The notes under the pieces: generated by a model | What the model was told of the DNA's origin: nothing | Database searches by the model: none | The model's input: only the letters and a program-made list of their open reading frames with translations | Shown: positions 1 through 64,000 of the stretch, piece after piece | Layout: every line of letters starts with the position of its first letter | Position numbering within the stretch: the stretch's first letter is position 1 | Assembly: GCA_017860615.1 (NCBI GenBank) | Contig: JAGDMU010000010.1 | Span: forward strand, 1-64,000 | Reading direction: 5' to 3' | DNA length: 64,000 nt | From: Pseudomonadota bacterium | GTDB taxonomy: Bacteria; Campylobacterota; Campylobacteria; Campylobacterales; Sulfurospirillaceae | Made by a program: the position numbers and the translations under genes

Positions 1-612
1 CTCTTGGCGTTTTTTAAGATCTTTAATCGTAATAAGCCCTGCAAGTTTGTTATTTTCATCTACAATAGGAAGTTTCTCAACTTTATTGGTTCTAAAAATT
101 GCCTCTGCGTCATCTAAAGTGGTTCCTTTTTTGACGGTAATCAAAGGCATTTTGGTCATTAACTCTTCCACATTTTTGCTATAGTCATTTTCAAAACGAA
201 GGTCACGATTAGTTAAAATACCAATCAAGATGTCATTGTCATCAATAACAGGAACGCCCGAAATACGGTACTCAGACATGATGGTAAGGGCTTCTTTAAG
301 CGTAGCTGTGGCTTTGATGGAAACAGGGTCGATGATAATGCCACTCTCACTTTTTTTCACACGTTTAATTTCACGTACTTGAGATTCAACGTCCATGTTT
401 TTATGGATAATACCAATACCACCCAATCTTGCCATCATAATCGCAGCACGGTGTTCTGTAACAGTATCCATCGCCGCAGATACTAAAGGGATATTCAGTG
501 TAATATTTTTGGTAAGTTGTGTTTTGATATCTACCTCTTTAGGTAAAATCTCTGAATACTTTGGTACTAATAGTACATCTTCAAATGTCAATGCTCTTTT
601 TCTAATCTTCAT
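1..612 (-). CDS. guaB: IMP dehydrogenase, N-terminal part (cut by window edge)
   Basis: Inosine-5'-monophosphate dehydrogenase oxidises IMP to XMP, the committed step of GMP synthesis in the cytosol. The first 204 residues are visible, read in frame from an ATG at 612 to the window edge. The start MKIRKRALTFEDVLLVP is the classic beginning of this family, followed by SAAMDTVTEHRAA from the first part of the TIM barrel. From about residue 95 comes the CBS-domain insert, with phrases such as ILTNRDLRFE. The catalytic cysteine loop lies outside the window. It sits 9 bases after gatA on the same strand, the order known from Campylobacter jejuni (guaB-gatA-small gene-ileS). Truncation is only the window edge. 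Confidence 0.95.
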   Translation of the reverse strand, partial: MKIRKRALTFEDVLLVPKYSEILPKEVDIKTQLTKNITLNIPLVSAAMDTVTEHRAAIMMARLGGIGIIHKNMDVESQVREIKRVKKSESGIIIDPVSIKATATLKEALTIMSEYRISGVPVIDDNDILIGILTNRDLRFENDYSKNVEELMTKMPLITVKKGTTLDDAEAIFRTNKVEKLPIVDENNKLAGLITIKDLKKRQE

Positions 613-621
613 GTGTTTCTC

Positions 622-1980
622 CTATAACCCTAATTCTCTCTCTAAGCTAAGCGCTCCATCCAGAAGTGCTTGCTCACCATACGCTTGACCAATCAGTTGT
701 CCTCCAACAGGAAGCCCTTTGCTGTCCATACCAAGAGGAACGGAGATACCTGGAAGCCCTGCTAAGTTGAGTGAAATGGTATAAATATCACTCAAATACA
801 TCTCTAATGGATCTGCTTTAGAACCAAACTCAAACGCACTGGTTGGAGTCACTGGCATAAAGATCAGATCAGCCTCTTTGAAAATTGCTTCATACTGTGC
901 TTTAATAAAATGGCGCGCACGTTGCGCTTTAATGTAATACGCATCGTAGTAGCCGCTGCTAAGAACGAATGTTCCCAAAAGGATTCTTCGTTTGACCTCT
1001 TCACCAAAACCAAGGCTTCGGCTTTGAATAAACATCTCTTTAAGGTTTTCATTGCTTCCACGGTTACCATAACGAACACCATCATAACGGCTCAAGTTCG
1101 CACTCGCTTCTGCGGTTGCGATGACATAATAGGTTGCGATGTCATATTTGGAGTTAATAAAATTACGATAAATGATTTTATGACCCGCTTTTTCCAATGC
1201 ACGAATACCATCCATCATACGTTCACGCACTTCAGGACTGGCTTCATTCAGATAGTTCTCAATCACAGCAATCGTCATTTTACGATCCGCATTGAGCTTA
1301 TCTGCCACACTCTGATGCGCCATATTGGCACTGGTAGAGTCTTTTGGCTCATGCCCTGCGATAATGTCATATAAAATCGCCGCATCTTCAACGTTTTGTG
1401 TAATCGGCCCAATCTGGTCTAATGAGCTTGAATACGCTCCCAAACCGTAACGACTTACTTTCCCATACGTTGGTTTAAGCCCCACACAGCCACAAAAAGC
1501 GGCTGGTTGGCGAATACTTCCGCCCGTGTCACTACCAAGCGCTGCAATGGCAATGCCACCTGCAACAGCAGCAGCACTACCACCGCTACTACCGCCTGGA
1601 ACGCATTTTGGATTGTGTGGGTTGAGTGTCCTTCCATAAAACGATGACTCAGTTGAGCTTCCCATGGCAAATTCGTCCATGTTGGTACGACCAAATGGAG
1701 AGAGCCCTTGACGAAGCATATTATCAATGACCGTTGCATTATAAGGAGCAACATAGCCTTGAAGAATATTAGAACCACTCGTGACTTCCCAGCCATTGAC
1801 TTGAATATTATCTTTAACAGCGATGGGGATGCCTGCACCGTATTCACTGACACTCTTACCTGTCAACTGTTCAACATACGCACCCAATGTTTTTTTAGCT
1901 TCAATCTCTTTTTTTAACTCATTTCTAAATGCTTCAATCTCTTCTTTAGGAAGTTTCAATGCCTCTTTTAAGGTTATCAC
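622..1980 (-). CDS. gatA: Asp-tRNA(Asn)/Glu-tRNA(Gln) amidotransferase subunit A
   Basis: GatA is the glutaminase subunit of GatCAB, which converts misacylated Glu-tRNA(Gln) and Asp-tRNA(Asn) to the correct forms in bacteria lacking GlnRS or AsnRS. The amidase signature is clear: AVKDN holds the catalytic lysine, GGSSGGSAAAVAGG the serine-rich loop and GSDTGGSIRQPAAFCG the Ser-cisSer nucleophile region. I chose a GTG start at 1980 because it gives [10 protein letters not shown], the family's usual N-terminus. It also overlaps the stop of the upstream 42-codon gene in a GTGA arrangement that suggests translational coupling. An in-frame ATG at 2028 would add 16 unrelated residues and overlap that gene further. 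Product 452 residues, normal length. Confidence 0.95.
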   Translation of the reverse strand: MITLKEALKLPKEEIEAFRNELKKEIEAKKTLGAYVEQLTGKSVSEYGAGIPIAVKDNIQVNGWEVTSGSNILQGYVAPYNATVIDNMLRQGLSPFGRTNMDEFAMGSSTESSFYGRTLNPHNPKCVPGGSSGGSAAAVAGGIAIAALGSDTGGSIRQPAAFCGCVGLKPTYGKVSRYGLGAYSSSLDQIGPITQNVEDAAILYDIIAGHEPKDSTSANMAHQSVADKLNADRKMTIAVIENYLNEASPEVRERMMDGIRALEKAGHKIIYRNFINSKYDIATYYVIATAEASANLSRYDGVRYGNRGSNENLKEMFIQSRSLGFGEEVKRRILLGTFVLSSGYYDAYYIKAQRARHFIKAQYEAIFKEADLIFMPVTPTSAFEFGSKADPLEMYLSDIYTISLNLAGLPGISVPLGMDSKGLPVGGQLIGQAYGEQALLDGALSLERELGL

Positions 1981-2105
1981 TTCGTATCCTTTAGCTTTTT
2001 CGTTCTTTGATTTACCAAATAAACACATACGCCAATAACGGCAAAAATTGCTCCAATCGTTTCAAAAATAAAACTAAGCTCAACCGGGGAACCAAAATCA
2101 ACCAT
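1977..2105 (-). CDS. 42-residue single-pass membrane peptide between ileS and gatA
   Basis: A short gene read from ATG at 2105 to TGA at 1977. The product has one hydrophobic segment, about residues 9-31, and ends in a basic tail rich in Lys and Arg, which predicts a single-pass inner-membrane peptide with a cytoplasmic C-terminus. Its ATG overlaps the ileS stop by 8 bases (ATGGTTGA), and its TGA overlaps the gatA GTG start by 4 bases. It is therefore locked between two translation genes. A GAGG lies 6 bases before the start. C. jejuni carries a similarly placed small membrane gene between ileS and gatA (recalled as Cj1060c). Function unknown. Confidence 0.75.
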
Positions 2106-4854
2106 TGAGTGCCTCATTACATCTGTGGCAAAGCTCTTCTTCACTTTTTGAACGGTATTTCCAACAACGTGGACATTTGCATTTAGACGCTTTAAGGATT
2201 TTAAACTGATCCCCAGCCACCTCAAAGACACCCATTTCGCCACTCTCATCATGTTCAATCACTTTACTGACCGTAAACCAATCTTCAGCATCCACCTTCT
2301 CAAGTGATGCTACTTTAGATGAGTTTGTTTGCAGTACCAACTCTAAGGTTGATTTGATGATTTTCTCTTTTTTAAGCGCATCCACAATCTCAAAGAATTT
2401 CTCTCTTGCTTCCATCATATACGCTTCATCAAATGACGTTGAAACACTTGGAAGGGATGTGTAAACAAGGTCAAACACACTCTCTTTCTTCAAAATAGCA
2501 GGGGCATACTCTAACATCTCATCGATGGTATAGGTCAGTGTTGGAGCCATCAATGCCATCAATTTTTCAGCAATGAGTGCCATTGCACTTTGCGCTGAGA
2601 GGCGAATAGAGTCATTTTTAGCATTACAGTAAAGTCTATCTTTAGAAATATCAAGGTAAATACCACTCAGTTCTACGGCGATAAAGTGGTTTAGAAGTGC
2701 AAATCCTTTAGAGAATTCATACTCTCTAAAATAGCCCTCAACTTCATCAAAAACAGCTTTAGCGTGCGCTAAAATCCATTGATCGAGCATTCCCATTTGG
2801 GAGATAGGCATGATGGACTCTAAATCATTCACATTGGCCAGTAAAAATCTAAAGGTATTACGAATTTTTCGGTACTGCTCGCTGATTTGTTTTAGGATAT
2901 TGTCACTGATTTTAAGATCGGTTGTGTATTCGCTTGTTCCAACCCAAAGACGTAAAATTTCAACACCGTATTGTTTTGCAACATCGCTTGGTGCTACCAC
3001 ATTGCCTTTGGACTTGCTCATCTTCTCGCCTTTTTCATCGACAGTAAAACCATGTGTTAAGATTTTACTGTACGGAGCGATGCCGTTATTGGCGGTACTC
3101 ACTAAAAGAGAACTTTGGAACCAGCCACGGTGTTGGTCACTGCCTTCAAGATACATCGTTGCTGGGTAAGTGCCTGCATCGTAATCACTCGATTGAAGAA
3201 CGGCTTTCCATGTACTACCACTGTCAAACCAAACATCCAAGATGTCCATCACTTTTTCAAGGTCTTCTGGGTTGTAGCCACTGTTGGCAACGAGTAGGTC
3301 TTTGATCTCAAGATCCCACCATGCATCCGCACCTTTTTCCTCAAAAATAGCTGCGATATGCTCAACAATTTTTGCATCAAAAATAGGCTTACCTGTTCTT
3401 TTATCTCTAAAGAAAGCGATAGGAACACCCCAATCACGTTGTCTTGAGATACACCAATCAGGTCTGTTTTCAATCATCGAACCTAAACGGTTGATACCTG
3501 ATTTTGGATAGAAGCGAACTTTATTGATCTCCTCCATTGCCATTTTACGAAGACTCTCACGACCACCAACCGCTTCATCCATCGCAACAAACCACTGTTT
3601 CGTTGCACGGTAAATAACAGGCTGATGTGTTCTCCAGCAGAATGGATACGAGTGGGTGAATTTTGAACATTTAAGCAGTGCACTTCCTAGAAGCTCTAAA
3701 ATACGCTCATTGCATTTAAAAATATGCTCACCTACAAAAGATGCCGCATCAGGAAGTAGCCCTAAATGAACCACCGTCTCATCGTAACAGCCTCTCTCAT
3801 CGACAGGCATTACGACTTCAAGACCATAACGAAGTCCTACTTTATAGTCATCATCACCATGTCCTGGTGCGGTATGAACACAACCACTACCGCCATCCAT
3901 CGTAACGTGATCACCTAAAACACATTGAGAATTTCTGCCGTTCAATGGGTTAATTGCGAAGCTGTTTTCAAGAATATTTGCTTTAAATGTTTTAACAATC
4001 TCACCTGCAATAACACCTTGTTCAATAAGTTTTGCATGCAAAGGCTCTGCAACGATATAACCATCACTGGTAAGCACATAGTTTTCATCAGGACTAAAAG
4101 AGATACCCACATTTGCAGGCAATGTCCAAGGTGTTGTGGTCCAGATAATTACTGAAACATCAGAGCTGATGTCTAGTTTTGCTTTCGCTTCAGTGCCGAG
4201 TTTAAACGCAACAAAGATAGAGTAGTCTTCTTTGTCTTCATACTCCACTTCCGCTTCCGCTAATGCACTTCGTGCGGCCCAAGACCAATACACAGGCTTG
4301 CTTCGCTCAATCAGTAATCCTCGATCGGCTACACCGCACAATGCACGGTAAATGTCTGCTTCAAATTTAAACTTCATGGTCATATAAGGGTTATCCCAAT
4401 CGCCAATAACACCTAGTGATTTAAACTCTTCTCTTTGAATATCAATGAACTTTCGTGCATGTTCACGACACAACTCTCTAATTTTACTCTTAGGCAGTGC
4501 GTCTTTTTTCTCTTTTCCAAGATTTTTTTCCACTTGCTGCTCAATAGGAAGTCCATGACAATCCCAACCTGGAACATAACGTACTTTTTCGCCAAAGAAA
4601 TAATGTGTTTTGATGATCACATCTTTGAGAATTTTATTGAGTGCATGACCAATATGAATATGCCCATTGGCATATGGAGGTCCATCATGAAGAATAAATG
4701 ATGTCGGAGCATTTTCTCGGTTTTGAATCATTTTAGCATAAGCGCTCTCCTCTTTGGAAAACCACTTTGCATAACGAGCAGGCTCATTTTGGGGTAGATT
4801 GCCTCTCATTGGAAAATCGGTTTGAGGAAGAAGCAAGGTCTCTTTATAGTCCAT
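2098..4854 (-). CDS. ileS: Isoleucyl-tRNA synthetase
   Basis: Charges tRNA(Ile) with isoleucine and edits valine; class I synthetase, cytosolic. The HIGH-type signature GHIHIGHAL and the KMSKS loop (GEKMSKSKG) are both present. The large editing domain contains [10 protein letters not shown]. The C-terminus carries a four-cysteine zinc knuckle (CKCPRCW ... CHRC). I start at ATG 4854 ([11 protein letters not shown]), which has GGAGAG just upstream and matches the family N-terminus. An in-frame ATG at 4926 would add 24 implausible residues. The 918-residue length is normal. It appears to head the leftward operon ileS-42aa-gatA-guaB. Confidence 0.97.
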
Positions 4855-4894
4855 TAATAATCTCTCCTTGGAAGCTACGCAGCTGTGAAAAAGT

Positions 4895-4905
4895 TTTACA
4901 TGTAA
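4895..4905. repeat. TTTACATGTAA palindrome copy upstream of ileS
   Basis: Near-complete copy of a 12-base palindrome (TTTACATGTAAA) that recurs through the window, here about 40 bases before the ileS start. Other full or nearly full copies lie at 21295, 32285, 33644, 56762, 56784 and 62092. Role unknown. Confidence 0.6.
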
Positions 4906-4960
4906 GCGTCTCTTAAAATGAGGCAAGTTTATCTAAAAACGATTTAAGAAGCACTTACGG

Positions 4961-4966
4961 TATAAT
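4961..4966 (+). promoter_or_regulatory. -10 box (TATAAT) for the cinA leader
   Basis: Perfect TATAAT preceded by CGG and followed by ACGAGG. Transcription from about 4973 would give a 5' leader of about 180 bases before cinA, containing the structured element annotated next. No convincing -35 is visible, which is common in this phylum. Confidence 0.6.
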
Positions 4967-4972
4967 ACGAGG

Positions 4973-5152
4973 TACGTTATAACGCAATTTTAGTCTGCCA
5001 ACACTGTTGGCACGCGTTAATGAAAGCGCCGAAAGGTGCGTGGGCGTTCTGCACAAGATTATCCAGTGTTAACGTAGTTTTTAAAGCTTTGCTTTAAAAG
5101 CATATTAAGAGTTCTTGCGGAACTCTATCACAAAAATAAAAAAGGGATTCCT
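4973..5152 (+). ncRNA. Structured 5' leader, copy A of a three-copy family (before cinA)
   Basis: Several stem-loops follow the promoter. They are a TGCCAAC/GTTGGCA hairpin near 4997, a GCGCC-GAAA-GGTGC hairpin near 5027, and CGTTAA paired at a distance with TTAACG near 5072. After AACGTAG (5071-5077) come an 11-bp stem with a TTT loop (arms 5077-5087 and 5091-5101) and a final AGAGTTC/GAACTCT hairpin (5108-5126). The AACGTAG plus 11-bp stem recurs at 29423-29453 and 48662-48692. The position between a -10 box and a start codon suggests a cis-acting leader RNA. I do not recognise it as a known riboswitch. Confidence 0.5.
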
Positions 5153-6262
5153 ATGAAAAGCTCTTTGATCGTAGTTGGTAAAGCATTGCGATACAATCTG
5201 CCATTTTTAAATTATATACATGCAACCATAACCAAACATATTGATCTACCTGATCAAACGGTTTACATTGATAAAAACGATAAAGATCTCTTTTTTGTTT
5301 TAGAAGAGTCCATCGCACATGCTGATGAAATCGTTATTGTGACATCTAATGACAGCTTTAATCTGGTCAATAAAGTTATTGCAACGCTAGGGGAAGAGTC
5401 TTTAGAACTTAAGGCGGGAATGCTCATCCCTTCTAAAACAGTACGCTTTGAAAACAACAGTTATCTTTTAGAGCGAGAAGGTAAACACATTAATGTGATT
5501 AAAGCGTGCGAAAATAAAAAACTTCCACCTGTGTTGATCGAAAACAGTAATAGCTCAGCACTTTTTTCCATCATCAACATCGATGAAGATTCTCTCAAAA
5601 TTCTTGTGGAACCGCTGGCTCAAAACTATGAAATCCGTATTACACCAACAACGATTGTGGATGGATGGATTACAGTAGAAGCTATCTCAAATAAATATGG
5701 CAACTTGGAGAGCTTCTTTAAAGCAATAAAATCACTGCTTCCTACCAAAGTTATCAATCATCCTGATGTCATTGAGCACATTTCGCAATCCTTACAGCGT
5801 GAAGAAAAAACATTGAGTATTGCTGAAAGCTGCACAGGAGGACTTATTGCTTCTATGCTTACGAAGCGCGCTGGTATTTCTGCTGTCTTTAAAGGCGGTA
5901 TTGTCTCTTACTCGAATGAAATTAAAGAATCATGGCTGGGTGTAAGCCCTGACACGATAGAGCGTTTTGGTGCCGTAAGTGAGTTATGTGTGAGAGAGAT
6001 GCTTGAGGGTGTTCTTAATGCAAGTTTGTCAGATTATGCTATTGCTACCAGTGGCATAGCTGGACCTGATGGAGGAACTATTGAAAAACCAGTGGGAACA
6101 GTTTATGTTGGAGCACGTAATAAACAGGGTGATATTATGATTGAAAGGCTTCTTTTAGAGGGTGATCGTGAATACATTCAAACCCAAAGCGCATACCATG
6201 CCTTAAAGTTACTTTTACATGTAGGAGAAAATATTTTTTTAAAAAGTGAAAAAATGTCTTGA
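5153..6262 (+). CDS. CinA-like protein with C-terminal NMN amidohydrolase (PncC) domain
   Basis: The C-terminal half, from about residue 205, is a clear CinA C-terminal domain with SIAESCTGGL and ATSGIAGPDGG. In PncC-type proteins this domain hydrolyses nicotinamide mononucleotide to nicotinate mononucleotide, recycling NAD breakdown products. The N-terminal 200 residues do not look like the usual MoaB-like domain of full CinA; I see no recognisable motif, although its short alpha/beta segments could be a diverged remnant. Start ATG at 5153 has AAGGGA upstream. C. jejuni has a cinA-like gene next to ileS, transcribed away from it, as here. The stop codon overlaps the -35 box of the tRNA operon. 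Confidence 0.8.
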   Translation: MKSSLIVVGKALRYNLPFLNYIHATITKHIDLPDQTVYIDKNDKDLFFVLEESIAHADEIVIVTSNDSFNLVNKVIATLGEESLELKAGMLIPSKTVRFENNSYLLEREGKHINVIKACENKKLPPVLIENSNSSALFSIINIDEDSLKILVEPLAQNYEIRITPTTIVDGWITVEAISNKYGNLESFFKAIKSLLPTKVINHPDVIEHISQSLQREEKTLSIAESCTGGLIASMLTKRAGISAVFKGGIVSYSNEIKESWLGVSPDTIERFGAVSELCVREMLEGVLNASLSDYAIATSGIAGPDGGTIEKPVGTVYVGARNKQGDIMIERLLLEGDREYIQTQSAYHALKLLLHVGENIFLKSEKMS

Positions 6263-6287
6263 CAAATGAATTTTTTTTCTCTATAAT
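6259..6287 (+). promoter_or_regulatory. Consensus sigma-70 promoter of the tRNA operon
   Basis: TTGACA (6259-6264) and TATAAT (6282-6287) separated by exactly 17 bases, a perfect consensus promoter and one of only two in the window with a recognisable -35. The -35 includes the TGA stop of the cinA-like gene. Expected start near 6294, about 24 bases before the first tRNA sequence. Confidence 0.85.
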
Positions 6288-6317
6288 TTCAGCCTCATTA
6301 CGAGAAGAACGGTGAAT

Positions 6318-6437
6318 GACTCGTTAGCTCAGTCGGTAGAGCATCTCCCTTTTAAGGAGGTGGTCGATGCGTCTAGTGGTCCAGGATCCCGCCCTTTCAC
6401 GGCGGTTACAGGGGTTCAAATCCCCTTGGGGTCGCCA
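6318..6437 (+). pseudogene. Chimeric tRNA: 5' tRNA-Lys fused to 3' tRNA-Glu(UUC)
   Basis: Bases 6318-6369 are identical to the first 52 bases of the intact tRNA-Lys at 6677, through the acceptor 5' strand, D arm, anticodon arm with TTT, variable loop and the first T-stem bases. At 6370 the sequence switches to tRNA-Glu, from about position 9 onward, with anticodon TTC (stem CCGCC/GGCGG), T arm and acceptor 3' strand TGGGGTC-G-CCA. The Lys part lacks its T arm and acceptor 3' strand. The Glu part lacks its acceptor 5' strand (GACCCCA expected). Neither half can fold as a normal tRNA. It looks like a deletion of roughly 65 bases from a tandem Lys-Glu pair like the one at 6677-6852. Confidence 0.8.
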
Positions 6438-6463
6438 AATAATTCTTCTTTAGTGTCCCTAAT

Positions 6464-6539
6464 GGTCGTTTAGCTCAGTTGGTAGAGCGCCACCCTTACA
6501 AGGTGGATGTCAGAGGTTCGAGTCCTCTAACGACCACCA
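6464..6539 (+). tRNA. tRNA-Val (anticodon TAC)
   Basis: 76 bases. Acceptor GGTCGTT pairs with AACGACC, then A-CCA is encoded. Anticodon loop CTTACAA gives TAC. D arm TAGCTCAGTTGGTAGAGC and T arm GAGGTTCGAGTCCTC are canonical. Second member of the tRNA operon. Confidence 0.97.
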
Positions 6540-6544
6540 TATGC

Positions 6545-6621
6545 GCGGCGGTAGTTCAGTTGGTTAGAATATCGGCCTGTCACGCCGGGGGTCGCGGGTT
6601 CGAGCCCCGTCCGCCGCGCCA
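6545..6621 (+). tRNA. tRNA-Asp (anticodon GTC)
   Basis: 77 bases. Acceptor GCGGCGG pairs with CCGCCGC, followed by G and encoded CCA. Anticodon loop CTGTCAC gives GTC. D arm and T arm (GCGGGTTCGAGCCCCGT) are normal. It begins 5 bases after tRNA-Val. Confidence 0.97.
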
Positions 6622-6676
6622 CGATTTTTTGTTTTCCCTCAGCATTTTCTTATTTGTTATGAAACTGTCTGAGCAT

Positions 6677-6752
6677 GACTCGTTAGCTCAGTCGGTAGAG
6701 CATCTCCCTTTTAAGGAGGTGGTCGATGGTTCGAATCCATCACGGGTCACCA
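6677..6752 (+). tRNA. tRNA-Lys (anticodon TTT)
   Basis: 76 bases. Acceptor GACTCGT pairs with ACGGGTC, including one G-T pair; discriminator A and encoded CCA follow. Anticodon loop CTTTTAA gives TTT. This is the intact version of the 52-base fragment at 6318-6369. Confidence 0.97.
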
Positions 6753-6777
6753 TTGTCCTAAACAAACACACTTGTGC

Positions 6778-6852
6778 GACCCCATCGTCTAGTGGTTAGG
6801 ACACCGCCCTCTCAAGGCGGGAACGGGGGTTCAAGTCCCCCTGGGGTCGCCA
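6778..6852 (+). tRNA. tRNA-Glu (anticodon CTC)
   Basis: 75 bases. Acceptor GACCCCA pairs with TGGGGTC, then G and encoded CCA. Anticodon loop CTCTCAA gives CTC, which should read only GAG codons. It shares its 3' half design with the broken Glu(UUC) part at 6370-6437. The last 22 bases are also the antisense of the C-terminal codons of the minus-strand gene ending at 6831. Confidence 0.95.
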
Positions 6853-7280
6853 TTTCTTCTTATTCCTTCATTTTCATACAAATCAATTTCACGTTTATAC
6901 TCAGGATTAGCCTTTTTAAGCTCTTCATCCATAAAAGCGATAAGCTTGGCATCTGCATTGCGGTGACTTGCCACTAATAAAACAAAGTTAAGGTAAATTT
7001 TGGAGACTTTTGGAGCGACACCTTTTTCTTTGGCAGGAAAAGGACACTCTTTGGCAGCTTTTAAAATAGCATTGGTAAGATCATTACGGGTTGTAGTACG
7101 TTTGGCTGCAATATCAATGAGGGCCTCAATGGCAATTTTTCGCTCTTTCTCTTCTTGCTCTGGAGTATGAGAAACTTCAACAACAACTGTTTTTTGTAAA
7201 TTGGCAACAACGATAAAAAGAGAGATTAAAACAATAGCAATGACTGCAACAATTGCAACGATGAGATAATTCTCTTGCAT
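6831..7280 (-). CDS. Single-pass membrane protein of unknown function
   Basis: 149 residues from ATG at 7280. Residues about 6-27 form a strong hydrophobic segment, followed by a charged region rich in Glu and Lys (about 32-50) and an amphipathic helical body. This predicts a membrane anchor with a cytoplasmic or periplasmic soluble domain. No enzymatic motif is recognisable. An upstream in-frame ATG at 7319 is ruled out because it lies beyond the -10 box at 7308-7316. The last eight codons are read from the antisense of tRNA-Glu, so the C-terminus was probably set by where the tRNA happens to place a stop. It lies just downstream of ccsBA, as in C. jejuni, where a membrane gene follows the cytochrome c synthase gene. 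Confidence 0.75.
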   Translation of the reverse strand: MQENYLIVAIVAVIAIVLISLFIVVANLQKTVVVEVSHTPEQEEKERKIAIEALIDIAAKRTTTRNDLTNAILKAAKECPFPAKEKGVAPKVSKIYLNFVLLVASHRNADAKLIAFMDEELKKANPEYKREIDLYENEGIRRNGDPRGT

Positions 7281-7307
7281 GAAGGAGCGCCTCTTAAGTT
7301 TTTGCCT

Positions 7308-7316
7308 ATTATAGCA
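7308..7316 (-). promoter_or_regulatory. Extended -10 promoter (TGCTATAAT)
   Basis: Reads TGCTATAAT on the minus strand, a textbook extended -10. The expected start near 7301 gives a leader of about 20 bases for the gene beginning at 7280 and fixes that start codon. Confidence 0.75.
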
Positions 7317-7322
7317 CAACTT

Positions 7323-7347
7323 AAAAGAGGGAGAATATCCCTCTTTT
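7323..7347 (-). terminator. Hairpin after ccsBA
   Basis: AAAAGAGGGA (7323-7332) and TCCCTCTTTT (7338-7347) form a 10-bp stem with a 5-base loop directly after the ccsBA stop. The T-rich 3' arm makes a plausible intrinsic terminator; it abuts the promoter of the next gene. Confidence 0.65.
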
Positions 7348-7350
7348 GCT

Positions 7351-10300
7351 TTATAAGGTTTTAGCGATCTCGCGTTTAGGGTAAGCCAAGGCTATCACAA
7401 CAGCAACAATAACAATGGTATAGTAGACAAAAGTTGGCACAGGGATTGGATCACCTGCGGCGTATGAGTGCATACCAGAAAGATAGAAGTTAACACCAAA
7501 ATAGGTCATAATAATAGAAGCAAATGTAACGGTTGAAGCCACAGCAAAGGCAAAAGGAGTATTCAACTTTGGAATAAATCTAAAATGCACTACGGCTGCG
7601 TAAAATAAAATCGAAACCAATGCCCATGTCTCTTTTGGATCCCATCCCCAATATCTCCCCCATGATTCATTGGCCCAAACACCACCTAAAAAGTTACCAA
7701 CCGTAAGAAGGCTTAACCCTAAAATCATTGCCATCTCATTAATGCGTGTAGCCTCCACAATATTGCGATCAATCTCTTGATTACGCTTGGTTTGTGTTTT
7801 GTTTCGTAAAATAAAGAGAATAAGTGTAAAAAAGCCTAAAAGTGAGCACAGACCTAAAAAGCCATAACTTGCGGTAATTACGGAGACGTGAATATTAAGC
7901 CAATACGATTTAAGTACTGGTACCAAATTCGTAATTTGAGGGTCCATCCAACTAAGATGTGCTACAAACAGTGTAACACCTGTTAAAATGGAAGTTAAAG
8001 CAAGAGATACAACCGATTGACGGGAGAAGAAAATACCTGCAAGTGCTATTGCCCATGCAATATAAATCATTGACTCATAACCATCACTCCACGGGGCATG
8101 CGTTGAGATATACCACCTAAGCCCCAGTCCTGCAGTATGAACTAAAAACGCCAAGAAGTTGACTCCTAAGACAATTTTAGTTACCAATCCAATACGTAAT
8201 GTTGACTTAATCATTTTAGCAAAGATAAAGCAAAGAAGCACTAACCCACTAAGTAGATAAACAGGTGTTAAGCGATCAAAAATTTTCGCATGATTAAAGA
8301 AGATTTCTGCTTTGATACGACTAACACTTGGAATAATATCTGAGCCATACTGTTCTTGATATGATTGAAGTTTGTCCACAGCTTTATTGGCATTTTGCCA
8401 ATTACCTTTTTCTAACCCTTCACCGATAGCCTCAAAGTACCCTCCAAGAAGCGCTCGTACTTCATCTCCTTCTTGCTTAGAAAAATTTCCTACAGCTTCT
8501 TGAGGAGCAAACCAGCGCTTGCTCATATCATTTTGTTTAGGGATCATTTTGAAGACTTCACCCGTATACACCATATAACAAATATTAACACGTTCATCGA
8601 CTTTAAGAACATCTTTATCAAATTGATTACGAAGCGCTGGTTTTTTACGGTTCGCTTCTTCAGAATATTTGGTTAATTTAAACCCATGATCACCCTCTTT
8701 TTCAAAAAAATCATTAAATGACGCATATTTTTGATTTTCAGGAATACCAATAATTTTTTTAAGTTCAGGATGAAAGACTTTGATAACGGGTACCACTTGC
8801 CATTCAGCAGGCGAACTCATCATACTAAGAGCCACTTGGTTGGCACTCATACCTGCAAACGTTGAACTACCATAAATTTTGTTGAGCAGTTCTGTCGAAA
8901 CCGTATCGATTGGTTTAATTCGCCCATCAACACTTTGAACCAGTAATCTTCCAAATTTATCAGAATGTTTGGCATCGTATTGCTTTAAAAACAACAAATA
9001 TTCTTCAGTAGTATAGGTTGCAGCATGTAAACTACTTCCTTGCGTTAATGCAAAGCCCATAAAAAGGGCTAGAAGCACTGATTTTATTTTAGTCGTATCT
9101 CTTTGAACCATTGCTGCAAGCTTGCGGAAACGACTTTTTGGGTTAAGGAGATTAAAAAAGAGTCCAATAGATAAAAGCAGATAACCTAAATACGTTGGAA
9201 GTTTTCCAGGATCATTATTGACAGACAAGATCGTTCCTTTTTCATCTTTATCATACGAGCTTTGGAAGAAACGAAAACCTCGGTAATCAAGGACATGGTT
9301 CATATAAATACGAAATGGCATATGAACGTTTTTTTCAGTATCTACAACTTCTACTTCACTGGCATAAGACATAGGCGACATAGAACCAGGATAACGGTCA
9401 AGCTGGAATTCATTAAGTTTTATGTTAAAAGGAAGTGTGAAAATTTGAGAGCCCCATTCAAAAATAAAGGGGATACCTGCAATAATCTCTTTGGTTGGTT
9501 CTCCTTGACTTCCTTTACCTTGTCCAAACATCGCAACTTCTTTGGTTTCACCTTTAAAGGACACATCCACAATCACAGCAGAAACAGCATTGCCTTTTGC
9601 CATAGGATTTTTATCGGCAACCACTTTTTCTTTGCCTTTAAGTCCAATATAGCGTGGTGCAAAATTAACATTACCGATGGTATAAAGCTGCCCTGCAATA
9701 AAATCTTCTTTTTTATTGGGTTCATATTCTCCACGTTTATTTTCAACCATCTTAAACCATGCAATTTTTGACTTTGAAGTAAAGTAAAACTTGTCATCTT
9801 CCAATGTAAAACGTATTTCTTCTTTTGGATGTTGCGATGGTTTCCCATTAAAGCTAAAGATATATTCACTTGTTTCATAGGTTTCACCCTCTTTTAAAAC
9901 CACACTCAAGCTTTCACCATAGCCGCTTAGCATCATCGAAATCATCGGAACACCAGATGGATCATCAACAACTTTGGCAGTAGCATTAGGTAAATACTCT
10001 TTAAATTTAACCGTAGCCTTGTCGCCACCCACATCAAAGTTGAATGAGAAGCTATTGCTACCTACGTGTGAAATCAATTGAGGATGGCTGTATCCATAAG
10101 GCTTGCCATCTTTAAGTGCGCTTGCTTGGATATATGCATCACTAGACATCACCTTATTTTCTTCCATACCATTTCTGACATGTAATGTTCCCTCAAAACC
10201 AAAATAACGTGTCATACCAGAACCAATAAGAATAAAGATAAAGCTAATATGGAATATAAATGAGGGTAATTTATCAAGAGTGTATAGTTTATATCGAATG

Positions 10301-10494
10301 ATGTTGTTAATTAATATGAGTCCCAATGCAACTTGAAGTAACTCAAACCACCATGAGGTATAAATCAGTGCCCAACTTGTCTCGACACCAAAGTCATTTT
10401 CAATAAAAGTTGCCACGCCACTAAAAAGCCCAAAAAACACTAAAAGAATGATGGCTGACTTCATCGAAAAAACCTGCTTCAATACAAAATCCAT
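7351..10494 (-). CDS. ccsBA: Fused cytochrome c synthase CcsBA (ResB-CcsA)
   Basis: System II cytochrome c maturation: exports haem across the inner membrane and attaches it to CXXCH motifs of apocytochromes in the periplasm. At 1047 residues it is the fused form typical of Campylobacterota. The N-terminal ResB/CcsB-like part has about four membrane segments (residues about 10-95, then about 435-455) and a large periplasmic domain between them. The C-terminal CcsA part has many membrane helices and the haem-binding tryptophan-rich WWD motif (WGRYWGWDPKETWAL, about residue 945). Clients in this window could include the dihaem peroxidase at 62760. The ATG at 10494 is the only sensible start. 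Confidence 0.95.
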   Translation of the reverse strand: MDFVLKQVFSMKSAIILLVFFGLFSGVATFIENDFGVETSWALIYTSWWFELLQVALGLILINNIIRYKLYTLDKLPSFIFHISFIFILIGSGMTRYFGFEGTLHVRNGMEENKVMSSDAYIQASALKDGKPYGYSHPQLISHVGSNSFSFNFDVGGDKATVKFKEYLPNATAKVVDDPSGVPMISMMLSGYGESLSVVLKEGETYETSEYIFSFNGKPSQHPKEEIRFTLEDDKFYFTSKSKIAWFKMVENKRGEYEPNKKEDFIAGQLYTIGNVNFAPRYIGLKGKEKVVADKNPMAKGNAVSAVIVDVSFKGETKEVAMFGQGKGSQGEPTKEIIAGIPFIFEWGSQIFTLPFNIKLNEFQLDRYPGSMSPMSYASEVEVVDTEKNVHMPFRIYMNHVLDYRGFRFFQSSYDKDEKGTILSVNNDPGKLPTYLGYLLLSIGLFFNLLNPKSRFRKLAAMVQRDTTKIKSVLLALFMGFALTQGSSLHAATYTTEEYLLFLKQYDAKHSDKFGRLLVQSVDGRIKPIDTVSTELLNKIYGSSTFAGMSANQVALSMMSSPAEWQVVPVIKVFHPELKKIIGIPENQKYASFNDFFEKEGDHGFKLTKYSEEANRKKPALRNQFDKDVLKVDERVNICYMVYTGEVFKMIPKQNDMSKRWFAPQEAVGNFSKQEGDEVRALLGGYFEAIGEGLEKGNWQNANKAVDKLQSYQEQYGSDIIPSVSRIKAEIFFNHAKIFDRLTPVYLLSGLVLLCFIFAKMIKSTLRIGLVTKIVLGVNFLAFLVHTAGLGLRWYISTHAPWSDGYESMIYIAWAIALAGIFFSRQSVVSLALTSILTGVTLFVAHLSWMDPQITNLVPVLKSYWLNIHVSVITASYGFLGLCSLLGFFTLILFILRNKTQTKRNQEIDRNIVEATRINEMAMILGLSLLTVGNFLGGVWANESWGRYWGWDPKETWALVSILFYAAVVHFRFIPKLNTPFAFAVASTVTFASIIMTYFGVNFYLSGMHSYAAGDPIPVPTFVYYTIVIVAVVIALAYPKREIAKTL

Positions 10495-10568
10495 AAAACT
10501 CCCTTGTCTGGAAAAATTGAGTTATGTTACCTTTTTAGAGTAAATAATTTATAAATCATTAAAGAAGA

Positions 10569-10595
10569 GTAAACCTCCCTATTTTGGAGGCTTAC
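10569..10595 (-). terminator. Hairpin after livF
   Basis: GTAAACCTCC (10569-10578) pairs with GGAGGCTTAC (10586-10595) with one mismatch. It lies 18 bases after the livF stop; on the minus strand it is followed by a moderately T-rich stretch. Probable end of the liv operon. Confidence 0.6.
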
Positions 10596-10613
10596 AAAGA
10601 AAGAGGGGTTGGC

Positions 10614-11309
10614 TTATCCGCCGAGGTATTTTTTACGAATGGTATCATCGCCTATCATATCTTTAGCAACACCGTTCATAACGATTTTACCGTTTTCCAA
10701 GACATAGGCTTTATCTGAAATTTTAAGTGCAGCAAAAGCATTTTGCTCAACCAGAAGAATGGTAATTCCTTCATCACGTAAACGCATAATAATCTCAAAA
10801 ACTTCACCTACAATTTTAGGAGCAAGTCCAAGACTAGGCTCATCTAACATCAAAAGTTTTGGCTCACCCATAAGAGCCCTTGAAATCGCAAGCATCTGCT
10901 GCTCACCACCACTCATCGTTCCTGCAAGTTGATGACGTTTATCTTTGATACGAGGGAAAAGTTCGTACATCGTATCACGCAGATGTTCATAATTTTCATC
11001 ATTATTAAACGCTCCCATACGTAGGTTTTCTTCAACGGTTAGGTTAATGAAAATTTTTCTTCCTTCTGGAACCAAAGAGAGCCCATGCTGGACTAAGGTG
11101 TGCGTTTTATGATTACGTGTATCATAACCCAAAAAGTTAATATCGCCTATTTTCTTGACACTGTTAAGAAGTGCTTTGAGCGTTGAGCTTTTACCTGCAC
11201 CGTTTGATCCAATCAAAGAGACAATTTCTCCCTCTTTGACTTCAAAATTGATCCCTTTAACAGCCTCGATCAGTCCATAATAGACATGTAAATTTTTAAC
11301 ACTAATCAT
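10614..11309 (-). CDS. livF: Branched-chain amino acid ABC transporter ATPase LivF
   Basis: One of two cytoplasmic ATPases of the Liv high-affinity importer for leucine, isoleucine and valine. The 231 residues include Walker A (GSNGAGKSS), the signature MSGGEQQML and Walker B (LLMLDEPSLGL), then the switch histidine region LLVEQNAFAAL. LivF-type features are the short length and the FINLTVEENLRMGAF segment. The ATG at 11309 overlaps the livG stop by 8 bases, so translation is probably coupled. Last gene of livKHMGF. Actual substrate specificity is set by LivK and cannot be read here. Confidence 0.93.
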   Translation of the reverse strand: MISVKNLHVYYGLIEAVKGINFEVKEGEIVSLIGSNGAGKSSTLKALLNSVKKIGDINFLGYDTRNHKTHTLVQHGLSLVPEGRKIFINLTVEENLRMGAFNNDENYEHLRDTMYELFPRIKDKRHQLAGTMSGGEQQMLAISRALMGEPKLLMLDEPSLGLAPKIVGEVFEIIMRLRDEGITILLVEQNAFAALKISDKAYVLENGKIVMNGVAKDMIGDDTIRKKYLGG

Positions 11310-12069
11310 TATGAAAATCTCCTAAATACGCGGCTATTACTTCAGGGTCTTGAATCGCATCAGCGGGTTTACCCTCAAAAATTGTTTTACCATAATCGAG
11401 TACTAACACTTTGTCGCACAATTGATTGACGAATTTCATGTCATGTTCGATCAAAAGAACGGTTAAGTCAAAATCAACACGTGCTTTTTTGATAATCTCT
11501 CCAAGCTCTTCAGTTTCCGATGGATTCATACCAGCAGCAGGTTCATCAAGGAGTAAAAGCTCTGGATTAGTTGCTAACGCTCTTGCAATCTCTACTTTAC
11601 GTTGCTGGCCATAACTAAGATCAACGGCCTTATCATGGGCATATGAACTCATACCAAAATAGTCCAATATCTCCATTGAACGTGCTTTAATGCGTCGCTC
11701 TTCCGTTATGAAACGAGGAAAGCGCAAAATTGATTCTGCAAAACCATAACGTGCTTGGAAATCAAAGCCAATTAGAACATTATCTAAAACACTCATACTT
11801 GCAAAAAGTCTAATATTTTGGAATGTCCTAGCAATTCCTTTACGGACAATATGATGCGGCTTTAAGCCATTAATGGCTTCATTTCTAAAAATTACTTCGC
11901 CTGAACTTGGCGTATAATTACCCGTAATGATGTTAAACATCGTTGTTTTACCTGCACCATTTGGCCCAATAAGTCCAAAAATCTCTTTAGGAGCTACGCT
12001 AAAACTGGTCTCTTTAATGGCAGTGACACCGCCAAAATTTTTAGTGACATTATCAATTTTTAAGATCAT
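11302..12069 (-). CDS. livG: Branched-chain amino acid ABC transporter ATPase LivG
   Basis: Second ATPase subunit of the Liv importer. Walker A is GPNGAGKTT, the signature LSYGQQRKVEIARAL and Walker B LLLLDEPAAGM, followed by LLIEHDM with the switch histidine. The GIARTFQNIRLF segment is typical of LivG. I start at ATG 12069, which overlaps the livM TGA as ATGA; the longer in-frame ORF from 12090 would add seven residues within livM. Product 255 residues, standard length. Confidence 0.93.
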   Translation of the reverse strand: MILKIDNVTKNFGGVTAIKETSFSVAPKEIFGLIGPNGAGKTTMFNIITGNYTPSSGEVIFRNEAINGLKPHHIVRKGIARTFQNIRLFASMSVLDNVLIGFDFQARYGFAESILRFPRFITEERRIKARSMEILDYFGMSSYAHDKAVDLSYGQQRKVEIARALATNPELLLLDEPAAGMNPSETEELGEIIKKARVDFDLTVLLIEHDMKFVNQLCDKVLVLDYGKTIFEGKPADAIQDPEVIAAYLGDFHND

Positions 12070-13106
12070 TTGCCACCCTTTTTGCGCCATTTCAAGATGT
12101 CTGTTAATTCTCTTTTGCCCATAACACCCTCACGTGCAAACAGCATAATAAAAATAAGGATCAGTGAGAAAACAACCATACGCATACCTGGCATTGCTGC
12201 TGTTTCGTATCCAAAAAGATGCATAGGCTCATCCAAGAAGCGCATCCACTCACTTCCACCCATAACAAGCACCGTACCAATAATTGCGCCCGTTGTACTG
12301 CCTAGCCCTCCAAGGACGATGATAATGAGTAATTGGAACGTAAAGAAAAAGTCAAACAGATCAGGAGAAATACTGGTAAGAAGTGCTGCTAAAAGTCCAC
12401 CACCCACACCTTCAAAGAAAGCACTGGTACAAAATGCAAGTGTTTTAGCTTTAAACGTATTAACGCCCATAGCAATAGCAGCATCTTCATCATCACGTAC
12501 CGCTTTCATTGCACGACCAAACTTGGAATTAATAATATTTAACACTGTAATAACTGCAATAATAGCTATGCCACCCGTCCAATAAAGATTGGAAAATTCA
12601 GGAATATCATTAAGTCCTAATGAGCCATTGGTCACCTCAGGATGATTGATAGCCAAGATTTTAATAATAAAACCAAATCCAAGTGTTACGATCGCAAGAT
12701 AATCACCACGCACTCTAAAGACAGGGAAAGAGAGGATTGCTGCTAAAATAGCGGCAAAAGCACCTCCCAAGAGAAGAGCTACTACAAAGTTGGCATGGAG
12801 TGTTAATACAAATGGATACGGATCGACAATCGCGTATTGATACTGCTTCGCATCAGGACTAACCAACAAAAGTGCTGCAACATAAGCACCAATAGCAACA
12901 AAACCATTAGGTTCAAGTGAAAACTGACCCGTTACACCATTAATGAGATTGTAACTTACTGCTAAAATGATGAAAATCGCAATATTATTTAAAATTCTTA
13001 CGGTATATTCATCGAAGTGCGTATTAGCAAACCAAATAAACCATAGGGTGATAACAACAAATGAAATTTTCAACCATTGTTCTTTTTTTATCATGAAGTT
13101 ATTCAT
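12066..13106 (-). CDS. livM: Branched-chain amino acid ABC transporter permease LivM
   Basis: Inner-membrane permease subunit pairing with LivH. About nine hydrophobic segments are visible; the family motif region GDYLAIVTLGFGFIIKI and the cytoplasmic GRAMKAVRDDEDAAIAMG loop (the EAA-like coupling site for the ATPases) are clear. I start at ATG 13106, two bases after the livH stop with AGTAGG eight bases upstream, giving 346 residues; an in-frame ATG at 13133 lies inside livH. Its stop overlaps the livG start. Confidence 0.92.
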   Translation of the reverse strand: MNNFMIKKEQWLKISFVVITLWFIWFANTHFDEYTVRILNNIAIFIILAVSYNLINGVTGQFSLEPNGFVAIGAYVAALLLVSPDAKQYQYAIVDPYPFVLTLHANFVVALLLGGAFAAILAAILSFPVFRVRGDYLAIVTLGFGFIIKILAINHPEVTNGSLGLNDIPEFSNLYWTGGIAIIAVITVLNIINSKFGRAMKAVRDDEDAAIAMGVNTFKAKTLAFCTSAFFEGVGGGLLAALLTSISPDLFDFFFTFQLLIIIVLGGLGSTTGAIIGTVLVMGGSEWMRFLDEPMHLFGYETAAMPGMRMVVFSLILIFIMLFAREGVMGKRELTDILKWRKKGGK

Positions 13107-13107
13107 C

Positions 13108-14004
13108 TTAAAACCTACTTTTTTCAAAATCAATACCCAAAATACCTGTGGGTTTAAAAAGAAGGATTAAAATCAAAAAGATAAATGCAAACGCATCTTT
13201 ATAACCACCTAACTCTGGGAAAAAAGCAATCACAACAACTTCTGTAAAACCGATGATCAAGCCTCCAAGAACAGCGCCACCCACACTACCGATACCACCA
13301 ACAACGGCAGCAGCGAATGCTTTAAGTCCCACAAGTACACCCATCATTGGCTCTACAGAAGGGTAATTCACTGCCCAGAAGATACCTCCAACGGCTGCAA
13401 GAGCTGATCCCATGCCAAAAACAAGCGTAATGATACGGTTTGCATCAATACCCATAAGATTCACCGTACCTACATCAAATGCAAGAGCACGAATTGCCAT
13501 ACCGTATTTTGTTTTGTACAACACCCATAAAATGATTGCCAACAAAAAAGCAGTGATGATTGGCACAAGAATTGCAGAAACGGGCATTGTTAATCCCATA
13601 AAATCAATCACATTTTCTAAGTAGGCAGGAACAGGGAAGGCCTTTGGCACTCCACCAAAAAAGACGTTAAAAGCATTCTCAAGAAAAAAGCTAACGCCAA
13701 TTGCAGTAATTAAAAGTGAAATTTTAGGTGCACTGCGTAATGGTCTATAAGCCACACGATCACTTGCCATACCCAAAAGGGCTGAGCCTACAATTGCTAA
13801 AAGGACAGCTGCACCGAAAGGAAGATCTAAAACAGCGATACCAAAATAACCTAAAAATCCACCTACCATCATGATGTCGCCGTGCGCGAAGTTGATGAGT
13901 CTTAGTACTCCATACACCATGGTATAACCAATGGCAATGAGTGCATACATACTGCCAAGGCTAAAGCCATTGACCATTTGCTGCATAAACATGATTAAAT
14001 CCAA
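13108..14004 (-). CDS. livH: Branched-chain amino acid ABC transporter permease LivH
   Basis: Inner-membrane permease partner of LivM. Family motifs are NGFSLGSMYALIAIGYTMVYG at the N-terminus (GSMYALIAIGYTM) and RLINFAHGD, plus RALAFDVGTVNLMGID in the coupling loop. The start is most likely the TTG at 14004: AGGAG lies six bases upstream and the product then begins with the usual short MDLIMFMQQMVNG. An ATG at 14040 would add 12 residues across that ribosome-binding site. Product 298 residues, normal. Confidence 0.9.
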   Translation of the reverse strand: MDLIMFMQQMVNGFSLGSMYALIAIGYTMVYGVLRLINFAHGDIMMVGGFLGYFGIAVLDLPFGAAVLLAIVGSALLGMASDRVAYRPLRSAPKISLLITAIGVSFFLENAFNVFFGGVPKAFPVPAYLENVIDFMGLTMPVSAILVPIITAFLLAIILWVLYKTKYGMAIRALAFDVGTVNLMGIDANRIITLVFGMGSALAAVGGIFWAVNYPSVEPMMGVLVGLKAFAAAVVGGIGSVGGAVLGGLIIGFTEVVVIAFFPELGGYKDAFAFIFLILILLFKPTGILGIDFEKSRF

Positions 14005-14106
14005 ATAGATTCTCCTAAAATATTTTAGAGCAATACCCACTTTTTGAAATGGAAATTGCTCTAAAATCTCTCTTTACACTTTGACATGTAAAGAGAGAAA
14101 ATTAAC

Positions 14107-15225
14107 TTATGGATTAACGGTTGCTTTATAAACAGCTTTCGCGTTTTGAACCACTTTGATAACCGCTGAACGTGTTGAGTTACCTGATTTGTCAATGTTA
14201 AGAACGCCAGAAACACCTTCGAAATTAACAGTTGATTTGATAGCATTATTGATACATACGCTATCTTCTGGGTTAGCACAACGATTCATCGCATCTACCA
14301 TAACATTGTATGCATCTGCACCAAGTGCTACAAATGAGTTCATCTCTTGTTTACCTGTTTTTTTAGCATACGCAGCAATGAAATCTTTTGAACGCTGTGT
14401 TGGAGGCGCACCATAATCAAAGAAATCTGTAAACATATAACCCTCAACTGCATCGCCACCTAAATCAATAAAGGTTTGGTTAGCAACACCGTCACCTGAA
14501 AACATTGGCTTAGAAAGTCCAATTTGTTTTGCTTGGCGAGCAATCATAGAAACTTCTGGGTGGTACATTGGGAGGAACAGCATATCAGGATTTGCAGCTT
14601 TGATTTGAGAAACAACCGCTTTAAAATCTTTATCGCCTGAACTTACTTTAATCTCTTTTACAATTTTACCGCCAGCTTTTGTGAAAGCATCTGTAAAGGC
14701 TTTTGCAAGACCTAGAGAGTAAACTTGTGCTTGATCAACGACGACAACAGCTGTTTTAAGTTTCAAGTCTTTTGTTGCATAGTTAGCAACAACAGCACCT
14801 TGAAAAGAGTCTGTAAAACAAACACGATTCGCGAACTCTTTTTGCTCAGTAAGTTTGTCATTGGTTGCCACAGGAGCAATCACAGGAATCTGTTTTTTCT
14901 CGGCAATAGCCATAACTTGCGCCGTATTTGTACTGGTCAACTCACCAATAATTCCTACAACTTTATCAGAACTAATAAGTCTTGTAGCCGCATTTGCTGA
15001 CTCAACTTTGTCACCTTTGGTATCAATAAGTACCAACTTGACAGTATCTCCATTTTTGAGTTTTGGCTGCAAAGAGTTTGCAAACTCAATACCTTCATAC
15101 GCAGTTTGTCCGTACGCAGCAAGTGGTCCACTCATAGACATCGTAACGCCTACATTGATCTCTTTAGCAACTGAAGATGATGCTAAAACAGCAACAGATG
15201 TAGCAAGTAGAGCTAGTTTCTTCAT
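14107..15225 (-). CDS. livK: Branched-chain amino acid-type periplasmic binding protein LivK
   Basis: Periplasmic ligand-binding protein (peripla_BP_6 type) that delivers substrate to LivHMGF. The first 20 residues are a signal peptide cleaved after SSVA. The mature start EINVGVTMSMSGPLAAYGQ is the canonical type I fold entry, with the GPLAAYG ligand loop. A ribosome site AAGGAG precedes ATG 15225. It is separated from livH by about 100 bases that include an imperfect copy of the ACATGT palindrome near 14083. Ligand probably branched-chain amino acids, but relatives bind other amino acids or amides. Confidence 0.88.
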   Translation of the reverse strand: MKKLALLATSVAVLASSSVAKEINVGVTMSMSGPLAAYGQTAYEGIEFANSLQPKLKNGDTVKLVLIDTKGDKVESANAATRLISSDKVVGIIGELTSTNTAQVMAIAEKKQIPVIAPVATNDKLTEQKEFANRVCFTDSFQGAVVANYATKDLKLKTAVVVVDQAQVYSLGLAKAFTDAFTKAGGKIVKEIKVSSGDKDFKAVVSQIKAANPDMLFLPMYHPEVSMIARQAKQIGLSKPMFSGDGVANQTFIDLGGDAVEGYMFTDFFDYGAPPTQRSKDFIAAYAKKTGKQEMNSFVALGADAYNVMVDAMNRCANPEDSVCINNAIKSTVNFEGVSGVLNIDKSGNSTRSAVIKVVQNAKAVYKATVNP

Positions 15226-15349
15226 GAAAACTCCTTAGTGTAGTTATAGAAATATAGTACAAAAAAGTTACTTAAGAATGAATGTAAAGTTTTGAAGGAG
15301 TTGTATAAAAAATATGCAGATAAGAAATGTTACAAAAAAAATAAGAGAG

Positions 15350-15373
15350 TTCCACCCCAAAAGAGGGGTGGAA
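15350..15373 (-). terminator. Intrinsic terminator after porin 1
   Basis: TTCCACCCC (15350-15358) and GGGGTGGAA (15365-15373) form a strong 9-bp GC-rich stem. On the minus strand it is followed by CTCTCTTATTTTTTTT, a good U-run. It ends the porin transcript 11 bases after the stop. Confidence 0.88.
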
Positions 15374-15384
15374 AACAGTAGAAA

Positions 15385-16590
15385 TTAGAATTTGTAGTTA
15401 GCTTTTACCCAAAGGTCTTCACCATCTACGTCTTTACCTTTTGATTCAAATTGTGCTCCAAGGCTAAAACCTTTTAAAGCACCTTCAAATTTATATGAAC
15501 CATAAACTGCTGTATAATCTTCATCATGATCAGCAAGTTCTGCTAAAACGTATCTTGCACCAACATTAGCTGCTGCAGTTACATCATAATTTACGTCTGC
15601 AAGGTATGATGTAGTATCTCTGTTATATCCTGGCATACCGATAACTGGATCAGTATAAAGAAGATCCGCACCGTTACCTAAACCTGAAGCAACAGCATTA
15701 CCAACAACTACGTCATCACTTACTTGTGAGTATGCGATTGTACCGTTGATACCTTTAAAGCTTACACCTGCTTTAAATGCATAAAGGTTAATTGAATCAT
15801 CTTGTGTTCCAGCATTATCAAATGAGTTATAATAATCTTGTGCACCTAAAACATAACCCACTTCACCAACTTTACCTTCATATAGTGCTTCTACATAAGC
15901 AATGTTGATATCAATAGCACTAAAAGCTTCAGCATACGCATAAGCGCCTGTTAATGTTAAACCAGCAATAGATTTATTGATAGCTGCTACAGTATATGCA
16001 CCATTATTAATATCTATATTAACCGAAGAGTTAGTTGTAACATTTTTTCTTGAAAATTCACCAACGTTACCAGAACCATCTGTTCTTGATTGGAATTTTT
16101 GAACATAACCAGCAATCAAAGTTGTATTTGGAAGGTCTGTATTGATAACAGCTGCACCTTCAAATGCTTCTTTAATGATTCTTGATCCACTACCACTTAC
16201 AAGTGGAGTATCTAAGAACATACGACCAACCATTGCAGTTGTTTTACCAATGTTATACGCTACATACGCTTCTGAAAGAACAGCGCCTGAACCCCACATA
16301 CTACCATTAAACGCAGCTTTGCCATCTGCATCAACAAATGGAGATGCACTTCCTTGAGCTGTTAAACCAAGAGTCAATCCATATAAAGGTGCTGTTTTAT
16401 AACCAAGCATAACGCCTGTTGAAAAAATGTCAGCATCGCTAGTACCATTATCTGTTGTAAAATAATAAGCTTTAAGCTCACCGTTTACTTTACCATTTTT
16501 AAATGCGTCTGCAAGTGTGTCTGCCGCAAATGAGCTAGATGTAAGTCCAGCAACAACGATAGCCGCCAAGCTAAGTTTAGCTAATTTCAT
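15385..16590 (-). CDS. Outer-membrane porin, Campylobacterota major porin type (copy 1)
   Basis: 401 residues with a signal peptide (MKLAKLSLAAIVVAG, cleaved after SSFA). The body has alternating beta strands rich in Tyr, Gly and Asn and ends in the aromatic YKF C-terminus needed for outer-membrane insertion by Bam. Homologous to its neighbour at 16779-18074: both share the DTLADAFKNGKVNGEL N-terminus and the SEAYVAY and GSGSRI/GSGSRM segments. It likely forms a general diffusion channel of the Opr-like family. Start chosen at 16590 because the in-frame ATG at 16644 lies upstream of the -10 box. Confidence 0.88.
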   Translation of the reverse strand: MKLAKLSLAAIVVAGLTSSSFAADTLADAFKNGKVNGELKAYYFTTDNGTSDADIFSTGVMLGYKTAPLYGLTLGLTAQGSASPFVDADGKAAFNGSMWGSGAVLSEAYVAYNIGKTTAMVGRMFLDTPLVSGSGSRIIKEAFEGAAVINTDLPNTTLIAGYVQKFQSRTDGSGNVGEFSRKNVTTNSSVNIDINNGAYTVAAINKSIAGLTLTGAYAYAEAFSAIDINIAYVEALYEGKVGEVGYVLGAQDYYNSFDNAGTQDDSINLYAFKAGVSFKGINGTIAYSQVSDDVVVGNAVASGLGNGADLLYTDPVIGMPGYNRDTTSYLADVNYDVTAAANVGARYVLAELADHDEDYTAVYGSYKFEGALKGFSLGAQFESKGKDVDGEDLWVKANYKF

Positions 16591-16635
16591 ATTTTCTCCT
16601 TGAAAATGTTTGATTACCATTTGGTTACAAGTCGA

Positions 16636-16641
16636 ATTATA
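16636..16641 (-). promoter_or_regulatory. -10 box (TGTGTATAAT) for porin 1
   Basis: Minus-strand TATAAT with TGTG just upstream. Predicted start near 16629 gives a leader of about 40 bases, so porin 1 has its own promoter separate from porin 2. Confidence 0.7.
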
Positions 16642-16731
16642 CACAAAAAATACTAAAGTAAACTAAAGTGTGTGATTAAAAAGTAAGCTTTTTAGAATTT
16701 AAAGAGGTTGTAGAAAAATATTTTAGAAGAA

Positions 16732-16753
16732 CCAGTGGCTAAATCGCCACTGG
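16732..16753 (-). terminator. Intrinsic terminator after porin 2
   Basis: CCAGTGGC (16732-16739) and GCCACTGG (16746-16753) form a perfect 8-bp stem with a 6-base loop. Minus-strand downstream bases are TTCTTCTAAAATATTTTT. It separates the two porin transcription units. Confidence 0.85.
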
Positions 16754-16778
16754 TTTATAGATCTGAGAATCGTACAAA

Positions 16779-18074
16779 TTAGAATTTGTAGTTAGCTCTA
16801 AATCTTAACTCGTCAGAGTTTGTAGTTGTTGCAGCTTCTCTTTTAACATCTTCGTATTCAAGAGATAAAGTAAGTCCTTTAAGTGCTGGAACATCGTAAG
16901 CAATTTGACCTGCCCAGTATGTCCAGTCATTATCAACTGTACGAGCAGCAAAACCTGTAGATTTATCTGCTTTAACTTCTACGTATTGACCTAACACTTT
17001 AAGACCTGTTACGCCTACTTTTGAGAAATCATAAGTAGCTTCAACTTTATAAGCATCTGTGCTACCAGTTGCTGTTCTAGCAGCACCAGTAATCAATGGA
17101 GCTGCAAATGCAACAGCACCACCAGCACCATTACCCATACCTAAGATAACGTCGTCATTGTTAGATGTAGTTGTATAAGCTACTGTAGCACCAAAACCTG
17201 CAAGGTCAATTAAAGATGCTTTAAGACCTGTCATATCACCATCTAAACCAATGTCTTTATCTGTAGCAGAAGCTTGGTAAGCAGCATCTAAACCGATTTT
17301 GAAGTTGCTCATAGGGATAACATAACCAAGTGCACCAACATAAACATCAGTATCACCTGCAACTGTTCCAGCAACATCATTAACCATTGCATATTGAGCT
17401 GTAATTGTCAAGTTTGGAATTGATTTATTGATAGCCAATACTGTATAAGCGCCATCAAATGTAAAGTTACCTGCGCCATAGAAAATTGCATTGTTTTTAA
17501 ATTCTGGAATATCACTTACACCATCAACAACAACTGCATCACCAGTTACTTGAGATGTTCTTCCTTGGAATTTATTAACATAGCCAGCTGCCAATGTTGT
17601 TTGAGGAAGGTCTGTGTTAAGAACTACTGCACCTTGGAATGCTTCTTTAACCATACGTGAGCCAGAACCATTAACCAATGGAGTAGAAATAAATTGGCGA
17701 CCAACTTTTGCAGTTGTTTTGCCAATTGTGTATGCTACATATGCTTCTGAAAGCACTGCACCTGAACCATACATATCACCATCAAATACTTTTTTTGCTG
17801 TAGCATCTGCTTCTGGTGCATAGTTTGATTGGAATGTTAAACCAAGGCTTAAACCATAGAGTGAATCTGTTACATAACCAAGTACTACACCTGTATTGAA
17901 GATATCAGCACTTGTAGAACCTGTACCTGAATCTCTGTCAAAATACCATGCTCTTAATTCGCCGTTTACTTTACCGTTTTTAAATGCGTCAGCAAGTGTG
18001 TCTGATGCCGCAAAAGAGCTAGATGCAAGACCTGCAACTACCATAGCCGCCAAGCTAAGTTTAGCTAATTTCAT
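16779..18074 (-). CDS. Outer-membrane porin, Campylobacterota major porin type (copy 2)
   Basis: 431 residues with signal peptide (cleaved after SSFA), beta-strand body and terminal YKF. Paralogue of the porin immediately downstream: N-terminal 40 residues are almost identical, while the middle (residues about 150-330) has diverged in length and sequence, which is where surface loops sit. Tandem duplication followed by loop divergence is the simplest reading. Substrate unknown; transport of dicarboxylates or amino acids would fit the neighbouring importers, but that is a guess from context. Confidence 0.88.
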   Translation of the reverse strand: MKLAKLSLAAMVVAGLASSSFAASDTLADAFKNGKVNGELRAWYFDRDSGTGSTSADIFNTGVVLGYVTDSLYGLSLGLTFQSNYAPEADATAKKVFDGDMYGSGAVLSEAYVAYTIGKTTAKVGRQFISTPLVNGSGSRMVKEAFQGAVVLNTDLPQTTLAAGYVNKFQGRTSQVTGDAVVVDGVSDIPEFKNNAIFYGAGNFTFDGAYTVLAINKSIPNLTITAQYAMVNDVAGTVAGDTDVYVGALGYVIPMSNFKIGLDAAYQASATDKDIGLDGDMTGLKASLIDLAGFGATVAYTTTSNNDDVILGMGNGAGGAVAFAAPLITGAARTATGSTDAYKVEATYDFSKVGVTGLKVLGQYVEVKADKSTGFAARTVDNDWTYWAGQIAYDVPALKGLTLSLEYEDVKREAATTTNSDELRFRANYKF

Positions 18075-18256
18075 ATTGTCTCCTTGAATTTTTTTGAAGG
18101 CGAGATAAGTCTATCACAAAAAATAATAAATTACAATAAATCTTTAAAAGAAAATGGCACAGTTGTAGGGTTTTGTAATGAAACGGTTATAAAGAAGTAT
18201 TTAGAAAATACGAGATGTAAACTTTATTTTACATAATGGATTCTGAAAAAAAATAA

Positions 18257-18280
18257 GGGAGGCAGAGTAAACTGCCTTCC
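18257..18280 (-). terminator. Intrinsic terminator after dctM
   Basis: GGGAGGCAG (18257-18265) pairs with CTGCCTTCC (18272-18280), nine pairs with one G-T. On the minus strand TTATTTTTTTTCAG follows. Ends the dctPQM transcript. Confidence 0.85.
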
Positions 18281-18301
18281 TTGAAGATTTAGATGTGAAA
18301 A

Positions 18302-19585
18302 TCAAACACCGTACATTAATTGTGGTAACCACAATGAAATGATAGGTATATACGTCACCATAATAAGTCCAACGAAAAGTACCATAACCCATGGCAATGA
18401 TGCCATAACAACTTCTTTAAGACTTAGTCCTGTCATACCAGCTGCTACGAACAAGTTAAGCCCAACGGGTGGGGTTATCATACCAATTTCCATATTTACA
18501 ACTAAAATAACACCAAAATGGATCGGATCGATTCCAAGTGCATATATTAATGGTAACAAAAGCGGTACAACAATCATTGTAATAGAACTTGGTTCCATAA
18601 ATTGCCCCATGAGCAAGAGCAGGATATTGACAATCACTAAGAACATAATTGGACCAACATTGGCATCCATAATCATTTTTGTGATTTGCTGTGGAATCGT
18701 CTCATCAGTTAAAAAATGTGCGAAGATCATTGCATTGGCAATAACAAAGAAAATCATCGCACTGGTCAATGCTGATTCCACCAAGATAGGATAAACATCT
18801 TTGAGTTTAAGATCTCTATAGACAAAAACCGAAATGACAAACGCATAGACTGCGCTTGCTGCCCCTGCTTCCGTTGGTGTAAATAATCCACCATAAATAC
18901 CGCCAATAACAAGAACAATGAGCATTAATGCCCAAAAGGCCTCTTTAAATTTTTTCAATCGCTCTTTGAATGAGGCAGGTTGCTGGCGTTTAAAGCCAAG
19001 TCGTACTGCACCAATATAGGTGTATCCCATTAGCATAAAGCCTATCAATAAACCAGGCACAACACCTGCCATGAAAAGTTTACCAATAGAAAGGTCTGCT
19101 GTAACACCATAAACGATGAAGATAATAGAAGGAGGAATCAAAATACCCAAACTACCAGAAGTTGCAATGGTTCCGATGGAATAGCCTTGCGGATAACCTG
19201 CCTCTTTAATCGCCACAAACATAACGGAGCCAATAGCGGCAACCGTTGCAGGTGAACTTCCACTTACTGCTGCAAAAATCATACATGCAAAAATGGCGGA
19301 AATAGGAAGACCACCAGGAAGATGCCCGACAATTGACTTTGCAAACTCAATAATACGATGTGCTGCCCCACCTTTGGACAGAAATGAGCCTGCTAGAATA
19401 AACATAGGAATAGCCATTAATGAGTACTTGTTCAGTCCATCAAAAACATGAGATGTAATGCCCATCAAATCCATATCAGTAAAAAAATAGGCCGTAATAA
19501 GCGTACTTGCACCCAACGATACAGAAACAGGTACGCCTAGAAACATAAGAAGAAAGAGTAACCCAAATATACTAAGCATTAACAT
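18302..19585 (-). CDS. dctM: TRAP transporter large permease DctM
   Basis: Large membrane subunit of a tripartite ATP-independent periplasmic transporter, which imports C4-dicarboxylates such as succinate, fumarate and malate using the sodium or proton gradient. 427 residues with about 12 hydrophobic segments. DctM signatures are GVPVSVSLGAS, SGSSPATVAAIGS and the mirrored GMITPPVGLN near the C-terminus. ATG 19585 has AGGAG six bases upstream and overlaps the dctQ stop by 14 bases, so the two permeases are probably translated together. Confidence 0.94.
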   Translation of the reverse strand: MLMLSIFGLLFLLMFLGVPVSVSLGASTLITAYFFTDMDLMGITSHVFDGLNKYSLMAIPMFILAGSFLSKGGAAHRIIEFAKSIVGHLPGGLPISAIFACMIFAAVSGSSPATVAAIGSVMFVAIKEAGYPQGYSIGTIATSGSLGILIPPSIIFIVYGVTADLSIGKLFMAGVVPGLLIGFMLMGYTYIGAVRLGFKRQQPASFKERLKKFKEAFWALMLIVLVIGGIYGGLFTPTEAGAASAVYAFVISVFVYRDLKLKDVYPILVESALTSAMIFFVIANAMIFAHFLTDETIPQQITKMIMDANVGPIMFLVIVNILLLLMGQFMEPSSITMIVVPLLLPLIYALGIDPIHFGVILVVNMEIGMITPPVGLNLFVAAGMTGLSLKEVVMASLPWVMVLFVGLIMVTYIPIISLWLPQLMYGV

Positions 19586-20135
19586 CTTTTACTCCTCTAA
19601 TTTCTAATGAATCATGTAAGGTTTCAAGCTCACTATTAACCACAACTTTATCTGCATCTGTAGCAGCGACTTCAAAGATTTTTTCACCTGCACGAAATGC
19701 CGCACCAATAAATGCAAATGGCAAAACAAGGTGTGGAATCCACATAGGAATACGAAGGTCTATGCTCATTTCACCAAAGTCAATCAGCATCAACACCAAT
19801 TCATAGCCAAAATATGCCATCAACGCGAGATAGAGACAGCTAAACAGATGTGCTCCCATCATGATAATTTTTGCCATCATTGGTGGTAACATTTCTAAAA
19901 GCATGGTAACAGATATATGTACCCCTTTTTTGAAACCATAAGCTGCACCAAACAGTGCTGACCACATAAAAAGATAGTTAGTAAGCTCTCCTGCCCATGT
20001 GATACTCATCTCAAAAAAATAACGCAACACAACATTGGCAAATGCTAAAATAACTCCTAAGGTAATACCAAAGACTGCAATATTTTTATTGATTGCCATA
20101 ACCCCTAAATCGAGGATTGTAAAGTATTTTTTCAT
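19572..20135 (-). CDS. dctQ: TRAP transporter small permease DctQ
   Basis: Small four-helix membrane subunit that pairs with DctM and docks the binding protein. Typical features are the W-x-E motif in WAGELTNYLFMW and the conserved RIPMWIPHLVLPF. I start at ATG 20135 (MKKYFTILDLG), which has AGAGAAG upstream; a TTG at 20153 would add six residues. Product 187 residues, usual size. A stable hairpin at 20201-20228 separates it from dctP. Confidence 0.9.
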   Translation of the reverse strand: MKKYFTILDLGVMAINKNIAVFGITLGVILAFANVVLRYFFEMSITWAGELTNYLFMWSALFGAAYGFKKGVHISVTMLLEMLPPMMAKIIMMGAHLFSCLYLALMAYFGYELVLMLIDFGEMSIDLRIPMWIPHLVLPFAFIGAAFRAGEKIFEVAATDADKVVVNSELETLHDSLEIRGVKDVNA

Positions 20136-20200
20136 CGCTTCTCTTTTAGTCAAACTTTTTTATAAAGTCTTTTAAGCCACAAGGGCACTTAAGTGTGCAG

Positions 20201-20228
20201 AGGCATCTTTTTTATCATTAAGATGCCT
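20201..20228 (-). promoter_or_regulatory. Intercistronic stem-loop between dctP and dctQM
   Basis: AGGCATCTT (20201-20209) and AAGATGCCT (20220-20228) form a perfect 9-bp stem directly after the dctP stop. No U-run follows on the minus strand. Such hairpins often protect the upstream message or reduce read-through, matching the need for excess binding protein over permease. Confidence 0.55.
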
Positions 20229-20237
20229 TGCTTCGTA

Positions 20238-21227
20238 CTATTTAACTGCTTGAACTTTTTTGATAAGATCTTCACCAATCACACTGTAGAACTGTGGATA
20301 GATCGCTTCCATAGCTTTTTGCCATGCTGCTTTTTGCTCCGCTGTTAGTGTATGAATTTTAAGATTGCCTGATGTTTTTGCATACTCTTTGATTTTTACT
20401 AAAGTATCTTCATCATCTTGAGCTGCTAGCTTTCTCTCATACTCTGTTGCTTCTTTCATCGCTTGAAGAACCATTGGTTTTAAATCTGCTGGGAATTTTT
20501 TCCAGAAGCTCTCACTCATAATAACTAAGTAACCAAGGTAGCCGTGATCTGAGAGTGTTAAGTCTGTTTGAACTTCGTTAAATTTTTTGGTATAGAAGTT
20601 TGAAAGTGGGTTTTCAGCACCATCCACAACACCTTGTTGGAGTGCTGAGTAAACTTCTGAAAATGGTAATACTTGGGGGTTCGCACCTACTGCTTTAAAT
20701 TGAGCTTCCAAAACATGTGAGCTCATAATACGAAACTTCTGACCTTCTGCATCTTTAGGCATCAAAATCGCTTTTTTGTTAGATGAGAGGTGTTTAAAGC
20801 CTGCATCCCAGTAATCAAGTGCTACGAAACCTTTTGCAGTAACTTTATCTTTGAGGATTTTACCTACTTCGCCATCTAAGACTTTGTAAAGATGGTCTTT
20901 GTCTCTAAAGATGAACGGAAGATCAAACAATTGCATCTCTGGGACAATACTGGTAAATTTTGAGAAACTTGGCATCGCGATGTGCGCATTTCCAAGCTTA
21001 AGCGCTTTCATCTCTTCGCCATCACCATAGAGCTGAGAGTTTGGGAAAACAACCACTTCAACTTTACCGTTTGTTAATTCACCAACTCTTTTTGCGAAGA
21101 AGTCAGCACCCATACCTTTTGGTGTACTAGGACTTACAACGTGTGTTAGTTTAATGGTGTACTCTGCTGCAACAGCAGAGGAAACAAGAAGCGTTGCTAG
21201 CGCAGCTACTTTAAGAAACTTAGTCAT
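20238..21227 (-). CDS. dctP: TRAP transporter periplasmic C4-dicarboxylate-binding protein DctP
   Basis: Periplasmic binding protein that captures the substrate for DctQM. Signal peptide of about 20 residues ends at SAVAA. The mature protein starts EYTIKLTHVVSPSTPKG, typical of DctP; the conserved carboxylate-binding arginine region is KFRIMSSHVLE, and the ALQQGVVDGAENPLSNF motif is diagnostic for the family. Product 329 residues. The family mostly binds C4-dicarboxylates; the adjacent two-component pair supports that assignment but does not prove it. Confidence 0.93.
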   Translation of the reverse strand: MTKFLKVAALATLLVSSAVAAEYTIKLTHVVSPSTPKGMGADFFAKRVGELTNGKVEVVVFPNSQLYGDGEEMKALKLGNAHIAMPSFSKFTSIVPEMQLFDLPFIFRDKDHLYKVLDGEVGKILKDKVTAKGFVALDYWDAGFKHLSSNKKAILMPKDAEGQKFRIMSSHVLEAQFKAVGANPQVLPFSEVYSALQQGVVDGAENPLSNFYTKKFNEVQTDLTLSDHGYLGYLVIMSESFWKKFPADLKPMVLQAMKEATEYERKLAAQDDEDTLVKIKEYAKTSGNLKIHTLTAEQKAAWQKAMEAIYPQFYSVIGEDLIKKVQAVK

Positions 21228-21280
21228 GTTGACTCCTTATTTATAGTATTTTCACTGTCGATTATAGGTGAAAATTATGT

Positions 21281-21409
21281 CAAAGTTATGTAACTTTACA
21301 TGTAAAGGCTCAAAGCATTACGAATAAAGCTTCAATAGTTTCTTTTTGTAACTAATTTGGCAAAAATTAAACTTTTCTTGATTTTTTACGTTACAATTTG
21401 TAACCAATT
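21281..21409. promoter_or_regulatory. Cluster of TGTAAC-type repeats upstream of dctP
   Basis: The dctP-regulator gap holds three related elements: the perfect inverted repeat AAAGTTA-TG-TAACTTT (21281-21296), TTTGTAACTAATT (21345-21357), and TTTGTAACCAATT (21397-21409), the last partly inside the regulator stop region as GTTACAATTTGTAAC (21390-21404). The two 13-mers are direct repeats one mismatch apart, 52 bases apart (about five helical turns). Possible binding sites for the adjacent response regulator; unproven. Confidence 0.4.
21294..21307. repeat. CTTTACATGTAAAG palindrome copy upstream of dctP
   Basis: Perfect 14-base palindrome, member of the TTTACATGTAAA set. It abuts the AAAGTTATGTAACTTT repeat and lies about 65 bases before the dctP start. 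Confidence 0.6.
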
Positions 21410-22065
21410 CCTTGCATATTCTTTAAAGTACCTTCAGGAAGCTTCTTTCTTAAGTTTTTAATCATCAAACGAAGTGCATTAAGACTCATATACTCACTCT
21501 CCCATAAATTCTGCTCTATCTCTTCGTAAGTAATGATCGAATCTTTCTCTAAAAGCAGTTCAATCAATTTGGCTTCTTTTTTCGTCAATTCGTAGAGTTC
21601 GCTGTTGTGTATAATCATCTTTTGCATCGAATCATAGTACCAATCAGGGGCTAATTCTTGCAGATGCGCTTTCTCTTTTGCCTGTAAAAACTTCTCTAAC
21701 GCATCAAAGAGTTTAGGCTCAGTAATAGGTTTAACGATATAACGAAGCAAAGAGAGTTCAATCGCTTCAAGCATGAAATCTACTTCTGTGTACGCTGTAA
21801 TAATGATAATGTGTGCCTTGTTATCACTTTCACGAATTTTCTTAGCTAAATCAATACCACTTAGATGAGGCATTTTAATGTCAGTAATAATAAGATCAGG
21901 TTTATGCTTCATAAAAAGCGTATAGGCCTCTTCTCCATCCGTTGCAAGGTAAACCTCTTTGAAGAGAAGACAGAGCAATTCATAGACATTTTTTCTAACT
22001 CCAGCATCATCTTCAGCATATAAAACTCTATAAGGAGCAAGTTTTTTCAGCATCTTTTCGTCCAT
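21391..22065 (-). CDS. dctR: Response regulator, OmpR-like, probably controlling the dct genes
   Basis: Receiver domain (residues about 12-125) with acidic pocket EDD at 18-20, phosphoacceptor Asp62 in ITDIKMP, Thr in IIITAYTE and Lys in IVKPI. The C-terminal 90 residues form a winged-helix DNA-binding domain (LTKKEAKLIELLL ... LRLMIKNLRKKLP ... GIGYKL). Start chosen at ATG 22065, with AAAGG seven bases upstream: the ATG at 22113 lies upstream of the start predicted from the extended -10 at 22116-22124. It sits between dctP and a divergent kinase, so control of dicarboxylate uptake is the natural inference. The symbol is by context. Confidence 0.85.
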   Translation of the reverse strand: MDEKMLKKLAPYRVLYAEDDAGVRKNVYELLCLLFKEVYLATDGEEAYTLFMKHKPDLIITDIKMPHLSGIDLAKKIRESDNKAHIIIITAYTEVDFMLEAIELSLLRYIVKPITEPKLFDALEKFLQAKEKAHLQELAPDWYYDSMQKMIIHNSELYELTKKEAKLIELLLEKDSIITYEEIEQNLWESEYMSLNALRLMIKNLRKKLPEGTLKNMQGIGYKL

Positions 22066-22115
22066 TTCATACCCTTTACATTTCTCAAAAGAATCACTAT
22101 GATACTTTTTCATTA

Positions 22116-22124
22116 ATTATAGCA
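22116..22124 (-). promoter_or_regulatory. Extended -10 promoter (TGCTATAAT) for the response regulator
   Basis: TGCTATAAT on the minus strand; expected start about 22109. It places the upstream in-frame ATG (22113) outside the transcript and supports ATG 22065. Confidence 0.75.
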
Positions 22125-22143
22125 GTCAAGGCAGGAATTTTTT

Positions 22144-23742
22144 GTGAAAATTATTAAAGAGAGCAATATCTCCAATATCATTATCTTTAGTACGATCTTT
22201 ATTATCAGCTCTTTAATGCTTTTTAACGGTTATTTTTTTATCACAAAGCAATATGAAATTTTACAAGCGCAAATCGAAGACAGTAAAAAAACATTTGTTG
22301 AAAATAAGCGCAATGTACTCAAACGTGAAGTCGATGCCATCATTGAATTTATTGAATTTAAAAAAAGTAGAACCAATCTAGGAGACTCAAAAGCAGTAGA
22401 AGCACTTAAACTTGAAGTGTACGACTGGATTCGCCATATTCGTTACGGTGGACAAGAACATAACTACATTTTTGTTTATCAAGTAGAACAGATAAAAGGT
22501 GGTGATAAGTTTGCCAAAATGCTTATCAATCCTAATCGCCCTGATTTAGAAGGTGAATACATCTCCGATGCTTATACCGATGATAATGGCAAAGCTTTTC
22601 GTAAAATTTTTCTACAAGATATTCATGAGAAGGGCTACTCGTTTGTAGACTACATTTACAAAAAGCCTGATAGCAGCATTATTCGCCCTAAAGTTTCATA
22701 CTTTAAGCTTTATAAAGAGTGGAACCTCATCATTGCAGCAGGTGCTTACACCGACGATATTGACAAAGAGATCGATATTGCCAAGGCTGATTTTAAAAAG
22801 AAAATGAAGCTTGAAGTGACTTCTGCCGTTATCATCTTTTTACTGTTTGCATTTATTGCCAACACGTTTGCTGTCATGTTGGGTAAACGTATTGAGCGTT
22901 TTTTGAATAATTACCATAGGCAAGTCCAGCAAAAAACACTTGAACTTGAAAATCTTAACCGTACTTTGGAGAGTCGTGTCACAGAAGAGATCAAAAAAAA
23001 CCGTGAACAAGAGCAGCTTCTTATTCAAAAGTCTAAATTTATTGCACTAGGAGAGATGATCAGTAACATTGCCCATCAATGGAGACAGCCACTTTCTCAG
23101 CTTTCAGCACTCTTGATGACACTCAAACTCAAATACAACATGGATAAGCTTGATAAAATAGGTATGGAGATCAAATGTGTCGAGGCAGAAAATATCGTTG
23201 AGTACATGTCGCATACCATCGATGATTTTCGTAACTTCTTTATGCCCAACAAAGACAAAAAAAACTTTAGCATCCAAACTTCCATTGATGAAGTGTTGCG
23301 TATCATTGGTATGTCCATTACAAATCAAGAGATAGCCATAGAGGTAAATATTTTGCACGATGAATATATCGTGGGTTATAAGAGTGAATACGAGCAAGTC
23401 ATTTTAAACCTCCTCTCCAACGCCAAAGATGCCATCATTGCATCAGGTAAGCAAGGTGGAAAAATCACGATTAGCCTTGAGAGCGATGAAACCACTGTTC
23501 GGCTTATCATTCAAGATAATGGCGGGGGTATTCAAATCAAACCTATTGAAAAAATCTTCGAGCCTTACGTCAGTACCAAAGAGCAAAATGAAGGTACAGG
23601 CATCGGGCTATATATGGCAAAACTCATTATCGAGAAGAGTATGAGAGGGAAACTTGAAGCAAAGAATGAAAATGGGGGAGCTATTTTTACGATAGAGTTA
23701 GAAAAAGGTTTCAAAGAGGCGCTTGGCGGATCGCCCCTTTGA
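22144..23742 (+). CDS. dctS: Cache-domain sensor histidine kinase, probable partner of the dct regulator
   Basis: 532-residue inner-membrane kinase starting at GTG 22144. Membrane helices at about residues 11-33 and 224-246 flank a periplasmic single-Cache-like sensor (WIRHIRYGGQEHNYIFVY ... GAYTDDID). A coiled region (255-295) leads to the dimerisation domain with phospho-accepting His311 (AHQWRQPLSQL), then the N box (LNLLSNAKDAI), G1 (DNGGGI) and G2 (GTGIGLYM). Cache sensors of this type commonly bind small organic acids, so sensing dicarboxylates is plausible. It is divergent from the regulator gene, with about 79 bases between the two start codons. Confidence 0.88.
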   Translation: MKIIKESNISNIIIFSTIFIISSLMLFNGYFFITKQYEILQAQIEDSKKTFVENKRNVLKREVDAIIEFIEFKKSRTNLGDSKAVEALKLEVYDWIRHIRYGGQEHNYIFVYQVEQIKGGDKFAKMLINPNRPDLEGEYISDAYTDDNGKAFRKIFLQDIHEKGYSFVDYIYKKPDSSIIRPKVSYFKLYKEWNLIIAAGAYTDDIDKEIDIAKADFKKKMKLEVTSAVIIFLLFAFIANTFAVMLGKRIERFLNNYHRQVQQKTLELENLNRTLESRVTEEIKKNREQEQLLIQKSKFIALGEMISNIAHQWRQPLSQLSALLMTLKLKYNMDKLDKIGMEIKCVEAENIVEYMSHTIDDFRNFFMPNKDKKNFSIQTSIDEVLRIIGMSITNQEIAIEVNILHDEYIVGYKSEYEQVILNLLSNAKDAIIASGKQGGKITISLESDETTVRLIIQDNGGGIQIKPIEKIFEPYVSTKEQNEGTGIGLYMAKLIIEKSMRGKLEAKNENGGAIFTIELEKGFKEALGGSPL

Positions 23743-23839
23743 GTCTCCATAATTCAGAAGAAAATATGAAATTCGCTGAGAGAAGTATAGGAACTCAAAG
23801 TAAACGATCGGTTAACAAAAGTAAACCTTCTGACAAAAT

Positions 23840-24343
23840 CTAAAATCTAACAGTCTCTTCTTGAGGAACACCAATCACTTGGTGTGCTTTATCACGTTTT
23901 CCAGCAGAGGCTTCTGCGTTATTGCCTGTACTCTTTTTTCTTGCGATAGGAGGTGTTGGAGACGCACGTTTGCCGCCTTTTAAATACCCTTCTTTAACCA
24001 CAAACATCTCAGTCATTCTCATACCATCAAACGAAGCATAAACAAGATCGCCTTCATTCGCAAGTACCGTTTTATGATTGAAGTTTACATAAGGCAATTT
24101 TCCATTGGTTGTTTCAATACCATCAATTTCATAGTTCCATAACTGTGAGTTTGCATCTTGTTTCAGTGAAATCACGACACCCTTAATATAATTTTTACCA
24201 ACAAGTTTAGAGAGTTTTGGATTGGTAGTATTTTTCTCATTTGCATACGTTGTTACCGTTGAAGGAGGCGGTGTACGTGAGGCGCATCCTTGCATCAACA
24301 AGAACAAAAGTGCTACACCAAGATACGATAAAATTCTTTTCAA
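23840..24343 (-). CDS. Predicted lipoprotein, unknown function
   Basis: 167 residues. Signal peptide ends in the lipobox LMQGC, with Cys20 as the acylation site. The mature part begins with Ser/Thr/Pro-rich sequence, has a beta-rich middle with alternating hydrophobics (about 50-115) and a basic, low-complexity tail (KGGKRASPTPPIARKK). No family recognised. Could be an outer-membrane-associated assembly or envelope protein. An extended -10 at 24369-24377 gives it its own promoter. Confidence 0.75.
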   Translation of the reverse strand: MKRILSYLGVALLFLLMQGCASRTPPPSTVTTYANEKNTTNPKLSKLVGKNYIKGVVISLKQDANSQLWNYEIDGIETTNGKLPYVNFNHKTVLANEGDLVYASFDGMRMTEMFVVKEGYLKGGKRASPTPPIARKKSTGNNAEASAGKRDKAHQVIGVPQEETVRF

Positions 24344-24368
24344 AACAAATCCTTATACATTTTTGCGG

Positions 24369-24377
24369 ATTATAGCA
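24369..24377 (-). promoter_or_regulatory. Extended -10 promoter (TGCTATAAT) for the lipoprotein gene
   Basis: Minus-strand TGCTATAAT, 26 bases before the lipoprotein start; back to back with the tmRNA promoter. Confidence 0.75.
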
Positions 24378-24394
24378 AAATTTCCTATTTATTA

Positions 24395-24403
24395 TGGTAA
24401 AAT
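24395..24403 (+). promoter_or_regulatory. Extended -10 promoter (TGGTAAAAT) for ssrA
   Basis: TG-G-TAAAAT ending 13 bases before the mature tmRNA 5' end. Initiation near 24410 would require little 5' trimming. Confidence 0.6.
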
Positions 24404-24416
24404 TCGTTTCTCGAAT

Positions 24417-24792
24417 GGGGCTGACATGGCTTCGACAGGAGTAGTTTTAGCTTATGGCTGCATGTCGGAAGTGAGGGTCTTCCGTTACACAACCTTCAAT
24501 CAATAACTGCTAACAACAGTAACTATCGTCCTGCTTACGCTCTAGCTGCGTAAGTTTAATACATAAGGACTGCTTCTCCCTCTAATGCTATCTAAGGAGG
24601 ATTGGGAAGTATCATAGCTATGATAGATATACTGCATGAACGCCTTTACATGCAGCGAAGTTAAAGGCTCGTTTTGCGTAGTTTTCTGATTGTTGTACGA
24701 AGCAAAATTAAACACTATCAACAATATCTAAGCATGTAGACGTCATAGGTGGCTATTTTTGGACTGGGGTTCAATCCCCCACAGCTCCACCA
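24417..24792 (+). ncRNA. ssrA: tmRNA (ssrA), one-piece
   Basis: Transfer-messenger RNA rescues ribosomes stalled on broken messages. The 5' GGGGCTG pairs with 3' CAGCTCC followed by A and encoded CCA, forming the tRNA-like acceptor; GACATGGCTTCGACA after the 5' strand and the T arm GGGGTTCAATCCCCC are standard. The tag frame starts at GCT 24509 and reads ANNSNYRPAYALAA then TAA at 24551-24553, ending in the usual hydrophobic ALAA degradation signal. One-piece architecture of about 376 bases. Confidence 0.96.
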
Positions 24793-24922
24793 TTCGAATT
24801 GATTTTAACTCACTAAAATGGAAGTTTAAAGACTTCTATTTTCTTCGTGTTACCTTCTATAACTATTTACTTCTACCCATTTTTTACCACATCGCGTTAC
24901 ACCCAAAAGGAATTTTTACATT

Positions 24923-26545
24923 ATGAACATACTCTCAAAAAATGCACCACTCGAAGCCTCTATTTTAAGAATGCAAGCTATCTTAAGTGATCTTGGCTGT
25001 GGCATGAAGTTTGCAAGTGAAAAGCATCCCCTTAAAAATTGTTACTCTGTCAATCTAGCGTCTATCGAAGCGCCAAACCATATCTACTCAAACGGTAAAG
25101 GCACGCTCTCAGAAGCCTCTAAAGCCAGTGCGCTGGGCGAGTACATCGAAAGACTTCAAACCAACAACTTTTTTATTGACTTTCATCTTCCAAATCGTAC
25201 TTATTATCCAGATCAAAAAGTGTTTGAATTTGGAGGCGCATATCTAAATGACACTTTATATGAGATCTACAATCCATCCAGTGAAATGAGCCATGAAGAC
25301 TTAGTTGACTTTAACAGTGACTATGCAGACAAAATCGTAGCACTTCCTTTTCAAAGTTTTTTCGGCAAAGAGCAAGTTTACATTCCTCTCAACATTCTCA
25401 GCAATCTTTACGTGAGTAATGGTCTAGCAAGCGGTAACACACCTGATGAAGCCAAAGTGCAAGCACTCAGCGAGATTTTTGAGCGACATGCCAAACTTGA
25501 AATTATCAAAAATGGTTACGCGCTTCCAAAGTACCCAGAGGTTATTATCGCTACGTTTCCAAAACTCCATGCTGATTTAACTGAGCTTAGAAATGCGGGC
25601 TTCATCGTTGAGATTCTTGATGCCTCATTAGGTGGAAAATTTCCCGTAACCGCTATCTCCCTTATTAACCCACGCAATGGCACGCTGTTTGTCTCCTTTG
25701 GCGCACATCCTATCTTAGAAGTCAGTTTAGAGCGTACCATGAGCGAACTGATGCAAGGCAGAGGTGTTGAAAACCTTGATGCTTTTGAGATGCCCACGTT
25801 TGATATGAGCCTTGTTGGTGATAACTTCAACCTTGAAGCGCATTTTATCGACTCTAACGGCAAAATGGGTTTTCCTTTTTTAAGCGCCACCAAAAGTTTT
25901 GAGTATGCCCCTTGGAACTATGCTGGTGTTGGAAGTGCCGAAGAATACGCTTTTTTATGCGCCATCGTTAAGTCTATGGGCAAGGAAATTTACCTTCGTG
26001 AATACACCTACTTAGACTTTTATTCATGCCACATGATCGTTCCAAGCATCTCCGAGGTATACCCTATCGATGACATGATCTACCAAAATCGCAACTGCGG
26101 TAAATTCATCCGACATCAAGTACTTAACTTTAAAGAAGAAAATCACGAGACACTTTTAGAAACCATAGAGTCCCTTGAAGATTCACTCAATATGGAAAAA
26201 TATATCGGCGTAATTTTTGAGCAAAACTTTCAAATGATTGAGCTTAAAGCACAAGTGCATCTTCTTTTAGAAAATTACGAAGAAGCACAAATGCTGCTCT
26301 CTTTTAGTCAAAATCCTATGAGCAAACTTCTCTGTGAAATTCTCTCTTTAAGAGAACAAAAACTCGCATGGGCAGAATATGAAAGTGCTCTATGGGATAT
26401 CTTCGGCAAAGAAAAAGTCGAACGTGCCATCAATATCCTAGATGGCAAAGCCTATCTTATCGACGTTAGCCTCCATTCACACTACGTCAATATGCTCGAT
26501 ATGTACGATAGACTCGAACTTAAAAAAGCAAAAATTGTCGCTTAA
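24923..26545 (+). CDS. ycaO: YcaO-family protein
   Basis: 540 residues. YcaO proteins activate backbone or side-chain amides with ATP. The stand-alone E. coli YcaO type is linked to RimO-dependent methylthiolation of ribosomal protein S12. Matching features are the N-terminal LSDLGCGMKFASE, the EASKASALGEYIERLQT segment and the ATP-site glutamates in DEAKVQALSEIFERHAK. No cyclodehydratase partner or precursor peptide gene is nearby, so the housekeeping type is favoured over a natural-product type. rimO lies in the same window at 48733. The C-terminal third is tetratricopeptide-like helices, as in E. coli YcaO. Confidence 0.88.
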   Translation: MNILSKNAPLEASILRMQAILSDLGCGMKFASEKHPLKNCYSVNLASIEAPNHIYSNGKGTLSEASKASALGEYIERLQTNNFFIDFHLPNRTYYPDQKVFEFGGAYLNDTLYEIYNPSSEMSHEDLVDFNSDYADKIVALPFQSFFGKEQVYIPLNILSNLYVSNGLASGNTPDEAKVQALSEIFERHAKLEIIKNGYALPKYPEVIIATFPKLHADLTELRNAGFIVEILDASLGGKFPVTAISLINPRNGTLFVSFGAHPILEVSLERTMSELMQGRGVENLDAFEMPTFDMSLVGDNFNLEAHFIDSNGKMGFPFLSATKSFEYAPWNYAGVGSAEEYAFLCAIVKSMGKEIYLREYTYLDFYSCHMIVPSISEVYPIDDMIYQNRNCGKFIRHQVLNFKEENHETLLETIESLEDSLNMEKYIGVIFEQNFQMIELKAQVHLLLENYEEAQMLLSFSQNPMSKLLCEILSLREQKLAWAEYESALWDIFGKEKVERAINILDGKAYLIDVSLHSHYVNMLDMYDRLELKKAKIVA

Positions 26546-26560
26546 AAACCCTTCCTATGT

Positions 26561-26595
26561 AAAAAGCGTAAAATAATATATTTTTTACGCTTTTT
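26561..26595 (+). terminator. Intrinsic terminator after ycaO
   Basis: AAAAAGCGTAAAA (26561-26573) pairs with TTTTACGCTTTTT within 26581-26595, giving a long stem whose 3' arm ends in a T-run. Confidence 0.85.
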
Positions 26596-26630
26596 CATCT
26601 TCAAATGACTTCTTTTAGACTATAATTACA

Positions 26631-26636
26631 TGCTTT
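26631..26636 (+). promoter_or_regulatory. -10 box (TATAAT) for the GntP permease gene
   Basis: Perfect TATAAT, with start expected near 26643 and a leader of about 40 bases before ATG 26683. Confidence 0.6.
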
Positions 26637-26682
26637 AATTTAAATATATATATTAAATTAAAAAACTAAAGAAGGAGTCAGA

Positions 26683-28023
26683 ATGTTAATCGTTATTTTA
26701 CTATTAGCGATAGGATTTATCGTACTTTCAACCAGCAAATGGAAATTACACCCTTTTATTGCTTTGCTTGTTGCAGCCTATGGTATCGCATTTAGTGTAG
26801 GCATGAAATACGCCGACATTGCCAAAACCATCACGTCAGGATTCGGAAGCATCTTAGCCTACATCGGTATTGTCATCGTTCTTGGAACCATCATTGGTGT
26901 CATCTTGGAAAAAAGCGGCGCTGCTGTTAAGATGGCAAATGTTGTTCTTAAAGTTGTCGGTAAACATCGCCCTGTTCTTGCGATGTCCATCATCGGATAC
27001 ATCGTCTCGATTCCTGTTTTTTGTGATAGCGGTTTTGTCATTTTAAACGCCCTTAAACGCTCTATGGTCAAACAACTCAAAGTCTCAGGTGTTGCTATGA
27101 GTGTAGCCCTAGCTACTGGGCTTTACGCAACACACACCCTTGTTCCTCCAACACCTGGTCCTATTGCTGCGGCGGGTAACTTGATGGTTGGAAATCTTGG
27201 TCTTGTTATTCTCGTGGGTCTGTTTGTCGCTATGTTTACGATGCTTGCAGGTTATTTTTGGGCGATCAAACGAGGACCTCTTTACCAAAGTGGCGAAGAC
27301 CTCAACATTGACTTAGAAAAAGACAGCGAAGTCCAAGCCAAATACGGCACACTCCCAAGTGCGTTCAAATCGTTTGCACCTATTTTTATTCCTGTTCTTT
27401 TGATGGCAATTGAGAGTATCGCAAAGCTTGCATTTAAAGACTCTAGCGAGACATTTATCTATAAATTTTTTGTTTTCTTAGGTCACCCTGCTAACGCGCT
27501 TTTTGTTGGTGTCCTTTTTGCCAGTTTACTTTTACCGAAATGGAACGAAGAGACGCTTTCAGGCTGGGTCGGAGAAGGTGTGAAAAACGCAGGTGAGATT
27601 CTCATCATCACAGGTGCGGGTGGTGCACTTGGTGCGGTTCTTAAAGCCAGTGGTATTGGTGATTATCTTGGTGTAACGCTTCAAACGCTTAGCCTTGGCA
27701 TCTTTGTACCATTCATCATCTCAGCAGCGCTCAAAACCGCGCAAGGCTCTTCCACAACGGCACTGGTGGTAACTTCAACCATTATGTATCCGCTTCTTGC
27801 CAGTTTAGGACTCGATAGTGAGATGGGTAAAGTCCTCACCGTTATGGCGATTGGTGCAGGTGCACTTACTGTCAGTCATGCCAACGATAGCTTTTTCTGG
27901 GTTGTCTCACGTTTCAGTCAAATGGACGTTCCAACCGCGTACAAAGCGTACACGATGGCAACATTGGTTCAGGGTATTGTGACCATGGCCGTTGTAGCAC
28001 TTATGTCTATCGTTTTTCTTTAA
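26683..28023 (+). CDS. GntP-family permease (gluconate/organic acid:H+ symporter)
   Basis: 446 residues with about 12-14 membrane segments. GntP family features are the LHPFIALLVAAYGIAFSVGM N-terminal region (HPFIALL), GFGSILAYIGIVIVLGTIIG, the SIPVFCDSGFVIL motif and HTLVPPTPGPIAAA. Members import gluconate, glycerate or related hydroxy acids. No gluconate kinase or dehydratase gene is nearby, so the substrate is open; organic acid uptake would suit an organism living on C4 acids. Own promoter and terminator, a single-gene unit. Confidence 0.9.
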   Translation: MLIVILLLAIGFIVLSTSKWKLHPFIALLVAAYGIAFSVGMKYADIAKTITSGFGSILAYIGIVIVLGTIIGVILEKSGAAVKMANVVLKVVGKHRPVLAMSIIGYIVSIPVFCDSGFVILNALKRSMVKQLKVSGVAMSVALATGLYATHTLVPPTPGPIAAAGNLMVGNLGLVILVGLFVAMFTMLAGYFWAIKRGPLYQSGEDLNIDLEKDSEVQAKYGTLPSAFKSFAPIFIPVLLMAIESIAKLAFKDSSETFIYKFFVFLGHPANALFVGVLFASLLLPKWNEETLSGWVGEGVKNAGEILIITGAGGALGAVLKASGIGDYLGVTLQTLSLGIFVPFIISAALKTAQGSSTTALVVTSTIMYPLLASLGLDSEMGKVLTVMAIGAGALTVSHANDSFFWVVSRFSQMDVPTAYKAYTMATLVQGIVTMAVVALMSIVFL

Positions 28024-28032
28024 TCTCTCTCT

Positions 28033-28052
28033 GCAAGCTCTTAGGAGCTTGC
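28033..28052 (+). terminator. Bidirectional hairpin between the permease and rhlE
   Basis: GCAAGCTC (28033-28040), loop TTAG, GAGCTTGC (28045-28052), then CCCTCTTTTTG on the plus strand. The hairpin contains the rhlE stop codon (28041-28043), so the terminator doubles as coding sequence. Confidence 0.75.
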
Positions 28053-29276
28053 ACCCTCTTTTTGAGATTCTCGTAACTTGTCTTTTTTACTCTTGCGTTT
28101 ACCTTTAACGGGAGCACTTCCCTTCTCTTTTTGGGGAGCAACACCTTCTAACTCAAAACCTTTAATCTGCTCTGTTTCAAGCTTCACACCACAACGTTTT
28201 TGAATCAGTGCAAAATGCGCCTTGTCTTCATGGTCAATAAATGAAATCGCCAAGCCCTCTTTACCCGCACGTCCCGTTCGTCCGATGCGGTGGATATAAT
28301 CTTCCGTTGCGCGAGGCAAATCAAAGTTGATGACACAACTCACATCGTCGATGTCAAGCCCACGCGAAGCGATGTCGGTGGCAAATAAAACGCGAATTTT
28401 TCGCTCTTTAAAAGACTTCAGCGTCCATGAACGGTCTTCTTGAAGTAAATCTCCATGAAACGATTCCGCTAAAAAACCATGTTTGCGAAACTTCACGGCG
28501 ATGTTATCGGCAGCGCGTTTATTTGCCATAAAAACCAACACCAACTCCCATTTGTTTTCACGTAAAAGATGGCGCAACAATGGCGCTCTATTTTCTTTGT
28601 TGACTTCAATGGCACGTTGTTTGATAAGCTCAACCGTCGGTGCTTCCGCTTCAATGCTCACTTCCACCGCACTTTTGGTTATCTTGGAAGCAATGGCTTG
28701 CATTTTTTCGGGGTAAGTAGCAGAGAAAAGAAGATTTTGCCGTTTGGCGGGCAAGGCTTCAAGGATGGAGCTAAGCTCTTGCTCAAACCCAAGGTCAAGC
28801 ATCTTGTCCGCTTCATCCAGCACAAAAAACTCAACACGAGAAAGGTCGATCTGCTTTTTGCTCATAATGTCAAGCAAACGCCCCGATGTTGCGACCACGA
28901 TGTCGCACCCTTGTTGGATGTCATACAATTGCTCGCCTATCTTCTCTCCACCGATGACACTGACTACTTTTGGTTTCGTTGGCAAGAATTTTCCAAAGGT
29001 GATAAATGCCTCCGCGACTTGCACCGTTAGCTCCCTCGTAGGAGTGAGAACCAATGCCTTGATTTTCGCTTTTCCCTCACTTTTATTCGCACTCCACAGC
29101 TCCAATATCGGCAGTACAAAAGAGGCACTTTTACCACTCCCCGTTTGCGCCCTCGCCAAGATGTCACGACGCTCCAACACAAGCGGAATGACTTTTTCTT
29201 GAATGGTCGTTGGCTCTCTAAAGCCTACTTCAGCGAGCACTTTTTGGATGGCTGGGCAAAGTGTAGCAAATGGCAT
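28041..29276 (-). CDS. rhlE: DEAD-box RNA helicase, RhlE type
   Basis: ATP-dependent RNA helicase for RNA remodelling, ribosome assembly and degradation. All motifs are visible: Q motif (FREPTTIQ), I (AQTGSGKS), Ia (PTRELTVQ), II (DEAD), III (SAT), V (ATDIASRGLDID) and VI (HRIGRTGRAGKEG). The C-terminal tail of about 45 residues is strongly basic (GKRKSKKDKLRESQ), usual for RNA binding. 411 residues. ATG 29276; a weak TACAAT -10 lies at 29304-29309 on the minus strand. Confidence 0.92.
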   Translation of the reverse strand: MPFATLCPAIQKVLAEVGFREPTTIQEKVIPLVLERRDILARAQTGSGKSASFVLPILELWSANKSEGKAKIKALVLTPTRELTVQVAEAFITFGKFLPTKPKVVSVIGGEKIGEQLYDIQQGCDIVVATSGRLLDIMSKKQIDLSRVEFFVLDEADKMLDLGFEQELSSILEALPAKRQNLLFSATYPEKMQAIASKITKSAVEVSIEAEAPTVELIKQRAIEVNKENRAPLLRHLLRENKWELVLVFMANKRAADNIAVKFRKHGFLAESFHGDLLQEDRSWTLKSFKERKIRVLFATDIASRGLDIDDVSCVINFDLPRATEDYIHRIGRTGRAGKEGLAISFIDHEDKAHFALIQKRCGVKLETEQIKGFELEGVAPQKEKGSAPVKGKRKSKKDKLRESQKEGASS

Positions 29277-29349
29277 AAAATGTATCCTTTAAGTATTTAT
29301 GACATTGTAGAATAATCTCACTTTAGAGGAGTTTGAGGTAAGTTTTTGG

Positions 29350-29487
29350 TATGATAACACGCTTGTAAACGAAGAAAAGCACCAAAGGTGCGCGGGCTTT
29401 CCGCCGAGGAAGACCTAGTGTTAACGTAGCTTTTAGAGCTTTGCTTTAAAAGCGTGTTATAGCATTTTAATGAAAAAAGGACGAACG
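29350..29487 (+). ncRNA. Structured 5' leader, copy B (before hemJ), with its -10 box
   Basis: TTTGGTATGAT (extended -10 TG-G-TATGAT, hexamer 29350-29355) is followed by ATAACACGCTT, which pairs with AAGCGTGTTAT near 29452-29462 to enclose the whole element. Inside are GCACC-AAA-GGTGC, GCGG-GCTTT-CCGC, then AACGTAG (29423-29429) and the 11-bp stem with TTT loop (29429-29439 and 29443-29453). The GAAAAGCACCAAAGGTGCGCGGGC block and GTGTTAACGTAG match copy A closely. The hemJ ribosome site lies just after it. Confidence 0.5.
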
Positions 29488-30000
29488 TTGGATCACTATA
29501 AATGGATTCTTGCTTTTCACGTTATCGCGCTCATGTCATGGATGGCGATGCTGTTTTACTTGCCGAGACTCTTTGTCTACCACGTCGAACACGCTGAAAA
29601 AAAAGAGTTTGTGGAAGTCGTGAAAATCCAAGAGTACAAAATCTACAAGTACATCGGGCTTCCCGCTTTTTGGGCAACCCTTGCCAGTGGGCTTGGCATG
29701 ATAGTGTTTGACCCACAACTGCTCTCAAGCGGTGGGTGGATTTATGCGAAGTTTACCGTGCTTATTGCACTCACGCTCTACTCATTTTCACTCGAAAAGT
29801 ACCGTTTGGAACTTGCAAATGACACCTGCACTAAAAGTGGAAAATTTTTCAGAGCTTACAATGAAGTTCCGACAGCACTCGCCATTTTAATCGTCGGATA
29901 CGTCATCACCAAAAGCTTTTCATGGGCATTTACGCTTATTACATTGGGTATTTTTGCAATGATTATCGACGTGATTTTGGATGGGAAGAAAAAACCTTAA
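29488..30000 (+). CDS. hemJ: HemJ-like protoporphyrinogen oxidase (UPF0093/CopD-like)
   Basis: HemJ oxidises protoporphyrinogen IX to protoporphyrin IX in the membrane, the penultimate step of haem synthesis in bacteria lacking HemG/HemY. Four membrane helices are predicted. Family features are the His in HVIALMSWMAMLFYLPRLFVYH, the conserved Arg after LP, and KIYKYIGLPAFWATLASG. I prefer the TTG start at 29488 because AAGGA lies six bases upstream, giving MDHYKWILAFHV; the ATG at 29470 has no ribosome site. Haem supply fits the neighbouring cytochrome b genes. Its stop overlaps the convergent gene by two bases. Confidence 0.85.
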   Translation: MDHYKWILAFHVIALMSWMAMLFYLPRLFVYHVEHAEKKEFVEVVKIQEYKIYKYIGLPAFWATLASGLGMIVFDPQLLSSGGWIYAKFTVLIALTLYSFSLEKYRLELANDTCTKSGKFFRAYNEVPTALAILIVGYVITKSFSWAFTLITLGIFAMIIDVILDGKKKP

Positions 30001-30272
30001 TCGTTATTCATTGACTTAGATCGTTGCAGATGAATTTTGATGTAGAGCAACAAAGAAAGTAAGAGAAAATACCCCACAACGCTATAGCCTATCACATCAC
30101 GTCTGCTAAGTTCTTTCTCTTGTATCGCTTTTTCTTCATTTGATGACGTCTTAAGACTCTGTTCTACCACAATGCTACTTTGTGGAGCAACTTGTTTTGG
30201 TAACCACTCTAGCCCCATCACCAGTACAAAAACGCACAGCACAATTGCCGCAAAAATTTTACGATTTGGCAT
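29997..30272 (-). CDS. Small membrane protein in the cytochrome b/Rieske operon, unknown function
   Basis: 91 residues with two hydrophobic segments (about 7-24 and 62-81) separated by a polar loop. It occupies the position where cytochrome c1 (petC) normally follows petB but has no CXXCH haem motif. ATG 30272 overlaps the petB stop by 14 bases, so it is almost certainly co-translated with it. It could be an accessory subunit of the Rieske/cytochrome b complex. I recognise no family. The stop overlaps the convergent hemJ stop. Confidence 0.75.
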   Translation of the reverse strand: MPNRKIFAAIVLCVFVLVMGLEWLPKQVAPQSSIVVEQSLKTSSNEEKAIQEKELSRRDVIGYSVVGYFLLLSLLLYIKIHLQRSKSMNND

Positions 30273-31419
30273 GAGACTCCTTCCCAGATAAAAAAGGTAA
30301 GATGAAAAAAAGTGCCATCAAAACAGTTGAGAAGAAAAGCCCTATATATAGGCTTAAGTTTGAGCTTGGCAATTTACCTAAAATGCTCAAAGCGATGAGT
30401 GAAACCACCAATGCCCAAAACCACACTAAGAAGTAAGGACGCTGATGAGCAGGAATACGACGAGGGTTTCGATCTAACAATGGCATAAATAAGAGCCCCA
30501 CATTAACCACCACCAAGGATGCCATACCGATGTACGAGCCTTTGATGATGCCGATGTCAAAGAAAAAGCTCTTAAGCAACTGTAGCATCCACAGAAAATA
30601 CCACTCAGGGTAGATATGAGCAGGCGTATCGCTCGGATTCGCAGGTGTGAGATTGAGCGCATCAAACGCTAAATAATCATGAAAAAAGACACAGTAAAAA
30701 AAGAGTGCCAAAAAGAGCGTACACGCCAACATTGGCTTTAATACGGCATTGGAGAAAAATGGTTTTGACTCTTTTGGGATGATGTCGTGTTTGCTAAAAC
30801 GCTCCTCTTTGCGTATATGCAAACCTTTGCGATTCCATGAGAGCTTATTGGTTGCGTACCACTTCATAAAATCCGTATGCACCAGTATCATCAAGACAAT
30901 GCTCAAAGGCATCACTACAATGTGCAAAGTGTAAAAGCGCAACAACGTGATGCCACTCACACTAAAATCGCCTCGAACCCACAGTACGATGTCTTCGCCC
31001 GCACCAGGGATATACTCTAGTAAACTCGTAATGACTTGCGCCGCCCAGTAACTCATCTGCCCCATCGGAAGCACATAGCCCGTAAAGCCGATGACCATAC
31101 AACAAAAGTAAAGCACCATGCCACTGTACCAGTACTTCGTTTTGCCGTGTTTGTAAAACCCAAAATAGAGCATACCTAAGAGGTGAATGTAGAGCAGTAA
31201 AAAGAAAAAAGTCGAGCCAACCGCGTGGATTTTTCGCCATAACCAGCCGTAATTGACTTCCTGCATAATCGTCGTATGAACACTTTCAAATGCTTTTTCC
31301 GCATCGGGAATATAGTGCATCGCAAGGAAAATGCCCGAAACGAGTAAGAAAAGGCACAGAATAACCATGATGGCGCCACTATAGAGTAAAATATTGAAGT
31401 TATGTATTTTTAGATTCAT
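30259..31419 (-). CDS. petB: Cytochrome b of a Rieske/cytochrome b complex
   Basis: 386 residues, about eight membrane helices, the quinol-oxidising core subunit. The two b-type haems are held by histidine pairs in helices B and D (IHAVGSTFFFLLLYIHLLG and LHIVVMPLSIVLMILVH). The PEWY quinol-site motif occurs as PEWYFLWML. The extreme N-terminal amphipathic helix usual in bc1 cytochrome b is short here. ATG 31419 overlaps the petA TGA as ATGA. No cytochrome c1 gene follows, which is unusual. This could be a second, non-standard quinol dehydrogenase in addition to a canonical bc1 elsewhere. Confidence 0.9.
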   Translation of the reverse strand: MNLKIHNFNILLYSGAIMVILCLFLLVSGIFLAMHYIPDAEKAFESVHTTIMQEVNYGWLWRKIHAVGSTFFFLLLYIHLLGMLYFGFYKHGKTKYWYSGMVLYFCCMVIGFTGYVLPMGQMSYWAAQVITSLLEYIPGAGEDIVLWVRGDFSVSGITLLRFYTLHIVVMPLSIVLMILVHTDFMKWYATNKLSWNRKGLHIRKEERFSKHDIIPKESKPFFSNAVLKPMLACTLFLALFFYCVFFHDYLAFDALNLTPANPSDTPAHIYPEWYFLWMLQLLKSFFFDIGIIKGSYIGMASLVVVNVGLLFMPLLDRNPRRIPAHQRPYFLVWFWALVVSLIALSILGKLPSSNLSLYIGLFFSTVLMALFFILPFLSGKESHAKS

Positions 31420-31916
31420 GCTTTTGATGCCTCCATCAGTTGGAGGTACGCCTCACCAACCTCTCCGACGATAATTGTCTCATCATGTACTTTAAAAGGA
31501 GGAATGACTAAGGGCTTCGTAACAGGACTAGCAAGTGCGTTGCCATTGTAGTCAAACTGCCCATTATGACAGGGACAGATAAAGCGTTTGGAGGAGGCAT
31601 CATACTTAGGCACACAGCCTAAATGGGTGCAAATCCCAACCATCAACGTGTAATAATACTCACCAATTTTAATATCTCGCTTTGTATCAAGAGTCAACGT
31701 AGCGTCTTTTTTGAGGATAAAAAGTGGTTTTTTCTGCCACGAAAAATAGGCAATTTCATTCAAAGGTAACGCCGTGGTATCAATGTAAGTTGCCGCATCA
31801 AGGAGTGCTTTTTTGGGAGGTTCTAAGGACTGAAACATCGTACCGACCGTGTAATACACACCCGTCCCCGTAAGCGCTAAGAGCGAGTAATTCACCAGTC
31901 TTCGGTTTCTATCCAT
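31416..31916 (-). CDS. petA: Rieske iron-sulfur protein
   Basis: Carries the high-potential 2Fe-2S cluster that accepts the first electron from quinol. Cluster-binding boxes are CTHLGC and CPCHNGQF, containing the two Cys and two His ligands. An N-terminal hydrophobic segment (about residues 8-27) with basic residues before it serves as a Tat-like or signal anchor; no twin arginine is fully canonical, though NRR is present. The ATG at 31916 has AAGGA about nine bases upstream and is preferred to ATG 31922. About 166 residues. First gene of petA-petB-91aa. Confidence 0.9.
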   Translation of the reverse strand: MDRNRRLVNYSLLALTGTGVYYTVGTMFQSLEPPKKALLDAATYIDTTALPLNEIAYFSWQKKPLFILKKDATLTLDTKRDIKIGEYYYTLMVGICTHLGCVPKYDASSKRFICPCHNGQFDYNGNALASPVTKPLVIPPFKVHDETIIVGEVGEAYLQLMEASKA

Positions 31917-31981
31917 CCCCATTTTCCTTTATGCCATGCTTTGCGCATAGCCATTTTACCAAAAACTTCCATTAATAAAAT

Positions 31982-31987
31982 TATACT
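31982..31987 (+). promoter_or_regulatory. -10 box (TATACT) for the S4-domain gene
   Basis: AAATTATACTGAC about 75 bases before the S4-domain start; modest match, no clear -35. Confidence 0.4.
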
Positions 31988-32063
31988 GACTTTAGGGAAG
32001 CGCTAAGAGGTTTAGATGTAAAGATGGATTCGGATATTATTAGCCATAAATAAAGGAATGAAA

Positions 32064-32279
32064 ATGAAATTTGAATTAGAAGAAGAGTTCATTGAGTTAT
32101 TTAAACTTCTCAAAGTTACAGGAGTTGCGGAAAGTGGTGCGCAAGCTAAAATGCTCATCGAAGAGGAACAGGTTAAGCGAAACGGTGAAGTGGAGCTTAG
32201 AAAACGCGCTAAAATCGTTTCAGGTGAAGTGATTGAAGTAGGCGATGAGACGATAGAAGTTGAGAGTGCTTTAAAATAG
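32064..32279 (+). CDS. S4-domain RNA-binding protein (YbcJ-like)
   Basis: 71 residues forming essentially one S4 domain: FIELFKLLKVTGVAESGAQAKMLIEEEQVKRNGEVE followed by RKRAKIVSGEVIEVG, the typical alpha-L RNA-binding fold. Small stand-alone S4 proteins of the YbcJ/RqcP kind bind ribosomal RNA or tRNA. Start at ATG 32064, six bases after AAGGA; the ATG at 32058 is too close to that site. Followed by a TTTACATGTAA copy and ppk2. Exact role unknown. Confidence 0.85.
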   Translation: MKFELEEEFIELFKLLKVTGVAESGAQAKMLIEEEQVKRNGEVELRKRAKIVSGEVIEVGDETIEVESALK

Positions 32280-32284
32280 CCCAT

Positions 32285-32295
32285 TTTACATGTAA
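32285..32295. repeat. TTTACATGTAA palindrome copy before ppk2
   Basis: Copy of the recurrent palindrome in the 31-base gap between the S4 gene and ppk2, sharing the AAGGA that may serve as the ribosome site region. Confidence 0.55.
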
Positions 32296-32310
32296 GGACA
32301 AAGATGAATT

Positions 32311-33186
32311 ATGAAACTAAAAACAGAAGATTTTCTCGTGCACGAGGGCGCAAAGGTTGACCTTAAAAAGTCCCCTACCCTTGTTAAACCATTTTACAAA
32401 GACAAAGAAGACTACGAAGATGCACTCAAAGCAGGCGTAAAAGAGTTAAGCGACTTGCAAGAACTGCTTTACGCATCCAACAAATACGCCGTACTGTTGA
32501 TCTTTCAAGCCATGGATGCGGCGGGAAAAGATGGCGTCATACGGCATGTGCTATCAGGCATCAACCCTCAAGGCTGTCAGGTTTTCAGTTTCAAACACCC
32601 CGTTGCCGCTGAACTTGAGCATGATTTTCTCTGGCGTACGACGTGTGTTCTCCCTGAACGCGGGCAGATAGGCGTTTTTAACCGTTCCTATTATGAGGAA
32701 GTGCTCATCGTTCGGGTTCATCCTGAGATATTGCAAGGACAAGGACTGCCAGACCGCGTGCTCGATGAAGAGACGGTGTGGAAAGAGCGGTACCGCTCTA
32801 TCACTGATTTGGAAAACCATCTCCACCGCAACGGCACGAAAATCGTAAAATTTTTTCTCCATCTCTCCAAAGATGAGCAGAAAAAACGCTTCCTTGAACG
32901 CATCGACAAACCTAACAAAAACTGGAAATTTAGCATTGCAGACTTGGAAGAGCGAAAATACTGGAAACAGTACATGCACGCCTACGAGTCCTGTCTCAGC
33001 GCAACCAGCACCAAACATGCCCCATGGTACATCGTGCCCGCAGATGACAAAAAAAATGCTAGGCTCATCATCTCAAACATTCTTCTCGATACCTTCAAGT
33101 TGCTTGATATGCACTACCCTGAAACGGATGACAAACGTAAAGATGAGTTGAAAGTGATTCGCCAGAGGTTGGTTGAGGAGGAGTGA
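32311..33186 (+). CDS. ppk2: Polyphosphate kinase 2 family protein
   Basis: PPK2 enzymes transfer phosphate between polyphosphate and nucleoside di- or monophosphates. 291 residues. The Walker A loop is [10 protein letters not shown], Walker B lies in [19 protein letters not shown], and the lid module with conserved Arg residues is [17 protein letters not shown]. The single-domain length and the VRVHPE motif suggest class III or I; the nucleotide preference cannot be read from the sequence alone. Plausible role in nucleotide regeneration from polyphosphate under energy stress. Confidence 0.9.
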
Positions 33187-33225
33187 AAATAGGCTAAAGC
33201 TTTAGTACTCGCTTATCACATTCGC

Positions 33226-33231
33226 TATAAT
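33226..33231 (+). promoter_or_regulatory. -10 box (TATAAT) for the NTF2-like gene
   Basis: TTCGCTATAATTGAC, 32 bases before ATG 33263. Confidence 0.6.
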
Positions 33232-33262
33232 TGACTTATAACAATTATTTTAGGAATAAATC

Positions 33263-33637
33263 ATGAATCATTCACAGTTGATAGAACGCTACATCGAAGC
33301 GTACAATGCTTTTGACATCGATACCATGATAAGCACGCTCCACCCAAACATCACATTTCAAAACATTTCTAACGGCGAAGTTAACGCTGAAACACACGGC
33401 ATCGAAGCATTTCGTACCCTCGCCGAACAGTCCAAAGGACTTTTTACGTCTCGCAAACAGACCATCACCCACATCGAAACGAACGAGGATCAAACACGCA
33501 TAGATGTGGCATTTGAAGCTATACTCGCCATCGATCTACCCAACGGACTAAAAGCTGGCGAAACTCTCAAACTCCAAGGACGCTCAGAGTTTACATTTTG
33601 TGATGGGAAGATCATAAGTATTATAGATAGGGCTTGA
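33263..33637 (+). CDS. NTF2/SnoaL-like domain protein
   Basis: 124 residues. The N-terminus (LIERYIEAYNAFDIDTMISTLHPNITFQN) is characteristic of the cone-shaped NTF2-like fold, followed by an alternating strand pattern ending in EFTFCDGKIISIIDRA. Such domains act as small-molecule isomerases, hydrolases or binding modules. No catalytic assignment is possible. Single-gene unit with its own promoter. Confidence 0.8.
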   Translation: MNHSQLIERYIEAYNAFDIDTMISTLHPNITFQNISNGEVNAETHGIEAFRTLAEQSKGLFTSRKQTITHIETNEDQTRIDVAFEAILAIDLPNGLKAGETLKLQGRSEFTFCDGKIISIIDRA

Positions 33638-33643
33638 TAGTTT

Positions 33644-33655
33644 TTTACATGTAAA
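33644..33655. repeat. TTTACATGTAAA palindrome copy at the left edge of the R-M island
   Basis: Perfect 12-base palindrome 7 bases after the NTF2-like stop, just before the AT-rich island. Confidence 0.6.
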
Positions 33656-33786
33656 GGTGTCAGTTAGGAAAAGTTAAAAGTTTAGCCCTGCCCCCTATTC
33701 TTCCAGTGGGTATCCAAGAAGTATAGAAATATTACTAAAGGTACATAACAAGCAAAAAATTAGCACAAGATAAAAGCCTAAATGTG

Positions 33787-33792
33787 TATAAT
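33787..33792 (+). promoter_or_regulatory. -10 box (TATAAT) for the R-M operon
   Basis: ATGTGTATAATTACC, 48 bases before the methylase start; start expected near 33799. The rest of 33656-33839 shows no further gene-like signal. Confidence 0.6.
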
Positions 33793-33839
33793 TACCAACA
33801 AAGATATTACTGCAAGATTTAATTAATAGGATTAAGAAC

Positions 33840-36014
33840 ATGGATGAGTTAATAAAACAAGGGGAAAACGAAGGTTATATAGAGATTGACAAAGAAACAA
33901 ACTATATAACATATATACATCAAAAAAAAAGAAGAAATTTTAACAATCCAGAAGAAAAAATACAAGTACAAACTTTTTTAAAACTGATTTTAGAGTACAA
34001 ATATCCTGTTGAAAATATCGAGCAATTTGTTACTGTACAAATGGGCGTAGCAAAAAAAGAAGCTGATATTATTGTCTATAACGATAAAGACCATCTATCT
34101 CCTTACATTATCGTTGAATGTAAAAAAGAAGATATTTCAGAATTAGAGTTTAAAACGGCAGTCAATCAAGCATTTAGCTACGCAGTAACTGAAGGTGCAA
34201 AGTTTGTTTGGATAACCTCAGGTATTAAAAATGAATACTACCAAGTACCAAAGAAAAAACCAAAAGATAGAATAACCGTAGTTGATATACCTGCTCTTGG
34301 TGAAAAATTTGCCCCAAAATATAAATATGTAAAAGCTGACCCAAAATACCACGAGTTAGAAATAGTAACAGAAGATAATCTTACCAAAAGATTTAAACAA
34401 GCCCATAATGCGCTGTGGGCTGGTGGCGAACTTAACCCTAGTGAAGCTTTTGATGAGTTAGATAAATTAATATTTTGTAAGATTTGGGATGAGCGAAACT
34501 GTGCAAGAAAAGAGCCTTATAAATTTCAAGTTATCCCATTTATTGAAATAGATAAAGATGGTGATGAAGTAGAAAATAAAAGAATTACAAATAAAAACTT
34601 ACTTGATAGAATCCATGAACTTTATGCACAAGGAGCAGTTAAAGACCCAGAAGTTTTTAAAGACAGCATAAGGCTCAAGGCCGATAAAATTCGTACGGTT
34701 GTAGGTTATTTAGAGGGAATAAATCTCAATAAAACAGACTTAGATAGCAAAGGTAGAGCTTTTGAAACTTTTATGGGGTCATTTTTTCGAGGAGATTTTG
34801 GGCAATACTTTACACCAAGACCAATCGTAAAATTTATTGTTGATGTTTTACCTATAAAAAAAGATAGCTATGTACTTGATACATCATGTGGAAGTGGTGG
34901 TTTCTTACTTCATGCTCTTGATAAAGTAAGACATTTAGCAAATAAAGAATATCCTAATTATAAAACAGATACAGAAGATGCAAAAGACCATTATAAATAT
35001 TGGCATGATTTTGCCGAAAAAAATCTTTATGGAATAGAAATAAATGAGCAAATAGCAAGAACGGCTAAGATGAATATGATAATCCATGATGACGGACATA
35101 CGAATGTTATCTCTTGTGATGGACTACTTCAAATCACTCCTGAACCTGAACCTTTGTATGAAACAGATGACGAGCGAGAAGCTAGAAAAACAAGAAATGA
35201 AAATACTATACAAAAAAAAGGTAGAAACGATAAATTTAAAGAAAATCATTTTGACTTCATCCTTACCAACCCACCTTTTGGCTCATCTGTAAAGCAAACA
35301 GAAAAAGCATATTTACACCAATATGGTTTTGGTATGAAGGAAATTGATTGGCTAGATACTAGTGGAATTAAAAAAGGTAGAGAAAACCAAAGTACAGAAG
35401 TGCTTTTTATAGAACAAGCATACAATTTTTTAAAGGCAGGTAGCGGGATACTGGCTATCGTCATACCTGATGGGATACTTACAAACTCATCGCTTCAATA
35501 TGTAAGAGATAGCATAGAAGAGATGTATAGAATTATAGCTGTCGTGTCTATGCCTCAAACTGCCTTTAGTGCAACAGGTGCAGGTGTAAAAAGCAGTGTG
35601 CTATTTCTCAAAAAATACTCTGAACGTGAAAGTAGTAATATTAAAAACCTAAAGCTAAAACTTCAAGGCGATTTAGTAGTACAGCACAAATATAGACAAA
35701 AAGTAAAAGCTTTTGAAGATGAAAAAAAGCAAAAAATGAAAGAGTTAAATAGTCTCTATGCGAAAGATAGCGATACACTCAAAGAAGCAAAAGCAGAACT
35801 TTCAAAAGAGTATGCAGAAAAGCTATTAAACCTTAAAGATGAAATGAGAGAGTTATATAAAACCTCAAAAGAAGAGGCTTTGAAAAAATATGATTATGAT
35901 ATTTTTATGGCAATAGCTGAAGATATAGGCTACGATGCAACAGGAAAAGAGACAGGTAAAAATGAACTAGACTTCATAGCCCAAAAATTAAAAATTTTTA
36001 TTGAAAGTCTATAA
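33840..36014 (+). CDS. HsdR_N-type nuclease domain fused to N6-adenine DNA methyltransferase
   Basis: 724 residues. The N-terminal domain (about 25-150) has a PD-(D/E)XK nuclease pattern as in HsdR N-termini: Glu near 38-39, Asp76 in EADIIVY and Glu93-x-Lys95 in IIVECKKED. After a helical linker comes an HsdM-type methyltransferase with HsdM_N helices, AdoMet motif I (LDTSCGSGGF, 346-355) and catalytic NPPF (477-480). The end is a coiled coil (about 600-690). Nuclease-methylase fusion with a separate specificity protein resembles type IIB enzymes such as BcgI, and also HsdM variants carrying an HSDR_N domain. No translocating HsdR is present. GC is visibly lower than in flanking genes, suggesting horizontal gain. 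The stop is 1 base before hsdS. Confidence 0.88.
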   Translation: MDELIKQGENEGYIEIDKETNYITYIHQKKRRNFNNPEEKIQVQTFLKLILEYKYPVENIEQFVTVQMGVAKKEADIIVYNDKDHLSPYIIVECKKEDISELEFKTAVNQAFSYAVTEGAKFVWITSGIKNEYYQVPKKKPKDRITVVDIPALGEKFAPKYKYVKADPKYHELEIVTEDNLTKRFKQAHNALWAGGELNPSEAFDELDKLIFCKIWDERNCARKEPYKFQVIPFIEIDKDGDEVENKRITNKNLLDRIHELYAQGAVKDPEVFKDSIRLKADKIRTVVGYLEGINLNKTDLDSKGRAFETFMGSFFRGDFGQYFTPRPIVKFIVDVLPIKKDSYVLDTSCGSGGFLLHALDKVRHLANKEYPNYKTDTEDAKDHYKYWHDFAEKNLYGIEINEQIARTAKMNMIIHDDGHTNVISCDGLLQITPEPEPLYETDDEREARKTRNENTIQKKGRNDKFKENHFDFILTNPPFGSSVKQTEKAYLHQYGFGMKEIDWLDTSGIKKGRENQSTEVLFIEQAYNFLKAGSGILAIVIPDGILTNSSLQYVRDSIEEMYRIIAVVSMPQTAFSATGAGVKSSVLFLKKYSERESSNIKNLKLKLQGDLVVQHKYRQKVKAFEDEKKQKMKELNSLYAKDSDTLKEAKAELSKEYAEKLLNLKDEMRELYKTSKEEALKKYDYDIFMAIAEDIGYDATGKETGKNELDFIAQKLKIFIESL

Positions 36015-36015
36015 A

Positions 36016-37437
36016 ATGGCAGAAAAGATTTTTTTTATAAAATTTAGTCAAATAGGGGATAGATTAGATCCTTTATTTCATGTTGGAATGGAAAATATTA
36101 AAGTTAATATTGTTAAGAAATCTAAATATGAAAGTTATAATTTACATCAACTATGTACTATAAATCGTGGAAGATTTGGACATAGACCCAGAAATGATCC
36201 TAGATTTTATGGAGGTAAGTATCCGTTCATACAAACAGGAGATGTTGTAAATGCTTCAATAAATAATAGTCAAATAGAATATAAACAAACTCTTAATGAA
36301 CTTGGATTAGAAACAAGTAAATTATTTGAACCTCCAAAATTATTATTTACTATAGCAGCAAATATAGGAGATACCGCAATTTTAGATTATTCAAGTTGCT
36401 TCCCTGATAGTATAGTTGCTTTAATCCCAAAAGATGAAAAACTAAAAATTGACTATTTGAATATTTATTTTAAAATAATTAAGCCTTATATTGTTGCATT
36501 AGCACCTTACGCAGCTCAAAAAAATTTAAATAATCAGCAGTTATCAGAAATTCCAATTATTACACCTCCCTTAAATATTCAAAATCAACTTATTTTCAAG
36601 ATGGAAGAAGCCTACAAACGAAAAAAAGAAAAAGAAAAAGAAGCTCAAAATAAGCTAGATAGTATTGATGATTATCTTTTAAATGAACTAGGAATAAAAC
36701 CATTTAACGATGAAAAAGAGAATTTGGAGGATAGAGTATTTTTTAGAAAATATAGTGAAATTAGTAGTAATAGATTAGATGCTTTTTACTACAAAAATAT
36801 TTTTAATGAAGCTGAATTAAATTTCAATAAAACTAAAAATAATATAGTTTTATTGAAAAATATCTTAATTTTTTTAGAAAGTGGTAGTCGACCAGCTGGT
36901 GGAGTTAGAAATATTGAAAATGGTATTTTAAGCTTAGGTGGAGAACATGTAAATAATTTATGTGAAATAGAAATAAAAAATCCAAAATATATACCTCTAT
37001 CATTTCATAATAAAATTTTAAATACACAAACCAAACTAAATGATATTATTTTAGTAAAAGATGGTGCAACTACAGGTAAAATTGGAATTATAAGAAATAC
37101 TGAACATATCAATCAGAATATAAATGAACATGTTTTTATATTAAGACTCTTAAAAGAAATTAATCCAATATATATTTTAAATTTCTTAAATTCAACTATA
37201 GGACAAATTCAAATAAAAAGAGAAATTACAGGAGCTACGGTTACAGGACTGACAAAAGAAGCGGTTCATAAAATAAAAATATTGCTCCCTTCTATAGAAA
37301 TTCAAAATAAAATTGCAAAGCATATCCAAAACTTGCGAGATGAAGCACAAGCTTTAAAAGAGGAAGCAATACAAATTTTTGAAAACGCAAAAAACGAAGT
37401 TGAAAAGATGATATTGAAAGAACCCTCCGATGATTAA
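36016..37437 (+). CDS. hsdS: Restriction-modification specificity subunit (HsdS-like)
   Basis: 473 residues with the two-half layout of specificity proteins. Each half begins alike (FSQIGDRLDPLFH near residue 10; YSEISSNRLDAFYY near 240), carries a target-recognition domain, and ends in a helical spacer (LNIQNQLIFKMEEAYKRKKEKEKEAQ; IEIQNKIAKHIQNLRDEAQ). Two recognition domains predict a bipartite DNA target. ATG 36016 follows the methylase stop by one base; the in-frame TTG at 36001 lies inside that gene. This is the most AT-rich gene of the window. The target sequence cannot be inferred. Confidence 0.9.
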   Translation: MAEKIFFIKFSQIGDRLDPLFHVGMENIKVNIVKKSKYESYNLHQLCTINRGRFGHRPRNDPRFYGGKYPFIQTGDVVNASINNSQIEYKQTLNELGLETSKLFEPPKLLFTIAANIGDTAILDYSSCFPDSIVALIPKDEKLKIDYLNIYFKIIKPYIVALAPYAAQKNLNNQQLSEIPIITPPLNIQNQLIFKMEEAYKRKKEKEKEAQNKLDSIDDYLLNELGIKPFNDEKENLEDRVFFRKYSEISSNRLDAFYYKNIFNEAELNFNKTKNNIVLLKNILIFLESGSRPAGGVRNIENGILSLGGEHVNNLCEIEIKNPKYIPLSFHNKILNTQTKLNDIILVKDGATTGKIGIIRNTEHINQNINEHVFILRLLKEINPIYILNFLNSTIGQIQIKREITGATVTGLTKEAVHKIKILLPSIEIQNKIAKHIQNLRDEAQALKEEAIQIFENAKNEVEKMILKEPSDD

Positions 37438-37609
37438 ACTTCAAGAATTATTGAGAAAAACTTTTGATGAATATCCTACAATAAGGGCAATTATAAAGCT
37501 TCAATATATACCGTATCAAGAAAGCAATTATTACTCAGGAATCAAATCTATAGTTATAAATAATCTTCCTAAAATACTAGAAAAAGGTACTTGGTATGAA
37601 AATCCATGA
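37430..37609 (+). CDS. 59-residue ORF linking hsdS and the HNH gene
   Basis: ATG 37430 overlaps the hsdS stop by 8 bases (ATGATTAA) and its TGA at 37607-37609 lies 14 bases into the following gene, so all three are stitched together. The product (MIKLQELLRKTFDEYP ... GTWYENP) is mixed helix and strand, with no membrane segment and no recognisable motif; AT-rich like hsdS. Only a weak ribosome site is visible, so coupling to hsdS would be needed. It could be a small regulator, an inhibitor or a non-functional remnant. Confidence 0.5.
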   Translation: MIKLQELLRKTFDEYPTIRAIIKLQYIPYQESNYYSGIKSIVINNLPKILEKGTWYENP

Positions 37610-38285
37610 AAAATACCTCGAAGCATTAAAAACATTTGATGACTTTGTCACTGTTTCGGAGTGGGCGGTAAGATTTAGCGAGATGTACCCTGAACTTTTA
37701 GACAAAGCCAACAAAGAAGCGCAAAACCAAAAGAACGATACAACAGGTCTGCGTGAGCTTGCCGCGCGTATCTCTTCACGCCTTGCTACGGGTGGATTTG
37801 ATGGACTGGTTGAGATAGATGCAACCGAACGCCCACGTAAAGTCAAATACATCACCAAAGAAGAACTCAACGAAAAAACAACCCAAGAGCTAGAAGAAGA
37901 CATCGAGCCGCTTCGCCGTCAAGACATCATCAACCAAGCCAAAGAGAGTTTGGAAGCAAAAGAGCTTTACAGAATCAGTGAGTTTGAGAATATTCAAAAA
38001 AGTTTTAAAAACTTCTTTGGCATTGATTTCGAGATAGACCACGCTCAAGCACTTTTGGACAATGCCCAACAAGGCAAACACCACCCTAATAATTTTCAAC
38101 TTTTGCTTAAATACCACAATGTGAAAAAGTATAAAAACAGCTGGCAAAGATTTAGCATAGATGAGCAGATAGCCTATATTTGCAAAGTAATAGAATTGCA
38201 CAAAGTTTTGGAAGATAAGTTGTGCGTTAAACTCGATGAAGCTATTTTAGATAATTTGTTGAGTCGATTAAAAGCAGTTTATTAA
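37596..38285 (+). CDS. Winged-helix plus HNH-like nuclease candidate in the R-M operon
   Basis: 229 residues. The N-terminal 90 residues look like a winged-helix module (FVTVSEWAVRFSEMYPELL ... LRELAARISSRLATGGFDGLVEI ... RKVKYIT). After a charged helical linker (90-135), residues 144-183 carry an HNH-like pattern: IDH (His149), HHPNNFQLL (His162-163, Asn165-166) and YHN (His174, Asn175) followed by KK. No zinc-binding cysteines are seen. AAAAGG lies eight bases before ATG 37596. Base composition is host-like, unlike the AT-rich genes before it. As the last gene of the operon and with no HsdR present, it could be the cleaving component, a second nuclease, or an unrelated neighbour. Family not recognised with certainty. 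Confidence 0.7.
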   Translation: MKIHEKYLEALKTFDDFVTVSEWAVRFSEMYPELLDKANKEAQNQKNDTTGLRELAARISSRLATGGFDGLVEIDATERPRKVKYITKEELNEKTTQELEEDIEPLRRQDIINQAKESLEAKELYRISEFENIQKSFKNFFGIDFEIDHAQALLDNAQQGKHHPNNFQLLLKYHNVKKYKNSWQRFSIDEQIAYICKVIELHKVLEDKLCVKLDEAILDNLLSRLKAVY

Positions 38286-38309
38286 AGAAGCCCTAAAATA
38301 GGGCTTCTT
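38285..38309. terminator. Bidirectional terminator between the R-M operon and hcp
   Basis: AAGAAGCCCTA (38285-38295) and TAGGGCTTCTT (38299-38309) form an 11-bp stem with an AAA loop, A-rich before and T-rich after, so it can serve both converging transcripts. Confidence 0.88.
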
Positions 38310-38314
38310 CTAAA

Positions 38315-39646
38315 TTACGCAGGTTTTTTAAGCAATAATTTTTCCACGTCAGATGCCGCATCATCCGTCAAATGCAAGTTAAAGTTCTCTTGCAAGAATG
38401 CGAAGATGTCATCGTTCACAAATTGTGGTGGTTTTGGTCCGAGGTAGATGTTTTTGATGCCAAGGCTAAAGAGTCCTAGAAGAATAAGAACGGCTTTTTG
38501 CTCCATCCAGCTAAGAACGATAGAAACTGGAAGATCGTGTACTGTTACACCAAGTGCGCCTGCAAGGGCTAGAGCGATGTGAACCGCGCCATTGCTGTCA
38601 TTGCATTGACCGAGGTCTAGGTAGCGAGGAATGCCTGTGTCTGCAACAGTTCCAAAGTCGATGTCGTTAAATCTAAATTTACCACAACTTGAAGTCAAAA
38701 TCACGCAGTCATTGGGGAGGCTTTCTGCCATTTTTCTATAGTATTCGCCGCCACTTCCTGGAGCGTCACACCCTGCGATGACGAAGAACTGGCTGATTTT
38801 ACCTGCTTGAACGGCTTCAAGAATTTGAGGTGCAAGGCCAAGGATGGTTTTATAGTGATGACCTGTTACGAGTGTCTCGTCACTGTCAAAGCCTGTTACA
38901 TCGGGGAGTGCTAATGTTTGAGCGATGACTTCGCTGAAGTCGTTATTGTGGATTTTTTTGCCCTCTTTGATGCCTACGATGTCGTATGTGTAGAGTCTAT
39001 CAATATACGTTGAGTTTGATTTTGGAGGAACGATACAGTTGGTGTTAACGATGATAGTTCCGCCCCATTGCTCAAAGAGTTTGGTTTGGTCAAACCATGA
39101 TTTACCGATGTTACCTTTAAGATGAGGGTATTTTTTAAGCTCAGGATACGCATGTGCTGGAAGCATTTCTGAATGCGTATAAACATTGATGCCTTTACCT
39201 TCGGTTTGTTTCAAAAGCTCTAAGAACATGTCAAGATTGTGACCGCTTACTAAGATCGCTTTACCTTCAGCTTTGTTTTGACTGATTTGAACAGGAGTTG
39301 GAACACCAAGGTGAGAGGTGTGTGCATCACTTAAGATGTCCATCATTTTAACGCCTGCAGAGCCGATTTTCATCAGTTGAGCGATGTGATCGTCAAAGTT
39401 GAAGTTGACGTTGGTAAGGGTGAAGTAAAGTGTTTGAGCGATGACGTCATCGACTTCTTTGGTATTGGCACCAAATTCATTCGCATGCGTTCTATAAGCA
39501 CTAAGACCTTTAAGACCGTAAATCATGATGTCTTGAAGTTTTGCCAAGTTGGCATCTTTGCCACACGTTCCTACATCTTGACCTTTAGAACCACAGCCAT
39601 TGATGGCACTCATAGAGCATTGATCACATAACATGTTTAAAGACAT
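38315..39646 (-). CDS. hcp: Hybrid cluster protein (hydroxylamine reductase), short form
   Basis: Hcp reduces nitric oxide or hydroxylamine using a 4Fe-4S and a hybrid Fe-S-O cluster and protects against nitrosative stress. The N-terminal cluster cysteines are C7, C10, C18 and C28 in CDQCSMSAINGCGSKGQDVGTCGK. Hybrid-cluster ligands lie in SGHNLD, NTNCIVPP, IAGCDAPGSGGEYY, SSCGKFRFN and LGQCNDSNGA. At 443 residues it lacks roughly 100 residues relative to the approximately 550-residue class I proteins, as in the shorter class III. A Crp/Fnr-type palindrome upstream suggests induction by low oxygen or nitrogen stress. Confidence 0.92.
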   Translation of the reverse strand: MSLNMLCDQCSMSAINGCGSKGQDVGTCGKDANLAKLQDIMIYGLKGLSAYRTHANEFGANTKEVDDVIAQTLYFTLTNVNFNFDDHIAQLMKIGSAGVKMMDILSDAHTSHLGVPTPVQISQNKAEGKAILVSGHNLDMFLELLKQTEGKGINVYTHSEMLPAHAYPELKKYPHLKGNIGKSWFDQTKLFEQWGGTIIVNTNCIVPPKSNSTYIDRLYTYDIVGIKEGKKIHNNDFSEVIAQTLALPDVTGFDSDETLVTGHHYKTILGLAPQILEAVQAGKISQFFVIAGCDAPGSGGEYYRKMAESLPNDCVILTSSCGKFRFNDIDFGTVADTGIPRYLDLGQCNDSNGAVHIALALAGALGVTVHDLPVSIVLSWMEQKAVLILLGLFSLGIKNIYLGPKPPQFVNDDIFAFLQENFNLHLTDDAASDVEKLLLKKPA

Positions 39647-39674
39647 TTTTTATCCTCTTTGAAAAATTTCCAGC

Positions 39675-39720
39675 ATCTTAGCAAGAGGAGGTATTTATGT
39701 CATTGATTGATCTCAATCAA
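39675..39720 (-). promoter_or_regulatory. hcp promoter with Fnr/Crp-type box
   Basis: TTGAT-CTCA-ATCAA at 39707-39720 is a perfect Fnr-type palindrome. The minus-strand extended -10 TGCTAAGAT lies at 39675-39683. With initiation at about 39668-39672 the box is centred 41-46 bases upstream, the class II activator position. Confidence 0.65.
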
Positions 39721-39741
39721 GACTTTTGAGAGAGGGGTCAG

Positions 39742-40317
39742 TTAGACGATGCCACCAAAACGTCGTTCGGTTTGGAGGTACTCTGATACGATGGTTTCAA
39801 GCTCGCCCACCGAAAAGTCTGGCCAAAGTGTTTTACTAAAGAAAAGCTCTGCGTAGGCTGCTTGCCAGAGCAAGAAGTTAGAAAGTCGGCAGTCACCACC
39901 TGTGCGAATGAGGACATCAACAGGAGGAATGCCCGCGGTGTCGAGGTTGGATTCTAAGATTTCTTTGGTGATTTCACCGTTTACTTGTAAAGATTTGTTG
40001 ATGGCTCGAAGGATTTCATCGTGTGCACCGTAGTTGATGGCAAGGATTTGTCTAAGCCCTGTACAGTGTGCCGTCATCTCTTTGGCATAAGCGATCTCTT
40101 TTTGAAGCGAAGGAGAAAACTTGCTCGGACGGTTCCAGTTTTCAGTACTAAACGCATACAAGGTAAGGTACTTTATGCCCATTTTAGCGGCATACTTTGT
40201 GATCTCGCGTACTTTTTTAGCACCTTCTTTATGCCCAAAAGAGCGCTCTTTACCTTGGCGCTTTGCCCATCTGCCATTGCCATCCATGATAATCGCCAAG
40301 TGCACTAAATCATTCAT
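39742..40317 (-). CDS. uppS: Undecaprenyl diphosphate synthase with internal deletion
   Basis: Cis-prenyltransferase making the C55 lipid carrier for peptidoglycan. Catalytic Asp is in IIMDGNGRWA, with FSTENWNRP and the C-terminal RTGGDCRLSNFLLWQAAYAELFF intact. Only 191 residues, against about 220-250 usually. Compared with the E. coli sequence as remembered, about 35 residues are missing between NWNRP and SKFSPSLQKEI (junction near 40125/40126). That segment should hold helix alpha-3 of the substrate tunnel and the RLRIIGD strand. The frame is preserved. It could be a real short enzyme, an inactive copy, or a sequence artefact. ATG 40317. Confidence 0.85.
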   Translation of the reverse strand: MNDLVHLAIIMDGNGRWAKRQGKERSFGHKEGAKKVREITKYAAKMGIKYLTLYAFSTENWNRPSKFSPSLQKEIAYAKEMTAHCTGLRQILAINYGAHDEILRAINKSLQVNGEITKEILESNLDTAGIPPVDVLIRTGGDCRLSNFLLWQAAYAELFFSKTLWPDFSVGELETIVSEYLQTERRFGGIV

Positions 40318-40381
40318 TATTCACTTCTTTTTAGCTTACAATTTATGAGCGCCATTTTATCTTTTTTCTCTTTAGCCCACC

Positions 40382-40410
40382 TTGACAAATTCTCCCGCTT
40401 TGACTAAAAT
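40382..40410 (+). promoter_or_regulatory. Sigma-70 promoter for rho
   Basis: TTGACA (40382-40387), 17-base spacer, TAAAAT (40405-40410). Initiation near 40417 gives a leader of about 130 bases that includes an ACTACTTT/AAAGTAGT inverted repeat, in keeping with the leader-based autoregulation known for rho in E. coli. Confidence 0.7.
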
Positions 40411-40548
40411 TACGCCATCACTACTTTTTAGATTTCTCACAAAGTAGTCTCATAAAAATCGACTCAAGCAACTCTATCTTTGGGAATCCTTTCACCATCA
40501 AGAGACTCTAGCTTCATGAACGATCAAACTAACAACAAAGAAGGCACA

Positions 40549-41913
40549 ATGAGCGGAAACACTCCCACCTCAAACAATCAATCCTGCGCGAATACAGCCC
40601 CAACTAACGGACAAGCAAAACCAACTCATCATAACAAAGCAAGAACACACGTCCCAGTCGATGGCTACAAAATAGAGGGTCTTAGAACGACTCCACTCGA
40701 AAAACTTTTAGAGATCGCGACAGAACTTGGCATTGAAAATCCAAACGAATTAAAACGCCAAGATTTGATGTTTGAAATCTTAAAATCACAAGTAAACCAA
40801 GGTGGATTTATCCTTTTTACGGGCATTTTAGAGATTGCGGGTGAAGGTTATGGCTTTTTACGTGCAACAGACGCTAACTTCTCAGACAGTGCCAATGACG
40901 CCTATGTCAGCAGTACCCAAGTCAAGAAATTTGCACTTCGTACCGGTGACATTGTTACAGGACAAGTCAGACCTCCAAAAGATCAAGAGCGTTACTACGC
41001 CCTTCTTAAAATCGAAGCGATCAACTATCTACCTCTTGCAGAGAGCAAAAAACGCCCTCTTTTTGAAAACTTAACGCCACTTTATCCAACCGAAAAAATC
41101 AAACTCGAATACGATCCGATGAAAATCACAGGTCGTGTACTTGACCTCTTTACACCAATCGGTAAAGGTCAACGTGGTTTGATCGTAGCCCCTCCTCGTA
41201 GTGGTAAAACAGAGCTTATGAAAGAGTTAGCGCATGGCATCGCTCGCAATCACCCAGAGTCAGAACTCATCGTTCTCCTCGTTGACGAGCGACCTGAAGA
41301 GGTCACCGATATGCAACGCTGTGTTCAAGGTGAAGTGTATAGCTCAACCTTTGATATGCCTGCATCAAACCATGTTCGCGTGGCAAACCTTGTCATCGAA
41401 AAAGCAAAACGTCGCGTTGAGATGGGCAAAGATGTCATCATCCTTTTAGATTCTATCACCCGTCTTGCTCGTGCTTACAATACGGTAACCCCTTCAAGTG
41501 GTAAAGTACTCAGTGGTGGTGTGGATGCAAATGCCCTTCATAAACCAAAACGTTTCTTTGGAGCTGCTCGAAATATCGAAGATGGCGGTAGTTTAACCAT
41601 CATTTCAACTGCACTTATCGAGACTGGAAGTAGAATGGATGAAGTTATCTTCGAAGAGTTCAAAGGTACGGGTAACAGCGAAATCGTTCTCGATAGAAAT
41701 ATCTCTGATCGTCGTATCTACCCAGCCATCAACATTATGAAGTCAGGAACACGTAAAGAAGAGCTTCTTCTTACCCCTGATCGTCTTCAAAAAATTTGGG
41801 CACTTAGAAGTGCTATTAGCCAAATGGATGACATTGAAGCACTTAAATTCTTGTATGCTAAGATGCTTAAAACCAAGGACAATGAAGAACTCCTCTCCAT
41901 TATGAATGACTAA
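40549..41913 (+). CDS. rho: Transcription termination factor Rho
   Basis: Hexameric RNA-dependent ATPase that ends transcription. The N-terminal RNA-binding domain includes [20 protein letters not shown] and [18 protein letters not shown]. The motor has Walker A ([10 protein letters not shown]), Walker B ([13 protein letters not shown]) and the Q/R loops, ending with the conserved [14 protein letters not shown]. The start is uncertain: ATG 40549 has AGAAGG close upstream and gives 454 residues; ATG 40516 or TTG 40480 would add a low-complexity Asn/Thr-rich tail. The low-complexity N-terminus before [12 protein letters not shown] is short compared with rho insertions in other phyla. Confidence 0.95.
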
Positions 41914-41931
41914 AAACCTAAAGGTTGCGCT

Positions 41932-43620
41932 GTGTCACATCAAGTACTTGCTCTAAAATATCGTCCTTCCTCGTTTGATAAGTTGATCGGCCAAGAGTCG
42001 ATCACCCAAACACTTTCATTAGCACTTAACCAAGATAGGCTCTCACATGCCTATCTCTTTTCAGGACTTAGAGGGAGTGGTAAGACTTCGACAGCGCGCA
42101 TCTTTGCTAAAGCGCTCGTGTGTGACCAAGGCCCTTCTTCTACTCCGTGTGAAGTATGCGAACACTGCCTCAGTGCCAATGAAAACCGTCACATCGACAT
42201 CATCGAAATGGACGCCGCGTCCAATCGCGGAATTGATGATATTCGTGAACTGATAGAGAGCACCAAATACAAACCCACCAGTGCGCGTTTTAAAATCTTC
42301 ATCATCGATGAAGTCCATATGCTCACCACACAAGCGTTTAATGCACTTTTAAAGACATTGGAAGAGCCTCCAAGTTATGTAAAATTCATCCTTGCAACGA
42401 CCGATCCTTTAAAACTACCTGCAACAATTTTATCGCGTGCGCAACATTTTCGATTTAAACAGATCAAACAAAGTGACGTCGTCAATCACCTCTGCCACAT
42501 TCTCAATCTTGAAAACATCGAGTACGAAAAAGACGCGTTAGAGATGCTCTCTCGTGCAGGAAATGGCTCTCTTCGTGATACATTGACCTTGCTGGATCAA
42601 TCCATCATCTTCTCAAAAGGCTACATTACCCCTGAGAATGTCGCTACGATGCTGGGGCTTCTTGATCCTAACCAACTGGAAACGATTTTTACCGCCATTT
42701 TAAGTGGCAACAAGAGTGAAATGCTTCACCTCATCAAAGAGCTTGAGAGTTATGAGTGCGAAATCATCATCGATGAGTTAATCGCGTATCTTAAAAATGC
42801 TTTTTTTGCACAAGATCGCCGCTTTTCAACACTTCTGTATGAGCGTTTTTTCAAAATTCTCAGTGAATCCAAAAGTCTTCTTTACATCAACGCAAACAAC
42901 GGTTTTGTACTCTCCTTGATCTTCTTTAAGATGATCGAAGCGACCAATATCAAGACCATTGAAGAGATGATAGACTCACTTGAGAATGAGAAGTTCCGCC
43001 TTCCAACATCGCATCCAAAGCCAGAAGCAGCACAAAGTGTTGAAACACCTACCTTAGAACAACCTGCTGAAGCAGTTGAAGAAGTATTACCCGTACAAGA
43101 CCAAGGGGTAACCTCTGCAATGCTTTTTGCGCGCCTTTGCGACAAACTGCTTGATCGCAATGCTGAGCTGGGCGAATGTTTTAAAAATCACATTCGTTTT
43201 GTAAGCTTTGAAGAGACACAGCTTACTCTCACCTCAAATGCGGAAGGCGAAGCGAGTAAAACACTCAATACCTATTACAGCATCATCAAACATTTTGTGC
43301 AAGAGCTCTTTGGGCTAGAGACAAAAATCAAGATCAACAAAATTCAAACACCTCCAATAGAGCCACAACCTGAGCCTTCATTTGAGCCAAACTATGAAGC
43401 GCAAATGAGCGAAGCAGAACTCAGTGCCAATGATGAGAGTTCATCCATGATGGAAAGCCTTGAGTTTGAAGATGAATCTCAAAGTGAAAGTTGTGCAACA
43501 GGTGCAATGATGGCAGGGAAAAAAGAGATTGACGCTAAAGAGGTGCTCAATACCCCTTTTGTTCAAAGAGCCACGGAGCTTTTTGATCCACAAAAAATTC
43601 AAATTCGTCAGAAAGTTTAA
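41932..43620 (+). CDS. dnaX: DNA polymerase III subunits gamma/tau
   Basis: Clamp-loader ATPase. Starts at GTG 41932 (VSHQVLALKYRPSSFDKLIGQ). Walker A is GLRGSGKTSTARIFAKAL, the zinc-binding Cys set CDQ...CEVCEHC follows, then the Walker B DEVHML and sensor LATTDPLKLP. The C-terminal 200 residues are acidic, Pro/Glu-rich and variable, as in tau-type extensions. 562 residues. I see no slippery A-run and stem arrangement that would demand a gamma frameshift. 18 bases after rho, so probably co-transcribed. Confidence 0.95.
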   Translation: MSHQVLALKYRPSSFDKLIGQESITQTLSLALNQDRLSHAYLFSGLRGSGKTSTARIFAKALVCDQGPSSTPCEVCEHCLSANENRHIDIIEMDAASNRGIDDIRELIESTKYKPTSARFKIFIIDEVHMLTTQAFNALLKTLEEPPSYVKFILATTDPLKLPATILSRAQHFRFKQIKQSDVVNHLCHILNLENIEYEKDALEMLSRAGNGSLRDTLTLLDQSIIFSKGYITPENVATMLGLLDPNQLETIFTAILSGNKSEMLHLIKELESYECEIIIDELIAYLKNAFFAQDRRFSTLLYERFFKILSESKSLLYINANNGFVLSLIFFKMIEATNIKTIEEMIDSLENEKFRLPTSHPKPEAAQSVETPTLEQPAEAVEEVLPVQDQGVTSAMLFARLCDKLLDRNAELGECFKNHIRFVSFEETQLTLTSNAEGEASKTLNTYYSIIKHFVQELFGLETKIKINKIQTPPIEPQPEPSFEPNYEAQMSEAELSANDESSSMMESLEFEDESQSESCATGAMMAGKKEIDAKEVLNTPFVQRATELFDPQKIQIRQKV

Positions 43621-43622
43621 CG

Positions 43623-44117
43623 ATGGAAAAAATCCTTATTATTAACACAGGTGGCACTTTTAACAAACGCTACAATCCTCTCAAAGGTGAGCTTGAAGTT
43701 CCCAAAGATGGCATCGCTGTGGAGTCAATTTTACAGTACTGTAATAACACGTCGTATGAGCTTTTAAACATCATTCATAAAGACAGTTTAGAGATGAGTG
43801 AAATTGACCGTGAATTGATTGTTAAAACAATTCAAGCTTCTTCATGTCGCAAAGTTTTGATCGTGCATGGGACGGATACGATGGATGTTACCGCTACCTT
43901 TTTAGCACTGCATATCAAAGATAAAGTCATCACACTAACAGGAGCCATGGTTCCTTTGAGCATCAGCACAGTAGAGGCAACAAGCAATTTTATGATGGCA
44001 TTAGGTGATATGATGTGTAGAGAAAAGAATGGTGTCTATCTTGCGATGCACGGCGCAGTTGCCATACATGGAAGTATTTATAAAAACAGACAAAAAGGGA
44101 TTTTCGAGCTTTGTTAA
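43623..44117 (+). CDS. Single-domain asparaginase-like protein
   Basis: 164 residues matching only the N-terminal domain of L-asparaginases. The nucleophile threonine motif NTGGTF and the second motif HGTDTM, with the LTGAMVPL segment, are intact. The C-terminal domain that completes the dimer interface in the usual 330-residue enzymes is absent, and no remnant follows. It begins two bases after dnaX, so it is co-transcribed. Similar short asparaginase-domain genes occur next to dnaX in relatives as far as I recall. Catalytic activity uncertain. Confidence 0.75.
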   Translation: MEKILIINTGGTFNKRYNPLKGELEVPKDGIAVESILQYCNNTSYELLNIIHKDSLEMSEIDRELIVKTIQASSCRKVLIVHGTDTMDVTATFLALHIKDKVITLTGAMVPLSISTVEATSNFMMALGDMMCREKNGVYLAMHGAVAIHGSIYKNRQKGIFELC

Positions 44118-44860
44118 AGCGCTCGCAATCCCTCTGTTTTGCGAAATAAGAAGTGACTCATTACAATCACATAATAAGGGTAGATTACTACACCTAAAAA
44201 CGGAATGATGGTAAGCGCAAAACAGACCAACGAAATACCCCGCATCTGTCCTCCATACAATCGCTTCAGTTCTTTGTACTCTTCAGAAGAATTGATCATC
44301 GAAGCCACATCTAAAACCAAAAGCTTATGAAACAGATAATAAACAGGCACTAAAAGTGCAAAATTGAGCAATGGGATAAAGACTAAAGGAGAGAGCAACA
44401 AGAACATCAGAGTTGTCCACAAAAGCGTTTTAAACACCATCCAAAGATAACTCGCAAGCCCAATGCCACGAAATGCTACCTTAGGGTAATACAGTGATCC
44501 TATCTCTTTAATAAAATAGCCCGCAAAAAGCCCTACAATAACGGAATAAACCATCAAGAAAAGATAGTATGTCACCATTGCGGAAGTAAAAAAGAAAAGA
44601 ATGGCGATAACGGTTTTTGTGATGAAAATGAGTGAGACCATGCTCAAAAACCAGCTCTGTTCAATACTTCCTTCAAAGCTTTGTAAACTATGCGCTATCC
44701 ATTCAGAGAGTGCACCCATACCCCCAAATAAAAGCCAAATCGCCCCTATAAAAACGATGATGGTTAAAACAAAAGAGAGCAGCGAAACAAGCAAAACTCT
44801 TGGAGAGAGTGTATCTCCAAGAGCCAGAGCAAAAATATTCGTTTTGGGGGTTGAGTTCAT
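44114..44860 (-). CDS. EI24/CysZ-like membrane protein
   Basis: 248 residues with about six hydrophobic segments, including the long central pair around residues 75-115 and the PLVFIPLLNFALLVPVYYLFHKLL helix pair. The FRGIGLASYLWMVFKTLLW loop is typical of EI24-domain (CysZ-like) proteins. CysZ carries sulfate in enterobacteria, but this family is broad and no cysteine-biosynthesis genes are adjacent. Four bases downstream of the DUF945 gene; its stop overlaps the asparaginase-like stop by two bases. Confidence 0.8.
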   Translation of the reverse strand: MNSTPKTNIFALALGDTLSPRVLLVSLLSFVLTIIVFIGAIWLLFGGMGALSEWIAHSLQSFEGSIEQSWFLSMVSLIFITKTVIAILFFFTSAMVTYYLFLMVYSVIVGLFAGYFIKEIGSLYYPKVAFRGIGLASYLWMVFKTLLWTTLMFLLLSPLVFIPLLNFALLVPVYYLFHKLLVLDVASMINSSEEYKELKRLYGGQMRGISLVCFALTIIPFLGVVIYPYYVIVMSHFLFRKTEGLRAL

Positions 44861-44864
44861 GTTT

Positions 44865-46259
44865 TTATTGGATCACTTGACCATTAACGCTGATAGCGCC
44901 TTTTTTCATCGCAATTTCATAAATGAAAAAATCACCCTCAGGCTTGCCTAAAGCGAAATCTTCAGCCGAAGTGAGTCCCATAGCTTCAAGTGTTGCACGA
45001 TCATCTTTATGCACTTTAACTTTTGACGTAATGTCTAAAAGTCCAACAAGCGCCAACGGACTCTGTTTGTCACTGTAACTGTTTTGAGCGATCTCTAATG
45101 TGGTATCGACGCTGACATCTTTGAGGGTAAGCATGTCCATACTAAGGCCTTTAAATGCGATACCAAGATCGACTTTGATACCATGATTAACAAGTGCTAC
45201 AAAATCATCAATCAACACTTGATCTTCTACAGTCGTTGTACCAAGAAGCAATGCATTGTAGTCTGCTTGTACTTTTTTCATTGTATCCGAATTAATGCCT
45301 CTTAAAAAGAGTTTGGCAAAGAGTTTTTCGAGCTTAATATCATCCGTACTATTTAATACAGCAATATTGTCTAACATATAGTCAGCCTTAACTTGAAGAT
45401 CTTTTTTCACATCTTCAACACTACTGATCGCTTTGAGACTCCCTAGATCAAATTTGACATTGGTGTACTCATCATTGATCTCAAGTGCGTATTTACCGAT
45501 GCTTATGTCGCCTTGATTGTTCAGATCATCTTTGTAACTAAAGTTATAAATAAAATCTTTTAACTCACTTTTGAGCATGAACATCTCACCACTAACACCA
45601 AGATTTTGCTTACCAACGCCTACAACACCTTGAATAACACCACCACGTTCATTGAGCGTCAAAAGTTGTTTTTCGGTATTGATACTAAGGGTTGAACCTT
45701 CGGCTTTGATCTCTTCTTTAATATCTCGTAGTTTGAGATCTTTGAGCTTTTGATCACTTGTAAATGTCATATCAACCGCTAAAACACCCCGTGCCAAGAG
45801 CGGTAAAATGGCTTCGCTGAGAGCTTTATCATTTGCAAGTTCTTCTTGTGCTGATTTTGGTAATTGATCCAGAGATAAAGAAACTTTTACATCGCTTGGT
45901 AAAAGGTTAGAGTTTGTCATCTCGCCTTTGAATTTTAAACCATCAAATGCTTGATTGATACCTTCATTGCTTTCATCTTTGAGACTTTGCGCAAAAAGTT
46001 TATACTGTGCGTTTTTTTCAACCAACTGTGCCAGTAAAAAATCACGTGCTTTTTTCGCATCGACCACTTCAAGGCTAAATGCTCTTTTGCCAGTGAAATA
46101 ACCACTTTGACTCAAAATTTCTTGTTTAAAACCATTTTGTTCAAGCAGTGCTTTGTTTGCCTCTATGGTACTATCAACCTTTTGAGAGACAAGAAGAGGC
46201 GTTGCAGCAAACGCTGCTACAACGACAGAAGCGATAACCAGATATTTTGTTTTTGACAT
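44865..46259 (-). CDS. DUF945 (YdgA-like) family protein
   Basis: 464 residues. N-terminal hydrophobic signal anchor (YLVIASVVVAAFAATPLLVS), then a long beta-rich, repetitive body with many SLxLDxLPKSAQEEL-like stretches; the family is thought to be envelope-associated. DUF945 members are anchored in the inner membrane and face the periplasm; function unknown. Operon: prfB, 107-residue gene, this gene, EI24 gene. Confidence 0.75.
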   Translation of the reverse strand: MSKTKYLVIASVVVAAFAATPLLVSQKVDSTIEANKALLEQNGFKQEILSQSGYFTGKRAFSLEVVDAKKARDFLLAQLVEKNAQYKLFAQSLKDESNEGINQAFDGLKFKGEMTNSNLLPSDVKVSLSLDQLPKSAQEELANDKALSEAILPLLARGVLAVDMTFTSDQKLKDLKLRDIKEEIKAEGSTLSINTEKQLLTLNERGGVIQGVVGVGKQNLGVSGEMFMLKSELKDFIYNFSYKDDLNNQGDISIGKYALEINDEYTNVKFDLGSLKAISSVEDVKKDLQVKADYMLDNIAVLNSTDDIKLEKLFAKLFLRGINSDTMKKVQADYNALLLGTTTVEDQVLIDDFVALVNHGIKVDLGIAFKGLSMDMLTLKDVSVDTTLEIAQNSYSDKQSPLALVGLLDITSKVKVHKDDRATLEAMGLTSAEDFALGKPEGDFFIYEIAMKKGAISVNGQVIQ

Positions 46260-46271
46260 AAAAAGCCTTTG

Positions 46272-46595
46272 TTATTTGTAACCTATGACGTAATAGGTAT
46301 TTTTGTTAGGAACTTTTTCTAAAGTAATTTTATATTTTGCAGCCCATTTGCTAATCATTTCATTGACCTCATCAATCAATTCAGCACCAGAGGCTTCGTT
46401 TTTGATTTTGAAGTAATCTTTGTTACTAGAGAGTGCCACAAAAGAGTGATGAACTTTCAGTGCATCGTGGAGTGCGATGAGATGTTTTTCAACATGCTCA
46501 AACCCTATGGTGTTGTTAATGACACGCTCAAGTTGCGCTTCTGCATTTGGAGTGACACTGTAGCCTAGTTGTGTTAAGATTGCTTGTTTTTGCAT
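46272..46595 (-). CDS. Conserved hypothetical protein downstream of prfB
   Basis: 107 residues, mostly helical, soluble, no signal or membrane segment. The N-terminus MQKQAILTQLGYSVTPNAEAQLERVINNT suggests a small helical bundle, and the C-terminus KITLEKVPNKNTYYVIGYK a strand pair. C. jejuni has a hypothetical gene beside prfB, but I cannot confirm homology. It lies 12 bases after prfB, so it shares that transcript. Confidence 0.7.
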   Translation of the reverse strand: MQKQAILTQLGYSVTPNAEAQLERVINNTIGFEHVEKHLIALHDALKVHHSFVALSSNKDYFKIKNEASGAELIDEVNEMISKWAAKYKITLEKVPNKNTYYVIGYK

Positions 46596-46607
46596 TGTAA
46601 TCCTTTA

Positions 46608-47702
46608 TTAGCGTTTTTGTGCGATAAGCACATCTTCGATCATTTTTGAAATATCACCGTCTAAAATATTATTGACTTGAGAGTAAGCGATGTTACTACG
46701 GTTGTCTTTGACTTGCTGATACGGTGCAAGCACGTAAGAGCGAATTTGATGCCCCCAACCGATTTCACTCTTCTCGACACCATCTTTTTCTGCTTGTTGT
46801 TTTTCAAGCTCTAATTCATACAAACGAGATTTTAACATCTTCATCGCCGATGCTCTGTTTTTATGTTGCGATCTATCATTTTGACACTGTACCACAATAC
46901 CTGTTGGCATGTGTGTAATACGAATCGCACTATCGGTTTTATTGACATGCTGACCACCAGCACCACCTGAACGGTACGTATCCACTTTAAGATCACGATC
47001 TTCGATCACGATGTCAATATCGTCATCCACCTCAGGAGAAACCATCACGGAACTAAAAGAAGTGTGACGTTTGGCATTGGCATCAAACGGACTAATGCGC
47101 ACTAAACGGTGAATACCATTTTCAACTTTCATATAGCCATACGCATTTTCACCACTGATGATAAAACTCACATCTTTCAGCCCTGCCTCATCACCCTCTT
47201 GGTAGTCGAGCACTTCGACTTTAAAACCTGAGCGTTCCGCCCACCTCAAATACATACGGTATAAAATACTCGCCCAATCTTGGCTCTCCGTTCCTCCAGC
47301 ACCTGGGTGAATCGAGATAATGGCATTTTTGTTATCATTTTCGCCACTGAGCATCATGGCTATCTCTAAATTGGTGATATGATCTTCAAGATGTTCTGCA
47401 TCTTTGTAAAGCTCTTCGATGGTCGCTTCGTCATTTTCAGCATTTGCCATTTCGTACAAATCCACAGCATCCACAACAACATTTTTTGCCTTAGTGTAGC
47501 GTGTGAGTAAAGAGTTCAGAGATGTTTTTTCTTTTTGCAACTCAGCGGCTTTTTTTGCATCGTTCCAAAATTCAGGATCTTGCTCTATCGCTTCGATCTC
47601 TTTAAGCCTTGAAGTTAAATCTTCTGGTTTAATGATCTGCGCGATATTGTCCACTTTTGTGGTTAATTTTTTGAGAAGTTCGGTATATTCGTAACTATCC
47701 AA
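46608..47702 (-). CDS. prfB: Peptide chain release factor 2
   Basis: RF2 recognises UGA and UAA stop codons. The codon-reading SPF motif ([16 protein letters not shown]) and the catalytic GGQ loop ([15 protein letters not shown]) are present. Translation starts at TTG 47702 with AAGGA upstream, giving 364 residues, close to the standard 365. There is no internal UGA, so the programmed +1 frameshift that autoregulates prfB in E. coli is absent. Divergent from panC across 90 bases. Confidence 0.95.
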
Positions 47703-47714
47703 ATGGTTTCCTTT

Positions 47715-47723
47715 TGCTATAAT
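47715..47723 (+). promoter_or_regulatory. Extended -10 promoter (TGCTATAAT) for panC
   Basis: TTTTGCTATAATACTCG; start near 47730 gives a 63-base leader and rules out the in-frame ATG at 47703. Confidence 0.75.
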
Positions 47724-47792
47724 ACTCGCTTCAATTTAAGAGACCTCTGTAACAAGAAGTCTAGTATTATATTCTACTCAAAAGTGCCTAAA

Positions 47793-48614
47793 ATGAAAAT
47801 AGTAAAAACCATTGAAGAATTATCCCAAGCGAGAAGAGAGCTTAATGGCTCCGTAGGCTTTGTGCCAACCATGGGAGCATTACACAACGGACACCTCTCT
47901 TTAATGCAAAAATCCATCGCCGAAAATGACCACACCATCGTCTCTGTTTTTGTCAATCCTACCCAGTTTTTAGAAGGGGAAGATTTTCACACATATCCAC
48001 AACGTACCCAAGCCGATATTAAAATCTGTGAGCTTGCAGGTGTGAGCATTTTATTTATGCCAACCGTTGAGATGATGTACTCCAAAATGGAACCAACCAT
48101 CTTAGCGCCAAGCTCCAAAGCGTATGTGCTTGAAGGGTTAGCCCGCCCTGGTCATTTTGATGGCGTTTTACGTGTGGTTCTCAAACTTTTCAACCTTACC
48201 AAACCTACACGCGCTTATTTTGGTAAAAAAGATGCCCAACAGCTCTATCTTTTACAAAACATGGTCGCTTCCCTCTTTGTGGATCTTGAAATTGTACCCT
48301 GTGAAATTGTGCGAGAAGATGATGGTTTAGCGCTTTCAAGTCGCAATGTCTATCTAAGCCCACAAGAACGCAAAGATGCCTTACTGCTTTGCGAATCGCT
48401 TAAAGTGGCAACACATGCTATCATTGCAGGAGAGCGTGATATTGCCAAAATTAAAACTGAAATGTTACAGACCCTAAAACCTTTACATGTAGAATACGTG
48501 GAAATTTTAAATCGTGATTTTGATACAATATCAACCATTGAAATAGGCAACTCTATCATTTTAGTCTGCGCAAAAGTTGGTACTACTCGCCTCATTGATA
48601 ATTTATGGATTTAA
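47793..48614 (+). CDS. panC: Pantothenate synthetase
   Basis: Condenses pantoate with beta-alanine using ATP to make pantothenate, the CoA precursor. The HIGH-like motif is PTMGALHNGH, followed by SVFVNPTQF, RPGHFDGVLRVVLKLFN and the KDAQQLYLLQNM segment; the KMSKS-like loop lies in LALSSRNVYLS. 273 residues from ATG 47793, chosen because the longer ORF begins upstream of the promoter. Contains an imperfect ACATGT palindrome copy at 48482. Confidence 0.95.
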   Translation: MKIVKTIEELSQARRELNGSVGFVPTMGALHNGHLSLMQKSIAENDHTIVSVFVNPTQFLEGEDFHTYPQRTQADIKICELAGVSILFMPTVEMMYSKMEPTILAPSSKAYVLEGLARPGHFDGVLRVVLKLFNLTKPTRAYFGKKDAQQLYLLQNMVASLFVDLEIVPCEIVREDDGLALSSRNVYLSPQERKDALLLCESLKVATHAIIAGERDIAKIKTEMLQTLKPLHVEYVEILNRDFDTISTIEIGNSIILVCAKVGTTRLIDNLWI

Positions 48615-48616
48615 GG

Positions 48617-48732
48617 TATTTTTCTGCCTCATCAGAGGCTAGCTTTAGTGCCCCAGTGGCAAACGTAGCTTTGGAAGCTTTGCTTTTAAAGCGTATAAAA
48701 CGAGTTCTGGAAGAACTCTATTAAGGAATAGA
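48617..48732 (+). ncRNA. Structured 5' leader, copy C (before rimO), with -10-like start
   Basis: GGTATTTT (48615-48622) occupies the position of the -10 in copies A and B. Then GCCTC-ATCA-GAGGC, TGCC-CCAGT-GGCA, AACGTAG (48662-48668), the 11-bp stem with TTT loop (48668-48678 and 48682-48692), and GAGTTC-TGGAA-GAACTC (48702-48718) matching the last hairpin of copy A. In the 11-bp stem two A-U pairs are replaced by G-U, one of them through changes on both arms. Confidence 0.5.
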
Positions 48733-50043
48733 TTGAAAAAACTACATTTAGTCTCACTTGGCTGTAACAAAAATCTTGTCGATAGCGAAGTGATGTTAGG
48801 AAAACTCCAAGCCTATGAGATGTGCGATAATCCCTCTCAGGCAGACGTGCTGATCGTCAATACCTGTGGCTTCATCGGACCAGCCAAAGAAGAGAGTCTC
48901 AACACCATCTTTTCACTCCATGAAGCACGTAAAAAAGGCTCTATACTCGTTATGGCAGGCTGTTTGACAGAACGATACAAAGAAGATCTTACCAAAGAGC
49001 TGAAAGAAGTTGACCTCTTTACAGGTGTGGGTGATTATGACAAAATTGATGAAATTATCGCTCTTCGTCAAAATCGTTTTACTCCAGCGACCTATTTACA
49101 AAGCGAAGAGGAGCGTGTGATTACAGGCTCTAACGCACATGCGTATGTCAAGCTCTCAGAAGGATGCAATCAAACGTGTAGCTTTTGCGCAATTCCTGGA
49201 TTTAAAGGTAAGCTTCATTCACGCACGCTTGAATCACTCGTTAAAGAGGTTAAAGCGCTTGTGGCAAAAGGCTTTTATGACATCAGTTTTATCTCTCAAG
49301 ATAGCAGCTCATTTCTGCGTGATATCGGTGAAAAAGAGGGCTTAATCAAACTTATTGATGCGGTAGAACAGATTGAAGGCGTGAAAAGTGCACGTATTTT
49401 ATACCTTTACCCTACGACCACATCCAACGCTCTCATTGAGCGCATTATCGCTTCACCACTCTTTCATAACTACTTTGATATGCCGATCCAACACATCAGC
49501 GATTCGATGCTCAAACGCATGAAAAGAGGTGCAGGACGTGAACGTATTATCGAACAACTTGATCTTATGCGCAAAGCGCCTAATAGCTTTATTCGTACCA
49601 GCTTTATTGTGGGCCATCCAGGAGAGAGCGAAGCAGAATTTAAAGAGCTTCTTGACTTTACCAAAGCGTTTGATTTTGATCGTGTAAATATCTTTGCATA
49701 TTCTGATGAAGAAGACACATCTGCTTACGAAATGGAAGAGAAGATTGATACAAAAACCATCAATAAACGCATTAAACAACTCGACAAAATCGTTCAAGCC
49801 AAAACGAAAAAAAGTTTTGAAAAAGAGGTTGGCAAAGAGGTCATCATCTTAGTTGAAGGTGAAAGCAGCGAACATGAATATTTTATGGGCGCACGTGAGC
49901 TTCTTTGGGCACCTAGCATCGATGGTGAGGTCTTGGTCAATGACTCCGATGTTGCAAACATTGAAGTTGGAAAATGCTACCGAGCGACCATTACTGAATG
50001 TGCTGGAGATCAACTCATTGCAACCATTACTTCAGTTGCATGA
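48733..50043 (+). CDS. rimO: Ribosomal protein S12 methylthiotransferase RimO
   Basis: Radical-SAM enzyme that adds a methylthio group to an aspartate of ribosomal protein S12. Starts at TTG 48733 with AAGGA upstream. The N-terminal domain has three cluster cysteines (SLGCNKN, VNTCGF, AGCL); the radical-SAM triad is [11 protein letters not shown]; a C-terminal TRAM domain starts near residue 370. The [10 protein letters not shown] sequence distinguishes RimO from MiaB, which has CAMNVRDSE at that place. E. coli YcaO assists RimO, and a YcaO gene is present at 24923. Confidence 0.95.
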
Positions 50044-51007
50044 AGCAACATTAGCGTACTTAAGGCACACTAAAAATCTATTGGCATTCTCAGGGGGTGG
50101 AGACTCTACCGCCCTCTTCTTTTTACTGCTTGAAAAGCATATTCCTTTTGATATAGCACATGTTAATTACCAAACCAGAGCGCAAAGCAATGCAGAAGCA
50201 GCGTATGCTAAAACATTAGCCGATACCCACAAAAAAGAGCTTTTTACCTTGACATGCAAACTAGAGGGGTCTAATTTTGAGCATCATGCACGACATGAAC
50301 GTTACACTTTTTTTAAGCAACTCATTCAAGATCACGGCTATCAAACGCTTCTTACAGCCCATCATCTAGGGGATCAACTAGAATGGTTTTTAATGCAGCT
50401 AACACGTGGAGCTGGGCTTGTGGAAATGTTGGGTATGCAAGAAAAGGAAGAGCGAGAGCAGTACTCAATTATTCGGCCACTTTTACATATCAGCAAGCAA
50501 ACGCTTCAGGGCTATTTGCATGAACACAACATTATTTATTTTAACGATGAAAGTAATGACTCCTTAAAACACCTACGTAATCAGTTCCGACATGACCATG
50601 CAAACCCACTGATTAATACCTATGAAGAAGGCATTGCTAAAAGTTTTGCGTACTTAGAGGAAGATCGTAAACGACTTTTGCCTCATCAGACGAAACGTAT
50701 CCAAGATCTTTTTATACTCACAAGAGATGCCGATGATCTTATCAACATTCGTCACATTGACAAAGTACTCAAACTTTTAGGACTTCTGCCATCTAAAGCA
50801 CAAAGAGATGAGATTTTACGAACAAAAGCATGTGTTGTTGGTGGAAAAATTGTGGTTTGCTTTGAAAAAGAGAAGATTTTTATAGCGCCCTATCATCAAG
50901 AAACGATGGATAAAACATTTAAAGAGCTCTGTCGAACAGAGCGTATTCCTTCAAAAATACGCCCCTATTTGTATGGAGTAGGAATCGATCCTAACGCGTT
51001 GCGTTAA
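50000..51007 (+). CDS. tilS: tRNA(Ile)-lysidine synthase
   Basis: Modifies cytidine 34 of tRNA(Ile)(CAU) to lysidine so that it reads AUA. The ATP pyrophosphatase P-loop is [12 protein letters not shown], with [13 protein letters not shown] and [21 protein letters not shown] as family motifs. The start is uncertain: GTG 50000 overlaps rimO by 44 bases, TTG 50036 by 8 bases; neither has a strong ribosome site. About 323-335 residues, typical of the short Campylobacterota form. Its 3' end overlaps the convergent PilO-like gene by 17 bases. C. jejuni also has rimO-tilS adjacent. Confidence 0.92.
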
Positions 51008-51530
51008 GATCATACACTTTAATTTTAAAGGTTGAGCTAATACTCTCTTTAGTCGATTCTAAATGAATCGGAAAATCGGCTTGAACAATACTGCTATAAC
51101 GATTGAGTCCCTCTAAAAAATTGTAGAAATTACTTGGTGTTTTAAGCGTTGAAGTCACATTGAGTTCATACTCTACAAACTCTTTTTTATAGTCTGATTT
51201 GGTCACTTCCATTAAGGAGACTTGAGTAAAAAACTTGCCAGCATAACGCATAAATTCTTCTTGCGTAAAGGGGTGTTTGAACGCGCCAATGATGTGTACA
51301 TTTTCTGCTTTGAGTTTGGAGAGTTCCGCTTCACGCTCTAAAAAAAGATTTTCAACACGTGTTTTATGCACCAAAACACGTTTGTATTCTGCTTGCAAAA
51401 TACGGTGTTCTTTAACATTGGGAATAATTAACAAAAATACAAACGTAAACGTGATTATAATGAAGACCATTAAAAAAATAAGCAACTTCATAATATCTAT
51501 TTTGTCTAAACTTCGATCAAAACTATTCAC
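50991..51530 (-). CDS. PilO-like membrane protein (Pil-like operon, third gene)
   Basis: About 179 residues. One membrane helix (about 14-36), a coiled coil (residues 40-75), then a ferredoxin-like small domain ending in [12 protein letters not shown]. This is the layout of PilO of type IV pilus or type II secretion machines. GTG 51530 overlaps the upstream stop as GTGAATAG and has GAGGAT eight bases before it, so I prefer it to ATG 51548. Homology to PilO is inferred from architecture and position, not from a clear motif. C. jejuni has hypothetical membrane genes in the same place. Confidence 0.65.
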   Translation of the reverse strand: MNSFDRSLDKIDIMKLLIFLMVFIIITFTFVFLLIIPNVKEHRILQAEYKRVLVHKTRVENLFLEREAELSKLKAENVHIIGAFKHPFTQEEFMRYAGKFFTQVSLMEVTKSDYKKEFVEYELNVTSTLKTPSNFYNFLEGLNRYSSIVQADFPIHLESTKESISSTFKIKVYDLNATR

Positions 51531-52044
51531 GTATACCATCCTCGCCAATAATTTTGTTGATACTCACAAAATTATACCAACCCTCTTTTGTTAGGTAAAA
51601 TGTCGTATTGCTGGTATGAAAAATTGATTTAAGTGGAGCTGCTAGCAAGAAATTAAAAGTATCTTGCGTTGGAGAAACACCATATAACACCAATGAATTA
51701 CGCTCCATTTGAACCTTTTTAAGGGTAATCTGATCAGGTACTAAATCAAATAGATTTTTCATACTCTCTTTTAAAAGTGTGTTGTTTGAAAAGATTTCTT
51801 CAGAAATAGCTTTTTGACGTAAAATAAGACCAATCGCCTCATCATCTTCATCGATCTTAATCTCTAACATTTCACGCTCTTTAGTAAGATCAACCACACC
51901 ATGTTTAAACGAGCTCATCTCAATCACAATGTAAAAGTTAAAAATAATCATAAAGAGTGACATCAAACCAATGAAAACAACCCACATTTTACTAAAGAGT
52001 GATAAAAAGGGCTTTGGACGAGGTGCTATGAAACTTAGTCTCAT
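51523..52044 (-). CDS. PilN-like membrane protein (Pil-like operon, second gene)
   Basis: 173 residues. One membrane helix (about 20-42) near the N-terminus, a coiled coil with many Glu and Lys (about 48-80), and a small C-terminal alpha/beta domain (ITLKKVQMERNSLVLYGVSPTQDTFNFLLAAPL), the arrangement of PilN. ATG 52044 overlaps the upstream stop as ATGA. With its neighbours it would make an inner-membrane PilM-N-O-like platform, possibly for DNA uptake or secretion. Inference from layout. Confidence 0.65.
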   Translation of the reverse strand: MRLSFIAPRPKPFLSLFSKMWVVFIGLMSLFMIIFNFYIVIEMSSFKHGVVDLTKEREMLEIKIDEDDEAIGLILRQKAISEEIFSNNTLLKESMKNLFDLVPDQITLKKVQMERNSLVLYGVSPTQDTFNFLLAAPLKSIFHTSNTTFYLTKEGWYNFVSINKIIGEDGIRE

Positions 52045-53114
52045 TTAAAAACCTCTTTGATTGCGATATCACACATACGATCACTCACGTCGACTTTATG
52101 AATCTCAACATCCATCATCAACTCATCTTCAAGTTGATGAATCAGGTCTGAGCTGATTTCATAACCATCAAAAATAATAATTTCATCAATAAATTCGCTG
52201 ACATACAATGGATTGTGATAATACTCTTCTAGTGCTGTTTTAAGGTATTTATAGACTAAGAGATCACGTCCATACAGCTCTAGGCTAATATCTTCTTCTT
52301 TAACACCCTCCATACCTCTAAACGAACCCATTGCCCTAGTGTCAATATCGGAAAAAGAGTCCGTTGAGCGTAAATCATCTATATCTTCCAAGTCCCCAAG
52401 TTCTGTAAGCTCACTTAGTTCCTCAATGCCCTCATGTTCTTCCTCTTCTTCTGTTGCAGCCTCAGGCATCTCTTCAGAATCAAGAATTCCCTCTTCTTCT
52501 TGCTCATTTTCCCAGTCATTCACATCATCACTGTGGGTAAAAGCTGTGTCCGTCTGTGTTTTGAAAAAAGCTCCAAAATGCAACTGTCGTTCTTCAAAAA
52601 CGGCCAAAATAAAAAAATCTTGGCAATTTAAAATATAACATGTTGGTTTATTTTTAAGTTTTTGAGAGACGACAAAATCACTTAAAATAATAAAAGGAGA
52701 GTAGATAAAATCTAAGCCAACTTCAGAAAAAAGGTTTTTTGCCCATTTGATTTCAATGTAAGAAGCATACGCTGACCATTGATTGTAGAGTGTAACATTA
52801 TGAACATTTTGAATATCGACATTATGCTTGCCAAAACTTGCATTGCCTGTACCAGAGATAGCACCTTGTCCTAGAGAGCCCAATAAAAAAGCGATGTAGA
52901 CAAACTGATACTCATCTTGTAAATTCATCAAATAATTTTCAAGTGAGCTATCAAGCGCTTCCAAAGGAGGTGTTAATGCAAAAGTTTTGGTAAAAGTTTT
53001 AGTAATTGCGCCATCTTTAAGCACTTTGCAACGCAGCACGCATTCTGTTTCACTTAACACAACAGCGACGAAAAGATTCTGAAATTTTTTCTGAAGAACA
53101 GTTCTTATGCCCAT
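52041..53114 (-). CDS. PilM-like cytoplasmic protein with acidic insert (Pil-like operon, first gene)
   Basis: 357 residues, no signal or membrane segment. N-terminal and C-terminal parts look like an actin-like fold of the PilM type (FVAVVLSETECVLRCKVL ... YVSEFIDEIIIFDGYEIS). Residues about 195-260 are an unusually acidic insert of Glu and Asp runs (for instance EEEEEHEGIEELSELTE), with alternating Ser and Leu. It is absent from typical PilM proteins and could be a flexible linker or binding surface. Start ATG 53114. Confidence 0.65.
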   Translation of the reverse strand: MGIRTVLQKKFQNLFVAVVLSETECVLRCKVLKDGAITKTFTKTFALTPPLEALDSSLENYLMNLQDEYQFVYIAFLLGSLGQGAISGTGNASFGKHNVDIQNVHNVTLYNQWSAYASYIEIKWAKNLFSEVGLDFIYSPFIILSDFVVSQKLKNKPTCYILNCQDFFILAVFEERQLHFGAFFKTQTDTAFTHSDDVNDWENEQEEEGILDSEEMPEAATEEEEEHEGIEELSELTELGDLEDIDDLRSTDSFSDIDTRAMGSFRGMEGVKEEDISLELYGRDLLVYKYLKTALEEYYHNPLYVSEFIDEIIIFDGYEISSDLIHQLEDELMMDVEIHKVDVSDRMCDIAIKEVFK

Positions 53115-53238
53115 ATTACTGACTCTTTGTTCACATCACTACTCTTGTGTTAATTTGAATTTGTACTATATATTAGACTAATCTTGCTTAAGTTTTGTAA
53201 AATATCAAGCAAAAGCAGTACCATTTGATCTAACTGCA

Positions 53239-53874
53239 TTAGACAGCGTGTTCTAAAAGACGTTTTTGGATGAGCGCCTTCGCCTCTTCTAGCGAGAGTT
53301 CATCTACATAGAAAGGATCACCAAAATAAAATTCTATGGTAGAAAAAGGTTTTGGAATACAAAAGTGATCCCAACTCTTCATGCTCCAATACGATGAGAG
53401 CTTACAATTCATCGTAATAATGGGCACTTTTCGCATCATTGCAAGCGCTGCTGCGCCATCTGCCACACTGTGCCTTGGTCCTCTTGGACCATCAGGAGTA
53501 ATGCCAATATCACGCCCTTTTTGAAGAGCTTTTAATGCGCCTCTTAAAGCAGAGACTCCACCTTTAGAAGAACTTCCACGAATCGTTCCACCACCAAAAA
53601 GCTGCATCAGTCTTGCTACTAACTCCCCATCAAAATGATTGCTTACGATCGTATCTATGGTTTTACGTTTTGTATAGTAAGTATATGCAGCGGCTGCCAT
53701 CAGTATCTCCCCATGCCAAATGGCATAAATACTGGGAGTTTCTGAGCCATCTTGTTGAAAGTAAAATTTCTTTTTACAGGTAAAAAACAAAATTTTAATC
53801 AAAACATAAACAAGGGGTGGAACAATCCACACCAAAAGTTTACGTTTTGTATTTTTAGAGAACAAGTTCGCCAT
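53239..53874 (-). CDS. DUF374 lysophospholipid acyltransferase-like protein
   Basis: 211 residues. An N-terminal hydrophobic anchor (about 14-32) precedes an acyltransferase-like fold: the DUF374 pattern is AIWHGEILM with the conserved His, then [26 protein letters not shown] and [11 protein letters not shown], the last being the PlsC-like PxGxR-type substrate loop. Likely transfers an acyl group to a lipid or lipid A-related acceptor in the inner membrane. It overlaps miaB by 20 bases, so it is translated with it. Donor and acceptor unknown. Confidence 0.82.
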
Positions 53875-55171
53875 AGAGGGAGAGTCGTTTAGGATTGGTA
53901 ATTTTAATGTTTACGGTTTGTCCCAATAAACTTTCATCACCTTTAATCTGGACAAGGGCATTGTTGTCACTTCGTCCTGCTAAAAAGCCACTGTTTCGAA
54001 GCTCATCAATATATACAGAATAAGTTTTATCGCGGTGTGCTTCTGCAATTTCATCTAAAATTTCATCTTGCAATAGTTGTAAACGCTCAAGTCTTCGTGA
54101 TCCCACTTCAGAATCAATTTGGTTGGTAAAATCAGCCGCTTTTGTCAGAGGTCGTGGAGAGTATTTAAACGCAAAAATCTGCTCAAATTTAACTTGTCTC
54201 ATAACATCCAGCGTATCTTCAAAATCTTCTTCACTTTCACCAGGAAATGCTACGATAATGTCTGTACTAATGGAGACATCAGGTATCATTTCCCGTAGTT
54301 TCAAGGCACGATTTAAAAACCACTCTTTGCTGTAACCTCGTTTCATCTGCTCTAAGATATGCGTTGAACCACTCTGCAATGGCATGTGCATCGATTTGCA
54401 GACTTTAGGATTATTGGCAAATGTCTCTAAAAATTTATCATCCATATGCAATGGATGCGGAGATGTAAAACGAATGCGCTCCACTTCAGGTATTTCACTA
54501 ATTTGATTGAGAAGATCTGAAAAATCCATATTATAATCAATCGAGCCGCTAAAACGTCTGCCATAATTATTGACATTTTGTCCAAGTAAAAAAATCTCTT
54601 TTGCTCCATTTTGAGCGGCCTTACGTGCCTCATTTACAATAAGCTCCGCAGGAATAGAGATTTCTTCACCTCTGGTTTGAGGAACAATACAATACGTACA
54701 TTTTTTATCACAACCAATGGAGATATTCACATATGCTTTATAAAGACTATTACGATACTCGCCAAAAGCATAGGTACTCTCATCATAGTCGGTATCGACA
54801 CTGAGAAACTTCTCAGTATTCACCGCTGTAGAGATTTTGGAAACATTACGCGCACCGATTACAAAGCTTACATAAGGAGCACGTCTGAATATCTCTTTGC
54901 CTAGATGGCTTGCAGTACAACCACATACGCCAATCTTGGCGCCCTCTTTTTTTTGGAGGTTATATTTACCGATCTCTGAAAAAAGTTTACTAACAGGTTT
55001 TTCACGCACACTACAGGTGTTGATCAAAATAAGATCAGCATCTTGTACATTGCTGGTTAAAACATAATTTTCTCTATCACCTAGTTCGGCGATGATGTGC
55101 TCAGAATCTCGCACGTTCATCGCGCAACCAAGGGTCTCTATATAAAGCTTTTTTTCCTCTGAAATACCCAA
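53855..55171 (-). CDS. miaB: tRNA-2-methylthio-N6-isopentenyladenosine synthase MiaB
   Basis: Radical-SAM methylthiotransferase acting on A37 of tRNAs that read UNN codons. N-terminal cysteines lie in [22 protein letters not shown] and VCGCTA; the radical-SAM triad is [17 protein letters not shown]; a C-terminal TRAM domain follows (residues about 375-438). 438 residues, standard. The neighbourhood miaB-HP0268-nusA on one side and DUF374 on the other matches C. jejuni. Confidence 0.95.
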
Positions 55172-55180
55172 AATACAGCC

Positions 55181-55423
55181 TTAGAGGATATGTACTTCGT
55201 ACATATAATCGCTCTCGCCTAAGCCATAACGAATGTCTCTTAAATAGACGCTAAAACCTTGCGCTTCAAAATGCTCAACAAGTGCTACAAGGTCTTTGTG
55301 AGAGTTTTCTTTATCAAAATAAAAAATCTTTTGCCCTTCTTTTTCGATAATCTCAGTCACTTTGTCCAATGTAATTGTCTTTGGTTTTCCATTAATTTCA
55401 TTTCTTGCTAATTTGATTTCCAT
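55181..55423 (-). CDS. HP0268-family small protein
   Basis: 80 residues, the same length as Helicobacter pylori HP0268, which has been described as a small nuclease able to nick DNA and cleave RNA. Shared features are IFYFDKENSHKDLVALVEHFEAQGF and the acidic terminal DYMYEVHIL. The gene lies next to miaB, as in H. pylori and C. jejuni. Activity of this copy is inferred from the family only. ATG 55423; a TATACT -10 lies on the minus strand at 55446-55451. Confidence 0.85.
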   Translation of the reverse strand: MEIKLARNEINGKPKTITLDKVTEIIEKEGQKIFYFDKENSHKDLVALVEHFEAQGFSVYLRDIRYGLGESDYMYEVHIL

Positions 55424-55526
55424 CGTAAACCTCTTTATATCGCGAAGTATACTTTATTTACGATAAATTCCTCATTAAAAGCAAACCATCGCCTACACAT
55501 AAAGAAAAATAAAAGAAGATTTTAGC

Positions 55527-55532
55527 TATAAT
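55527..55532 (+). promoter_or_regulatory. -10 box (TATAAT) for nusA
   Basis: TTTAGCTATAATCC; start near 55539 gives a leader of about 95 bases before ATG 55635. Confidence 0.65.
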
Positions 55533-55634
55533 CCTTATTCTTCACCGCAATCGTTTAAATTTCCATTTTTGATTTTTCATCATTGCGATTATCACACATG
55601 ACATAAAAAATATGTATCTTTATTAAGGAAACTT

Positions 55635-56756
55635 ATGGAAAAAATTGTAGACATTATAGAATCTATTGCCCATGAAAAAGGGCTTGACATTAACGAAGTT
55701 AAGAACACAGTTACCTTGGCACTCATTAAGACTGCGAAACGAATTTACGGCGCAGAATACGAATACGGCGCAGAAATTGACCCTGCAACGAAAACACTGA
55801 AACTTTATCAAAAAGTAATCGTAGTTGCCCCAGATGATGAAAGATTATTAGAAGGCAATGAAAATTTTATTGCCATTAAAGACGCTAAAGAGGTTGATCC
55901 TGACATCGAACTTGGCGATGAACTCACCTATGAATTGCCACTTGATAACTTGGGAAGAACCGCAGCAGCAACGCTTCAAAAAGAACTTGAATACCACATT
56001 CAACGCTTGCTTGAAAATAATATTTTTGAAAAATACCAAAAACTTGTGGGTAAAACGGTTTTTGGAACCGTCGCTCGTGTCGATAATGATGAAAACACCT
56101 ATATTGAAATCGATGAAATTAGAGCGGTATTGCCACGTAAAAACCGTATTAAAGGTGAAAAATTTAAAGTTGGCAACGTTGTTAAGAGTGTTATTCGTAA
56201 AGTACTTATCGATAAATCTCAAGGCATGTATGTTGAGCTTTCTCGTACCAGCCCTAAATTTTTAGAGTCTTTATTAGAACTTGAAGTACCTGAGATTAAA
56301 GATGAACTTATCAAAATCATTGGTAGTGCTAGAATTCCTGGTGAGCGAGCAAAAATTGCACTGAGTTCATTGCATCCAAATATCGATGCAGTTGGTGCAA
56401 CCGTTGGTACCAAAGGTGTGAGAATCAATGCCGTGAGTAAAGAGCTACACAACGAAAATATTGATTGTATTGAATACTCTAATATTCCTGAGATTTTTAT
56501 CGCACGTTCTCTTTCTCCTGCGATTATCTCAAATGTTAAAATTCAAAATGGTAAAGCCATTGTAACGCTTCCAAGTGATCAAAAATCAAAAGCGATCGGT
56601 AAAAATGGTATTAACATCCGTTTAACTTCGATGCTTACAGGATTTGAAATAGAATTGGTTGAATCAGGCTCTTCCACAGCTTCAGGTGAATCCGCAAATG
56701 ATGATCAACCAGAACGCGATCCAAATGCGCTTAAAAACCTTTTCGGCGGACTATAA
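55635..56756 (+). CDS. nusA: Transcription termination/antitermination factor NusA
   Basis: RNA polymerase-associated factor controlling pausing, termination and antitermination. N-terminal domain (1-120), S1 domain (about 135-205: GTVARVDNDENTYIEIDEIRAVLPRKN), then tandem KH domains with the GTKGVRINAV and KAIGKNGINIRL GxxG loops. 373 residues; it lacks the C-terminal acidic repeats of enterobacterial NusA, as expected. The rest of the E. coli nusA operon (rimP, infB) does not follow, consistent with the phylum. Confidence 0.94.
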   Translation: MEKIVDIIESIAHEKGLDINEVKNTVTLALIKTAKRIYGAEYEYGAEIDPATKTLKLYQKVIVVAPDDERLLEGNENFIAIKDAKEVDPDIELGDELTYELPLDNLGRTAAATLQKELEYHIQRLLENNIFEKYQKLVGKTVFGTVARVDNDENTYIEIDEIRAVLPRKNRIKGEKFKVGNVVKSVIRKVLIDKSQGMYVELSRTSPKFLESLLELEVPEIKDELIKIIGSARIPGERAKIALSSLHPNIDAVGATVGTKGVRINAVSKELHNENIDCIEYSNIPEIFIARSLSPAIISNVKIQNGKAIVTLPSDQKSKAIGKNGINIRLTSMLTGFEIELVESGSSTASGESANDDQPERDPNALKNLFGGL

Positions 56757-56760
56757 ATCT

Positions 56761-56796
56761 CTTTACATGTAAAGCCTTAGTGCTTTACATGTAAAA
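56761..56796. repeat. Two TTTACATGTAAA palindromes between nusA and the small lipoprotein
   Basis: CTTTACATGTAAAG (56761-56774) and CTTTACATGTAAAA (56783-56796), 22 bases apart (about two helical turns), in the convergent gap between nusA and the lipoprotein gene. Densest occurrence of the recurrent palindrome. Confidence 0.65.
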
Positions 56797-56808
56797 CTTT
56801 TGCGCAGT

Positions 56809-56961
56809 TTATTCTGTTTTTTCTTTTACATATTCAGCACCATGATTGATCTTCTCTTTGGTCCATTCAGCACCGTCTTTTGCATCTTTTTTAATGCCAC
56901 CCCATGTAGCACAACCACTCATAAGCCCTACAACGACAAAAGCTAAAAGAATATTTTTCAT
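56809..56961 (-). CDS. Small entericidin-like lipoprotein
   Basis: 50 residues from ATG 56961. Signal peptide with lipobox LMSGC (Cys17), then a short polar, Lys/Glu-rich mature helix (GGIKKDAKDGAEWTKEKI). Size, lipobox and the charged helix resemble entericidin-type lipoproteins. In E. coli, entericidins form a toxin-antidote-like pair, but only one gene is present here, so no toxin role is claimed. It converges on nusA. Confidence 0.7.
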   Translation of the reverse strand: MKNILLAFVVVGLMSGCATWGGIKKDAKDGAEWTKEKINHGAEYVKEKTE

Positions 56962-56983
56962 AATTTTTTCCTTTTAAAATTAT

Positions 56984-57949
56984 TTATCCTCTTCGTTTAA
57001 AATGAGGATTGAGTTTTGTTAAAACCAAATCGGCAATCATATTTCCAAGTAAAGTTAAAAATGAAGAGATAATAAGTATTCCCATAATCACAGGATAATC
57101 ACGACTCAATGCACTTTGATAAAAAAGAAGCCCCATGCCATTAATGGCAAAAATTGACTCTAAAATCACGCTACCACCGATAAGACCAGGAAGGGAAAGC
57201 CCTAAAATCGTTACAATCGGCGGTGAGAGATTAGGCAAAATAAAACGTATTAAAAGGTCTTTTCCTTCAATACCCCTACTTTTGGCAAAAAAGATGTAAT
57301 CACTCTTTAAAATATTCAGCGTTAAGCTTCTCACATACAGTACAAGACTTCCCAAACCGCCAAAGACCATTACAAAGATAGGCAAGATTAAATGCCATGC
57401 CATATCAGCCATGTAGGCAATACCATTTCCAGTCATACCTTGGGAATGTAATCCAGAAATGGGGAAAATTTTCCACTGCACTGAGAAGAGCATCACTAAC
57501 AATAAAGAGAGATAAAACGAAGGCATTGCATAGCTGATAAGGGCAACCTGTTTAATGCTTTTATCGTAAAAACTTGTCTGCTTCATGGCAGATTTGATAC
57601 CCCAATAAAGGGCTAAAATAAAAACAAAAACCATACTTATGATATTCATCAATAAGGTAATGGGAAGGCGCTCTAAAATCTCATCGCGTACTGCTTTACC
57701 ACTGGCAAAGGATATCCCAAAATCGAGTTGAAGCATCGCTTTAAACCATGCAAAAAATTGCACAGATAAAGATTTATCGAGTCCGTAAACGCGTTTAAGT
57801 TGTTCAAGAGATTCTGGAGTAATATTGGGGTTAAGTTCACCGCTGGCAAAGAAAGAGTTAGGAGCGAGATGAATCGCTCCAAAAGAAATTAAAGAGATAA
57901 TGCAGAGCATCAGTACTACATAACCAAATTTTTGCAGTACTAATTTCAT
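56984..57949 (-). CDS. Dipeptide/oligopeptide ABC transporter permease, DppB/OppB type
   Basis: 321 residues with six membrane segments. The family pattern is the N-terminal LISFGAIHLAPNSF, the GLDKSLSVQFFAWFKAMLQLDFGISF segment, and the coupling loop YIFFAKSRGIEGKDLLIRFILPNLSPP (an EAA motif). Last gene of the leftward gapA-pgk-tpiA-fabI operon. The partner permease, ATPases and binding protein are not adjacent, so the rest of the importer must lie elsewhere or this is an orphan. Substrate (peptide or metal) unknown. Confidence 0.88.
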   Translation of the reverse strand: MKLVLQKFGYVVLMLCIISLISFGAIHLAPNSFFASGELNPNITPESLEQLKRVYGLDKSLSVQFFAWFKAMLQLDFGISFASGKAVRDEILERLPITLLMNIISMVFVFILALYWGIKSAMKQTSFYDKSIKQVALISYAMPSFYLSLLLVMLFSVQWKIFPISGLHSQGMTGNGIAYMADMAWHLILPIFVMVFGGLGSLVLYVRSLTLNILKSDYIFFAKSRGIEGKDLLIRFILPNLSPPIVTILGLSLPGLIGGSVILESIFAINGMGLLFYQSALSRDYPVIMGILIISSFLTLLGNMIADLVLTKLNPHFKRRG

Positions 57950-57958
57950 GCGTTTACC

Positions 57959-59505
<1,547 letters not shown>

Positions 59506-59507
59506 GC

Positions 59508-60707
59508 TTATTCAGTCTCACTGGTGCTGAGTACTTTGACACCTGGAAGTATTTTTCCCTCGATAAGCTCTAAGCTAGCTCCTCCACCTGTAGAGATAAA
59601 GGTCATCTCATCAGCATCTCCTGCACGAGCCACCACATCAGCCGTATCACCACCGCCTACAACCGTTGTTGCATGTGCTTCTGCAATGACATGAGACATT
59701 TTAAAGCTACCTTTAGAGAATTTTTCAAGTTCAAAGACGCCCATTGGTCCATTCCATAAAATGGTCTGTGCATCTGCGAGCGCTTCTCTAAACAGACGAG
59801 ATGTTGCAGGTCCAATATCAAGTCCCATCCAACCTTTTGGAATTTCTTGAACCGTCACAAATTTAATCGTTGCATCTTGAGAGCAGGTTTGTGCTGCAAC
59901 AACATCCACAGGTAAGTAAAGCTTAACACCTAAGCGTTTTGCCTCTTCCATAACACGACTTGCTTCATCGAGAAGTTCATCTTCAACCAAAGAGTTACCG
60001 ATGTCAAGCCCTTGCGCTTTGAGGAAGGTAAATGCCATACCACCGCCGATAACCAATTTATCAACACGTGGAAGAAGGTTAACCAGTGCTTGGAGTTTTC
60101 CACTCACTTTGCTGCCACCTACAACCGCAACAAACGGTCGTGTTGGACGACGAAGAAGGTTTTTAGAAAATTCAACCTCTTTTTGAAGTAAAAATCCAGC
60201 AGCAGAGCTTTTTTCATTAAAATAGTGCGTAATGGCTTCCACCGAAGCGTGTGCACGGTGACATACGCCAAATGCATCATTGATATACACTTCTGCCATA
60301 TCTGCGAGTGCTTTTGCAAACTCTTCATCATTGGCTGTTTCACCTTTGTTAAAACGTAGGTTTTCTAAGAGTAAAATTTCACCTGGCTGAAGGGCTGCTG
60401 CTTTTTCCGAAGCGTCTTTACCAATGACATCTGAGCTCAAAATAACCTCTTTGTCCAAAAGGCGTTTGAGCCGCATTTGCACAGGAGCAAGTGAATATTT
60501 CTCATCCACAGCTCCTTTTGGGCGACCTAAATGGCTCGCTAAAATGATAGAACAACCATGATCCAAACAGTAACGAATGGTTGGGATTGCTGAACGTACA
60601 CGTCTATCATCTGTGATATTAGCAAACTCATCTAGTGGTACATTGAAATCACAACGAATAAAAACTTTTTTACCTGCGATATCCAAATCTCTAATGGAGC
60701 GAATCAT
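59508..60707 (-). CDS. pgk: Phosphoglycerate kinase
   Basis: Transfers phosphate between 1,3-bisphosphoglycerate and ADP. Signatures: [15 protein letters not shown] at the N-terminus, [18 protein letters not shown] and GGGDTADV near the C-terminus. 399 residues. ATG 60707, 12 bases after gapA. Confidence 0.97.
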
Positions 60708-60719
60708 TCCCTATCCTTT

Positions 60720-61718
60720 TTATTTGCTTACGTGTATAGCCATGTCGACCAAACGAGATGAGTAACCCCATTCATTGTCATACCATGCCATTACTTTAAC
60801 CATATTGCCGCCTATAACTTGTGTTAAATCTACCGCAACAATGGAACTCCACGTAGTGGTTACAAAATCCTGAGAAACTCTTTGTTCAACATCGACTTCC
60901 AAAATACCTTTTAAACTACCTTGTGCTTGTTGTGTGAACAGTGCGTTTACTTCTTCTTTGGTTGTATCTTTTTTTACTACGACGTTAAGATCAACGATAG
61001 AAACGTTAGGCGTTGGAACGCGAACACTTTGTCCATGGAGTCTTCCTTTGAGATGTGGAAGCACTAAGCCAATAGCTTTAGCGGCACCTGTACTGGTTGG
61101 GATCATATTGATCGCAGCAGCACGTGCACGGCGTAAATCTTTACTGTGTTTAACATCTAAAATATTTTGATCGTTGGTATAAGAATGAACAGTTGTCATC
61201 AAACCTTTATCAATACCAAACGCATCGTCCAAAATTTTGGCTACAGGACCTAAACAGTTTGTCGTACAACTAGCATTGGAAACAATGGCTTGTCCTGCAT
61301 AGGTATGCTCATTAACACCTATAACAAATGTCGGTGTGTCGTCTTTTGCAGGAGCTGACATAACCACTTTTTTGATGCCGTTGTCAATGAAAACTTGTGT
61401 ATCTTTTTGAGTTAAAAGTGCGCCTGTACATTCAAGGACAACATCTACACCATAGTCTGCAAAATTTAAAGCTTTAGGATCGCGGGTTGAAAACATTTTA
61501 ACTTTTGCTTTCCCTATTTGCATATAATCATTTTCAAGTAACTCAACACTGCCTGGGAAAATACCATGTACGCTATCGTATTTGAGTAATTGTTTTGTCA
61601 TAGAACGTTCAGCCGTATCGTTGACACAAACCAACTCAACATCGTCTCGTGAATCGATAATTCTTGCAACGCATCTTCCAATGCGACCAAATCCATTTAT
61701 AGCAATTTTGAGTGCCAT
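60720..61718 (-). CDS. gapA: Glyceraldehyde-3-phosphate dehydrogenase
   Basis: NAD(P)-linked oxidation of glyceraldehyde-3-phosphate (or the reverse for gluconeogenesis, likely for an organism growing on organic acids). NAD loop INGFGRIGR, catalytic SNASCTTNCLGP with the nucleophile Cys, and the WYDNEWGYS C-terminal motif. 332 residues. First gene of the gapA-pgk-tpiA-fabI-permease operon, driven from the extended -10 at 61780-61788. Confidence 0.97.
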   Translation of the reverse strand: MALKIAINGFGRIGRCVARIIDSRDDVELVCVNDTAERSMTKQLLKYDSVHGIFPGSVELLENDYMQIGKAKVKMFSTRDPKALNFADYGVDVVLECTGALLTQKDTQVFIDNGIKKVVMSAPAKDDTPTFVIGVNEHTYAGQAIVSNASCTTNCLGPVAKILDDAFGIDKGLMTTVHSYTNDQNILDVKHSKDLRRARAAAINMIPTSTGAAKAIGLVLPHLKGRLHGQSVRVPTPNVSIVDLNVVVKKDTTKEEVNALFTQQAQGSLKGILEVDVEQRVSQDFVTTTWSSIVAVDLTQVIGGNMVKVMAWYDNEWGYSSRLVDMAIHVSK

Positions 61719-61730
61719 AGGTATTCCTTT

Positions 61731-61739
61731 TGATATAAT
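61731..61739 (+). promoter_or_regulatory. Extended -10 promoter (TGATATAAT) for nadD-rsfS
   Basis: TTTTGATATAATAG on the plus strand; start near 61746 gives a leader of about 85 bases. Confidence 0.6.
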
Positions 61740-61779
61740 AGTCGTTTTAGTCCAATTTGCTTTTAGAGAAAAGCGAATT

Positions 61780-61788
61780 ATTTTAGCA
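61780..61788 (-). promoter_or_regulatory. Extended -10 promoter (TGCTAAAAT) for the gapA operon
   Basis: Minus-strand TG-C-TAAAAT; start near 61773 gives a 55-base leader for gapA. The plus-strand nadD promoter lies inside that leader, so the two units overlap head to head. Confidence 0.6.
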
Positions 61789-61831
61789 AAAATGATGTAT
61801 AAAAAAGTTTAAAGTCCACGGAGTCTCAAAG

Positions 61832-62713
61832 TTGAACATAGCTATCTTTGGAGGATCTTTTGATCCTCCACACACAGGGCATGAGCTCATTGTCAAAAAA
61901 GCCCTTGAAATCCTCGATATTGACAAGCTATTAGTCGTAACGACATACCTTAGCCCTTTTAAAGAGAGCTTTTGTGCTCCAGCACCCATGCGCCAAGCAT
62001 GGCTTGCAAAGATGTTTGAAGGCATGGAAAAAGTCGAAATTTTTTCGTATGAATGTGATCAAAAAAGACAAGTTCCTACCATCGAAACTGTTTTACATGT
62101 AAAGAATCTCTATCCTGAGGCAAAACTTTTTTTGATCGTTGGAAGCGACAGTTTTAAAGCACTTCCCAAATGGAACCGTCACGAAGAACTTTGCTCACTT
62201 GTAGAATTTGTTGTAGCGCCTCGTGGAGAATTTACACCGCCCAAAGACTTGAAAATTTTACCAATTAATGTTAATATCAGTTCTTCAAAGCTCCGCTCAT
62301 TTTTGGATAGAAGATTTATCCCAAAAGCCATAGAAAATGAAGTGATAGCGTTTTATACAAGGAATCCAATGGATAATAGAATCGAGAGAATCGTAACTGC
62401 TTTAAGCGACAAAAAAGCAGAAGATATACAAGTATTTGATATGACAGGTAAAGATTATTTTGTCAACACGGTTGTTATTGCAACGACAATGGGTGAGAGA
62501 CACGGACTTTCACTTTTAGATCATCTCAAAACCGAACTCAAAGGTGCTGGAGAGAATTTTCTCAATGTTGACGCCGATGATAACTGGACCGTTATTGATA
62601 TGGGAGATGTTTTAATTCACCTTATGACACCTGCTTATCGTGTCAAATATAATTTAGAACTTTTCCTCAAAGAGAGAGAAGATGAGATGAAAAGAGTACG
62701 TGGCGTAGAATAA
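61832..62713 (+). CDS. nadD: Fusion of NMN/NaMN adenylyltransferase (NadD) and ribosome silencing factor (RsfS)
   Basis: 293 residues in one frame. Residues 1-about 179 are NadD (FGGSFDPPHTGH with the HxGH nucleotide site, SDSFKALPKWNR, NISSSKLRSFL), which adenylates nicotinate mononucleotide in NAD synthesis. Residues 180-293 are RsfS (DNRIERIVTALSDKKAEDIQVFDMTG ... VIDMGDVLIHLMTPAYRVKYNLE), which binds L14 and blocks subunit joining in starved cells. In C. jejuni these are separate neighbouring genes. An internal ATG at 62369 preceded by AAGGAATCCA could still start free RsfS. ATG 61832 is the first in-frame start. Confidence 0.9.
   Translation: MNIAIFGGSFDPPHTGHELIVKKALEILDIDKLLVVTTYLSPFKESFCAPAPMRQAWLAKMFEGMEKVEIFSYECDQKRQVPTIETVLHVKNLYPEAKLFLIVGSDSFKALPKWNRHEELCSLVEFVVAPRGEFTPPKDLKILPINVNISSSKLRSFLDRRFIPKAIENEVIAFYTRNPMDNRIERIVTALSDKKAEDIQVFDMTGKDYFVNTVVIATTMGERHGLSLLDHLKTELKGAGENFLNVDADDNWTVIDMGDVLIHLMTPAYRVKYNLELFLKEREDEMKRVRGVE
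62092..62103. repeat. TTTACATGTAAA palindrome copy inside nadD
   Basis: Perfect 12-base copy within the NadD coding region, showing that the palindrome is not confined to gaps. Confidence 0.6.
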
Positions 62714-62725
62714 GTTTATCAATAC

Positions 62726-62750
62726 GCCTTCCTAGGAAAACTAGGAAGGC
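62726..62750. terminator. Hairpin between nadD-rsfS and ccpA (convergent)
   Basis: GCCTTCCTAG (62726-62735) and CTAGGAAGGC (62741-62750), a perfect 10-bp stem with a 5-base loop between converging genes. Only a short T-rich tail, so its strength as a terminator is uncertain. Confidence 0.65.
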
Positions 62751-62759
62751 ATGACCTCA

Positions 62760-63788
62760 TTAAAGTTTAGCGTCTGGTTTGGGTGTTTTGTCACTGCTCT
62801 CTGGAAGCTGTGGATAAACAATCACGGGCTTTCTACCTTTTAATGCTTTCAAGAATGTCTCAATCTTCGTACTCTCAACATCACTGATGCTAATACCTAA
62901 TTGCGTACTTCCCATCTCTTTGATCGCATCCTTAAGTGTCCAAATCGCACCGTTATGGAAATACGGCGCAGTCTCTGAGATATTTCGAAGCGTTGGTGTT
63001 TTAACCATGCCATTTTTATCTCCATTAAAATCACCCACTTGTGCAAATTTATATTTACCTGCTACTTGGAATGGCTGCATTGTACCCCCCAGAGCAACAC
63101 CGTTATGACAACCTGCACAGCCTTTGTCAATGAACACTTCAAGCCCCTCTTTCTCTGCTTTAGTAAGTGCATTATCTTTACCATTGAGGAAATCATCAAA
63201 ACGCGATGGCGTGACCAAGGTTTTCTCAAAAATGGCAATCGTAGAAGTGATCTTCTCAAAACTGATTTTGACATTATCACCGTATGCACCTTTAAAAAAT
63301 TCAATATATTCAGGAATAGAATTAATACGCTCTTCAACCAATTTTGGTGGAGCTGCCATCTCAGGTCCTGCTTGCACTGGACCTTGTGCTTGATCTGCTA
63401 AGTGTGGGCTTCTTCCATCCCAAAACTGTGCTTTGAAAAAGGCGGAGTTATACACTGTTGGAGAATTGAGATGATGCGGATTTGCAGTCCAGCCATGCCC
63501 AATAGCAGCACTAATACCATCCGTTCCTCCCGTTGCCAAATTATGACAGGTATTACAACTAATAATAGAACTTTTTGACATACGAGGATCAAAATAGAGT
63601 TTTTTACCTAACTCAACTTTAGCCTCTGTTATTGGATCTTTAGGATCATCAATTAATTTTAAAATTTCCAGTTGGCTTACAGGAATCGCTTCAATACCGT
63701 TTTGCTTCACCTTATCGACCAACGTATTTGCCCCAAGAACAACGGTTGCACTCAGTGCACAAAGACTGATTACCTTAGAAATTTGCAT
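62760..63788 (-). CDS. ccpA: Dihaem cytochrome c peroxidase
   Basis: Periplasmic enzyme reducing hydrogen peroxide with electrons from cytochrome c. Signal peptide of about 19 residues (ISLCALSATVVLGA). Two haem-binding motifs are visible: CNTCH (about residue 78) and CAGCH (about 224). The MauG/CCP family features YFDPRMSKSSIISCNTCHNLATGG and KTPTLRNISETAPYFHNG (distal Met/His region) are present. 342 residues. Its apoprotein would need the CcsBA system at 7351. ATG 63788 has AGGAG upstream. Confidence 0.92.
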   Translation of the reverse strand: MQISKVISLCALSATVVLGANTLVDKVKQNGIEAIPVSQLEILKLIDDPKDPITEAKVELGKKLYFDPRMSKSSIISCNTCHNLATGGTDGISAAIGHGWTANPHHLNSPTVYNSAFFKAQFWDGRSPHLADQAQGPVQAGPEMAAPPKLVEERINSIPEYIEFFKGAYGDNVKISFEKITSTIAIFEKTLVTPSRFDDFLNGKDNALTKAEKEGLEVFIDKGCAGCHNGVALGGTMQPFQVAGKYKFAQVGDFNGDKNGMVKTPTLRNISETAPYFHNGAIWTLKDAIKEMGSTQLGISISDVESTKIETFLKALKGRKPVIVYPQLPESSDKTPKPDAKL

Positions 63789-63816
63789 TTCTTCTCCTTT
63801 TTAAGTTTGTGTAAAA

Positions 63817-63822
63817 ATTATA
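63817..63822 (-). promoter_or_regulatory. -10 box (TATAAT) for ccpA
   Basis: Minus-strand TATAAT; start about 63810 gives a 22-base leader. Confidence 0.6.
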
Positions 63823-63960
63823 TGAATATATATCTTAAATAGTAATTAATCTTATTTAGAATTATTTATCATTATTTTAAAAAATAAATAGGATAGTTAA
63901 TATCTTATTAAGTTCAGCTCCTATAAAATTTTATATTACATAATGAAGGATAGCATTCAG

Positions 63961-64000
63961 ATGGATCGGTTTAAAGATGTTTTAAAAGCAAGTAACCTCA
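63961..64000 (+). CDS. Start of a plus-strand gene cut by the window edge
   Basis: ATG 63961 with AAGGA about 12 bases upstream opens a frame (MDRFKDVLKASNL) that runs off the window. Only 13 codons are seen, so neither reality nor identity can be judged. Position divergent from ccpA would suit a regulator. Confidence 0.35.
   Translation, partial: MDRFKDVLKASNL

Follow-up and report, generated by a model that had tools for sequence, protein, structure and literature searches.

The question raised by this locus is what kind of system is formed by a compact set of restriction-modification genes that holds two candidate nucleases and no hsdR. The first-pass annotation of the window (the whole 64,000-nucleotide stretch of DNA analysed here) had taken it for a BcgI-like enzyme with an added HNH nuclease or regulator, or for a new four-gene branch in which the HNH protein is the main effector. 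Our analysis indicates that the locus is quite probably a type IIB-like pair of genes, M and S, left from a three-gene M-S-E system and located upstream of a resident HNH gene.

Gene layout of the locus

The ORF check returned the four genes at the positions already annotated, in the order M, S, a 59-codon ORF and HNH, all on the plus strand. M (33840..36014) encodes a BsaXI/BcgI-like nuclease-methyltransferase subunit of 724 aa, S (36016..37437) a specificity subunit with two target-recognition domains, and HNH (37596..38285) a 229-aa protein with a winged helix and a D-H-N-N pattern; the 59-codon ORF occupies 37430..37609. The genes do overlap or nearly touch, as had been described: the S stop (37437) lies 8 nt into the ORF that starts at 37430, and the ORF stop (37609) lies 14 nt into HNH, which starts at 37596. 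The likely start of S is the ATG at 36016, two bases past the M stop, with the TTG at 36001 as an alternative. The GC content is 0.26-0.32 across M, S and the 59-codon ORF (0.26 in the ORF) versus 0.39 in HNH.

The reported lack of HsdR was confirmed, with no separate hsdR adjacent to these genes or anywhere between 32 and 43 kb of the window. The single terminator that had been placed at the end of the gene set held up in part: a strong hairpin (38285..38309, fold of -16.1 kcal/mol) lies just 3' of the HNH stop, where the HNH and hcp genes converge, and is a putative two-way terminator, but the consensus terminator scan gave it no score because its T tract is weak.

Similarity of M and S to type IIB enzymes

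Pfam searches found HSDR_N_2 (PF13588, 3e-16) and N6_Mtase (PF02384, 7e-33) in the single chain of M, and no match to HsdM_N. The PD-(D/E)XK nuclease domain spans residues 37-151 (33948..34292, plus strand) and the N6-adenine methyltransferase domain residues 302-636 (34743..35747, plus strand). The residues picked out in the first-pass annotation, D76, E93, K95 and the motif IV NPPF (N477-P-P-F480), are all present and, together with Q110, are invariant in 13 homologues. As a single sequence, M matched RM.BsaXI over residues 160-598, and a profile of 13 M proteins aligned residues 10-675 with residues 16-773 of RM.BsaXI (8w0p) at an E-value of 2e-81, nuclease domain included. By this alignment, D76, E93 and K95 of M correspond to D90, E105 and K107 of BsaXI, which mutation has shown to be essential for cleavage (PMC11997821). 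The nuclease of BsaXI has four such residues, E73, D90, E105 and K107 (PMC11997821), and the column of E73 holds F63 in M, with a Glu two positions earlier (E61); the nuclease activity of M is therefore not assured. Judged from a dN/dS of 0.105 against its homologue in L017 (an Arcobacter MAG), to which it is 81% identical, M is under purifying selection. Taken together, these alignments show M to carry a complete predicted nuclease domain and a complete predicted N6-adenine methyltransferase.

Two stretches of S match Methylase_S (PF01420), corresponding to two target-recognition domains and in agreement with the two-domain specificity protein annotated earlier. PADLOC assigned S to Specificity_I, with MAD5 under its cut-off, and the identity of S to its relatives is only ~27-35%.

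The two proteins resemble BsaXI (PDB 8w0p; PMC11997821) in that nuclease and methyltransferase share one chain, S is separate and the D/E/K residues are conserved. Unlike BsaXI, M is shorter (724 versus 916 aa) with a match that stops before the BsaXI paddle region, it has no Glu at the E73 position, and its relatives carry a third gene, E, which BsaXI lacks. The gene logic also follows that of BcgI and TstI, type IIB enzymes with an A (nuclease-methylase) and a B (specificity) gene, in a comparison of architecture only (PMC4027205 and general knowledge). The BcgI-like part of the earlier proposal thus largely stands, given the alignment of M with RM.BsaXI and the common occurrence of hsdR-less M-S relatives; M-S pairs without a third gene, M-S fusions among them, are frequent in viral contigs. 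Because of the full-length BsaXI match, the conserved D/E/K residues and these common pairs, M-S is most simply regarded as a type IIB-like enzyme. Type I restriction-modification differs in having the separate HsdR translocase that is missing beside M-S, as well as the HsdM_N domain that finds no match in M. MADS was also considered, since the best curated NCBIfam models were MAD2 for M (1e-87) and MAD5 for S (1e-28); however, M reached 294.7 of 720 bits and S 99.9 of 400 bits, and the other MADS proteins were not recognised next to M-S. With scores so far under the curated cut-offs, MADS membership was ruled out.

The 59-codon ORF and gene E

In L017, a gene for a 491-aa protein, E, lies between S and the HNH gene. 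A tblastn search (L017:6539-8014) matched residues 1-24 of the 59-codon ORF to the start of this protein and residues 23-58 to its end, with identities of 54% and 81%, respectively. In the DNA alignment to L017, the 5' match stops at 37501 and the 3' match begins at 37502, and a profile of eight E proteins matched the ORF in the same two pieces (E 1.2e-4). Since the ORF is similar to the two termini of E but to no part of its interior, it is an in-frame deletion remnant, with the start of E joined to its end at 37501..37502 (plus strand). As judged from these alignments, an in-frame deletion has reduced gene E from about 490 codons to 59, ~430 being gone relative to L017, and the ORF is not the gene in its own right as which it had been annotated. 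This remnant is the only E match in the genome of the window. The M tree groups the window with L017 (100/100) within the E-bearing clade, and E was lost in the window since its M is nested there.

The DGQHR model TIGR03187 matches all eight aligned E proteins, the first at 51.8 bits against a cut-off of 58.85. The motifs of the DGQHR family, QR, DGQHR and FxxxN (PMC4619093), have invariant counterparts in the eight proteins, namely Q37 of a QR pair, D133-R137 (DGNHR), and F171 and N175 (FxxxN). The C-terminal part of E matches PF05014 (Nuc_deoxyrib_tr) in 5/8 proteins (best 2.9e-7, below the Pfam cut-off) and the PADLOC TIR effector in 8/8 (best 2.6e-12), and among solved nucleoside-deoxyribosyltransferase (NDT) structures it matches PDB 2a0k (E 1.3e-5). 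E420, the putative catalytic Glu of this NDT/TIR-like domain, is invariant in the E proteins. The AlphaFold model of E (3 sequences) was too poor to be used (pLDDT 43), so that the NDT/TIR assignment is drawn from the profiles. On this basis, E appears to consist of a DGQHR/DndB-like domain followed by an NDT/TIR-like domain.

The literature assigns proteins of the DGQHR/DndB type to the ParB/Srx group and regards them as possible NTPases or nucleases (PMC10853773; PMC4619093). E shares the QR pair, the DGNHR pentapeptide and FxxxN with the DGQHR/DndB/DpdB family; unlike its members, it has the NDT/TIR-like domain in addition, and its genomic partner is an adenine methyltransferase rather than phosphorothioation or deazaguanine genes. 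In the open-access literature, we found no paper linking DGQHR with a TIR domain, none describing M-S-E, and no description of a restriction enzyme paired with an apparent DndB/TIR-type effector.

Association of M, S and E in other genomes

E was searched for in 397 genomes of the phylum (Campylobacterota). At all eight full-length or frameshifted E loci (G308, G147 twice, G382, G238, G077, G254 and G165), M and/or S adjoin E, and M-led matches added G033, G110 and G317. At one of these loci (L087:3054-6614, from G238), a single 1187-aa chain carries HSDR_N_2, N6_Mtase with a degenerate motif IV, an S-like part and E (DGQHR-NDT/TIR), in this order. A gene on a plasmid of Leisingera, an alphaproteobacterium, joins M (profile positions 111-477) in frame to E (111-484), as if the intervening part had been deleted. 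S also adjoins E on a mobile-element contig outside the phylum (L108). The plasmid and phage searches for E and HNH gave only the Leisingera fusion and a partial match in Rhizobium. On the M tree, the presence of E takes 3 changes, versus 8.0 in shuffles, none of the 500 shuffles being as low.

E is frameshifted at three loci (L080, L081 and L088), where the neighbouring M and S genes are intact; loss of E alone therefore appears to be recurrent. Homopolymer slippage as a source of phase variation in E was considered and is unsupported: the frames at these three loci are broken, and only 7-nt A/T runs were found. As a separate observation, behind an M 56% identical to that of the window (L078:4794-5879, from G177), the place of E is taken by a 361-aa protein without a family match.

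The HNH gene and a probable cassette exchange

The HNH-like motif noted earlier is real in terms of conservation, with D148-H149, N166 and N175 (D-H-N-N type) invariant in 12 homologues, though every Pfam HNH model stays under its cut-off for this protein; PF01844 gave an E-value of 0.018 in one homologue, also under the cut-off. Local matches to phage HNH proteins were found as well. In the structure model, the N-terminal half is winged-helix-like (helices and a beta-hairpin, pLDDT ~75-91), the region of the HNH motif is unreliable, and Foldseek returned no significant match (best E 0.13). HNH nucleases of the GmrD type also have the D-H-N-N pattern (PMC4619093); in contrast to them, the protein has an N-terminal winged helix, no GmrS domain and no family-model match. 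HNH matches occur in 12/397 Campylobacterota genomes and come close to full length in seven, and none was found on plasmids.

The genes upstream of HNH differ among these genomes: HsdM-S-R with YgjP in L015 and L016, M-S-E in L017 and L019 (S. arcachonense), GmrSD with DpnII in L066, HsdMS-AAA genes in L069 and L070, an AAA/OLD-like ATPase gene in L071, and other genes in L018, L020 and L067; in L065, the neighbour is a long CRISPR array. Conversely, most M-S-E loci have no HNH gene (L077, L079, L080, L081, L084, L085, L086 and L094). From its distribution and neighbours, HNH is a Campylobacterota-only gene, separate from M-S-E, that stands at the tail of various cassettes. In L073 and L074, what is left of the HNH gene is short, either residues 1-42 together with the last part or residues 1-20 alone; the remnant in L074 lies behind a type I cassette.

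L016, a Sulfurospirillaceae MAG, has the same flanking genes as the window, with a type I cassette including hsdR between them. Together with L019, which belongs to this family too, the synteny points to a Sulfurospirillaceae host for the window. Homology of the window to L016 (blastn) is lost at 33658 and returns at 37595, one base ahead of the HNH ATG, where the identity steps from ~0.3 to ~0.9; this cassette boundary (37595..37596) also coincides with the GC change. Upstream of the ATG the window resembles L017, and downstream the Sulfurospirillaceae HNH (93% identical). These alignments are most simply explained by an exchange of cassettes whose breakpoint lies within the opening bases of HNH. 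A gene whose upstream cassettes are swapped in this way would mean that a defence site is re-stocked at a fixed gene boundary.

Possible function of the locus and alternative explanations

A four-gene restriction system, in which HNH is added to M-S or is its main effector, would account for the overlapping, co-oriented M, S, ORF and HNH genes, for the recurrence of the order M-S-E-HNH in L017 and L019, and for the usual position of HNH behind restriction genes. This reading is improbable given that the eight M-S-E loci listed above lack HNH, that HNH follows type I, DpnII and other cassettes and lies beside CRISPR, and that the L016 homology begins exactly at the HNH ATG; co-occurrence of HNH with hsdM/hsdS is indeed seen elsewhere, but with several different systems. 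We give equally little weight to the idea that the 59-codon ORF encodes a working small protein, such as a regulator, an antitoxin or a coupler of S-HNH translation. In its favour, the ORF has kept an uninterrupted frame that overlaps the genes on either side, and its C-terminal stretch shares 79-81% identity with the E protein of L017, most differences being silent (pN 0.13, pS 0.86, 33 codons). Against this, each half of the ORF corresponds to one end of a longer protein that is already known, nothing similar of such short length turned up elsewhere, and neither catalytic domain of E remains in it. That the locus is a normal type I locus minus hsdR is extremely improbable. A full type I set with hsdR does occupy the same site in L016, as such a loss would lead one to look for, but its HsdM has HsdM_N and only ~23% identity to M, which has its own nuclease domain and the full-length BsaXI match. 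Since the L016 set is a different cassette, hsdR was not lost from the window, and with M families that differ this explanation was ruled out.

A weightier alternative, which we still consider unlikely, is that M-S is now a modification module only, that is, an orphan methyltransferase comparable to MAD2-MAD5 as the modifying part of MADS, and that restriction needed E and disappeared along with it. The curated models closest to M and S, MAD2 and MAD5 (far under cut-off), the F63 at the BsaXI E73 position and the three relatives that keep M intact beside a frameshifted E all fit such a module. On the other side, D76, E93, K95 and Q110 are invariant in the 13 homologues, as expected of a nuclease in use, E-less M-S pairs are common in viral contigs, and BsaXI works without a third protein.

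We therefore return to the type IIB-like M-S pair left from an M-S-E system. In such a system, an (M)2S complex, as in BsaXI, would bind a two-part site through the target-recognition domains; M-S would methylate adenine at host sites, and at unmodified sites the N-terminal PD-(D/E)XK domains would cleave the DNA to either side. Where relatives keep the system intact, E would probably be a second effector, whose DGNHR domain may bind DNA or a nucleotide and touch the M-S complex and whose NDT/TIR-like domain may degrade a nucleotide. The HNH protein would be a stand-alone accessory nuclease, its conserved 5' end marking the swaps of upstream cassettes. With the E arm gone in the window, only M-S activity can remain, either restriction and methylation or methylation alone, and most likely M-S would still function on its own, whether in the manner of a type IIB enzyme or by methylating only.

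More tentatively, M-S-E may be a so far undescribed composite defence in which a DGQHR-NDT/TIR suicide effector is guarded by the type IIB complex and breaks down a nucleotide when that complex encounters unmodified DNA or comes under attack, the window having deleted the suicide arm and kept the restriction pair. If M-S-E works in this way, DNA cleavage and abortive infection would be linked in one unit. The intact M-S-E relatives would be a more interesting object than the M-S pair of the window, and the window would then offer a natural experiment, an effector-less M-S beside that of its close relative L017, which keeps E.

Other features of the window

The interval between ppk2 and hcp (33186-38315 of the window; L096-L107) holds different gene sets across the genus, for example a gene for a 1243-aa protein, a methyltransferase-like cluster and small ORFs, which makes it a variable site and probably a defence hotspot. 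Elsewhere in the window, a 117-nt tRNA match at 6318-6434 (Rfam, 46 bits) was unreported by ARAGORN. It combines a Lys(UUU)-like 5' half with an apparent Glu-type 3' half, the anticodon and T arms being separated by 46 additional nt, and may represent a chimeric tRNA gene, or one that has decayed, within the Val-Asp-Lys-Glu cluster.
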